Origin: Myxococcales bacterium
Lineage (GTDB): Bacteria > Myxococcota_A > Polyangia > Polyangiales > Polyangiaceae
DNA length: 39,528 nucleotides
Direction of reading: 5' to 3'
Assembly (NCBI GenBank): GCA_947473045.1
Contig: CANJCO010000049.1
Span: forward strand, 1-39,528
Shown here: positions 1-39,528 of the stretch, in pieces
Numbering within the stretch: position 1 is the stretch's first letter
How the letters are laid out: the number at the start of each line of letters is the position of its first letter
Program-made: the position numbers and the translations under genes
Notes under the pieces: generated by a model
What the model was told of the DNA's origin: nothing
What the model saw: the letters and a program-made list of their open reading frames with translations, nothing else
Databases searched by the model: none

Positions 1-126
1 CCCTGATAGTAATTGGCGAAGCCAATTGCGTGGGGTGGGGACCCCGAAAAACCGCGTTTTTCGGGGCGGGGAGGTGCATACCTCCCCGAGATGAAAGGCT
101 AGCAGGCCGTTCTTCAACGGCCTGCT
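1..126. repeat. Five-hairpin repeat, copy R1 (left end cut by window)
   Basis: Positions 1-126 match 6978-7103 (copy R3) at every base. The first hairpin is missing because the window begins inside it. Four hairpins remain: an AATTGGC/GCCAATT stem with a GAA loop, an 11-bp stem CCCCGAAAAAC/GTTTTTCGGGG, an 8-bp stem GGGGAGGT/ACCTCCCC, and a 9-bp stem AGCAGGCCG/CGGCCTGCT. The right end supplies two of the three bases of the stop codon of the minus-strand YdeI-like gene (125-703). The repeat therefore sits exactly at that gene's 3' end and could act as its terminator or have replaced its natural end. Identity to R3 over 126 bp, about 7 kb away, implies recent duplication or gene conversion. Confidence 0.9.
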
Positions 127-703
127 AATCGTCGAGGCCGAGGCCTGCGAGGATTCTTGGGAGGTTCTTTTCGACCCGGGAGGCGCGCGTTTTGGGGAGT
201 TTGGGCTGGGAGAAATGGAAGATGTACGCGCGCTGCCGACCGGGGGTGAGCGCAGCGAAGGCCGCCTGCAGCGTGGGGCTGGCGCTGAGCGCCGACGCGA
301 GCTCGTCAGGGAGCTTGAAGTCGGCGGTCTTTTTGAGCGGCACCTTCAGCCCGGCGCGCTCAACTTCGATGGCCTCGCGCAAGTAGGACCTCACAGTATC
401 TTCGAGGTCGATAACCTCCTGAACACTCGTAAACCGGATCTGCCGCGCCGCCTGCACGTTCTCGGTCTGCTGAATGAGCACGTGGTCCGGATCGGTGAGC
501 AGCGCGCCCTTGTGAAACAGCAGGGCGCAGTACTCCTTGAAGCCGTGGATGAGCACGACGTTGCGGCCCTCGAGCGCGTAGCAGGGCTTGCCCCACTTCA
601 AGTCTTCGGTCAGCCCGGTCTCGCAGACGATCGCGCGCAGCTTCTCGAACGCCGCGCGCCATTGGCCCTGCCGCGCCAGAAACGCATCCACACTCGGGCT
701 CAT
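125..703 (-). CDS. YdeI/OmdA-like protein with DUF1801-type N-terminal domain
   Basis: A 192-aa soluble protein with no signal peptide or membrane segment. The N-terminal half (about residues 10-115) has the DUF1801-like pattern, with WGKPCYAL, FKEYCALLFHKGALL and ARQIRFTS. The C-terminal half carries the YdeI/OmdA signature: a helical region with LPDELASAL, then FAALTPGRQRAYIFHFSQ and a basic tail ending in KNLPRIL. Family members are small cytosolic proteins; an E. coli homologue is linked to stress and peptide tolerance, but the biochemical role is not established. An AGGAG ribosome binding site (complement of 711-715) lies 7 nt before the ATG, which fixes the start. The stop codon overlaps the end of hairpin repeat R1, so the native C-terminus may have been trimmed or altered, although the length looks normal. 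Confidence 0.85.
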   Translation of the reverse strand: MSPSVDAFLARQGQWRAAFEKLRAIVCETGLTEDLKWGKPCYALEGRNVVLIHGFKEYCALLFHKGALLTDPDHVLIQQTENVQAARQIRFTSVQEVIDLEDTVRSYLREAIEVERAGLKVPLKKTADFKLPDELASALSASPTLQAAFAALTPGRQRAYIFHFSQPKLPKTRASRVEKNLPRILAGLGLDD

Positions 704-1039
704 CGGTGATCTCCTGCGGCCTGCTCCGCGAAGACCCGATTGTAACTCAGCCGCGCGCCCACGCGCGAGGTCGGCGTTTTGCGGCTCGGCGCATCGCGCG
801 CCGTTCGGCGCAGTGCACGAAGGGCGTGTGCAGCGAGCTGGTATGCGCGATTCGTCTGCAGCTCGTATTTATCGTCGGCTTTGGTCGCGAGCTGCTGTTA
901 GGCGAGCGATGGTGCTTCGTCTGTTGCGGGCCCAAGGGCGGGCCCGACGTGCTGAAAGCGGGGCCGACGGCCCCCGGGGCGGCGAGCAACAGTCGAGGCG
1001 CCGCTACGTGGTGCAGCGCGCCAGTGATACGCTGAGTTC
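704..1039. other. Intergenic region between divergent genes
   Basis: This 336-bp spacer separates the minus-strand YdeI-like gene from the plus-strand beta-helix lipoprotein gene and must hold promoters for both. A hairpin GGGGCC-GAC-GGCCCC lies at 960-974. I see no convincing -35/-10 pair. The short ORFs here are Arg/Ala/Pro-rich with no family resemblance and were not called as genes. Confidence 0.5.
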
Positions 1040-2809
1040 ATGCGTCTGCGCCGCCTGTGCTGGTCGATTCCGTGCGTGATTGCGATGCTCGGCGCGTGCG
1101 GTGACTCGGGCGACGCGCTGTCGCCTTCGCAAGCCGATGGTCCCGACGGCAGCGCGGGTGAGGGCGGCGGTGGAGCGCCGCGCGACGGCGGCCTCGTCGA
1201 TGTCGGCGCCGACGCGGTCGCCGATGCGACCGTCGTGAAATGCGGCGCGAAGGGTGAGGGTTGCTGCGCCGACGCGTTGTGCGATTCAGGTCTGGTTTGC
1301 GACAAGAGCGCGTGCGTGAGCGCGATCCGGGCTTCGACGTGCGCGAGCGGGGCCCCCGCGTGGGCGTTCGTCTCCGAAGTGGCGCCGCCGGCGACCATGC
1401 AGCCCTACGAGCGTTTTACGATGTTCGTCACGTTCCGAAATTGCAGCGGCGCGACTGCGGCGCGCGTGGACGCCGGTGCCGCGAGCGGCCTGAAGCTCGG
1501 CTTCTCGGCGCCGCGCGAATACGCTCCGTTCGGGGTCTCGCGCGTGGCGCTTCCGGCCGACGTGCCGAACGCGTCGGAGGTCACGATTCCGATTGTGCTG
1601 CGCGCGCCCCCGCTCACCGGTGGGTACTTCCTCGCGTGGAGTCTGGTCGACGAAGGCAAGGCGTGGCTCGCCGCGACCAGCATTCCGCACGGCATCGATG
1701 TGCAGGCTGCCGCGAAGACTGCAACGATTTGCCCCAGCGTGACGGCCGACATCGGCGGCGTGGCGGCTGCCACGAAGGCGCTCGCTGACTGCATCGCGAA
1801 GACGCAGCCGGGAGGCACGCTCGAGTTGCCCGCGGGCGTCTACCGGGTCGACGGCGAGCTGTCGCTCGACAAGCCGATTACCATCGTCACGCAAGGCACT
1901 GTAGTTGGCAGTCCCGGCTGCTGGGACCACGACAGTCCCGCGTGCGCCGTGCTCCGCGCGGATGCCTCGCTCAGCGCCGCGCGCGGCTTCGTCTTTGTTC
2001 GCGCGGGCTCGGGCGTGCACCTCGACCGGATCGTGATCGACGGCAATCGCGACGCGCGGCTCGCGAGCCCCGCCGCCGCCACTTGCGCAGGCGGCACCAA
2101 CGGCGCCGGCTTCAACGCCCACAGCGACAACTGCGCCGGCTGCTCCATGCGTCGCGGCATGTCGGCGCGCGCGCTCTGCGGCACAGGGTGGGAGTGGACG
2201 GGCGACAAGGCCACCATCGAGGGCAACGTATTTTACCGTAACGGCGACCACACCAAGAAGAACATGTGGTCCGACGGGCTCACGCTGCTGTCGTCGAACG
2301 GCGCGGTCGTTCGCGGCAACAGCTTCGTCGACAACAGTGACGTCGACTTCATTTCGGGCGGCGCGGCGGGCGGCACGTTTGAATCGAACTCGGTGTTGCA
2401 CGTGCTGCAATCGAGCTTCGCGGGGCTCATGCTCGACAACTTTGGCGGGGCGACGTCGGGTGACTTCGCCGGCGCGGTCGTAAAGGGCAACTGGGTTAAT
2501 TGCCAGTCGCAGCTCTGCGACTTTGGTATCGAGCTTGGGCCGCACCCTTGGTATCTCTCAGCGAATATCAAGGGCGGAAGCGTCACTGGCAACAGCGTCT
2601 CGGGCGCGCGCATTCAAATCAACGCCGAGGGCGCAGGCACCGTCGCGCAGCCGATCGCAGTGTCGGGCAACGCGCTCGGCCCGAGCCCCGCGAGCGGCGT
2701 GTTCGGATGCGGACAGTCGCGATCGGCCACCACGTTCAACGTCTCGCCCGACTCGTTCGTGACCACGGGCGACGCGACGGCGAAGTTCACGTTTCACGGC
2801 TGTCCGTAG
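1040..2809 (+). CDS. Lipoprotein with Cys-rich module, NBR1-like Ig domain and right-handed beta-helix
   Basis: A 589-aa predicted lipoprotein. Residues 1-20 form a signal peptide ending in the lipobox LGAC (Cys20), followed by an Asp/Gly/Ala-rich linker to about residue 65. A Cys-rich module spans residues 68-92 (CGAKGEGCC through CDKSAC), of a kind common in myxobacterial surface proteins. Residues about 107-222 resemble the NBR1-type Ig-like domain: the pattern AFVSEVAPPATMQP, an aromatic strand around RFTMFVTFRN, and LTGGYFLAWSLVDEGKAW near its end. From about 228 the protein becomes a parallel beta-helix (LPAGVYRVDGELSL, many VxGNxV rungs), as in pectate lyase-like and polysaccharide-active enzymes. 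No catalytic residues could be assigned. The spherulin-4-like lipoprotein gene follows on the same strand, separated by a solo repeat hairpin. Surface carbohydrate binding or cleavage is inferred. Confidence 0.8.
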   Translation: MRLRRLCWSIPCVIAMLGACGDSGDALSPSQADGPDGSAGEGGGGAPRDGGLVDVGADAVADATVVKCGAKGEGCCADALCDSGLVCDKSACVSAIRASTCASGAPAWAFVSEVAPPATMQPYERFTMFVTFRNCSGATAARVDAGAASGLKLGFSAPREYAPFGVSRVALPADVPNASEVTIPIVLRAPPLTGGYFLAWSLVDEGKAWLAATSIPHGIDVQAAAKTATICPSVTADIGGVAAATKALADCIAKTQPGGTLELPAGVYRVDGELSLDKPITIVTQGTVVGSPGCWDHDSPACAVLRADASLSAARGFVFVRAGSGVHLDRIVIDGNRDARLASPAAATCAGGTNGAGFNAHSDNCAGCSMRRGMSARALCGTGWEWTGDKATIEGNVFYRNGDHTKKNMWSDGLTLLSSNGAVVRGNSFVDNSDVDFISGGAAGGTFESNSVLHVLQSSFAGLMLDNFGGATSGDFAGAVVKGNWVNCQSQLCDFGIELGPHPWYLSANIKGGSVTGNSVSGARIQINAEGAGTVAQPIAVSGNALGPSPASGVFGCGQSRSATTFNVSPDSFVTTGDATAKFTFHGCP

Positions 2810-2825
2810 CCGCGGCGCGCTCGCC

Positions 2826-2850
2826 GCAGGCCGCTGCTTCAACGGCCTGC
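2826..2850. repeat. Solo copy of the terminal hairpin of the five-hairpin repeat
   Basis: An 8-bp perfect stem, GCAGGCCG (2826-2833) and CGGCCTGC (2843-2850), with a 9-nt loop CTGCTTCAA. The stem matches the last hairpin of R1 and R3, and the loop matches that of R2. It lies 16 bp after the stop of the beta-helix lipoprotein gene and 12 bp before the next ATG. It may act as a terminator or processing hairpin, but no T-tract follows it. Confidence 0.8.
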
Positions 2851-2862
2851 TAGAGTCGGCCG

Positions 2863-3723
2863 ATGCACAGGCATCGAGCGGTGGGCTGGTTGACAGGCGT
2901 TTGGCTGGTTGCTTGCAGCGATGCTCCGCCCCCTGCGGTCGTCGCAGTCGATGCGGGGGCTGGCGACGCCGCGGCCGACGGGGCTGCGTTCGAGGCGGGC
3001 GCACCGGCGCGCGATGGCGGCGCGGACGCGCAGGGCGACGCGGCGGCCCCGCTCCCGACCGGCACAATCGTGCCGCTCTACACTGATCCGACCGATCCCT
3101 CGTGGTCGCGCCTCGCGGCGGCAGCGAAGGCGCACCCGGGCGTGCACGTGATCGCAGTCGTGAACCCGAACAATGGCCCGTTGCCTTCGGTCGATCCGGG
3201 CTACGCGAAGGGGATCGCCGCGCTCACCGCGGCGGGGATCCGCGTCGCGGGGTACGTGGCCACCGGCTACGGCGCGCGCGCTGAGAGCGCGACAAACGGC
3301 GACGTCGATTTGTACCGCGCGCAGTATCCCCAGCTCGCCGGCATCTTCTTCGACGAGGCCGCGATCTACGAGCCCGGGCATGAGGCGCGCTACTCGGCCG
3401 AGGCGAGTCATGCACGCAGCGCCGGTTTCCAGCTGCTCGTGGCCAACCCGGGCACGGCGCCCATCGCCGCGTATGCCGGCCTTTTCGACGTGTCGCTCGT
3501 TTACGAGTCGGCTGGCGTTCCGGCCAGCAGCGCGCTGTCGCCGTTTGCGGCGTCACGCACGCACGCTGGGATTATTCCGTATGGCGTGCCGTCGCTCGAT
3601 GCCGCCTACGTCGCCAAGATTCGGCCCGACGTTCAGTATGTGTTCATCACCGATGATGGACTTCCCAATCCATGGGACACCTTGCCGCCCTACTTCGAAT
3701 CGCTCATGACCGCTCTCGAATAG
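2863..3723 (+). CDS. Spherulin-4 family (GH135-like) lipoprotein
   Basis: A 286-aa predicted lipoprotein with signal peptide and lipobox LVAC (Cys18), an Ala/Asp/Gly linker to about residue 65, then a single compact domain. The domain reads like the spherulation-specific family 4 fold (PF12138, glycoside hydrolase family GH135): it opens with PLYTDPTDPSW, then HVIAVVNPNNGP, GIRVAGYVATGYG, and a strand ending in the acidic pair Asp164-Glu165 (GIFFDEAA). Later blocks LLVANPGTAP and VQYVFITDD complete a TIM-barrel-like order. Fungal relatives such as Sph3 cleave galactosaminogalactan; the bacterial substrate is unknown. Activity on an amino-sugar exopolysaccharide at the cell surface is inferred. 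The upstream beta-helix lipoprotein may be a functional partner. Domain confidence is good, substrate confidence low. Confidence 0.8.
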   Translation: MHRHRAVGWLTGVWLVACSDAPPPAVVAVDAGAGDAAADGAAFEAGAPARDGGADAQGDAAAPLPTGTIVPLYTDPTDPSWSRLAAAAKAHPGVHVIAVVNPNNGPLPSVDPGYAKGIAALTAAGIRVAGYVATGYGARAESATNGDVDLYRAQYPQLAGIFFDEAAIYEPGHEARYSAEASHARSAGFQLLVANPGTAPIAAYAGLFDVSLVYESAGVPASSALSPFAASRTHAGIIPYGVPSLDAAYVAKIRPDVQYVFITDDGLPNPWDTLPPYFESLMTALE

Positions 3724-3855
3724 GGAGTGTGTGGACGAGCACGCATGAGGCGGAAGCAGGCTGCGATCGACGCAGCGCGAAGCATCGGCCGCCGCTCCGC
3801 TCAACATCTGGACCGCGATCTGCGCTAAGGTGATGAGCGAATTGTTCGGTGCGCA

Positions 3856-5547
3856 TTGAGAGACCTGTCGCCTTCGCCCGTGCCTCTGCAGTCGGATTCC
3901 GACGACGACGAGGCGAGCGTGACGTTTTGGGTCGGCGAAGGCGAGACGCTGCGCGAGATGCTCCCGGAGGCGCTCCTCCACGCGTTCGAGGAAGGCGAAG
4001 TCGCGGGCGACGTGCCCGTGCGCATTCAGCGCGAAGCGCCCCCGCGGCCGCTCGCGCGCTACATCTCCGAGCTCGTGTGGATGACGCATCGGCGGCGATC
4101 GAAGCTTCGAACGCGCGACCGCGTCGACTCGCTGTTTGAGACTGCCTTCGAGCGCGCGCCCATCGGCATGGTGCTGTCCGATCTCGTAGGGCGCATCCGG
4201 CACGCGAACGCCGCGTTCTGCGCGATGGTGGGCTACGGCCACGACGAGCTGTGCGAGATGCGGGTCGGCCAGTTGAGCGACGCCCGCGATCGCGAGCTCG
4301 AGATCACCCTGGGCAATGAGCTGCTCGGCGGCCATCGCGACAGCTTTCAGATCGAGAAGCGCTTTCGGGCCAGGAGCGGCGCGCAGCTCGACGCGCTCAC
4401 GTCGATCGCCCTCGTGCGGCTCGATGACGGCGCTCCGGGGTGGGTGATCGCCCACGTGCTCGACCTCACGCCGCTGCGGAGCCTTCAGTCGAACGTCGAA
4501 ATCGGGGCGCAGCGACTGCGGGAGAGCGAGGCGCGCTTTGCGCAGCTGTTTCGGCTGGCGCCGCAGGCGACGCTCATCGTCGACGGGGAGGGTCGGGTGG
4601 CGCAGTCGAACCTCAAGGCGCAGGCGCTGTTCGGCTACGAGGAGCTCGAGTTCACAGGGGTGCCGCTCGCAGCGCTCGTACGCGCCGCGGCCGACGACGC
4701 GCCCGACGCGCCCGCTGCCGCGGGTCGCTTCGATGACGACGGCCTGCAGGGTCAGCGTGTCCGGCGAGGGCAGCGGCGTGATGGAACGCCGTTCGACGTG
4801 GAGGTTTACCGCGTCGAGCTGGGCGCGGCGGGCGACACGCAGCTTCTCGTCGGGCTGGTCGACGTGACCGAGCGCCTCGCGGCGCAGCGTGCCATGGCGC
4901 GCTCGCTCGACGAAAAAGCGATGCTGCTCAAGGAGATTCACCACCGGGTGAAGAACAACCTGCAGATCATCTCGAGCCTGCTCGCCTTGCAGAGCCAGCA
5001 GCTCGACTCCGAGTTCGCGCGCGCGCAGCTTCACGCCACGGTGCACCGCGTGCGCACGATGGCGCTGATTCACGAGCAGTTTTATGGTGACGACTCGCTG
5101 GCGCGCATCGAGCTCAAGCAATACGTCACGATGCTCGGGCGCTACCTCTGCGCGGCGCTCGCGCAGTCGCTCCGGCTGCACGTCACAGGGCCCGCGATCG
5201 ACGTCGACGTCGATCAGGCCGTGCCGCTCGGGCTGATTCTCAACGAGCTCATCACCAACGCGATCAAGTACGGACAGTCCGCGTCGCGGGGCCGAACCGG
5301 GACCGACTGCGACGTGCTCATCGAGCTCGCCATCGAGCACGGCAATCTTCGCATCGCGGTCACCGACTGCGGCGACGGCCCTCCGCCGAACTACCAGTCC
5401 GGTGGCTCGACGACGCTCGGCTTCCAGCTCATTCGCGCGCTCAGTCGGCAGCTCCGCGCGAAGATCACAGTTGATGGCGGAGCCGGCGGTGGCGGTACGC
5501 GCGTCGAGCTGGTCTGCCCGCTTCAAGACGCGCAAGCGACGCGGTAG
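3856..5547 (+). CDS. PAS-PAS-HisKA_2 sensor histidine kinase (soluble)
   Basis: About 563 aa with no membrane segment, so likely a cytosolic sensor. Two PAS domains are visible: about residues 93-210 (LFETAFERAPIGMVL, then a strand ending at DLTPLR) and about 220-340 (ESEARFAQLFRLAPQATLIV, ending LLVGLVDVTERL). The kinase core is the HisKA_2 type: the H-box KEIHHRVKNNLQI carries His362/His363, followed by the N-box LILNELITNAIKYG and a degenerate G-box near GDGPPP and LGFQLI. The start is uncertain. The longest frame opens with TTG at 3856 without a clear ribosome binding site, while GTG at 3919 and ATG at 3958 are in-frame alternatives. No response regulator lies beside it. Its kinase core closely resembles that of the membrane kinase at 28301-30703, so the two are probably paralogues. 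Confidence 0.88.
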   Translation: MRDLSPSPVPLQSDSDDDEASVTFWVGEGETLREMLPEALLHAFEEGEVAGDVPVRIQREAPPRPLARYISELVWMTHRRRSKLRTRDRVDSLFETAFERAPIGMVLSDLVGRIRHANAAFCAMVGYGHDELCEMRVGQLSDARDRELEITLGNELLGGHRDSFQIEKRFRARSGAQLDALTSIALVRLDDGAPGWVIAHVLDLTPLRSLQSNVEIGAQRLRESEARFAQLFRLAPQATLIVDGEGRVAQSNLKAQALFGYEELEFTGVPLAALVRAAADDAPDAPAAAGRFDDDGLQGQRVRRGQRRDGTPFDVEVYRVELGAAGDTQLLVGLVDVTERLAAQRAMARSLDEKAMLLKEIHHRVKNNLQIISSLLALQSQQLDSEFARAQLHATVHRVRTMALIHEQFYGDDSLARIELKQYVTMLGRYLCAALAQSLRLHVTGPAIDVDVDQAVPLGLILNELITNAIKYGQSASRGRTGTDCDVLIELAIEHGNLRIAVTDCGDGPPPNYQSGGSTTLGFQLIRALSRQLRAKITVDGGAGGGGTRVELVCPLQDAQATR

Positions 5548-5599
5548 GGCCCCTTCGGCGTGACGCCACGGCGGCGGGCGCGCTACCCTCCCGGGCCTG

Positions 5600-6355
5600 A
5601 TGCCGCCCTTTCGCATGCCGCGCAAGGTGATATTGGCGCTCTTCTGGGGCGGGCTGCTGCTGCTCATCGTCTCCGCGTGGCGCCGCGATGACTTGCCGCC
5701 GGCCGAGTCCCTCGAGGCTTCGCTGCGTCGTGATCCCGACCAGCTCGAAACCCAGGCCGCCCCCTTTCGCACCACAGTGGGAGACGTCGTCTACACAGTC
5801 ACGCCGCGCTACCACTACGATCTCACAGGACTGGTCGTGAGCATGCACGACACCGACGCGTGGTGGGACTCGGCGCACGTGCAGTGGCACGACAAACTCA
5901 ACATCACCGATCTGTGCGTGATCTGGGGCAAGAACGCGGCGACCGGCGCCTATGCGCGGGCTGCTTTCTCGAGCAGCCAGTACACGTGCTTTTGGACTTA
6001 CGGCGCCAATCAGGGCGAGGCGCCATTCGACGCCTTATCGATCTCGAACAACCACCTGCTCACCGTCGACGCCGCGATCGCTCGGGCAGTCCGGGGCGTG
6101 CGCGTCGGCGATCAAGTGCACTTCAGCGGCTACCTCGCCGAATACGACCACGACGCAGGCTTTCACTTTCACAGGGGCACGAGCACCGTGCGAACAGACA
6201 CCGGCGACCACGCCTGCGAGACGGTGTTCGTCGAGCAGTTCGAAGTGCTGCGTACAGGAGGCGGCCCGTGGCGCGCGCTGTTCTGGTGCGCCCTGGCGAT
6301 GGTGATCGCGGGCACCATCGGTTGGTTCGCGGCCCCGCCGAAGGTTGCGAACTGA
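5600..6355 (+). CDS. Two-TM envelope protein of unknown function
   Basis: A 251-aa protein with an N-terminal hydrophobic segment (about residues 9-26, ILALFWGGLLLLIVSAW) and a C-terminal one (about 226-246, ALFWCALAMVIAGTIGWF). Between them is a roughly 190-aa globular region, probably periplasmic. That region holds conserved-looking blocks: YHYDLTGLVVSMHDTD, DLCVIWGKN, YTCFWTYG, SNNHLLT, GVRVGDQVHFSGYL and a Cys-containing block near HACETVFVEQFEVL. I recall similar hypothetical proteins in proteobacteria with the same DLxVxWG and SNNHL blocks but no known function. The GVRVGDQVHFSGYL stretch looks like an OB-fold strand pair, which is only a guess. An ATG at 5615 (Met6) is an alternative start. 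It follows the PAS kinase gene by 52 bp and may be co-transcribed with it. Confidence 0.75.
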   Translation: MPPFRMPRKVILALFWGGLLLLIVSAWRRDDLPPAESLEASLRRDPDQLETQAAPFRTTVGDVVYTVTPRYHYDLTGLVVSMHDTDAWWDSAHVQWHDKLNITDLCVIWGKNAATGAYARAAFSSSQYTCFWTYGANQGEAPFDALSISNNHLLTVDAAIARAVRGVRVGDQVHFSGYLAEYDHDAGFHFHRGTSTVRTDTGDHACETVFVEQFEVLRTGGGPWRALFWCALAMVIAGTIGWFAAPPKVAN

Positions 6356-6573
6356 GGGGATTGGTGCCGGGCGCGGAGAGGGGCTGGGAGGTCGCGGTCG
6401 ACGGTCGTGGCGACAGGGATGGGAAGCGTGGTTCCGCGCCGACGCAGTCCCGGCGCGTCGGAGCCGAGTGGGATACGTGCGAAATTCGGAGATCCGAATT
6501 TTGCTGCAGGCGGGGCGATCGTTCGAGGCCTGGTCGCCATCCTCGGCGCCGCCGCGCTTGCGAAGGCCACGCG
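6356..6573. other. Intergenic stretch before repeat R2, with a strong palindrome
   Basis: No supported gene. At 6482-6501 there is a 9-bp perfect inverted repeat AAATTCGGA/TCCGAATTT separated by only GA, unusually AT-rich for this genome. The tiny spacer suits a protein-binding dyad better than a terminator. A 64-codon ORF at 6407-6601 has a short hydrophobic stretch (VRGLVAILGAAALAKATR), but it runs into repeat R2 and was not called. Confidence 0.45.
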
Positions 6574-6721
6574 CTATCAGGGTGCTCTAAAAACACTCTG
6601 ATAGGAATTGGCGAAGCCACTTGGGTGGTGGGGACCCCGAAAAGCCGCGTTTTTCGGGGCGGGGAGGTGCATACCTCCCCGAGATGAAAGGCGAGCAGGC
6701 CGCTGCTTCAACGGCCCGCTC
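6574..6721. repeat. Five-hairpin repeat, copy R2 (diverged)
   Basis: A diverged full-length copy of the R1/R3 repeat. Hairpin 1 is CTATCAGGGTG (6574-6584) with CACTCTGATAG (6594-6604), 11 bp including one G-T pair. Hairpin 2 has one mismatch. Hairpin 3 keeps its stem because an A-to-G change becomes a G-T pair. Hairpin 4 (GGGGAGGT/ACCTCCCC) is unchanged. Hairpin 5 is GAGCAGGCCG (6693-6702) with CGGCCCGCTC (6712-6721), with one mismatch but extra outer pairs. Retaining all five hairpins despite substitutions suggests that RNA or single-stranded DNA structure matters. It lies upstream of the broken nuclease-like gene. Confidence 0.88.
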
Positions 6722-6862
6722 GGCGGTCGCGTCCGGCCCGGATCGGCGCCAGGCCTGTCCCAAAGACGGCCCCGCGCTGGCCCGGCCAGCCTCCCAACGC
6801 GCGATCTGCTTGAAATCAGCCCGATCGCCCGTGGCATGCGCCCTGCTCAGTCTGGGAGTGCC

Positions 6863-7910
6863 ATGCCGACTCTCGAACACGAGGCGCTCATCGACCTGAT
6901 CCGCAGCGATCCGTCGCTGCTTGGCATGCTGCTCGCGTCGCTCGGAGTCGAGATCCCTGGCAGGGTGTTGAAAAACACCCTGATAGTAATTGGCGAAGCC
7001 AATTGCGTGGGGTGGGGACCCCGAAAAACCGCGTTTTTCGGGGCGGGGAGGTGCATACCTCCCCGAGATGAAAGGCTAGCAGGCCGTTCTTCAACGGCCT
7101 GCTGGCGGCGCGGCCGAAGTCCGCGACGCTACGCTCACCGTGCCCGAGCTACGCGCCGATCTCGTGGTCGCCTTCGGTAATCAGGAGTCGCCGGACGTCG
7201 TGCTGATTGCCGAGATTCAGCTCCGCCAAGACGCGGATAAGCGCTATTCGATGCCGTTTTACGCGATGTCGGCGCGAAGTCGGTATCGATGCCCCGCCAT
7301 CGTGGTGGTGATTGCCATAGACGAAGCAGTGGCCGCGTGGGCGCGGCAGCCGGTGCAGCTCGACCCCTACAACGCTTGGCGACCGCTCGTGATCGGGCCG
7401 TCGCAGGTGCCTCGCGTGACCGATGTGGCCGAGGCGCGGGCCCGTCCGTACTTGGCGGTTTTGTCGGCGCGCATGCACGCCAAAGGGCACCAAGGGCTCG
7501 CCATCGCGCGCGCTGCGCTCGAGGTGTTGCCCACCCTGCCGGATGACCGTGACGTGGTATATCTTGACGTGATCTGGTCTGCTCTCGACGCCGCCGCGCG
7601 TCTTGCTCTGGAGGCTGAAGTGAACTTCGCGAACTACGTCCCGACCAACCCGTTTTACTATCAAGCGCTCGAAAAAGGCCTCGCACAGGGCCGCGAGGAG
7701 GGCCGCGAGGAGGGGCTCGAAAAGGGCCTCGAAGCGGGCCGCGGCGAAGGTGAGCGCGACGCTCTGCGGGTCATTCTGCGCACACGCGGCCTCACGCCGA
7801 CTGCCCACCACGAAGCGCGCATCGGCGCGTGCAACGACGTGGCGATCCTGCGCGAATGGGTAGCGCGCGCGGTCACCGTGGCCTCGGTCGACGACGTGCT
7901 CGCGGACTGA
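6863..7910 (+). pseudogene. PD-(D/E)XK-like family protein, interrupted by repeat R3
   Basis: The N-terminal piece starts at ATG 6863 (GGGAG lies 4 nt upstream) and reads MPTLEHEALIDLIR then LLASLGVEIPG. It then enters repeat R3 and leaves the frame. The C-terminal piece resumes in another frame after the repeat and is open from 7080, with a possible GTG at 7140, to 7910. It contains VPELRADLVVAF, the core VVLIAEIQLRQDADKR (Asp strand, Glu-x-Gln strand) and RYRCPAIVVVIAIDEAV. A charged GRxEGxEKGLExG repeat follows near 7675-7755, typical of the C-terminus of these Rpn/PD-(D/E)XK-like proteins. Removing about 142 bp (for example 6962-7103) would restore one frame of about 301 aa, a normal length for what I recall as a large myxobacterial family. 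The C-terminal piece keeps the putative nuclease core and could still be made from GTG 7140. Biochemical function is unknown. Confidence 0.78.
6961..7103. repeat. Five-hairpin repeat, copy R3 (complete, inside a gene)
   Basis: The only complete copy, about 143 bp. Hairpin 1: CAGGGTGTT (6961-6969)/AACACCCTG (6974-6982), loop GAAA. Hairpin 2: AATTGGC (6988-6994)/GCCAATT (6998-7004), loop GAA. Hairpin 3: CCCCGAAAAAC (7019-7029)/GTTTTTCGGGG (7033-7043), loop CGC. Hairpin 4: GGGGAGGT (7045-7052)/ACCTCCCC (7057-7064), loop GCAT. Hairpin 5: AGCAGGCCG (7078-7086)/CGGCCTGCT (7095-7103), loop TTCTTCAA. All stems are perfect. Positions 6978-7103 equal R1 positions 1-126 exactly. It encodes no transposase, so it must be moved by something in trans if it is mobile. 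No clear target-site duplication could be read. Confidence 0.92.
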
Positions 7911-8133
7911 AGCGCGACGCTTCGGTAAGGCACACTCGACGCCGCGGTTGTACGTCACCGCGTACGACGCGCGAGCGCCGAGCCCTCCCAGCTCGCGCAC
8001 CGGCTCAAGCCAGCGTTCGGAGCTGAGCGGACATGCTCAGGAGAGTCACCGGACGATACGAGCCGACGACGCTTGGTGGGGAAGCGTTCGCGGCGCTGAG
8101 CAGCGGCCGATCGGACTCCCCCCTTGCGGCGCT
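7911..8133. other. Convergent intergenic region
   Basis: This 223-bp spacer lies between the 3' ends of the broken nuclease-like gene and the minus-strand hydrolase gene. A small stem-loop GAAGCG-CGA-CGCTTC (7909-7923) overlaps the stop codon of the first gene. There is no T-tract. Nothing else stands out. Confidence 0.4.
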
Positions 8134-9198
8134 TCAGCGAGCGATGACGCAGCGCGGAAACCCGTACTCGCTGCTCGTTCCCTCCGTCGCGAACGGAGCG
8201 CCGCGCGTCGCATACGCGGTGATCTGTTGGTTGAGCAGCGGGATCCACTTCATGTCGAGCTCGGGGTGGTCGAAGCGGGCGACGAACGCGTGCGGCGTGC
8301 CCTTGGGATAAAAGCACGCGTTCATGTTTGCTGCGCGGTCGACCACGTCGTGCATGAGCCCGTCATCCGCAGCGCGATCGGCCTCGACGCCTGCGAGCTG
8401 CACAGGCACTGCGATCGCGCCTGCGCCGCTGACGACTTCTTTGCCGAGCTGGATCGCCGCCTCGAGGTGTTGCAGCTGAAACTCGCAGTAGCCGGAGCGC
8501 GCGTGGTTCGGATTCTGTCGCGCGGCGTCGCAGCCTTCCCACGCTTGAACGTAGGAGGGAAGGAGCGGAGCGACTCCCTGGGTGATCCATCCTTGCAGCC
8601 CGGGCGCGCCGAAAAACGGCGCGAAGACTTCGCCCCGGGCCCATACCCCTGCGCCACGCTCCAGCGCCGCAGTCGCGACCATTCCGCCCACCGACAGCCC
8701 GCCCACGACCTTCGTGCCCCCAGCCATGCGCGCGATCTCGGTCATCTCATCGGCGAGGTCGAGGTAGCGCGTGCGCGTGGCGGGCGTGGGCATGTCCGAC
8801 AAGTCGTCGTGCATCTTGCCGTTGCGCGCCACGGTGACGCGACCTTCGCCCGGGAGCAGGGGCATCAGCACCTCGAACCCTGCGGCCGACAGGGGCTTGG
8901 CGACTTCGAAGAACTGCTGCGGACACGCCGTGAAGCCGTGGAAGAGAACAATCGTTCCCTTGTAGGATGCACCTTTCACCGGAGACACCCGCGTCGGCCT
9001 GCAGCCGCTCTGCAGCGTCACGCCCTGTGTGACGCGTGCAACGTACGCGTTCCAGCGGGCGCTCGCGGCGGCGGACATCTGGTTGCCGGAGATTTCGTTG
9101 GCGCCCTCGCCGGCGTCTTCCCCGGGAGGCGCTGAGCACGCGGTGAGCGTCGGCAGGCAAGCGGCAAGGGCGATGAGGCTCAGGCGGGCGAGGGACAT
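8134..9198 (-). CDS. Alpha/beta hydrolase lipoprotein (esterase/lipase-like)
   Basis: A 354-aa predicted lipoprotein. I chose the ATG at 9198, not the longer frame, because it opens directly with a signal peptide (MSLARLSLIALAACLPTLTAC) and lipobox LTAC at Cys21. The alpha/beta-hydrolase core shows the oxyanion region VLFHGFTACPQQFF (about residues 84-97) and the nucleophile elbow GGLSVGG with Ser169. A likely acid lies around Asp274 (GVEAD) and a likely catalytic His at 303 (TPHAF). A cap-like insertion with several Cys residues sits between about 190 and 260. The order resembles monoacylglycerol lipase/carboxylesterase-type enzymes; the substrate cannot be told. It is divergent from the EF-G gene. 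A CCCCG-TCG-CGGGG stem-loop lies in its untranslated leader near 9220. Confidence 0.85.
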   Translation of the reverse strand: MSLARLSLIALAACLPTLTACSAPPGEDAGEGANEISGNQMSAAASARWNAYVARVTQGVTLQSGCRPTRVSPVKGASYKGTIVLFHGFTACPQQFFEVAKPLSAAGFEVLMPLLPGEGRVTVARNGKMHDDLSDMPTPATRTRYLDLADEMTEIARMAGGTKVVGGLSVGGMVATAALERGAGVWARGEVFAPFFGAPGLQGWITQGVAPLLPSYVQAWEGCDAARQNPNHARSGYCEFQLQHLEAAIQLGKEVVSGAGAIAVPVQLAGVEADRAADDGLMHDVVDRAANMNACFYPKGTPHAFVARFDHPELDMKWIPLLNQQITAYATRGAPFATEGTSSEYGFPRCVIAR

Positions 9199-9531
9199 GT
9201 TGCGGGACCTTTCGAACTCCCCGTCGCGGGGCTCCAACACTCGCTTTGCACACATGGTGCCACCGTGTGGTCGCTGCGCTGAACCTCGCATTCGCCGCGA
9301 AATCGGCCCGGTATCGCGCTCGCTCGCGACAGGTCGCGAGGTTCACCGTGGTGCGCGCGATCCAGCCCTTCGCGGGCTCGTGCGGGCCTGAAAGGCGGTT
9401 CGGGCCCGGGCGATCGGGGCCGCCGGCGACACTTTCGCACGGGCGAGACTACAAACGGCCTTGCTCCATGCTAACAGCAGGTCGCGTTTTCATCCCCCTG
9501 GTCTCCCCTTCGTAAAAAAAGAGAGAATCCC
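9199..9531. other. Divergent promoter region between hydrolase and EF-G genes
   Basis: This 333-bp spacer must carry promoters in both directions. A perfect 7-bp dyad CTCGCGA (9323-9329)/TCGCGAG (9334-9340), with a 4-nt spacer, could be an operator. A purine-rich AAGAGAGA tract just before 9532 serves as the EF-G ribosome binding site. I could not pick a convincing -35/-10 pair. No gene is supported. Confidence 0.45.
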
Positions 9532-11664
9532 TTGGCCGCTCGCATTCCCCTCGACCGCATCCGCAACATCGGTATTTCCGCCCACATCGACTCTGGCAAG
9601 ACGACGCTCACCGAGCGAATCTTGTTCTATACGGGCCGAATTCACAAAATCCACGAGGTCCGCGGCAAAGACGGCGTCGGCGCCAAAATGGACTCGATGG
9701 ATCTCGAGCGCGAGAAGGGCATCACCATCCAGTCGGCCGCGACTTACTGCGTGTGGAACGGCTCGCAGCAGCAGTTCGAGCCGCACAACGTCAACATCAT
9801 CGACACCCCCGGCCACGTTGACTTCACGATTGAAGTCGAGCGCGCGCTGCGTGTGCTCGACGGCGCCATCCTCGTGCTCGACTCGGGCAAGGGCGTGCAG
9901 AGCCAGTCGATCACCGTCGACCGCCAGATGAAGCGCTACCACGTGCCGCGCATCGCGTTCGTCAACAAGATGGACAACCCGGGCGCCAACTACGAGCGCG
10001 TCTCGGACATGCTCAAAGAGAAGCTCGGCCACCATCCGGTCAAGATTCAGGTTCCGATCGGCGCCGAGTCCGACTTCCGCGGCATCATCGATCCCATCAT
10101 CGGCAAGGCCTTCTTCTTCGACGGCCACGACGGCGAGATCATCCGCGAAGTCGACGTGCCCGAGGAGTTCGCCAAGGCGGCCGCCGAGGCACGTGAGCGC
10201 ATCATTCAGGAAGTCGCCGACGTCGACGACGTGCTCGGAGACAAGTTCCTCGCCGAGGAGCCCATCACGGTCGACGACATCCGCGCCGCCATTCGCCGCG
10301 CGACGCTCGCGCTGAAGATGACGCCGGTCATGTGCGGTTCGGCCATCAAGAACAAGGGCGTTCAGCTCCTGCTCGACGCCGTCGTGCACTACTTGCCGCG
10401 TCCGACCGAGGTCGTCAACGAGGCCCACGATCAGAGCAACGGCGAAGAGAAAATCGTCGTCGACTCCGATCCGACCAAGCCGTTCGTCGGTCTCGCGTTC
10501 AAGCTCCAGCAGGACAAGTACGGTCAGCTGACCTACTTCCGCATCTATCAGGGCACCGTCTCGGCGGGCGACACCATCTACAACGTCAGCAACGAGATGC
10601 GCAAAGTGCGCGTTCCCCGCATGTTTCGCATGCACTCTGAAGATCGCGAAGAGGTCCCCTCGGCCGAGGCCGGTGACATCGTCGCCTTCTACGGCGTCGA
10701 GGCCAGCTCCGGCGAGACCTTCACCGACGGCAAGGTCAGCATCACGCTGACCTCGATGCACGTGCCCGCGGCCGTCATCTCGCTCGCGATCACGCCGAAA
10801 GACCGGGCGGTCGAGGCCAACTTCTCGAAGGCGCTCAACCGCTTCACGAAAGAAGACCCCACCTTCCGCGTTCACCAGGATGAAGAGTCGCAGCAGACCA
10901 TCATCAGCGGCATGGGCGAGCTCCACCTCGACATCTACATGGAGCGCATGCGCCGCGAGTACAACTGCGACGTCGTCGCGGGCAAGCCGCAGGTCGCTTA
11001 CCGCGAGTCGATCACGCGCCGCGCGGAGATCAACTACACCCACAAGAAGCAGACTGGCGGCTCCGGTCAGTACGCCAAAATCATGGGCTACATCGAGCCG
11101 CTCCCTGCCGATGCGGTCGAGGCCTACGAGTTCGTCGACGACGTCACCGGCGGCTCGATTCCCCGCGAGTTCGTCTCGTCGTGCGACAAGGGCTTCCGCG
11201 ACGGCGTTCGCAAGGGCACCATGATCGGCTTCCCGATCGTGGGCATTCGCTGCGCCATCAACGACGGCGCCTCGCACGCGGTCGACTCGTCTGAAATGGC
11301 GTTCAAAACGGCCGCGATCATGGGCTTCCGCGAGGCGTATGCCAACGCGGCGCCGACCATCCTCGAGCCGATCATGAAGGTGCAGATCGACGCGCCGACC
11401 GAGTTCCAGGGCTCCGTCGTCGGTCACGTCAACCAGCGCCGCGGCGTCATTCTCGAGACCGTCGCCGGCGACAGCGTCAGCATCACGGCCGAGGTCCCGC
11501 TCAACGCGATGTTCGGCTACTCGACCGACCTTCGCTCGGCCACGCAGGGCAAGGGCACCTTCACGATGGAGTTTGCGCGCTACGCCATCGTGCCGAAGCA
11601 GGAGCAGGAAGAAATGAAGAAGGTCTACCGCGAGAAGCTGGCCGCCGAGGCCGCTCGCAAGTAG
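9532..11664 (+). CDS. fusA: Elongation factor G (spd/mitochondrial EFG1-like type)
   Basis: A 710-aa translational GTPase that moves tRNA and mRNA through the ribosome. G1 is AHIDSGKTT (residues 17-25), the switch/G2 block is [15 protein letters not shown]3 is DTPGHVDF (91-98), G4 is NKMD (145-148) and the G5-like block is GSAIKNKG. Domain II ([20 protein letters not shown]), domain III ([13 protein letters not shown]) and domains IV-V (GGSGQYAKI, then GHVNQRRG) follow in normal order. The start is TTG at 9532, preceded by a purine-rich tract, which gives a proper N-terminus before [10 protein letters not shown]. The switch block ([16 protein letters not shown]) and AHIDSGKTT match what I recall of the spirochaete/planctomycete/delta EFG1 subfamily and of human GFM1, not classical bacterial EF-G with AHVDAGKTT. 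No str operon genes (rpsL, rpsG, tuf) flank it, so it is an isolated fusA, perhaps one of several. Confidence 0.96.
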
Positions 11665-11667
11665 AGG

Positions 11668-11694
11668 GCGCCTACGCCGCTGCGCATCAGGCGC
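11668..11694. terminator. Weak stem-loop after the EF-G gene
   Basis: GCGCCT (11668-11673) pairs with AGGCGC (11689-11694) across a 15-nt loop, starting 3 bp after the EF-G stop. No T-tract follows, so a Rho-independent terminator is doubtful. It is the only structure seen in the 233-bp gap before the next gene. Confidence 0.3.
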
Positions 11695-11887
11695 GGGGCT
11701 GAGCGAAGAGGGCGCGGGGTCTGCTGAACAAGCGGGCCTCGCGTTCGTCTTTTTGTTGCGCGCCCGCGAAGGCTCCGTGCCTCGCGGCGGCGCTCCGACG
11801 ACAAGTGGTGCAACCGGGCGCCCTTCAGCTAGAGTTAAAAGAGCGGGGCCCGGGCTCGCTCCGCGCTCTGAAATTTCTTACATCGAT

Positions 11888-11892
11888 GGAGG
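11888..11892 (+). promoter_or_regulatory. Ribosome binding site that fixes the start of the CxxCH lipoprotein
   Basis: GGAGG lies 5 nt before ATG 11898. The frame is open further upstream (ATG at 11886, and 11805), but only 11898 has this site and begins directly with a lipoprotein signal peptide. Confidence 0.8.
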
Positions 11893-11897
11893 CGCGG

Positions 11898-13910
11898 ATG
11901 CGCAAACAGTTTTGGCTCGTGCTCTGCGTGGCGCTGGCCGCGGTCTGGGCGTACGCAGGCGTAGGGTGCAGCACCTCTGACGGAAGCAAGTTCGGCAGCG
12001 ATCCGGATGCGGGCGAAGTCGACGCCGCAGACCCTGACGCGCAGGAGTTCGGCGACACGGCGTGCCAGCTCGGCTGCGGCGACGGGAGCTCCACGTCTTC
12101 GCCGGTGCTCATCTCGCCTCCCGCCGCCACGCTCACCATCATCAACGGCGTGATTCAGACGCAGGCGTTCACCGCCACCGTCGACGGCAAAGACGTCACG
12201 TCGGCCGTGACGTGGTCGTTCGACACCCCCCTGATGGGCGACGTGCTCTCCGGCGCGACGTTCACGCCCACGGGCAAGGTCGGCGGCGTCGGATCGCTCG
12301 GGGCGCAGGTCGGCAAGTCGACCGGCTCCGCGCTCATCACGGTTTACGTGCAGAATACAGTCGTTAGCGGCGTCAGCCCGCAGCAGCAGGCCACGCTCGA
12401 CAAGCCCGGCGGCGGCAACGATCCGTCGATGAAAATCGTCTATCCCGCCCCCGACACGTTCTTCCCGCTCAAGGTGCTCGCGCCTGAGATGATGTGGAAC
12501 GGGGCCGGCAACGCAGACGTCTACAAGGTCGTCTACAGCGAGAAATACTTCACCCTGACCGAGTATTTCGCGCAGGGCACGCCCTCGCGTCACATCCTCG
12601 ATCAGAAGCTGTGGGACGGACTCGAAGCGTCGGGCGCGGGCCCCAAGAGCGATCCTGTCGGCGTGTCGGTCAACCGGCTGTCGGGCAACACCGCCTACAA
12701 CGCGGTGAAGACCACCTGGCACGTCGCGCAGGGCAAGCTCCACGGCAGCGTTTACTACTGGGAGCTGCCCGACCAGTGCAGCAGCGGCAACGGTCGCATT
12801 CTGCGCATCAAGCCCGATTCGGTGGTTGTCGACGAGTTCTACAAGAACAACGGCCAGTGCTGGGGCTGCCACACGGTCAGCCGAGACGGCACCACGCTGA
12901 TGGCCGATGACGAGACCGGCTCGCCGTTTCCGCAGTTCACCCTCGACCTGACGAAAAATCCGGTCAGCGTGGGCAACATCAAGACGAGCTCGGGCCTCGG
13001 CGGAACCTTCAGCGCGTTCAACGATGTCGGCGACAAGATCCTCGTTTCGAACGACAGCTCGAGCCTCAGCGCCTCGCAGAAGCTGCTGCAGATCGTCGAC
13101 GCCAAGACCGCGAAGGTGCTCAACGCCAACGCGCTGGGCAACGGCGCGGTCGAGCCTGCATGGTCGCCCGACGGCAAGCTCATCGCCGGCATCGGCAACG
13201 TCAGCGGCGGAGGCTGGGCGTTCGACTGCTCGGGCGGCGATCTCGTGGTGGCCGACGTGAACGGGGCGACCGTATCGAACAAGAAGACCGTCGTCGCGCA
13301 GGCCAAGGTGCTCCAGGGCCGGCCGGCGTATCCCTCGTTCTCGCCCACCAGCGATCACATCACGTTCGGCAATCCGACCGCCGGATCGCGCACCACCGAT
13401 CAGGGCGATCTGTGGCTCACCGACTTGAAGGGTGCGCTGCAGCATCTGAAGATCGCGGGCAGCGACGGCAAGAGCTTCAACCCCGTGTTCGCTCCGCTTC
13501 GCGCGGGCGGCTACACGTGGATCGTGTTCGTCACGCGCCGCGACTACGGCAACCGCATGGTCAGCACCAACCGCCAGCAGCTCTGGGTCGCCGCTGTCGA
13601 CGATCCGCCCGGCGCTTCGGGCGATCCGTCTCACCCCGCGTTTTACATGCGCGGCCAGGAAGACTGCGCCAAGAGCGAAAATGCCTACTACGCGCTCGAT
13701 CCCTGCAAAAAGAAGGGTCAGGGCTGCGAGAGCGGCGTCGACTGCTGCTCGGGCCAGTGCATCAAGCAGGGCAACGCCTACGTCTGCGGCGACCCGACCA
13801 CCGTGGGCTGCTCCGACGACGGCAACAAGTGCTCCGTCGACGCCGACTGCTGCGGGGCACCGGTCTCGAAGTGCATCGACGGCTTCTGCCAGAAGCCGCC
13901 TCCCCAGTGA
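11898..13910 (+). CDS. Lipoprotein with Ig-like domain, CxxCH motif, TolB-like propeller and Cys-rich tail
   Basis: A 670-aa predicted lipoprotein; the signal peptide ends at lipobox GVGC (Cys24). After an Asp/Ala-rich linker comes a bacterial Ig-like domain (about residues 75-155, ATLTIINGVIQTQAFTATV). Next is a beta-rich region and a single haem-c motif CWGCH (Cys321, Cys324, His325) followed by TVSRDGTTLMADDE. From about 345 a WD40/TolB-type propeller is visible, with PAWSPDGKLIAGIG, YPSFSPTSDHITFG and NPVFAPLRAGGYTW blades. The last 70 residues form two Cys-rich repeats (GCESGVDCCSGQC and KCSVDADCCG), like those in other surface proteins of this group. I recall the CxxCH-VSRDG arrangement in other myxobacterial and planctomycete PD40-type proteins. 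Haem attachment in the periplasm is inferred. The strong hairpin at 13929-13969 ends the transcript. Confidence 0.8.
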   Translation: MRKQFWLVLCVALAAVWAYAGVGCSTSDGSKFGSDPDAGEVDAADPDAQEFGDTACQLGCGDGSSTSSPVLISPPAATLTIINGVIQTQAFTATVDGKDVTSAVTWSFDTPLMGDVLSGATFTPTGKVGGVGSLGAQVGKSTGSALITVYVQNTVVSGVSPQQQATLDKPGGGNDPSMKIVYPAPDTFFPLKVLAPEMMWNGAGNADVYKVVYSEKYFTLTEYFAQGTPSRHILDQKLWDGLEASGAGPKSDPVGVSVNRLSGNTAYNAVKTTWHVAQGKLHGSVYYWELPDQCSSGNGRILRIKPDSVVVDEFYKNNGQCWGCHTVSRDGTTLMADDETGSPFPQFTLDLTKNPVSVGNIKTSSGLGGTFSAFNDVGDKILVSNDSSSLSASQKLLQIVDAKTAKVLNANALGNGAVEPAWSPDGKLIAGIGNVSGGGWAFDCSGGDLVVADVNGATVSNKKTVVAQAKVLQGRPAYPSFSPTSDHITFGNPTAGSRTTDQGDLWLTDLKGALQHLKIAGSDGKSFNPVFAPLRAGGYTWIVFVTRRDYGNRMVSTNRQQLWVAAVDDPPGASGDPSHPAFYMRGQEDCAKSENAYYALDPCKKKGQGCESGVDCCSGQCIKQGNAYVCGDPTTVGCSDDGNKCSVDADCCGAPVSKCIDGFCQKPPPQ

Positions 13911-13928
13911 GCTGAAGCTGCTGCGACC

Positions 13929-13969
13929 ACGAACGAGGCTCTCTGTACGCAGGGGGCCTCGTTCGTTTT
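13929..13969 (+). terminator. Rho-independent terminator
   Basis: An 11-bp perfect stem ACGAACGAGGC (13929-13939)/GCCTCGTTCGT (13956-13966) with a 16-nt loop, running into TTTTG. It lies 18 bp after the stop of the CxxCH lipoprotein gene and is the clearest intrinsic terminator in the window. Confidence 0.8.
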
Positions 13970-14058
13970 GTGGGCTCGGGTGCACGAGGCGCGCGGCCTG
14001 CTCGGGACGATGGTATGCACGGGACGTCCGCCGATTGGGGCGGCTACGAAAGCACCGC

Positions 14059-15321
14059 ATGATCCGCCGCCCTCGACTCACGACCTGCATCGTGCTCGCA
14101 GGCGTAGCTCCCATTTCTGCCGCCCGGGCGGATGCGGTTCCGCAGGCCGTCGCTGCGGTCACCTCCGAAGCTGCCCCGAGTGCGAAGCGCTGGTACGACG
14201 CGGTCGACGCCTCCGCGTTCGTCGACGCGTATGCGAGCGTGAACTACGGCCTCCCGAGGCCGCAAGCGTCGGAGGCCGACCTTGGCGGGGGCAACGCGCT
14301 GCGCGTCTACGATCGGCAAAACGGCTTCGCGCTGGCGTGGGTGGGCGCCAACGCGAGCGTCGCTCCCGAGCCTGTTGGGGCGACGTTGAGCTTGCGCTTC
14401 GGGCCGCAGGCCTACCTTCACAACGCGAGCGACGTTCCGTACGGACTCGCGTTCGTCAAGCAGGCCTTCGTCACGGGTAAGCCGCATCCCAAAGTCACAC
14501 TCGACTTTGGCAAGTTCGACCAGCCGTTCGGCTCGGAGCAGGCCGACAGCCAGCTCAATCCGAACTACACGCGAAGCCTGCTCTACGGCTACGCGCAACC
14601 CGTGTATTTTACAGGTGTTCGGGCCGACTGGGCCGTGAGCGAGCGGCTCGACGTGAAGGTCATCGCTGCCAACGGCTGGAACAACTCGGTCGACATGAAC
14701 GTCGGCAAGAGCGTGGGCGGGCAAATCGCGTGGACGCCGGCGCCGGAGCTCACCGCGTATGCGGGCTACGTGGGCGGGCCGGAGCAAGCTGACTTCGCGC
14801 GCGTTGCGTGCGGGGCCGACACGGAGTTCGACTCGGCCAAGGGAGCCTGCGCGGCTTCGCCTGGCGCTCAGCCTTCAGTGAATGTCGCGCCGGTCGCAGG
14901 GGCCAACAGCCGCTGGCGTCACCTCGCCGATGTCGTGGTGGACTACAAGCCATCCGCGAAGCTGCGCCTGCTCGCCAATGCCGACTACGGCACCGAAGCG
15001 CGACAAGGCGCGCCGGCCGCCAACTGGTATGGTGTCAACCTCGCGGTGCGCTACCGGCTCACGCGGCAGTGGGAGGTCGCCGCGCGCGGGGAGCACTTCG
15101 TCGACGAGGCGGGCTTCATGACGGCCGCGGCCGCGCGCACGATCGTGTCAGATGGCACCCTCACGCTCGGGTGGTTGCCGACGCGGTTCATGCGCATGAC
15201 GCTCGACAACCGCGTCGACATCGCGAACGCGCCGTTGTTTCGGCGCGGAGCCAGCGGACTGACCACGAGCCAGGTGACCACGACCCTCGGCCTCGTCGTG
15301 ACCTCTGCGCCGCTCGATTGA
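14059..15321 (+). CDS. BBP2-like outer-membrane beta-barrel protein
   Basis: A 420-aa protein with an N-terminal signal peptide (cleavage likely after ARA near residue 24). Alternating amphipathic strands follow, rich in aromatic residues and ending in a hydrophobic strand (TTTLGLVVTSAPLD). Blocks such as VDAYASVNYGLP, GFALAWVGANASV, LSLRFGPQAYLHN, FVKQAFVTGKPHPKVTLDFGKFDQPFG and YTRSLLYGYAQPVYFTGVR match the putative beta-barrel porin-2 (BBP2, PF07642) family of predicted outer-membrane porins. The frame is open upstream to 13681, but that part overlaps the previous gene; ATG 14059 starts the signal peptide. A Cys pair at about residues 253 and 263 may form an extracellular loop disulphide. 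Transported solute is unknown. The beta-helix lipoprotein gene follows 48 bp downstream. Confidence 0.8.
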   Translation: MIRRPRLTTCIVLAGVAPISAARADAVPQAVAAVTSEAAPSAKRWYDAVDASAFVDAYASVNYGLPRPQASEADLGGGNALRVYDRQNGFALAWVGANASVAPEPVGATLSLRFGPQAYLHNASDVPYGLAFVKQAFVTGKPHPKVTLDFGKFDQPFGSEQADSQLNPNYTRSLLYGYAQPVYFTGVRADWAVSERLDVKVIAANGWNNSVDMNVGKSVGGQIAWTPAPELTAYAGYVGGPEQADFARVACGADTEFDSAKGACAASPGAQPSVNVAPVAGANSRWRHLADVVVDYKPSAKLRLLANADYGTEARQGAPAANWYGVNLAVRYRLTRQWEVAARGEHFVDEAGFMTAAAARTIVSDGTLTLGWLPTRFMRMTLDNRVDIANAPLFRRGASGLTTSQVTTTLGLVVTSAPLD

Positions 15322-15369
15322 CGCCGCGTCCGGCGCGCACGACCGCGCGCGCGGTGGTATCGTGATTCA

Positions 15370-17055
15370 ATGCGCCTTGCGTCTGCGTTCGCCGCCGGAA
15401 TCGTGATCGCCTGCAGCGGTTCGGCAGATGCCCCAGGGCCCGCGGCCGACGCCTCCGACGCAGACGCGAGCGTGCCTTCGGTCGACGGCGGGGTGCAGGC
15501 GCCGCCCGATGCGACGCTCCCCGACGGAGCGCCGAACACGTGGCGAAGCGCGCTGTATCCAGTCGACTGGACGCCAGCGTTTACTGCTCAGGACGGCCTG
15601 TTTTTGCATGATTTTTCGTACGCGGGGTACCACCACGGACAAGGCCCGCTGGGCACGCAGATCCCCGCGCTCATCGTAGACGTCGTGAAAGACCACGCGG
15701 CTGACGCGTCGGGCGCGAGCGACGCAACCGCCGCGGTGCAGGCGGCGATCAACCACGTGCAGAGCTCCGGCGGCGGAGTCGTGCTGTTTCCGAAGGGCCT
15801 CTACCGGTTCGACGGCGCGCTCAAGATCACCAAGAGCAACGTGGTGCTGCGGGGCGAGGGACCGAAGGACAGTCGCTTGTATTTTACAAAGAGCGCGGGC
15901 CTGTCGTTTGCGAGCCACATCACGTTTGCGCCCGTGGTCACGACCGACGGCGCGGCGACGCTCGCGCAAGATGGCGCCGTGCGGGCCGACAACGTGACCG
16001 TCGCGAGCGCAGGCGATCTCGCGCCGGGCGACGACATCGTGCTGGGCCATGTGATCACGGGCGCGTTCGTCGCCGACCACGGCATGACCGGAACGTGGAG
16101 CGCCTTCAACGGCACGTGGCAGCCGATCGCGCTTCGCAAGATCGTGAAAGTCGAGGCGGTGCCCGCGGGCGCGCGCGTGACCTTCGATGTGCCGCTGCGC
16201 TCGCCGCTGCTCGTGCGCGATCAGGCCTCGCTCAAGCGCGCCAAGGGCTTGATGCGGGAGGTCGGCGTCGAGCATTTGGGGCTCGCGAACGCGGTCGACT
16301 GGGCCGCGGCGTGGGCGGCGTCGCAAGTGCACGTGCTCGAGCTCGACGACGTATCGGACGGATGGATCACCGACGTTGAGAGCTTTTCGCCGCCGTCGGC
16401 CCCCACCAGCGGATCGGGCGCGGGCTCCCACTTGCAGTCGAGCGGCATCATGGTGCTGCGCGCCAAGAGCTTCACGATCGAAAAGACGCGGCTCGCGAAC
16501 GCCGAAAATCGCGGCGGCGGCGGCAACGGGTACTTGTTCGAGATCCGGCAGAGCAACGAGATCCTCACGCGCGACAGCGACGGCACCAACGGCCGGCACA
16601 ACTTCATTCAAAACTGGGGCTTCGGCACCTCGGGTTGCGTGTGGCAACGGGTCCGCGGCAGCGGCGGCGACAACGTCATCAGCAGCACCCTCGATCTCGG
16701 CCTGCCAGCGTACGCTGAGTTTCACCACTCGCTCGCGACTGCGAACCTGTTCGATCAGAGCACGTTCGATGACGGCGTCCAGTGCGTCAACCGCGGCCTC
16801 GACTCGACGGGCGCAGGGCACGCCGGCACCGAGAACGTGTTCTGGAACCTGAGCGGAAAAGGCATCGTGCGCTCGATGCAGTGGAAGACCGGCTACGTCG
16901 TCGGCACGCAGGGCGTGAGCGCGCTCGTCGAGCTCGGCGGAGTGGAGTCGATCGGGACCGAGCCGCGCGACTGGCTCGAAGGCCAGAACGCGGGCGCGAC
17001 GCTCGACCCGCCGTCGCTCTACGACGATCAGCTCAAGCGCCGCCTCGGTCACTGA
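15370..17055 (+). CDS. Pectate lyase superfamily (beta-helix) lipoprotein
   Basis: A 561-aa predicted lipoprotein with lipobox VIAC (Cys15) and an Asp/Ala/Pro linker to about residue 55. The mature protein opens with DFSYAGYHHGQ and then shows the Pectate_lyase_3-type entry: DHAADASGASDATAAVQAAI, VLFPKGLYRFDG and LRGEGPKDSRLYF. Rungs of a right-handed beta-helix continue to about residue 520. I recall the same opening in surface proteins of myxobacteria and planctomycetes annotated as glycosyl hydrolase family 55/pectate lyase-like. No catalytic residues could be assigned. It differs from the beta-helix protein at 1040-2809 in lacking the Ig and Cys-rich modules. With the neighbouring barrel protein it may serve surface polysaccharide degradation and uptake. 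Confidence 0.8.
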   Translation: MRLASAFAAGIVIACSGSADAPGPAADASDADASVPSVDGGVQAPPDATLPDGAPNTWRSALYPVDWTPAFTAQDGLFLHDFSYAGYHHGQGPLGTQIPALIVDVVKDHAADASGASDATAAVQAAINHVQSSGGGVVLFPKGLYRFDGALKITKSNVVLRGEGPKDSRLYFTKSAGLSFASHITFAPVVTTDGAATLAQDGAVRADNVTVASAGDLAPGDDIVLGHVITGAFVADHGMTGTWSAFNGTWQPIALRKIVKVEAVPAGARVTFDVPLRSPLLVRDQASLKRAKGLMREVGVEHLGLANAVDWAAAWAASQVHVLELDDVSDGWITDVESFSPPSAPTSGSGAGSHLQSSGIMVLRAKSFTIEKTRLANAENRGGGGNGYLFEIRQSNEILTRDSDGTNGRHNFIQNWGFGTSGCVWQRVRGSGGDNVISSTLDLGLPAYAEFHHSLATANLFDQSTFDDGVQCVNRGLDSTGAGHAGTENVFWNLSGKGIVRSMQWKTGYVVGTQGVSALVELGGVESIGTEPRDWLEGQNAGATLDPPSLYDDQLKRRLGH

Positions 17056-17103
17056 CGCCGGCCGCGTTGCGCGCAGTTGCTGCGGCGTCGGCGCAAAAAT
17101 CCG

Positions 17104-17132
17104 TTGACGGCGCGTGATCTTGCGCTCACGAT
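17104..17132 (+). promoter_or_regulatory. Candidate sigma-70 promoter of the ilv operon
   Basis: TTGACG (17104-17109) and CACGAT (17127-17132) are separated by 17 bp. The -10 box is a poor match. A start site near 17139 would put the first leader ORF (ATG 17143) almost at the 5' end of the RNA. Confidence 0.4.
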
Positions 17133-17142
17133 GCGCCCTGTA

Positions 17143-17253
17143 ATGAGCCTTTTGTCCCCTGCAGCGGATGACCGCCTGACCGCGAAGGGCATGTCCCTCG
17201 TCGTTGGCGCGCGCGCCCCGTGGGACAACCTCTCGATTATCGCCGCCGTCTAA
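17143..17253 (+). CDS. Leader ORF 1 of the ilv operon, 36 codons
   Basis: A short ORF from ATG 17143 to TAA 17251-17253 (an in-frame ATG at 17131 is also possible). Its last residues are WDNLSIIAAV, so Leu, two Ile and a Val lie in the final seven codons. Six nt after the stop, hairpin A begins (17259). A ribosome stalled on these Ile/Val codons would cover the left arm of hairpin A, the geometry expected of an attenuation leader peptide. Translation is not proven and no ribosome binding site is obvious. Confidence 0.4.
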   Translation: MSLLSPAADDRLTAKGMSLVVGARAPWDNLSIIAAV

Positions 17254-17258
17254 TCCGC

Positions 17259-17364
17259 GGTACGGGCATACGACTATCAGCAGACAGGCCCCGTACCTCG
17301 GCAGAGGTTGCGGGCGTCGCATGGTGCCTTCTCCTCTCTGCCGGGTGCGCGGCAGACCTCACCC
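17259..17364 (+). promoter_or_regulatory. Hairpin array in the ilv leader (possible attenuator)
   Basis: Hairpin A: GGTACGGG (17259-17266)/CCCGTACC (17290-17297), 8 bp. Hairpin B: CGGCAGAG (17299-17306)/CTCTGCCG (17336-17343), 8 bp, with a long loop. Hairpin C: GGGTG (17343-17347)/CACCC (17360-17364), directly before the ribosome binding site of leader ORF 2. A small alternative stem CCTC-GGCA-GAGG (17296-17307) would exclude both A and B. No U-tract follows any stem, so control would be Rho-dependent or at translation. No T-box consensus (AGGGTGGNACCGCG) was found. Confidence 0.5.
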
Positions 17365-17379
17365 AAGGGAGCACACACC

Positions 17380-17445
17380 GTGAACATCGCACTCGTCACC
17401 GTTCAAGTCGCCGCCGTCGTCTCTTTCGCAAAGAGGCTCGCATGA
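17380..17445 (+). CDS. Leader ORF 2, Val-rich 21-residue peptide overlapping ilvE
   Basis: GTG 17380 has a good ribosome binding site, AAGGGAG at 17365-17371, 8 nt upstream. The peptide reads MNIALVTVQVAAVVSFAKRL plus a final Ala. It contains five Val, two Leu and one Ile in 21 residues, including VxVxV and VV runs, like the control codons of enterobacterial ilv leaders. Its TGA overlaps the ilvE ATG as ATGA (17442-17445), so ribosomes finishing it can restart on ilvE. It is too short for routine gene callers. It could sense charged tRNA-Val/Leu by stalling, or simply couple translation. Confidence 0.6.
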   Translation: MNIALVTVQVAAVVSFAKRLA

Positions 17446-18317
17446 GCGCGCTCAAGGTCTGGATCGACGGCAAGATCGTCGCCCTCGAAGACGCGCGCAC
17501 CTCACCGCTGGCGCACGGTCTGCACTACGGAACCGGCGTTTTTGAGGGCATTCGTTGCTACGCCACGCCGAAGGGGCCGCGCATTTTTCGGCTCGACGCG
17601 CACCTCGATCGCATGCGCCGGGGCGCCGCGCATCTCGCGATCGCGCTCGACGTCGAAGCGATGGCGCGCGCGTCGGCCGAGGTCGTGGCGGCCAACGGAT
17701 TTGAAAACGCGTATCTGCGTCCGCTCGCCTACTACGAGTCGGGAGGCCTCGGCCTCGACGTCGCGCCGCTGACCGCGCGCTCGATGGTCGCCGCGATGCC
17801 GTGGAAGAGCCACCTCGGTGACAGCCATGCCTCTCGCGGGGTGCGGCTGCACACCACGTCGTGGCGCCGCGTTCCGTCGAGCGCAGTGCCCGCCCTGAAA
17901 ATCTGCGGCGTGTACGCCAACTCGATCATCGCCAAGTGGGAGGCGGTGAAGGCCGGCTTCGAAGAGGCGCTGTTCGTCGACGATCGCGGCTTCGTGTGCG
18001 AAGCCACCGGCGAGAACGTGTTTCTCATCAAAAACGGCCGCGTCATCGCGCCCACGCACGACGACGCGCTGCCTGGCATCACCCGCGCGACCATCGTGGC
18101 GCTCACTGGCGCCGAGGAGCGCGCCGTCACGCTCGACGAGCTCCGCGACGCCGACGAAATCTTTCTCACCGGCACTTCCGCCGAGGTCGCCGGCGTTGGC
18201 GTGTTCGACGCGCGCGAAATCGGCGTCGGACCGATGACCCGCGAAATCGCCGCTCAGTACCTCGCCATCGTCCACGGGCAGTCGCCCGATCACGGCGGCT
18301 GGCTCACCGAAGTCTGA
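17442..18317 (+). CDS. ilvE: Branched-chain amino acid aminotransferase
   Basis: A 291-aa class IV PLP aminotransferase, the last step in valine, isoleucine and leucine synthesis. The N-terminus [19 protein letters not shown] and [13 protein letters not shown] are typical. The PLP lysine is Lys153 in [25 protein letters not shown], which includes the glutamate facing the pyridine nitrogen, and LPGITRATI follow, and FLTGTSAEV binds phosphate. The start is ATG 17442, with AGAGG 5 nt upstream inside leader ORF 2. The frame is open further upstream, but the protein N-terminus aligns here. It is the first gene of a six-gene operon; ilvD begins 40 bp downstream. Confidence 0.95.
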
Positions 18318-18357
18318 CTGCGACCCGCGACGAAACCGCCGAGACGAGGAACGCACC

Positions 18358-20046
18358 ATGCCGGGTAAATACAGCCGCCTTGTGACTTCGGACCCGATGC
18401 AGCCGGCCGCGCAGGCCATGCTGCACGCCATTGGCTTGTCGCGAGGCGATCTCGACAAGCCACAGGTGGGCATCGCGAGCACGGGCTTCGAGGGCAATCC
18501 ATGCAACATGCATCTAAACGAGCTGGCCCGCGCGGTGAAGCGCGGAACGGCGTCGTCGGGGCTGTGCGGGCTTGTCTTCAACACCATCGGCGTGAGCGAC
18601 GGCATCTCGATGGGAACACCTGGGATGCGCTTTTCGCTGCCTTCTCGCGAGATCATCGCCGACTCGATCGAGACTGTCGTCAGCGCCCAGAGCTACGACG
18701 CGGTGGTGGCCGTGGTGGGCTGCGACAAGAACATGCCCGGCGCCGTGATGGCGATGGCGCGCCTCGGCAGGCCCGGGCTCATCGTGTTCGGCGGCGCGAG
18801 CGCGTCGGGCCGCCACAACGGCCGAAAGCTCAACATCGTGTCGGCCTTCGAGGCGCTCGGCGAAAAGCTGGCGGGCAAGATCGACGAGGCCGAGTTTCAA
18901 GCGGTGATTGAGCGCGCGTGCCCGGGCGCGGGCGCGTGCGGCGGCATGTACACCGCGAACACGATGGCGTCTGCGATCGAAGCGCTGGGCCTGTCGCTGC
19001 CCTACAGCGCGTCGACGCCGGCGCTGGCCGCCGAGAAGGTGGCGGAGTGCGAGGCTGCGGGCGCCGCGATGGCAGGCCTGATCGAGGCCGACGTGAAGCC
19101 AGCCGATTTGCTCACCCGCAAAGCGTTCGACAACGCGATTCGCGTGGTGCTCGTGCTTGGCGGATCGACCAACGCGGTGCTGCACCTCATCGCGATCGCG
19201 CGCACCGTCGGCGTCTCGCTCGAGCTGGCTGATTTCGCGCGCCTGAGCGACGAGACTCCGCTGCTCGCCGACCTCGCTCCCAGCGGGCCGTATCTCATGG
19301 AGGACCTTCACGCGATCGGCGGCACGCCGGCTGTGATGAAGCTGCTGCTGGACGCGGGCCTGCTCCATGGCGACTGCCTCACCGTCACGGGACGCTCGCT
19401 CGCCGACAACCTTCGCGACCTTCCGGGACTACCCGTTGGTCAGCCCATCATTCGGCCGCTCTCCGCGCCGATCGCGGCCAAAGGGCATCTGAAGATCTTG
19501 CGCGGCAACCTCGCTCCGGAGGGCGCCGTCGCGAAGCTCACCGGCAAAGAGGGGCTGCGTTTCGAGGGGAGCGCGCGCGTCTTCGACGGTGAATACGCGG
19601 CCAACGACGCGATCGCGGCGGGGCAGGTGAAGCCGGGTGACGTCGTCGTGATTCGCTACGAAGGCCCGCGCGGAGGTCCTGGGATGCCCGAGATGCTCAA
19701 GCCCACCGCTGCGCTCATTGGCGCGGGGCTCGGCAACCATGTCGCGCTCATCACCGACGGTCGCTTTTCGGGAGGCACCCACGGATTTGTGGTGGGTCAC
19801 GTTACGCCCGAGGCGCAGGAGGGCGGCCCGATCGCGCTGATTCACGATGGCGACCGGATCACCGTCGATGCGGTCGCGCTTTCGGTCGAAGTGCACCTGA
19901 CGGCCGCCGAGCTCGCCGCGCGCAAGGCAGCGTGGCGCGCGCCGCCGCTGAAGTTCGACCGCGGTACCCTTGGCCGGTATGCGCGCACGGTCGCATCGGC
20001 TGCCGACGGCTGCGTGACCGACGGCTGTGAGCGAGGCGCGCGATGA
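18358..20046 (+). CDS. ilvD: Dihydroxy-acid dehydratase
   Basis: A 562-aa IlvD/Edd family enzyme that converts 2,3-dihydroxy-3-methylvalerate and 2,3-dihydroxyisovalerate to the 2-keto acids. Three conserved cysteines for the Fe-S cluster are present: Cys49 (GNPCNMH), Cys122 (GCDKNMPG) and Cys194 ([14 protein letters not shown]), suggesting the [2Fe-2S] type. C-terminal blocks [15 protein letters not shown] and [22 protein letters not shown] are characteristic of the family. The length is normal. The tail after [10 protein letters not shown] ends in two Cys residues ([13 protein letters not shown]). Its stop overlaps the ilvB start as ATGA at 20043-20046, implying coupled translation. Confidence 0.96.
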
Positions 20047-21767
20047 GCCCCACGCTCGCAGCGGCGGCCGCGACCGGCGACCTCGTGAGCGGCGCCACCG
20101 CGCTGGTGCGATCGCTCGTGGCCGAAGGCGTGCAAACGCTGTTCGGCTATCCGGGCGGCGCGATCATGCCGGTCTACGATGCGCTCTACGACGTGCGCGA
20201 CAGCCTGCGTCACATCCTCGTGAGGCACGAGCAGGGCGCCGTTCACGCGGCGCAGGGCTATGCGCGCGTCAGCGGCCGGGTCGGTGTGTGCATCGCCACG
20301 TCCGGACCGGGTGCCACCAACCTGGTGACCGGCATCGCAGACGCGCAAATCGACTCGACGCCGCTGGTGTGCATCACGGGACAGGTCTCGTCGCGGGTGC
20401 TGGGCACCGATGCGTTTCAGGAGACCGACGTCGTCAACGTGACCGCGCCGATCACCAAGTGGAACTGCCAGATCACCCGCGCCTGTGACATCTCCGAGGC
20501 CGTCGCGAAGGCGTTTTACATCGCGCGCACCGGCCGGCCCGGCCCCGTGCTCATCGACTTCACCAAGGACGCCCAAATCGAGCTGACGCGCTTCGTGCAC
20601 CAGCCTTGCGTGAAAGTTCGCAGCTACGTGCCCCGCGCCATTCCGTCGCGCGCCGCGCTCGCTGAGGCGGCTGCGCTGATCGACGGAGCGAGCAGGCCGT
20701 ATCTCATCGCGGGGCAGGGCGTGACGCTCTCGGGGGGCGAGGCTGCGCTGATCGCATTCGCCGAAAAGACCGGCGTGCCCGTGGCGACCACGCTGCTCGG
20801 CCTGTCGAGCTTTCCGACGCGCCATCCCCTGTCGGTCGGCATGGTCGGAATGCACGGTAAATACGGCGCGAACGTGAAGACCAACACGTGCGACGTGCTC
20901 ATCGCAGTGGGCATGCGCTTCGACGACCGGGTCACCGGCGATCTGAACCGCTACGCGCGTCAGGCGAGAGTGATTCACGTCGAGCTCGATGCCTCCGAAA
21001 TCGGCAAGAACGTGAAGCCAGCGGTCGCGCTGCACGGCGACGCGCGCGAGACGCTCGAGCACCTCGCGCACCTGGTGTCGCCCCGATCGCACGACGCGTG
21101 GCTCGCAGAGTTTCGCGCGTGCGACGCCATCGAAGACGAAAAGGTCGTGCGCGACGAGCTGTCGCCGGCCAGCGGCGGCCTGCGCATGGGCGAGGTCGTG
21201 CATCGCATCGCCGAGGCGACCGCGGGCGAGGCGATCGTGGTGAGCGATGTTGGGCAACATCAGATGGCGGCCGCGCGCTATTCGAACTTCGCGCGCAAGG
21301 TCAGCAGCGTGACTTCGGGCGGCCTCGGTACGATGGGCTTCGGCCTGCCCGCGGCGCTGGGCGCGAAGGTCGCCGCGCCCGATCGCACCGTGATCGCGTT
21401 CATCGGCGACGGCGGCTTTCAAATGACGCTGCAGGAGCTCGGAACGATTCGGCAGACCGGCGCCGCCGTGAAGATCGTCATCCTGAACAACAGCTTCCTC
21501 GGGATGGTGCGCCAGTGGCAGGAGCTGTTCTTCGAGCGGCGCTATTCGCACACCGAAATGAACAACCCCGACTTCGTTCAAATCGCTGCGGCCTACGGAA
21601 TTGCGGGGCTCAAGGTCGCGGGTCGCGAGGCGCTTTCGGGCGCGATTTCCGCGATGCTCGCCCACCCGGGCGCGTTTCTGCTCGACGTGACGGTCGAGCG
21701 CGAGAGCAACGTATTTCCGATGGTGCCGTCGGCGGCGAGCGTCTCGGACGTGCTTCTGGAGGCCTGA
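20043..21767 (+). CDS. ilvB: Acetolactate synthase, large (catalytic) subunit
   Basis: A 574-aa ThDP enzyme that joins two pyruvates, or pyruvate and 2-oxobutyrate, at the start of valine and isoleucine synthesis. The catalytic glutamate is Glu63 in [15 protein letters not shown]. The FAD-region blocks [12 protein letters not shown] and [13 protein letters not shown] are present. The ThDP-binding motif runs from [12 protein letters not shown] to [15 protein letters not shown], and the C-terminus has FPMVPSAAS. Residues 1-15 are an Ala-rich extension before the PYR domain. The start overlaps the ilvD stop by 4 nt, and ilvN follows after 3 bp. Confidence 0.96.
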
Positions 21768-21770
21768 GTC

Positions 21771-22310
21771 ATGCTCGAAAACAGAACCTTGTCGGTGTTC
21801 ACCGAAAATCGCGTCGGCCTGCTCGCCCGCGTCACCAGCGTCTTTACGCGCCGGAACGTGAACATCGAGAGCCTCACGGTGTCCGAGTCAGAAGTGAGCG
21901 GCATTCACCGCTTCACGATCGTCGCGCACGTCACCCGCGAGCTCGCCGACAAGATGGCCGCGCAGCTCGAAAAGCAGGTCGAGGTCATCAAGGCGTTCGT
22001 GCACGACGAAGCGCAGGTGATTCACCGCGATCTCGCGCTGTACAAAATCGAGCTTCCGCGCGGCGGCGGCGGAGCGATACTCGGCCGGGTGCTCGGCGAC
22101 CACGGCGCTCGCGAGCTGCTGCGCGAAGCTGATTTTTGCGTGATCGAAAAGACGGGATCGCCGGACGACATCGCCGCCCTGCTCATCGCGCTCGAGCCGT
22201 TCGGCGTGCTCGAGTTCGTGCGCTCGGGGAGCGTGGCGCTCACGCGGCCCATGAAAAAGCTTTCAGCGTTCTTGAATGAGCTCGAAGAGGCGCACGTCGC
22301 GTCGTGGTGA
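21771..22310 (+). CDS. ilvN: Acetolactate synthase, small (regulatory) subunit
   Basis: A 179-aa regulatory subunit that stimulates IlvB and confers feedback inhibition by valine. The N-terminal ACT domain (about residues 5-75) reads LSVFTENRVGLLARVTSVF and NVNIESLTVSESEV. The IlvN-type C-terminal domain follows (LALYKIELP, VIEKTGSPDDIAALL, FGVLEFVRSGSVAL). The ribosome binding site GGAGG lies at the end of ilvB, and only 3 bp separate the ilvB stop from this ATG, so the subunits are probably co-translated. The usual isoleucine/valine contact region around Asn29-Ile30 appears intact. Length is normal for the long bacterial form. Confidence 0.95.
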   Translation: MLENRTLSVFTENRVGLLARVTSVFTRRNVNIESLTVSESEVSGIHRFTIVAHVTRELADKMAAQLEKQVEVIKAFVHDEAQVIHRDLALYKIELPRGGGGAILGRVLGDHGARELLREADFCVIEKTGSPDDIAALLIALEPFGVLEFVRSGSVALTRPMKKLSAFLNELEEAHVASW

Positions 22311-22335
22311 GACCGCAAAGCGGAAGGTAGCAGTC

Positions 22336-23379
22336 ATGGCGAAGATGCAGTTCGGAGACACCTGGGAAAACGTAGTGACGCGCGAGGAGTTCCCACTCGA
22401 GCGCGCGCGGCAGACTTTGGCCGAGGAGACGATCGCGATCGTCGGCTACGGCGTGCAAGGGCCGGGACAGGCCCAGAACCTTCGCGACAACGGGTTTCGC
22501 GTCATCGTCGGGCAGCGCGCCGGCGGTCGCAGCTACGATCGGGCGATCGCAGACGGCTGGATTCCGGGCGAGACGCTCTTCGAGATCGAAGAGGCTTGCG
22601 CGCGCGCGACGACGGTTCAGTACCTGCTCTCCGACGCCGGACAAATCTCGGCATGGCCGCACGTGGTGCCCCACCTCACTGCCGGAAAGTGCCTCTACTT
22701 TTCGCACGGCTTCGGCATCACCTACCGCGAGCAGACGGGCATCATTCCGCCGAGCAACGTCGACGTGGTTCTCGTTGCTCCCAAGGGCAGCGGAACGTCG
22801 CTGCGCAGGCTTTTTATCGCTGGAAAAGGCCTCAATTCGAGCTTCGCCGTATTTCAGGACGCCACCGGACAGGCGCGCGATCGCGCCGTCGCGCTCGGCA
22901 TCGGCATCGGCTCGGGGTACCTGTTCGAGACTGACTTCGAGAAGGAGGTCTTCTCCGATCTCACTGGCGAACGCGGCGTGCTCATGGGCGGCCTCGCCGG
23001 GCTCATGGAGGCGCAATATGCCGTCTTGCGCAAGCACGGGCACTCGCCGTCGGAGGCCTTCAACGAGACGGTCGAAGAGCTCACCGAGAGCCTCGTCCCG
23101 CTCATCGGTGAGCGCGGCATGGCGTGGATGTTCGCCAACACTTCGGTGACTGCGCAGCGCGGCGCGCTCGACTGGCGGCACCGGTTTCGCGAGGCCGTGG
23201 CCCCTGTGTTCGACGCGCTCTATGAGCGTGTTTCCACGGGCGAAGAGGCGCGCGTTGTGATCGCCGCGGGCAGCGATCCGAACTACCGCGCGAAGCTCGA
23301 CGCCGAGCTCGCCGACGTCGCGTCCGCCGAAATCTGGCGCGCCGGCGATCAGGTTCGCAGCTTGCGGCCGGTCAAGTGA
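22336..23379 (+). CDS. ilvC: Ketol-acid reductoisomerase, fungal-like type
   Basis: A 347-aa NAD(P)H-dependent enzyme that isomerises and reduces acetolactate and acetohydroxybutyrate. The start is ATG 22336, with GGAAGG 8 nt upstream; a longer frame from 22276 would overlap ilvN. The Rossmann motif is GYGVQGPGQ (residues 37-45). Blocks LYFSHGFGITY, VDVVLVAPKGSGTS, NSSFAVFQDATG, SGYLFETDFEKEVFSDLTGE, GHSPSEAFNETVEELTESL and AQRGALDWRHRF follow. Several, notably VAPKGSG, NSSFAV and GHSPSEAFNETVEE, match what I recall of yeast Ilv5 more closely than the standard short bacterial KARI. The ending IWRAGDQVRSLRP also resembles Ilv5. Similar proteins occur in some Bacteroidetes, so this alone does not show transfer from eukaryotes. 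Confidence 0.95.
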   Translation: MAKMQFGDTWENVVTREEFPLERARQTLAEETIAIVGYGVQGPGQAQNLRDNGFRVIVGQRAGGRSYDRAIADGWIPGETLFEIEEACARATTVQYLLSDAGQISAWPHVVPHLTAGKCLYFSHGFGITYREQTGIIPPSNVDVVLVAPKGSGTSLRRLFIAGKGLNSSFAVFQDATGQARDRAVALGIGIGSGYLFETDFEKEVFSDLTGERGVLMGGLAGLMEAQYAVLRKHGHSPSEAFNETVEELTESLVPLIGERGMAWMFANTSVTAQRGALDWRHRFREAVAPVFDALYERVSTGEEARVVIAAGSDPNYRAKLDAELADVASAEIWRAGDQVRSLRPVK

Positions 23380-23401
23380 GTCGCGCGTCCGCGGCGGCGT
23401 C

Positions 23402-24934
23402 GTGATTGACGCGTACTTGCGCCGCTCGCTCCTCGCGACCGTGTACGACGTCGCGCGCGAGACGCCGCTCGAACACGCGCCCAGGCTGTCGGCGAAGCTC
23501 GGTCACAACGTGCTCGTCAAACGCGAGGACATGCAGCCGATCTTCTCGTTCAAGCTGCGCGGCGCGTACAACAAGATGGTGCGCCTGCCCGCGAGCGCCC
23601 TCGCAGCGGGGGTCGTCGCGGCCTCGGCGGGCAACCACGCGCAGGGCGTCGCGCTCGCCGCCACGCGCCTCAAGACGCGGGCTGTCATCGTCATGCCGCG
23701 CACCACCCCGTCGATCAAAGTCGAGGCGGTGCGGGCGCTCGGCGCCACGGTCACGCTCGTGGGAGACACGCTCGAACAGGCGGCGGAGCACGCCGACAGG
23801 GTCGCCCGCGAAGGTGGAATGACGTACGTGCACCCGTACGACGATCCCGACGTTATCGCGGGGCAGGGCACCGTGGGCATTGAGCTGCTCCGGCAGTGTC
23901 CGGGTCGCCTCGACGCGATATTTGTGCCCGTCGGAGGCGGCGGCCTCATCGCGGGAATCGGCGCCGTCGTGAAGGCGCTGCGACCTGAGGTGCGCATCAT
24001 CGCCGTCGAGCCCGAGGGCGCCGACGCGATGATTCGCTCGCTGCGCGAAAAGCGCCGCGTGACGCTGAGCACGGTGAGTCGTTTCGCCGAAGGCGTGGCC
24101 GTGCGCGCGCCCGGCGTCGAGACGCTGCGCATCGCCGAGCGCGTGGTCGACGAGGGTGTGGTGGTCTCCAACGACGAGATATGCGCCGCGATTCGTGATC
24201 TGTTCGAAGATCGGCGCGCGATGCTCGAGCCCTCCGGCGCCCTCGCTTACGCGGGCATGAAGCGCTGGGCGCAAGAGCATCCCGAGTCACGCGGCGCGAC
24301 GATGATCGCGATCAGCTCGGGCGCCAACGTGAACTTCGATCGCCTGCGCTACGTCGCGGAGCGGGCCGACGTCGGCGAGCAGCGCGAGATGATCTTCGCC
24401 GTCACGATCCCTGAAAAAGCCGGCAGTTTTAGGCAATTTTGCCAGATCGTAGGCGACCGCTACGTGACCGAATGCAGCTATCGCATCGCCGACGCCGAGC
24501 GCGCTCAGGTGTTCGTTGGGGTTCGCATCGAGGCCCGCCACGAGGCGGACGGCCTCGCGTGCGCGCTGCGCAACGAAGGCTACGGCGTGATCGATCTCAC
24601 GGGCAGCGAGGTGGCGAAGCTGCACGTGCGTCATCTGGTGGGCGGCCGCGCGCCGCACATTCGCGATGAGCGTTTGCTGGCGTTCTGGTTTCCCGAGCGC
24701 ACGGGCGCGCTGGCCGAGTTTCTGCGCCTCATGCGCCACCCGTGGAGCATCAGCCTGTTTCACTACCGCAATCACGGATCCGACTTCGGGCGCGTGCTGG
24801 TGGGGCTCGTGGTGCCGCCCGAAGACGCAAACGCGCTCTCGGATTTTCTTGCGGCGCTGGGGTTCGAGTGGTCGGAGGTCGGCGACGATCCCGCGTGTCA
24901 GGCTTTTCTCGGAAGGCCCGAAGCGCAGGCGTGA
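23402..24934 (+). CDS. ilvA: Threonine dehydratase (biosynthetic type with two ACT-like domains)
   Basis: A 510-aa PLP enzyme that turns threonine into 2-oxobutyrate, the committed step to isoleucine. The PLP lysine is Lys51 in SFKLRGAYNK, SAGNHAQGVA follows, and the glycine loop is PVGGGGLIAGIG. The C-terminal third holds two ACT-like modules, from EMIFAVTIPEKAGSFRQFC and again ERLLAFWFPERTGALAEFL, as in the allosteric isoleucine-inhibited enzyme. The start is GTG 23402, 22 bp after ilvC, with a weak ribosome binding site. It ends the operon. Its stop is 8 bp from the end of the convergent EAL/histidine kinase gene, leaving no room for a terminator between them. Confidence 0.95.
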   Translation: MIDAYLRRSLLATVYDVARETPLEHAPRLSAKLGHNVLVKREDMQPIFSFKLRGAYNKMVRLPASALAAGVVAASAGNHAQGVALAATRLKTRAVIVMPRTTPSIKVEAVRALGATVTLVGDTLEQAAEHADRVAREGGMTYVHPYDDPDVIAGQGTVGIELLRQCPGRLDAIFVPVGGGGLIAGIGAVVKALRPEVRIIAVEPEGADAMIRSLREKRRVTLSTVSRFAEGVAVRAPGVETLRIAERVVDEGVVVSNDEICAAIRDLFEDRRAMLEPSGALAYAGMKRWAQEHPESRGATMIAISSGANVNFDRLRYVAERADVGEQREMIFAVTIPEKAGSFRQFCQIVGDRYVTECSYRIADAERAQVFVGVRIEARHEADGLACALRNEGYGVIDLTGSEVAKLHVRHLVGGRAPHIRDERLLAFWFPERTGALAEFLRLMRHPWSISLFHYRNHGSDFGRVLVGLVVPPEDANALSDFLAALGFEWSEVGDDPACQAFLGRPEAQA

Positions 24935-24942
24935 CCTGCGCG

Positions 24943-27900
24943 TCAGCCGATCGACTGAGGCGTGACCGTGACGAACGGGGGCTGGGGCCTCGCGAAGAAA
25001 TAGCCCTGCAGCAGATCGCAGCCGAGGTCGACGAGTACGCGCGCTTCTTCGGCGGTCTCGACGCCTTCGGCGACCACGGACGTGTGCGATCTGCGGCAAA
25101 CGCCGACCATCGACGACACCAGCTCACGCTTAATGCGTGAGGTGTGAATGTCGCGCACGAGCGACATGTCGAGCTTCGCGACTTCGGGCGAGAGCTTCAC
25201 GAGCCACGACAGGCCGGCATAGCCCTCGCCGAGGTCGTCGAGCGCGAGTCGGTAGCCGGCGCCGCGCAGCTCTTCGAGGGTGCTGCCGAGGTTCTGTGTG
25301 GAGCCGAGCTGTGCGCGCTCGGTGACCTCGAGAATGACGCGCGAGGCGAACGGCAGCAGGGGCTCGTCGGCCGCGAGGAGCAGGTCGCTCCGCAGCTCCA
25401 TGGGGTGCAGGTTCACGAAGATCACTTCGTCGCGCTGCGGATTTTCGCGCAGCGTCGCGGCGACCGAAGCGCGGATGGCGCGCCCGAGCTCTTCCATGCG
25501 GCCGAGGGCGTCGGCAGCGGCGAGCAGCTGCGGCGGCCCGGGCAGGTGCTTGCTCTTGCAGCGCATGAGCGCTTCATAGGCAAACAGCGACTGATCGTGG
25601 GCGCGGACGATGGGCTGGTAGGCGACGCTGAGCATCGTCAGCGCTTCGTCGAAGTGGCGCGCGGTGGCCGGGAGGTCGAGCAGCATCGCGCTCTCGCCGG
25701 CCTTGGAAATGAGCAGCTTCTGCTGCAAGCGCGCGACCTGGCCCTCGGCGATCGACCGCTCGACCTCTTCGATGAGCACGCTGCTGATGATGGGCTTGGT
25801 GAGATAGCTCGTCGCGTGGCCGCGCAGCGCCTTCTGGGCGGTCTCGATGGTCGGATCGCCGGTCATCATCAAAATGGGCACGAACGTGTCGCGCTTGCGA
25901 ATGGCGGCGAGCACGGTGATGCCGTTGGCGTCGGGAAGGTTCACATCGACGAGCGCGAGCTGCAACTCGTTGTCGGCAGCGAGCGCGATGGCCTCTGCGC
26001 CGGTAGCGGCTTCGATCACCTGCAAGCCGCGCCCCGTAAGCAGCGCCGCGAACCCGCGTCGGAGCTGCTCATCGTCTTCGACGAGGAGCACCTTCGGCCG
26101 GCTCACGGGAACGGTGGACGCCGGCGTGGGTCGGAGATCGGTGCGCGGGCGTCGCGATGTCGGGTCGGCTCCGGGCCTCGCGCTTCGACTCGGAGCCACG
26201 CGCGCGGCTTCGATGGTGTCGAGCGCGCGCCGTGCGAGGGTGCCGGTTGTAAACGGCTTCCACAGCACTTCGATGCCCGGCTCGAAGCCTGTTTCGGAGC
26301 CGTCGAAATAGCCGGTCACGATGAGCTTCGCGGCGTGGGGCGTGACGCGCGCGGCGTGGGCCAGCACGTCACCTCCGCCCATTCCGGGCAGCACCATGTC
26401 GCACACGATGAGGCTCAGCGTGTTGCCGAGCGTGTCGAGCTCGCGCACTGCGGCCTCGCCGCTCGCCGCCTCGACGACCTTGAAGCCAACGTCGCTCAGC
26501 GCGCGCGCGCAGGCCCGACGCAGCGGAGCCTCGTCTTCTACGAGCAGGCAAATGGCGCCGTCCGCGTTTCCGGTAATCGGAAGGGGCGCGACGCTGGCGA
26601 TCTGCGCTGCGGCCTTGTCGGTGAGCGGCAGCTCAATGACAAACGCCGTACCGCGGCCGATCGTGCTTTGCACCGTGACCGTGCCGCCGCTGCGCTCGAT
26701 GAGCATCTTCGACGTGGTCAGGCCAAGGCCCGTACCCACGCCGCGGGGCTTGGTCGTGAACAGCGGCTCGAAGATGCGACGCGCGATCTCGGGCGACATG
26801 CCGCTGCCGGTGTCGGTGACTTCGAGTCGCACGAAGCGGTGCGCCTCGAGCGCGCCGGAGGCGACCTCGGGCCGCGACGCGGCGATCAGGATCTGGCCGC
26901 CGGTCGGCATGGCGTCGCGCGCGTTGGCTACCAAGTTTAGCAGGATTTGCTCGAGCGAGGTCGAGTCGGCGCGCACGAGCATTTGGGTGGGCTCGACGCG
27001 CACTTCGACTTTGACGCGCGGCCCCGCGAGGCGCTCGCACATGGCGCGCGTCTCGAGGATGACCGTGGCGAGGTCGACGCTGGAGTTTTCGGACAGCTCG
27101 TTGCGTCGCGAAAAATCGAGCAGCTTGCGCGTGAGCATTTCGCCGCGGCGCGTTGCCAGCACGACCTCGTCGAGATCGGCCTTGCGCACGGGATCTTCGA
27201 GGCCGTCGCGGGCGAGGTCGGCGAAGGCCGAAATGGCGCCGAGCACATTGTTGAAGTCGTGGGCGATGCCGGCGGTAAGACGGCCGGTCAGCTCCATGCG
27301 CTGGCTCTCGGCGAGCGCGCCCTCGGCGATGCGCTCGCGCGTCACGTCCTTGTGGAACATGAGCAGGTGGGTGATTTGGCTGGCCCGGTTGAGCACCGGC
27401 GATATGGCCACCGAGAGCCAGAGCGGTTCACCCGAAAGGCGCCTCGCCGCAACGACCGCGTCCGCCGCCGTGCGCTCCATCAGGGCAGCGCGCATGCGCA
27501 CGACGCCATCGTCGGTGTCGTTTGCCGCGAGCATGCACGGAGCGAGCGCGAGCAGCGCTTCGCGGGGCGCGCCTGCCATCGCCGCGAACGCGTCGTTGAC
27601 GAACACGACCTTGCGATCGTCGCCTGAAGCCTCGCACAGCAGAATACCGATGCTCGCCGATTCGACCGCGGCGCGCAAAAGCCGGGTGCGCGTGTCGGTC
27701 GCGTAGCGCTCGAGCGCCACTGTGATGGTCGCCGACAGCGTGCGCTCGTCGAACGGCTTGAGCAGGTAGCCGTACGGGGACGTCTCGGCGGCCCGACGGA
27801 CGGTGTCCTCGTCGGCGTAGGCCGTGAGAAACAGCACGAGCGGATCGCCCAGCTTGCCGATGGCGCGCGCGGTGTCGATACCGTCGGCCGGCCCGCGGAT

Positions 27901-28158
27901 GAAGATGTCCATCAGCACGAGATCGGGCAGGGTGCTCGTGTAGAGCGCGACCGCGTCTTCGAGGTTGTCGGCCACGCCCGCGACTTCGAAGCCGAGCCGG
28001 GCGAGTCTTCGCTCGAGATCGAGCGCGATGAGCGCCTCGTCCTCGACGATCATCACGCGCTTGCGCGCGAGGCTACCGCCTCCGGGAGAGCTCGGCGCCG
28101 CGTCGGGCCGGGGTGCGGTGGACGAGGTCGTGAGCAATGAAGATTTCTCTCGAAACAA
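24943..28158 (-). CDS. REC-PAS-histidine kinase-REC-REC-EAL hybrid signalling protein
   Basis: A 1071-aa cytosolic protein with seven recognisable domains. REC1 (about 34-155) has phospho-acceptor Asp84 in LVLMDIFIRG and the YGYLLKPFDER block typical of regulators served by HisKA_2 kinases. A PAS domain follows (about 165-285). The HisKA H-box GIAHDFNNVLGAI carries His300, and the HATPase shows NLVANARDAMP, DTGSGM and GTGLGLTTSKMLIE. REC2 (about 540-655, VCDMVLPGMGG) and REC3 (about 690-810, LALVDVNLPDANG) follow. The EAL domain (about 840-1065) has Glu862 in YEALMR, then FVNLHP, EVTER, LALDDLGEGYAGL, KLDMSL, VAEGVET and LLQGYFF. All the usual catalytic positions appear present, so c-di-GMP hydrolysis is likely. 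It is divergent from the HisKA_2 membrane kinase at 28301, a probable partner. Confidence 0.9.
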   Translation of the reverse strand: MFREKSSLLTTSSTAPRPDAAPSSPGGGSLARKRVMIVEDEALIALDLERRLARLGFEVAGVADNLEDAVALYTSTLPDLVLMDIFIRGPADGIDTARAIGKLGDPLVLFLTAYADEDTVRRAAETSPYGYLLKPFDERTLSATITVALERYATDTRTRLLRAAVESASIGILLCEASGDDRKVVFVNDAFAAMAGAPREALLALAPCMLAANDTDDGVVRMRAALMERTAADAVVAARRLSGEPLWLSVAISPVLNRASQITHLLMFHKDVTRERIAEGALAESQRMELTGRLTAGIAHDFNNVLGAISAFADLARDGLEDPVRKADLDEVVLATRRGEMLTRKLLDFSRRNELSENSSVDLATVILETRAMCERLAGPRVKVEVRVEPTQMLVRADSTSLEQILLNLVANARDAMPTGGQILIAASRPEVASGALEAHRFVRLEVTDTGSGMSPEIARRIFEPLFTTKPRGVGTGLGLTTSKMLIERSGGTVTVQSTIGRGTAFVIELPLTDKAAAQIASVAPLPITGNADGAICLLVEDEAPLRRACARALSDVGFKVVEAASGEAAVRELDTLGNTLSLIVCDMVLPGMGGGDVLAHAARVTPHAAKLIVTGYFDGSETGFEPGIEVLWKPFTTGTLARRALDTIEAARVAPSRSARPGADPTSRRPRTDLRPTPASTVPVSRPKVLLVEDDEQLRRGFAALLTGRGLQVIEAATGAEAIALAADNELQLALVDVNLPDANGITVLAAIRKRDTFVPILMMTGDPTIETAQKALRGHATSYLTKPIISSVLIEEVERSIAEGQVARLQQKLLISKAGESAMLLDLPATARHFDEALTMLSVAYQPIVRAHDQSLFAYEALMRCKSKHLPGPPQLLAAADALGRMEELGRAIRASVAATLRENPQRDEVIFVNLHPMELRSDLLLAADEPLLPFASRVILEVTERAQLGSTQNLGSTLEELRGAGYRLALDDLGEGYAGLSWLVKLSPEVAKLDMSLVRDIHTSRIKRELVSSMVGVCRRSHTSVVAEGVETAEEARVLVDLGCDLLQGYFFARPQPPFVTVTPQSIG

Positions 28159-28300
28159 GTGAGCAATACCTCTGCGCGAGTGCTTCGGGTGTCGGCCGGT
28201 CGCCGCGCTGGCGGAATGGTGACAGCAATTACGGCCGAAGTCGCCCGCGAATAAGCCCCGACCCCGTTATCTTTCGTCGTGTCGCGCAAGCTCGGTTGCA
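28159..28300. promoter_or_regulatory. Divergent promoter region of the two signalling genes
   Basis: 142 bp separate the EAL hybrid (minus) from the membrane kinase (plus). Both promoters must lie here, implying coordinated expression. I could not assign -35/-10 boxes with confidence and saw no strong dyad. Confidence 0.4.
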
Positions 28301-30703
28301 GTGTTAGCCTCGGCAGCAGTGAATGAGATCGTCCTGCCCCGCGAGGCGCCGCGAGAGTTGCTGGCCGGGTCGGGCGATCCGTTGCCCGCGACGCTTGCCG
28401 CGCGCGTAACGTTCGTAATCGCGCTGGCGCTCACCAGCCTCGTCGCGGCGCTCGGCGTCGTGCAGCCCGTCTCGCTCCTGTGGCTGTACGGGTCGCTCGT
28501 TGTCGTAGCGGGCGTGGTGTCGTTCGCGCCCGGGATCCCGGAGCGCGCGCGCGCGGCCTGCGTCACGACCTCCTGGCTGCTCGCCGGCCTGGGCACGCTC
28601 TGGAGCGACGGGCTCAGCGGGGGCCTCGCGATTCTCGTGGTGGCGGTCGCTTTGATCGGACTGCTGCACACCCGCGCGGTAGCGGTCGCGGCGGCGATCG
28701 TGAGCACTGCGGCGATGGTCGTCGCCGGCATCCCCCGCGTCGCAAGCCGCGAGGACGCCGCGCGACTCGCCGCGCACGCCGGAACGTTCTTCGGCATCTC
28801 GGTGATGACTACGCTGGTGCAGTCCGCCGTTGTGCGCAAAGCCAATCTGGCCACGGAGCGCGCGCGCAACCTCGCGATCGCGGTCGAGTGCACCGAGAGC
28901 AGCGTGATCATGTCGGGCGTCGACGGCCGCATTACGTGGGTCAACGAGGCTTTCTCCCGCCTCACCGGGTTCGCGCGCGTCGACGCAGTCGGGCGCAAGC
29001 CATCCGAGCTGCTTCAGGGGCCCGCGACCTCGCCCGCGTCGCGCGCCTACATGCGCGATCGCCTGCGGAGCGGCGAGCCCTTTGCGTGCGAAGTCATCAA
29101 CTACACCAAGTCACGAGAGCCCTATTTTACCGCGATTGAGCTTCAACCGCTCCGCGACGACGCAGGCGTTCTGCGCGGCTTTACGGCGCTGCAGACCGAC
29201 GTCACCCTGGCCCGCATGCGATCGGAGCTCGACACGGTCGATCGCGAGCTGACGACGGCGCTGGCCGCTGCCCGCACTGCCGATGATGGTCTTCGGGCCC
29301 TCGTTGAAAAGTTGGTCGAGGCGCCCCCCGTGCTCGTCGCCAGAGCCTGGCGGGTTTTCGACGGCAACACGACGCTCGTCGCCAGCGCGCGCACGCGCTC
29401 GTCGCACGTCTCGCCCGAGGCGATCGACGAAGTTTTCGCGGGTTCGAGTCCTCCGGCCGTGCAACGTGGCTCGAGCGTGACCTTCGAGAGTCGTAGGTCG
29501 GCCGGGTTCGCCCACTCGGTGCTTCGCCGCGGCCTCGCCGGCGATCGGCCCTGGGTCATCGAGGTGTGCGTCGCCGACGAAGTTCCGGGGCGCGCCGAGC
29601 TCGCTGAGCGGCTGCCGCGGCTGATGGCGACGCTGTCGCAGTTTCTTCGAAGGCTCGATGAAAACGAGCGCTTCGAAGCGATCTTCGAGCATTCGCCGGA
29701 TGCCCTCATCGTGGTCGACGACGCGGGGCGCGTGCAGCAGCGCAACGCCGTTGCTGCGTCGTACTTTCGTGAACTGGCGCCCGGCTCCGAGGCGGCCTCC
29801 GTTGTGCACCAGCTCGCCGCGCCCCTTGGCAGCCTGCGCGCGGCCGATGTACATCGCGTCGCCGGTGCGGCGACGAACGCTTCGTGGCGCATCGGAGCCG
29901 AGAGCGCCGCTTCAATCGAGGTCGAGGCCACGTTCGCTCCCATCCCGCTGGCTGCAGGTCAGGGCGTGCTGGTCGCGGTGCGCGACGTCACCGCTCGCCG
30001 CCAGGCCGAGCACGCGCTCGAAGCCGCGCTTGTCGCCGCTTCGCGTGCGCTGGCCGAGCGCGAGGTGCTGCTCAAAGAGATTCACCACCGGGTCAAAAAC
30101 AACCTCCAGATCGTCGCGAGCCTGCTCGGGATGCAGGCCGACCGCTCCAGGACCGAGGAGGCGCAGTCGGTGCTCGTCGAGAGTGAACATCGCATCCGAT
30201 CGATGGCGCTGATTCACAGCATGCTCTACGGCGGCAGTGATCTCGCGCACGTCGATATCGCCGAGTACGCCACCGCGCTCGCCAGCGAGCTGCGCAGCGC
30301 GCTCGACACGGGCGCCGAGCTGTCGTTTTCGGTCGAGAGCGTCGAGCTCAGCGTCGATCAGGCCATTCCGTGCGGCCTCATCTTGAACGAGCTGATCACC
30401 AACGCGCTCAAGCACGGTCGATCGGCAGACGGCCGTTGCCGACTGCGCGTCGAGGTCGGCCTTCGAGATCGCGCCCTGGTGCTCACGATTTCCGATTCCG
30501 GCCCAGGGTTGCCTGCCGACTACGACGCCCGCCGAAAAGGCTCCCTGGGCATGAAAATCATCGACGCTCTGGTGCGGCAGCTTGGCGCGACGATCTCGGT
30601 CGAGCGCACCGGCGGCGCGCGCTTCGTGCTGGCCATGCCCATCGCCGAGAGCGTATTGCCTCCGCTGGTGGCGCCCGTAGCGCGCACGGCCTCGGCCTCG
30701 TAG
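28301..30703 (+). CDS. Membrane-bound PAS/HisKA_2 sensor histidine kinase
   Basis: About 800 aa. The N-terminal 185 residues contain around six hydrophobic segments (for example FVIALALTSLVAALGVV, YGSLVVVAGVVSF and AAAIVSTAAMVVAGI), an integral-membrane sensor module of unknown ligand. PAS1 (about 190-310) carries VGRKPSELLQGP, LOV-like in layout but without the flavin-binding Cys. An unassigned alpha/beta region (about 330-440) follows, then PAS2 (about 450-570, IFEHSPDALIVVDDAG). The kinase core has H-box KEIHHRVKNNLQI with His595/His596, the N-box GLILNELITNALKHG, and SDSGPGLP. The start is GTG 28301 or the in-frame GTG 28319; neither has a good ribosome binding site. It probably signals to REC1 of the divergent EAL protein, an inference from position and from the known pairing of HisKA_2 kinases with that REC type. 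Confidence 0.88.
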   Translation: MLASAAVNEIVLPREAPRELLAGSGDPLPATLAARVTFVIALALTSLVAALGVVQPVSLLWLYGSLVVVAGVVSFAPGIPERARAACVTTSWLLAGLGTLWSDGLSGGLAILVVAVALIGLLHTRAVAVAAAIVSTAAMVVAGIPRVASREDAARLAAHAGTFFGISVMTTLVQSAVVRKANLATERARNLAIAVECTESSVIMSGVDGRITWVNEAFSRLTGFARVDAVGRKPSELLQGPATSPASRAYMRDRLRSGEPFACEVINYTKSREPYFTAIELQPLRDDAGVLRGFTALQTDVTLARMRSELDTVDRELTTALAAARTADDGLRALVEKLVEAPPVLVARAWRVFDGNTTLVASARTRSSHVSPEAIDEVFAGSSPPAVQRGSSVTFESRRSAGFAHSVLRRGLAGDRPWVIEVCVADEVPGRAELAERLPRLMATLSQFLRRLDENERFEAIFEHSPDALIVVDDAGRVQQRNAVAASYFRELAPGSEAASVVHQLAAPLGSLRAADVHRVAGAATNASWRIGAESAASIEVEATFAPIPLAAGQGVLVAVRDVTARRQAEHALEAALVAASRALAEREVLLKEIHHRVKNNLQIVASLLGMQADRSRTEEAQSVLVESEHRIRSMALIHSMLYGGSDLAHVDIAEYATALASELRSALDTGAELSFSVESVELSVDQAIPCGLILNELITNALKHGRSADGRCRLRVEVGLRDRALVLTISDSGPGLPADYDARRKGSLGMKIIDALVRQLGATISVERTGGARFVLAMPIAESVLPPLVAPVARTASAS

Positions 30704-30749
30704 CGAACGTCGCGCGCCCATCCGCACTTTGTGCGATCCTGACGCCATC

Positions 30750-32375
30750 ATGCGCGTCGCAGCCTTCTTCACCGTCCCGTTCGTTTTTGTCGCGTGTTCG
30801 AGCGCGCCGAGCAACAGTCCGCCCGGCGCCGACGCCGACGGCGGGGCGAGCGAGGCGGCGGCCGACGGGGGAAGCGGCCCGCATTCGTGCGAGGTGACCT
30901 CGAAGGGCACCGCGGGCGTCGTGCTGCAGGGGAGGTTGCTTCTGCCCGCGGGACCGCTCGACGGGGAGCTGCTCATCGATGCCGCCGGAAAGATCGCGTG
31001 CGCCGCGGCTTCGTGCGCGGCCTCGCCGGGCTATGGACAGGCCACGCTGGTGAGCTGCGCCGGGGCCGTGATTTCCCCAGGTCTCGTCAACGCGCACGAC
31101 CATACCAACTACGCGACGCAGCCGCCGATCGCGGTTGGCCAGCAGCGCTGGGAGCACAGACACGGTTGGCGCACCGGCAACGGTGGACCGAAATTGCCGG
31201 GGCCCCAGTCGACGACGAACGCCGCGCTGATCGCAGCCGCGGAGCTGCGATTCGTGATGAGCGGCGCGACGAGCATTTTGTCGTCGGGCGGCGTCAGCGG
31301 GTTGCTCCGCAACGTCGCGTCGTTCAAAAATCCCGAGCAGCTCGAGGGGCTCACCGGCAAGACGGCCTACTTCGATACGTTTCCGCTCGGCGATTCGAAC
31401 GGCACCGAGATCGCGAACGGATGCGCCTATCCCGCGGTGCGCAGCGCGGGCGCCGCGTTCGCCGATGGCGTCTACGCGCCGCACGTAGCCGAAGGCATCA
31501 ACGCCGCCGCTGAAAACGAGTTCGCCTGCGTGAAAGGCGCGCTTGTCACGTCGAGGACCGCCATCATCCACGGCGTCGGACTCGGCGCCGCCGATGTCGC
31601 CACGATCAAGGCGCAGGGCGCCCTTGTGGTCTGGTCGCCGCGCTCCAACATCGTGCTGTACGGCAACACCGCGCCGGTCACCGAGCTCGCACAAGCCGGC
31701 GTGCCGCTCGCGCTCGGCACCGACTGGCTGCCCACCGGGTCGATGAACATGCTGCGCGAGCTTGCGTGCGCGCGATCGCTGAGCGAAAAATATTTCGCCG
31801 GCGCCTTCGACGACCGGGCGCTTTGGACGATGGCGACCAAAAACGGATCGATCGCCACCGGGTTCTCCGACCAGATCGGCGAGCTCGCCGTGGGGAAATA
31901 TGCCGATCTCGCAGTCTACGACGGCAGCTCGGGCGCCGACTACGGGGCAGTGGTTCGCGCCGGCGTCGAAGACGTTCGCCTCGTCATGCGCGGCGGCAAA
32001 GTGCTCTACGGCGACAGCGCGCTCACCAGCGCGCTCGCGACGGGCTGCGCCGATCTCGACGTGTGCGGACAAAAGCGACAGGCGTGCGTCGACACGCCCG
32101 GCGTCACCCTCGCCGCGATTGAGTCGGCGATCGCGAGCGTATATCCGCTGTTTTTCTGCAAGAACGCCGCCCCTGCGGGCGAGCCGTCGTGCGTGCCGTA
32201 TCGCGACACCTACCCCGCCGGCACGTCGGCGACCGACCGCGACGGTGACGGTGTGCTCGACAGCGCCGACGACTGCCCCGACGTATTCAACCCGGCGCGG
32301 CCGATGGACAACGGCGCGCAAGCCGACGCCAACAAGAACGGAAAAGGCGACGCCTGCGATCCGAGTCCGCTCTGA
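30750..32375 (+). CDS. Amidohydrolase lipoprotein with thrombospondin type 3-like tail
   Basis: A 541-aa predicted lipoprotein; lipobox FVAC (Cys16) follows ATG 30750, preferred over a TTG start seven codons upstream. After an Asp/Gly/Ala linker lies a metal-dependent amidohydrolase: the beta-sandwich entry GELLIDAAGKIACAA, the metal motif VNAHDHTNY, then AIIHGVGL, VVWSPRSNIVLYGN, and LALGTDWLPTGSMNML with the conserved Asp. GELAVGKYADLAVYD and RLVMRGGKVLYGD complete the fold. This is the ATZ/TRZ-like chlorohydrolase/deaminase pattern, although the strand-4 Lys and His positions were not assigned. The last 45 residues (DRDGDGVLDSADDCPDVFNP through ANKNGKGDACD) are calcium-binding thrombospondin type 3-like repeats. 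Surface display of an amidohydrolase is unusual; the substrate is unknown. Confidence 0.85.
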   Translation: MRVAAFFTVPFVFVACSSAPSNSPPGADADGGASEAAADGGSGPHSCEVTSKGTAGVVLQGRLLLPAGPLDGELLIDAAGKIACAAASCAASPGYGQATLVSCAGAVISPGLVNAHDHTNYATQPPIAVGQQRWEHRHGWRTGNGGPKLPGPQSTTNAALIAAAELRFVMSGATSILSSGGVSGLLRNVASFKNPEQLEGLTGKTAYFDTFPLGDSNGTEIANGCAYPAVRSAGAAFADGVYAPHVAEGINAAAENEFACVKGALVTSRTAIIHGVGLGAADVATIKAQGALVVWSPRSNIVLYGNTAPVTELAQAGVPLALGTDWLPTGSMNMLRELACARSLSEKYFAGAFDDRALWTMATKNGSIATGFSDQIGELAVGKYADLAVYDGSSGADYGAVVRAGVEDVRLVMRGGKVLYGDSALTSALATGCADLDVCGQKRQACVDTPGVTLAAIESAIASVYPLFFCKNAAPAGEPSCVPYRDTYPAGTSATDRDGDGVLDSADDCPDVFNPARPMDNGAQADANKNGKGDACDPSPL

Positions 32376-32417
32376 CGACCGCGTGATTCGCGGCGCTTCG
32401 GGCTATGCTCGCGCGCC

Positions 32418-34877
32418 GTGAACGTCCCCATCCTTCCCAAGCGCGCCCGCGTCGTCGTCATCGGCGGAGGCGTCATCGGCGCGTCTGTCGCCTATCATCT
32501 GGCCCATATGGGCTGCCGTGACGTCGTGCTCCTCGAGCGCGACCGCCTCACGTCGGGCACCACGTGGCACGCGGCCGGGCTGATCGTGAGCTTCGGCTCA
32601 ACGTCCGAGACTTCGACCGAGATGCGCAAGTACACGCGCGATCTCTACGCGCGCCTCGAAGCTGAAACCGGCCTGTCGACGGGCTTCAACCCGGTGGGGT
32701 TCATCGAGGTCGCGCCCGACGCCGATCGACTCGAGGAGTACCGCCGCGTCTCGGCCTTCAACCGGCACTGCGGCGTCGACGTACACGAGATCTCGCCGCG
32801 CGAGGTGGCCGACCTCTTCCCGCTGGCGCGCGTCGACGACGTGCTCGCCGGCTTTTACGTGAAGGAAGACGGCCGCGCCAACCCCGTCGACGTCACGATG
32901 TCGCTCATCAAGGGCGCGCGAATGCAGGGAGCCACCGTCATTGAGGGGGTGCCCGTCACCGGCGTGACCCAGAAAAACGGAGTGGTCACGGGCGTGCAAA
33001 CAGCCTTCGGCGACATCGAGGCCGAGGTCGTTGTCAATTGCGCGGGCATGTGGGCGCGTCAGCTCGCCGAAAAGTCGGGAGTGAACGTGCCCCTCCAGTC
33101 AGCAGAGCACTACTACCTGATCACCGACAAAGTGCCCGGCATTCAGGCGTCGTGGCCGGTGCTCGAAGACCCGAGCTCGTACGGTTACTTCCGCGAGGAG
33201 GTGGGAGGTCTCATGATCGGCCTCTTCGAACCTGTCTGCGCGCCGTGGAAGATCGGGGGCGCTCCCGAAGACTTCTCGTTCGGGGAGATACCGCCCGACT
33301 GGGATCGCATGGCGCCTTATCTCGAAAAGGCGATGCGCCGCGTGCCCGCCTCGCTCGAGGTCGGCATTCGCAAGTTCTTCTGCGGTCCCGAGAGCTTCAC
33401 CCCCGACTTGCAGCCTGTGGTGGGCGAGGCGCCCGAGCTGAAGAACTACTTCGTGTGCGCGGGCTTGAACTCGATCGGAATTCTGACCGGCGGCGGCCTC
33501 GGTCGCGTGCTGGCGCACTGGATCCTTACCGGGCGCCCCGACGTCGACATCACCGGCTTCAACATCGACCGCTTGCACACCTACCAATCGAACCCGGAGT
33601 ATCGCAAGACGCGAACTGTGGAGTCACTTGGTATGGTGTATCAATGTCACTATCCGACGCGGCCCATGCAGACCGCGCGCGGCGCGAAGAAGTCGGCGAT
33701 TTATGATCGGCTGGCGGCGCAGGGAGCCTACTTCCGTGACGTCAGCGGATGGGAGAGCGCAGACTGGTACGCGCCGGGAGTGGTCAGCCCCGACCCGGGA
33801 CCGCTCTCCTGGGGGCGCCAACAGTGGTTTAAAAATTGGGAGGCGGAGCACAAAGCGGCCCGCGAGGGGGTCATCGTCATGGACATGTCGTTCATGGCGA
33901 AGTTTCTCGTTCAGGGGCGCGACGCAGGCCGTGTGCTCGAGCGCATCTCGGGAAACCGTGTCTCGGGCGCGCCGGGCATGATCACCTACACCCAGTGGCT
34001 CGACGAGGTCGGCAAGATTCAGGCAGATCTCACGGTGACGAAGCTCGCCGAAGATCGCTACTGGGTCGTCGCTTCCGACGTCGCGCACCGTCACGTCGAA
34101 ACGTGGCTGCGCAGGCACACTCCCGATGACGCTCACGCGTTCGTCACCGACGTCACGTCGGCCTACGCGCAGATCAACGTGCAGGGCCCCCGCTCGCGGG
34201 AGCTCATGCAGTCGCTTACGTCGGTCGATCTGTCGAACGAGGCGTTCCCGTTCCGCACGGCGCGCGAGGTCGACATCGGCTTCGCGCGCGCCCTGTGCGT
34301 GCGCATCACCTACCTGGGCGAGCTCGGCTACGAGCTGTATGTTCCCGCGGAGCAGGCCACTCACGTCTATGATCGCCTTGTCGCCGCGGGAGCACCGCTT
34401 GGCCTCAAGCACGCGGGTCTCAAGTCGCTCGCGAGCCTGCGAATGGAAAAAGGCTACCGCGACTATGGGCACGACATCGATAACACCGACTCGGTGCTCG
34501 AGGCCGGGCTCGGCTTCGCGGTCGACCTGAAGAAGGAGGGAGGGTTCATCGGAAAAGAGGCAGTGCTCGCGCAGAAGGCCGAGGGGCCTCTCAAGCGGCG
34601 CCTCGTGCAAATCCTCATCAAGGATCCCGAGCCGCTCCTGTTTCACGCAGAGATCGTTTGGCGCGACGGAGTCGCGGTTGGGTACATTCGCGCAGCGTCT
34701 TACGGCTTCACGTTGGGAGGCGCGGTCGGCCTCGCGATGCTCGCGGCCGAAGAGCCGATCGACCAGGCCTACCTCGACCGCGGCGTGCTCGAAGTCGAGA
34801 TCGCAGGCCGGAGGTACCCGGCGGTCGCGTCGCTGCGGCCGATGTACGATCCCGACATGAAGCGCGTGCGCGCCTGA
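32418..34877 (+). CDS. FAD-dependent oxidoreductase fused to GcvT domains (dimethylglycine dehydrogenase/PDPR-like)
   Basis: An 819-aa cytosolic flavoprotein. The N-terminal DAO domain has the dinucleotide motif VVIGGGVIGASVAYHLA (residues 13-29) and the block SGTTWHAAGL, whose His51 matches the histidine that carries covalent FAD in dimethylglycine dehydrogenase. It ends near GLNSIGILTGGGLGRVLAHW. A linker domain (FAO_M-like, about 385-465) leads to a GcvT aminomethyltransferase-like domain (about 470-720; FMAKFLVQGRDAG, VQGPRSRELMQSL, YLGELGYELYVP, GLKSLASLRMEKGYRDYG) and a GcvT C-terminal barrel. Family members oxidise dimethylglycine or sarcosine and pass formaldehyde to tetrahydrofolate, while PDPR regulates pyruvate dehydrogenase phosphatase. 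I cannot separate these by reading. Its stop is 7 bp from the convergent glutamine amidotransferase gene. Confidence 0.88.
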   Translation: MNVPILPKRARVVVIGGGVIGASVAYHLAHMGCRDVVLLERDRLTSGTTWHAAGLIVSFGSTSETSTEMRKYTRDLYARLEAETGLSTGFNPVGFIEVAPDADRLEEYRRVSAFNRHCGVDVHEISPREVADLFPLARVDDVLAGFYVKEDGRANPVDVTMSLIKGARMQGATVIEGVPVTGVTQKNGVVTGVQTAFGDIEAEVVVNCAGMWARQLAEKSGVNVPLQSAEHYYLITDKVPGIQASWPVLEDPSSYGYFREEVGGLMIGLFEPVCAPWKIGGAPEDFSFGEIPPDWDRMAPYLEKAMRRVPASLEVGIRKFFCGPESFTPDLQPVVGEAPELKNYFVCAGLNSIGILTGGGLGRVLAHWILTGRPDVDITGFNIDRLHTYQSNPEYRKTRTVESLGMVYQCHYPTRPMQTARGAKKSAIYDRLAAQGAYFRDVSGWESADWYAPGVVSPDPGPLSWGRQQWFKNWEAEHKAAREGVIVMDMSFMAKFLVQGRDAGRVLERISGNRVSGAPGMITYTQWLDEVGKIQADLTVTKLAEDRYWVVASDVAHRHVETWLRRHTPDDAHAFVTDVTSAYAQINVQGPRSRELMQSLTSVDLSNEAFPFRTAREVDIGFARALCVRITYLGELGYELYVPAEQATHVYDRLVAAGAPLGLKHAGLKSLASLRMEKGYRDYGHDIDNTDSVLEAGLGFAVDLKKEGGFIGKEAVLAQKAEGPLKRRLVQILIKDPEPLLFHAEIVWRDGVAVGYIRAASYGFTLGGAVGLAMLAAEEPIDQAYLDRGVLEVEIAGRRYPAVASLRPMYDPDMKRVRA

Positions 34878-34884
34878 GCGATCG

Positions 34885-35631
34885 CTACAGCGTGGTCACG
34901 GCGGGTGCGGGGCGGCGGTCGATGCGCAGCAGCGTGCCGTCGGCGACCTCGCGCCAGCCTTCGTCGGTCATCGCCTCCGAGGCCACGTACACGGCGGCTG
35001 CGCGGCGATCGCCCGCCGCGCCCGGTGAGCCACGGTCGAGCAAAAACAGACTCCGGCCGAAGCGGTGCACGTAGCTGCGTTCGCCGTCGGAGAGAATGAA
35101 GTTGAGCGATCCGAACCGCGCGCGGCCCCTGCAGTCGCGCGCGATCGCCGCGATCACCTTGTCGGTGTCAGGCCCGGCCGCGCGGCCCGAAGCGCCGGCG
35201 TCATCGAGGCGCGTCATCACAAACGCGAAGAACAGCTCACTGTCGGTGTCGCCCTTGATTTGCTCGTGACGCGTCCGCGAGACCCTCGCGCTGACGTAGT
35301 CGCGATCGCTGATGGTGCCGTTGTGGGCGAAGACCCACCTGCCTGCCGAAAACGGGTGTGAATTTTCGGCGCGTGTCTCGCCCACGGTGCGCTTGCGAAC
35401 GTGCGAAACGAGCACCTCGCCGCGCAGCTTCGCCGCCAGCTCCTTGAATCGCGGATCGCGGGCCGCCGGCAGTGTGCCTTTGTGAATTTCCCAGCGTCCG
35501 GCGGCGCAGGCGGCGAGGCCCCAGCCGTCCCTGTGCTCTTCGCCAAGCGCGGCCAGCGAGCGCGGGCGATCCGCGAGCAGCACGTTGAAGTCGACGCGTT
35601 CGGCGGCGACGACGCCCAGTAGACGGCACAT
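34885..35631 (-). CDS. Class II glutamine amidotransferase (YafJ/EgtC-like)
   Basis: A 248-aa cytosolic protein. Cys2, exposed after Met removal (MCRLLGVV), is the N-terminal nucleophile of class II amidotransferases. HRDGWGLAAC, VLVSHVRKRTVGE, NSHPFSAGRWVFAHNGTI and GDTDSELFFAF are the glutaminase-fold motifs, and LNFILSDGERSYVHRFG completes the fold. The closest patterns are YafJ and EgtC; no ergothioneine genes are nearby, so a role in ergothioneine synthesis is not supported. The natural substrate is unknown. It is the last of four minus-strand genes, 67 bp after the methyltransferase. The spacer near the ATG holds an imperfect dyad (ATGTA...TACAT around 35630-35657) but no clear ribosome binding site. 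Confidence 0.88.
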   Translation of the reverse strand: MCRLLGVVAAERVDFNVLLADRPRSLAALGEEHRDGWGLAACAAGRWEIHKGTLPAARDPRFKELAAKLRGEVLVSHVRKRTVGETRAENSHPFSAGRWVFAHNGTISDRDYVSARVSRTRHEQIKGDTDSELFFAFVMTRLDDAGASGRAAGPDTDKVIAAIARDCRGRARFGSLNFILSDGERSYVHRFGRSLFLLDRGSPGAAGDRRAAAVYVASEAMTDEGWREVADGTLLRIDRRPAPAVTTL

Positions 35632-35698
35632 GTAGATTGCATGCGTGTAACGTACATCGCGCAGCCGGGCCCAATTTGTGCGCCTTTTGTGGCGGGGG

Positions 35699-36364
35699 TC
35701 AGACGGGCGGAGCCTGCGCGGTGAGCCGCTTCGCAGCGCGGCAGCGGCTCGGGCTCAGGTCGACGCCGATCGCGCCGAGCCCCAGCGCGTTCGCCACGGC
35801 GAGCACCGTGCCCTTTCCGCAAAACGGGTCGACGATGAGGCGCCCTTCGGTCTCGTCGCGCACGTAGTCGCACGCGACCCGGCAGGCCGCCGCGCCCATC
35901 GCCCGGCTCCACGGCATGAAGCCCGCATCGGGGAGCACATCGGCGCGCGCCCTCCGCGGAGCGCGCGGGCTCGTCGAGAGCACGAGCATGTGCGAATAGC
36001 TGGCGCGCCCTTGCGAGAGCGTTCCGGCTGGCTTGCGACAGACTACGCAGCGCCAGAGCAGCGAGGCTCCCTCGGCCTCGGCGGCGCGCAGCACGAGGTA
36101 GCTTTTGTCGAGCCATACGCCCTGATGGCGCACGTCGCTCTGATAGAAAATGGCGACCCCCTCGCGCGGAACCCAGCGAATCACCGCGCGCGCCGCGTCG
36201 ATGAACCACGTCTTCCACGCGGCCGGGCCGAGCCGAAGCTCGGAAATGTCGGGGAGCGAGGTGATCACGCTGGCGCCGTCGGGCGGAGCGTTGTCGGCCA
36301 GCCACGCGAGCGCGTCACCGCAGAACACCTCGCGGCGAGGCGATGGCGCTTCGGGCGGGCTCAC
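35699..36364 (-). CDS. Permuted class I SAM-dependent methyltransferase (DNA N4/N6-like)
   Basis: A 221-aa protein. The AdoMet-binding motif I lies near the C-terminus (VDPFCGKGTVLAVANALGL, residues 178-196, then IGVDLSPSRC). The catalytic-type motif comes first (ITSLPDISEL, residues 34-43), the order of beta-class DNA amino-methyltransferases. In place of the usual D/S-PP-Y/F/W the protein has SLPD, so the target may not be DNA. Other blocks are FYQSDVRHQGVWLDKSYLV, LLWRCVVCRKPAGTLSQGR and SYSHMLVLS. I recall a bacterial and plant family with these blocks but no proven function. No restriction enzyme or target-recognition domain is nearby. The GTG start overlaps the TGA of the phosphatase gene (36361-36364, GTGA), implying translational coupling to an exported protein. 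Confidence 0.78.
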   Translation of the reverse strand: MSPPEAPSPRREVFCGDALAWLADNAPPDGASVITSLPDISELRLGPAAWKTWFIDAARAVIRWVPREGVAIFYQSDVRHQGVWLDKSYLVLRAAEAEGASLLWRCVVCRKPAGTLSQGRASYSHMLVLSTSPRAPRRARADVLPDAGFMPWSRAMGAAACRVACDYVRDETEGRLIVDPFCGKGTVLAVANALGLGAIGVDLSPSRCRAAKRLTAQAPPV

Positions 36365-37641
36365 GGCAGGGTGATCTGGAAGTCGTCGCGTACGGCGCCA
36401 AACTCGTCGATCGCAGCGCCGTGCAGCGATGGCGCTCCGGCGTCAGACGCGGGGGCCGCCCCCGCGACGTCGAACACGGTCGCGTGATGGTAGTTGCCCG
36501 AGGCCACACGGCTGCCGCAGTAGTCGCGCGCGATGTTCTTGTCGGGCTCTACGATGATTCCTCCGCCGCCGCCGGTCGTTACGTAGGTAATCCCCGGAAA
36601 CGTGAAGCGCTCGTAGCCGTGCATGTGGGCCTGCAGCACGAGCGACACGCGGTTTTTGATGAAGATCGGCTCGAGCTGCGCGCGGGCGACCGGGTCGTCG
36701 GACGTGTCGCCGCAGGTGACGAGCGGCTTGTGAAAGAACACAACGCTGAAGCGGAATCCGGGCTTGGTCGCTGCGTCGGCCAAAGAGGCCGTGAGCCACT
36801 GGCCCTGGGGTGAACTCAGGGTAATCGGATCCTGGGTATCGACCGAGAAGAACCAGACCCCACCCGACTCGAAGCGGTAATGCTCCGTCGCACCGTCGAA
36901 TCCGGCGCCGCCGAAAAATCGCGTGGAATATTCAGCATATTCAGCGGGGTTCTCCAATTCATGATTGCCAATGGCCGGAAAGAACGCGCCTTGCCTGAGC
37001 ATCGGATTCATGATCGGAAACCACAGCGCCCACGTCTCGAGGGTCGAGGCGTAATACTGAATATCTCCGCCGTGAATAACGAAATCGGGGTTCTTTGCGA
37101 GCGCAAACTTCAGCGTGCCGGCGGTGTGGCCGAGGGCGGGGTTGGTGTCGCCGATGGCCATGAAGCGGATCGGATCGCCCGGCGCCCGCGCGGTGCACAG
37201 CCGCCCCGCAAGCGCGGAGTCCGCCGACAGTTGATACGTATAGCAAGTCCCCGGCGACAGTCCCGTGAGGCTCGCCTCGTGCATGTACCAGGTGCCCGCG
37301 TAGTCGGGCGTGGCCTTCGGGTCGAGCGGCGCCGCGGTGGTCTTCGTGACTACGAACGCCGCCTCGGTGGCGTCGACGCTCCGCTGCGGGCCGCCGGTCT
37401 CGGGCGCGAACGATACGCCGTTCGATGCGCCCTGCCTGCAGGCCTCCCAGCGCACGATCGCCGAGCTTCCGTCGACGTGCAGCGACCACGGCCCTTTGCT
37501 GACGCCGCTCGCGCCGCACGGAATCACGACCCCGGCGTCGGCGGCGGCGTCGACGTCGCCCTCCGCGATCGGGGTGGAGCCGCTGTCAGTACAGGCGGCG
37601 ATGAGGCCAACGGCGGTCAGCGTGCTGAGCTTTCGAATCAT
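36361..37641 (-). CDS. Purple acid phosphatase-like metallophosphoesterase lipoprotein
   Basis: A 426-aa predicted lipoprotein with lipobox IAAC (Cys17) and a short Asp/Ala linker. An N-terminal fibronectin III-like domain (about 47-150; VRWEACRQG, YMHEASLTGLSPGTCYTYQL) matches the purple acid phosphatase layout. The calcineurin-like core follows: FMAIGDTNP (first Asp), FVIHGGDIQYY (second Asp), AIGNHELENP, VVFFHKPLVTCGD and QAHMHGYERF (the His-x-His motif). Ligand residues appear complete, so phosphate-ester hydrolysis on the cell surface is likely. It sits between the nucleoside kinase gene (17 bp upstream) and the methyltransferase gene it overlaps. Substrate and metals are not determined. 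Confidence 0.88.
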   Translation of the reverse strand: MIRKLSTLTAVGLIAACTDSGSTPIAEGDVDAAADAGVVIPCGASGVSKGPWSLHVDGSSAIVRWEACRQGASNGVSFAPETGGPQRSVDATEAAFVVTKTTAAPLDPKATPDYAGTWYMHEASLTGLSPGTCYTYQLSADSALAGRLCTARAPGDPIRFMAIGDTNPALGHTAGTLKFALAKNPDFVIHGGDIQYYASTLETWALWFPIMNPMLRQGAFFPAIGNHELENPAEYAEYSTRFFGGAGFDGATEHYRFESGGVWFFSVDTQDPITLSSPQGQWLTASLADAATKPGFRFSVVFFHKPLVTCGDTSDDPVARAQLEPIFIKNRVSLVLQAHMHGYERFTFPGITYVTTGGGGGIIVEPDKNIARDYCGSRVASGNYHHATVFDVAGAAPASDAGAPSLHGAAIDEFGAVRDDFQITLP

Positions 37642-37658
37642 CGATCGCGCAGCTTACC

Positions 37659-39528
37659 TCAGTATTCGAAGCCGCTGCCGCCGATGAACTCGCGGATGAT
37701 CGACGTCGGAGGCACGTGGTCGGGGTAGATGGTCACGAAGCGATCGAGCAGACTTCGCAGGCGGTGGGCGGTCGCGGCGGCGGGATCGCCCGGCGGCACC
37801 TCGAGCAGGTACCGGTCGGCGAACACTTTGAGCACGCCGAGCTCGTAGGCGAGCGACGTGTCGAACACGGCATCGGCGTGTGGAAGCAGCGGAAAGATGT
37901 GCCGCTCTTCGCCCGCGCGCACCGAGGCCCATCGCTTGATGTTTTCGGCCGCGCTGTATCCGCGCGTGTGGCGGTCGCGCACGATGCGCCGCACGAGGCG
38001 CACGTCGGCCGGCGCGATCACCGAGAGCCGGTCGAGGGGCAGGGTGGTGCTCGGATGAACGAAGAGATTAAACAGCTGCGCGCGCGCGACGGCGTCGCCG
38101 AAGAGCGCAGGGTCGAGGCCGTGAATGCCTTCGACCAGCAGCACGTCGCCGGCGCCGAGCGTGAGATCGGGGCCGCCCCGGGGCGAAGACAGGCCGCTCT
38201 TGAAATCATAGCGCGCGCCGGTCTGCGTGCGGCCGGCGAGCAGCGCCCGCACGTGGTCGCGGAGCAGGGGCAGATCGATGGCCTCGATGGCCTCGAAGTC
38301 GTAGCCGCCAGACCGGTCGCGCGGCGTCTTGAGCCGATCGACGTAGTAGTCGTCGAGCGACAAATTCACCGGCTTGATGCCGTTGATCTCGAGCTGCACC
38401 GTGAGTCGCTTGATGAACGTGGTCTTGCCCGACGACGATGGACCGGCGATCGCGATCACGCGCAGCGCGCCTTTTCTTGAGGCGATGGAGTCGGCGATGC
38501 GCCCAATGCGTTTTTCGTGGAAGCCCTCCGACACGCGGATGAGCTCGCGCACCTGGCCGCTGACGCACACGTCGTTGAGCGCGCCGACGCTGGTCACGCC
38601 CAGCGGCGCGAGCCACGCGCGGTGCGCCCGCGACATCTCGCCGTCGAAGCGCGGCGTCGACTGCTCCTGCGCGATGGCCGCGTCGCTTGGGATCGATTCG
38701 AGGTGCTTCGACAGCGCACCGCCGAAGTCGAGCAGAAAGCCGCGGGGGTGCGGCAGCAAGCGAAAATCGCTTATCGACGACGCATCGGGCAGCACCGGCT
38801 CGGCGCATGCGGCGAGCACCTCGCCTCCGCTCGTGAGGGTCACGGTCGACTCGCGGTGTGCGCGCAGCAGCGCGACCGCGTCGTCCCAGCCGCGCTCTGC
38901 GAAATGAACGCGCGCCTCCTCCACGGTCCAGTGCTCCTGCCGAAACGCGCACCCTTCTTTCGCGAGCTGAATCATCGCCTGTTCGAGTCGCGCGGCGAGC
39001 GTTGGCGAAGGCGCGTCTACCAGCACCACCCGCGCCGTGCCGATCGACTCGGCGATGTGCAGGCGCAGCGCCGGCTCGATTCGGTACGCCGCCGCGAGCA
39101 GCAAGAGCGCCACGCTCCGACGATAGATGTCGCGACCTTCCCACGAGCCGAGCGTGATGGGGCCCACGCGGGCGTCGGAGACGATCTGCGTACCCAGCGA
39201 CACCGGCCTGCCGTTGAGCATGCCTGCGACGACGCGCGCGCCGTCGACGTCGCCCGGAAGCACCGCTGAAATGGGCGTTCCGGGAGCGAGCGCGACGGTA
39301 CTGGCGACCGTTGTGTCGGGGGTCGCCTCGCGCTGCACCCATACGCGGGTGCGCCTCGGAAGGGCGCGCTGTCGCATGAGCAGCTCGAGGTTGTCGGTCA
39401 TCGCCGCGAGCGCGTCGCCGACTGCGCCGGCGAGCGCCTGCGAGAGGTGCAGCGCCGTGTGCGGATGCTCGCGAACGAGGGAGCGGTAGCTACTGCGTGA
39501 GAACCGGGCGAGGCGAAGCGCAGTCACC
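37659..39528 (-). CDS. Nucleoside/uridine kinase with extended N-terminus (partial, runs off the window)
   Basis: At least 622 aa; the frame is open to the window edge, and the GTG at 39527 is probably internal. The C-terminal 270 residues are a phosphoribulokinase/uridine kinase domain: Walker A GPSSSGKTTFIKRL, NLSLDDYYVD, YDFEAIEAIDLPLL, VLLVEGIHGLDP, RRIVRDRHTRGYSA and a lid region (WASVRAGEERHIFP). Ahead of it is a TGS/threonyl-tRNA-synthetase-like editing region (LHIAESIGTARVVLVD, FRQEHWTVEEARVHFAERGW, SDFRLLPHPRGFLLDFGG), as in long nucleoside kinases of Bacteroidetes and Chlamydiae. The first 55 residues (RFSRSSYRSLVREHPHTALH) look like the end of a cyclic-nucleotide-binding domain, an unusual fusion if confirmed. 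It probably opens the minus-strand operon. Confidence 0.88.
   Translation of the reverse strand, partial: VTALRLARFSRSSYRSLVREHPHTALHLSQALAGAVGDALAAMTDNLELLMRQRALPRRTRVWVQREATPDTTVASTVALAPGTPISAVLPGDVDGARVVAGMLNGRPVSLGTQIVSDARVGPITLGSWEGRDIYRRSVALLLLAAAYRIEPALRLHIAESIGTARVVLVDAPSPTLAARLEQAMIQLAKEGCAFRQEHWTVEEARVHFAERGWDDAVALLRAHRESTVTLTSGGEVLAACAEPVLPDASSISDFRLLPHPRGFLLDFGGALSKHLESIPSDAAIAQEQSTPRFDGEMSRAHRAWLAPLGVTSVGALNDVCVSGQVRELIRVSEGFHEKRIGRIADSIASRKGALRVIAIAGPSSSGKTTFIKRLTVQLEINGIKPVNLSLDDYYVDRLKTPRDRSGGYDFEAIEAIDLPLLRDHVRALLAGRTQTGARYDFKSGLSSPRGGPDLTLGAGDVLLVEGIHGLDPALFGDAVARAQLFNLFVHPSTTLPLDRLSVIAPADVRLVRRIVRDRHTRGYSAAENIKRWASVRAGEERHIFPLLPHADAVFDTSLAYELGVLKVFADRYLLEVPPGDPAAATAHRLRSLLDRFVTIYPDHVPPTSIIREFIGGSGFEY

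Follow-up and report, generated by a model that had tools for sequence, protein, structure and literature searches.

Which kind of element is the hairpin-rich repeat that recurs within this stretch of DNA, how does it move, and what might its folded interior do? The window, by which we mean the whole stretch of 39,528 nt that was analysed, is contig 49 of a 5.15-Mb draft genome (G000) in 138 contigs; for the searches in other genomes the class was taken as Polyangia and the family as Polyangiaceae. The first-pass annotation had described a 143-bp unit of five consecutive hairpins at 6961-7103 (R3), with two further long copies (R1 and R2), and had regarded it as a fixed ordered array unlike simple REP pairs.

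Boundaries and folding of the repeat

The features of the repeat and of its surroundings, all on the plus strand, are as follows.

6863-7910, plus strand: gene of a multi-copy protein family into which R3 is inserted, from comparison with paralogs
6957-6960, plus strand: target duplication CTGG, 4 bp, left copy
6961-7101, plus strand: R3, complete 141-bp MITE-like element, bounded by the flanking CTGG repeat and by uninterrupted paralogs
6961-6982, plus strand: hairpin 1 (CAGGGTGTTGAAAAACACCCTG), the left terminal inverted repeat folded on itself; 9 bp, loop of 4
6988-7004, plus strand: hairpin 2, core, with a C-GAA-G triloop; 7 bp, loop of 3
7005-7018, plus strand: unpaired conserved stretch GCGTGGGGTGGGGA, from alignments A3 and A4
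7019-7043, plus strand: hairpin 3, core; 11 bp, loop of 3
7045-7064, plus strand: hairpin 4, core (GGGGAGGTGCATACCTCCCC); 8 bp, loop of 4
7078-7103, plus strand: hairpin 5, the right terminal inverted repeat folded on itself; 9 bp, loop of 8
7102-7105, plus strand: target duplication CTGG, 4 bp, right copy
1-124, plus strand: R1, copy cut off where the contig begins; CTAA (125-128) on its right
6578-6718, plus strand: R2, diverged copy; flanks CTAT (6574-6577) and CTCG (6719-6722)
2827-2849, plus strand: solo terminal hairpin (CAGGCCGCTGCTTCAACGGCCTG); right flank CTAG

The five back-to-back stems of R3 have the lengths and loops first given for them. The extent of the unit is corrected from 6961-7103 to 6961-7101, as the CTGG at 6957-6960 recurs at 7102-7105, and hairpin 5 takes in two nucleotides of this right target word. 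Taken together with 20 nt of flank at either end, R3 is predicted to fold as RNA at -103.2 kcal/mol, against -69.2 ± 4.0 kcal/mol for dinucleotide shuffles (z -8.5), and against shuffles of the same kind its fold as single-stranded DNA has z values of -10.8 and -11.8 on the two strands. The hairpin folding of R3 is far beyond chance. The left end of the element, CAGGGTGTTGAAAAAC, agrees with the reversed right end, CAGGCCGTTGAAGAAC, in 13 of 16 bases, and the two form the imperfect terminal inverted repeats of a MITE-like element. Hairpin 1 is the left of these repeats and hairpin 5 the right, folded back on themselves.

The identity of R1 (1-126) with R3 over 126 nt, as originally noted, was confirmed; its right flank CTAA holds the stop codon of a minus-strand ORF at 125-703. 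R2 keeps all five hairpins, as had been claimed, but not solely through wobbles and outer pairs: besides one wobble each in hairpins 1 and 3, there is one T.C mispair in hairpin 2 and one A.C mispair in hairpin 5. The right terminal hairpin is also found alone, as a 23-bp palindrome adjoining YTAR-like words, at 2827-2849 and elsewhere in the genome, where 64 matches to the terminal-hairpin pattern comprise solo and element-borne copies together. Elsewhere in the window, at 4898-5282 and 30042-30426, two pairs of stretches are 76-80% identical, in frames that look like putative sensor histidine kinases.

Insertion of R3 into a multi-copy gene

When the element and one CTGG are removed from 6863-7910, an open frame of 300 residues results. 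Its protein has 14 matches in its own genome, some of them pieces of one gene, and the family has matches in 40 of the 60 family genomes searched. All five own-genome paralogs that were read lack an insert at the R3 site: the flanks abut exactly in three, one extra base stands between them in another, and in the fifth the right segment was too diverged for the matching cut-off. The best paralog (C41) is 83% identical over residues 1-300. The insertion of R3 destroys its host gene. R3 is therefore a short, non-autonomous mobile element of MITE-like kind, with terminal inverted repeats, a target duplication, many copies and no transposase gene. Near the C-terminus of the interrupted gene, at 7667-7750 of the window, short in-frame repeats (GREEG/GLEKG-like) were also seen.

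A related IS5-family insertion sequence and the flanking words

Two DDE_Tnp_1 matches were found in the genome. The transposase on C83 belongs to the IS5 family by NCBIfam model NF033581 (273 bits, cut-off 140), and its insertion sequence (IS) spans 1,339 bp between CTAA and CTAA. The ends of this IS, CAGGACGTTGAGAAAC and CAGGGTGTTGAAATTC (right end reversed), have 11-14 of 16 bases as in the MITE ends, similar and not identical, and it thus provides an autonomous relative of the kind expected for a MITE; the hairpin core was sought in it and is absent. The second match is of the IS701 family (NF033540) and lies in the CTAG flank of a MITE copy. The IS701-family IS, at about 144-1540 of locus L094 (G000:C54:1-4000), has CTAG on both sides, the same kind of target as the MITE.

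Target duplications of the YTAR type have been published for IS5 elements (PMC10359306). The commonest flanks of the copies in the window's own genome are CTAG, TTAG and CTAA, with CTGG, CCAG, CTAT and others also present. Among the 29 own copies with both flanks, 12 have the same 4-mer on either side, where 4.9 would be expected (permutation p 0.0007); with the addition of two rows whose boundaries are less secure or whose core is a variant, the figure is 12 of 31 against 5.1 expected (p 0.001). The majority of own copies, 17 of 29 (19 of 31), have unequal flanking 4-mers; misassembly of the draft across identical repeats could hide some duplications.

IS5-type mobilisation appears to be the best explanation for the element of this genome. 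An IS5-family transposase, for example that of C83, would recognise ends of the form CAGG..GTTGAA and would insert the element at YTAR-like sites. Nine other genomes have 36 DDE_Tnp_1 matches; in the 30 of them that were inspected, no IS bearing the ends of the local element was recognised, and the loci gave just scattered end matches with 2-3 mismatches. Nor was a target duplication found in 15 copies of genome G014, or in seven copies of G059, G053 and G057, and a different mechanism may operate there.

A three-hairpin core conserved across Polyangia

Searches with covariance models, proposed when the repeat was first described, were made in its own genome and in relatives, and they revealed a repeat family with the order of hairpins kept and with compensatory changes. 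The idea of a fixed ordered array of five did not hold: the outer hairpins vary between genera, and hairpins 2-4 alone form the conserved core. With a model of the whole element, 20 of the 108 genomes of the family proved to hold relatives, and a model of the core (model R2, 91 positions) matched in 31 of 317 class genomes and 19 of 151 genera, the own genome being included in both counts; the E-values of the core model are rough and its weakest matches doubtful. Six of the 31 genomes lie outside the family. The structure that RNAalifold gave for the first covariance model mispairs hairpin 3 and was replaced in model R2 by an assigned structure.

The core, of about 90 nt, is conserved across the class in structure and partly in sequence. 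It is found between outer hairpins of the CAGGCTGCTGAA or CAGGCTGATGAA type in G054, G035 and G048, of the form CTGAAGGTCTGTC...CAGCTCTTGAG in G014, with similar ones in G021, G022 and G091, and of the CTARATGGGCCGAGC type in G059, G053 and G057. Still other types occur in further genomes, a copy from another family (G133) has the core between CTAGCAGG-type ends, and the cores of some relatives have no recognisable outer hairpins.

Across 57 distinct rows, taken from an alignment fitted to the structure, 89.4% of the cells in core pairs pair, and 19 of the 24 pairs have changes on both sides (123 cells against 36.5 when shuffled; 0 of 500). An alignment made from sequence (A3) gave changes on both sides in 13 of 29 pairs, pseudoknot pairs counted (again 0 of 500), and these pair counts are conservative, as the G014-type rows of A3 and A4 lie one column off in hairpin 3. 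These comparisons show a conserved core with ends that change between genera. Such an element would be a case in which the interior fold of a mobile element is selectively kept across genera and its ends change.

The triloop of hairpin 2 reads C-GNA-G in 44 of the 57 rows, a loop that is exceptionally stable in DNA. Because G.U and A.C intermediates are about equally frequent in the core pairs (12 versus 11, no preference), these data favour neither strand, and neither RNA nor DNA, as the object of selection. A pseudoknot between the loop of hairpin 3 (CCRCG) and an upstream CGTGG is at most a suggestion: 91.4% of cells can pair, yet just a single pair, in two cells, has changes on both sides. 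A leader or start-codon reading, in which the GATGA after hairpin 4 would open a conserved frame, was rejected: the frames differ between genomes, and among the 56 printed many are shorter than 25 codons, with no common C-terminal part in the longer ones.

Placement on stop codons

In G014, the left end of the element was found 48 times, and the 30 loci with the fewest mismatches were read. In 25 of these 30, the start of the element coincides exactly with an in-frame TGA closing a coding frame, compared with 49 of 1,343 control TGA sites in the same loci (Fisher p 3e-29), a coding frame being defined as at least 70 open codons with GC3 minus GC2 above 0.2. The copies on stop codons lie in sense orientation relative to the upstream gene, and no right end falls on a coding stop in 16 copies. 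An exact word shows the core in 25 of the 30 loci; in the other five, the core model R2 matches L262, L263 and L270 strongly, L274 weakly and L272 not at all. The stop of a convergent gene lies within 60 nt of the right end in 17 of the 30 (a count made without a control). In an overlapping G014 set of 16 copies, the core follows a coding stop at a distance of 47 or 48 nt in 15.

The same tendency is seen in the window's own genome. There the target triplet closes a coding frame in 36 of 109 flanks, made up of 20 of 55 left flanks and 16 of 54 right flanks, whereas background YTAR sites do so in 31 of 305 cases (p 2e-7). Within the window, R1 sits on a stop (that of the ORF at 125-703), and R2 and R3 do not. 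A coding stop at constant distance was found in three of six copies of G091 (58 nt), four of seven of G059 (49-51 nt) and three of six of G021 (47 nt), on the right side in three of eight of G053 (53-56 nt), and in none of four of G055; outside G014 this survey is mixed, and it missed its anchor in 24 of 75 copies.

REP elements are described as lying close to stop codons and between convergent genes, with termini that often provide a TAG (PMC3733652), and their nearness to stop codons appears also in PMC12306157. Placement at stop codons is thus already known from other repeats; how exact it is in G014 is striking. By rough reckoning, selection against insertion within genes would not by itself yield 25 of 30. 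The element would represent a case in which genes are spared because copies settle on their stop codons.

Possible roles of the element at gene ends

The explanation that we consider probable as a whole is that of a MITE-like element, moved by IS5-type transposition, with a conserved core and a role at transcript ends where genes end. The hairpin array would act as a two-way transcript-end structure, through termination or protection of 3′ ends, and a copy placed on a stop codon would leave the protein intact and so be retained. We favour a transcript-end role of this kind, by which copies at gene ends would become tolerable. There is no T-run after the stems and no terminator-like site in R3, which leaves intrinsic termination unsupported; R2 has one terminator-like site, on the minus strand, a number at chance level. 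More tentatively, and with less than even likelihood, the structured Polyangia module could be cargo carried between different transposon ends and set down precisely on stops, in G014 in the sense of the gene, as a ready-made 3′ end: a mobile cassette with a conserved fold that makes its own insertions tolerable, possibly acting as single-stranded DNA or RNA.

It seems rather unlikely that the core is instead a host-domesticated regulatory element, whether a terminator, a protector of mRNA 3′ ends or a protein-binding site, which transposition spreads only occasionally and which host selection has placed at stop codons. Conservation across 19 genera and the near-constant spacing of 47 or 48 nt from stop to core in 15 of 16 G014 copies would agree with such an element, as would the upstream genes: the 16 frames have no mutual similarity, and the two proteins tested, Der and pirin, reach the natural C-terminus of solved relatives. 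However, abundance is very uneven (hairpin 4 has 158 matches in the own genome, and G014 has 48 left ends), 286 of the 317 class genomes have no match to the core model, many of the own-genome matches show full identity over 143 nt, which indicates recent spread, and R3 destroys a gene.

Comparison with known repeat families

REP and BIME elements are defined by a 20-40 bp palindrome with a GTAG or CGTC tag (PMC3733652). Like the element described here, the REP, BIME and REPIN repeats of the GTAG and CGTC families are many-copy hairpins near stop codons and between convergent genes (PMC3733652, PMC12306157). Unlike them, ours has 141 bp, five hairpins, CAGG ends, YTAR-like flanks and, at R3, a target duplication; it carries no GTAG tag, and no RAYT was found in the draft assembly. 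The original distinction from simple REP pairs therefore stands.

That the element is nonetheless REP- or REPIN-like and travels in single-stranded DNA form through the action in trans of a Y1 (HUH) transposase, which would recognise the hairpins in single strands and cleave at the flanking tetranucleotide, we regard as improbable. The hairpins at both ends, each beside a tetranucleotide, have the expected form, REPs too lie between convergent genes with termini that often give TAG stops (PMC3733652), the 15 G014 copies yielded no duplication, and both the C-GNA-G loop in 44 of 57 rows and the DNA fold (z -10.8) would suit a single-stranded DNA substrate. Against this, PF01797 has no match in G000, whereas five of 14 control genomes match, an absence weakened by the ease with which draft assemblies lose repeated genes; R3 has an identical 4-bp word on both sides and its paralogs are clean; and an IS5 element with similar ends is present.

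The likeness to IS5-family MITEs, which underlies the explanation that we prefer, lies in the short length, the lack of genes, the terminal inverted repeats, the flanks, the commonest of which are of YTAR type, and the related IS in the genome. The difference is that here the interior is a three-hairpin core common to elements with other ends, and that both ends form hairpins of their own. Neutral interiors are common in MITEs, and hairpin 3 has a broken base in 8 of 16 aligned own copies (ACCGGCGAAAAACC), but it is very improbable that the hairpins are an accident of palindromic IS ends and filler around a functionless core, given the compensatory changes and conserved unpaired stretches among elements whose ends differ, and the matches to the core in 19 genera.

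Among other short repeats, bcr1 of the Bacillus cereus group is listed as a repeat of about 150 bp with conserved folding in PMC2267715, which also cites a paper whose title terms it mobile. It belongs to another phylum, and a single core with different ends does not figure in the description by which alone we compared the two. BOX, RUP and SPRITE of pneumococcus are likewise short mobile repeats, a resemblance at the level of description. The transcripts of MITEs form stable stem-loops (PMC10969869).

The first-pass annotation had not recognised the repeat as a described element, and Rfam gave no match at gathering level in the window. In E-value scans of 6500-7300 and of the loci of six relatives, the best E was 0.45, far under the gathering scores, and no Rfam mobile-element RNA, HEARO included, gave a match at gathering level. 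A literature search, with most subscription journals outside its reach, found no described myxobacterial repeat of this kind, and the same holds for the accessible text of two myxobacterial genome papers. The element adds a repeat class to look for in Polyangia genomes.

Copy number and spread

Copies are not confined to this locus. The 20-mer of hairpin 4, at up to three mismatches, has 158 matches in the own genome (0 for a reversed-pattern control), a count in which copies at contig ends may appear twice. At up to two mismatches, 10 of 108 family genomes match, the own genome with 154 matches and the others with one each. Of 186 candidates in the own genome, 40 were scored, which gave 40 matches identical to R3 over 143 nt. 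No fewer than 36 of them are located at contig ends, as judged by locus length for 29 among the first 30 and by position for the rest. The same real copy may therefore be counted at two contigs, and perhaps about half of the 40 are separate identical copies. A mobile repeat would account for the breaking of the draft assembly at these copies.

Distant blastn searches of plasmid and phage collections with R3 gave no match. A scan of named genomes with the element, which may omit the own genome, returned a single match, at a contig end of a Polyangiaceae MAG. In position this contig agrees with G095:C52 (L061), whose first bases already belong to an almost perfect copy of the element of the own genome, and which is probably a stray or mis-binned contig. 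At about 1040-1275 of locus L245, one truncated and one full copy stand head to tail with a solo hairpin, with CTGG at the joints, an arrangement that looks as if the element inserts beside itself.
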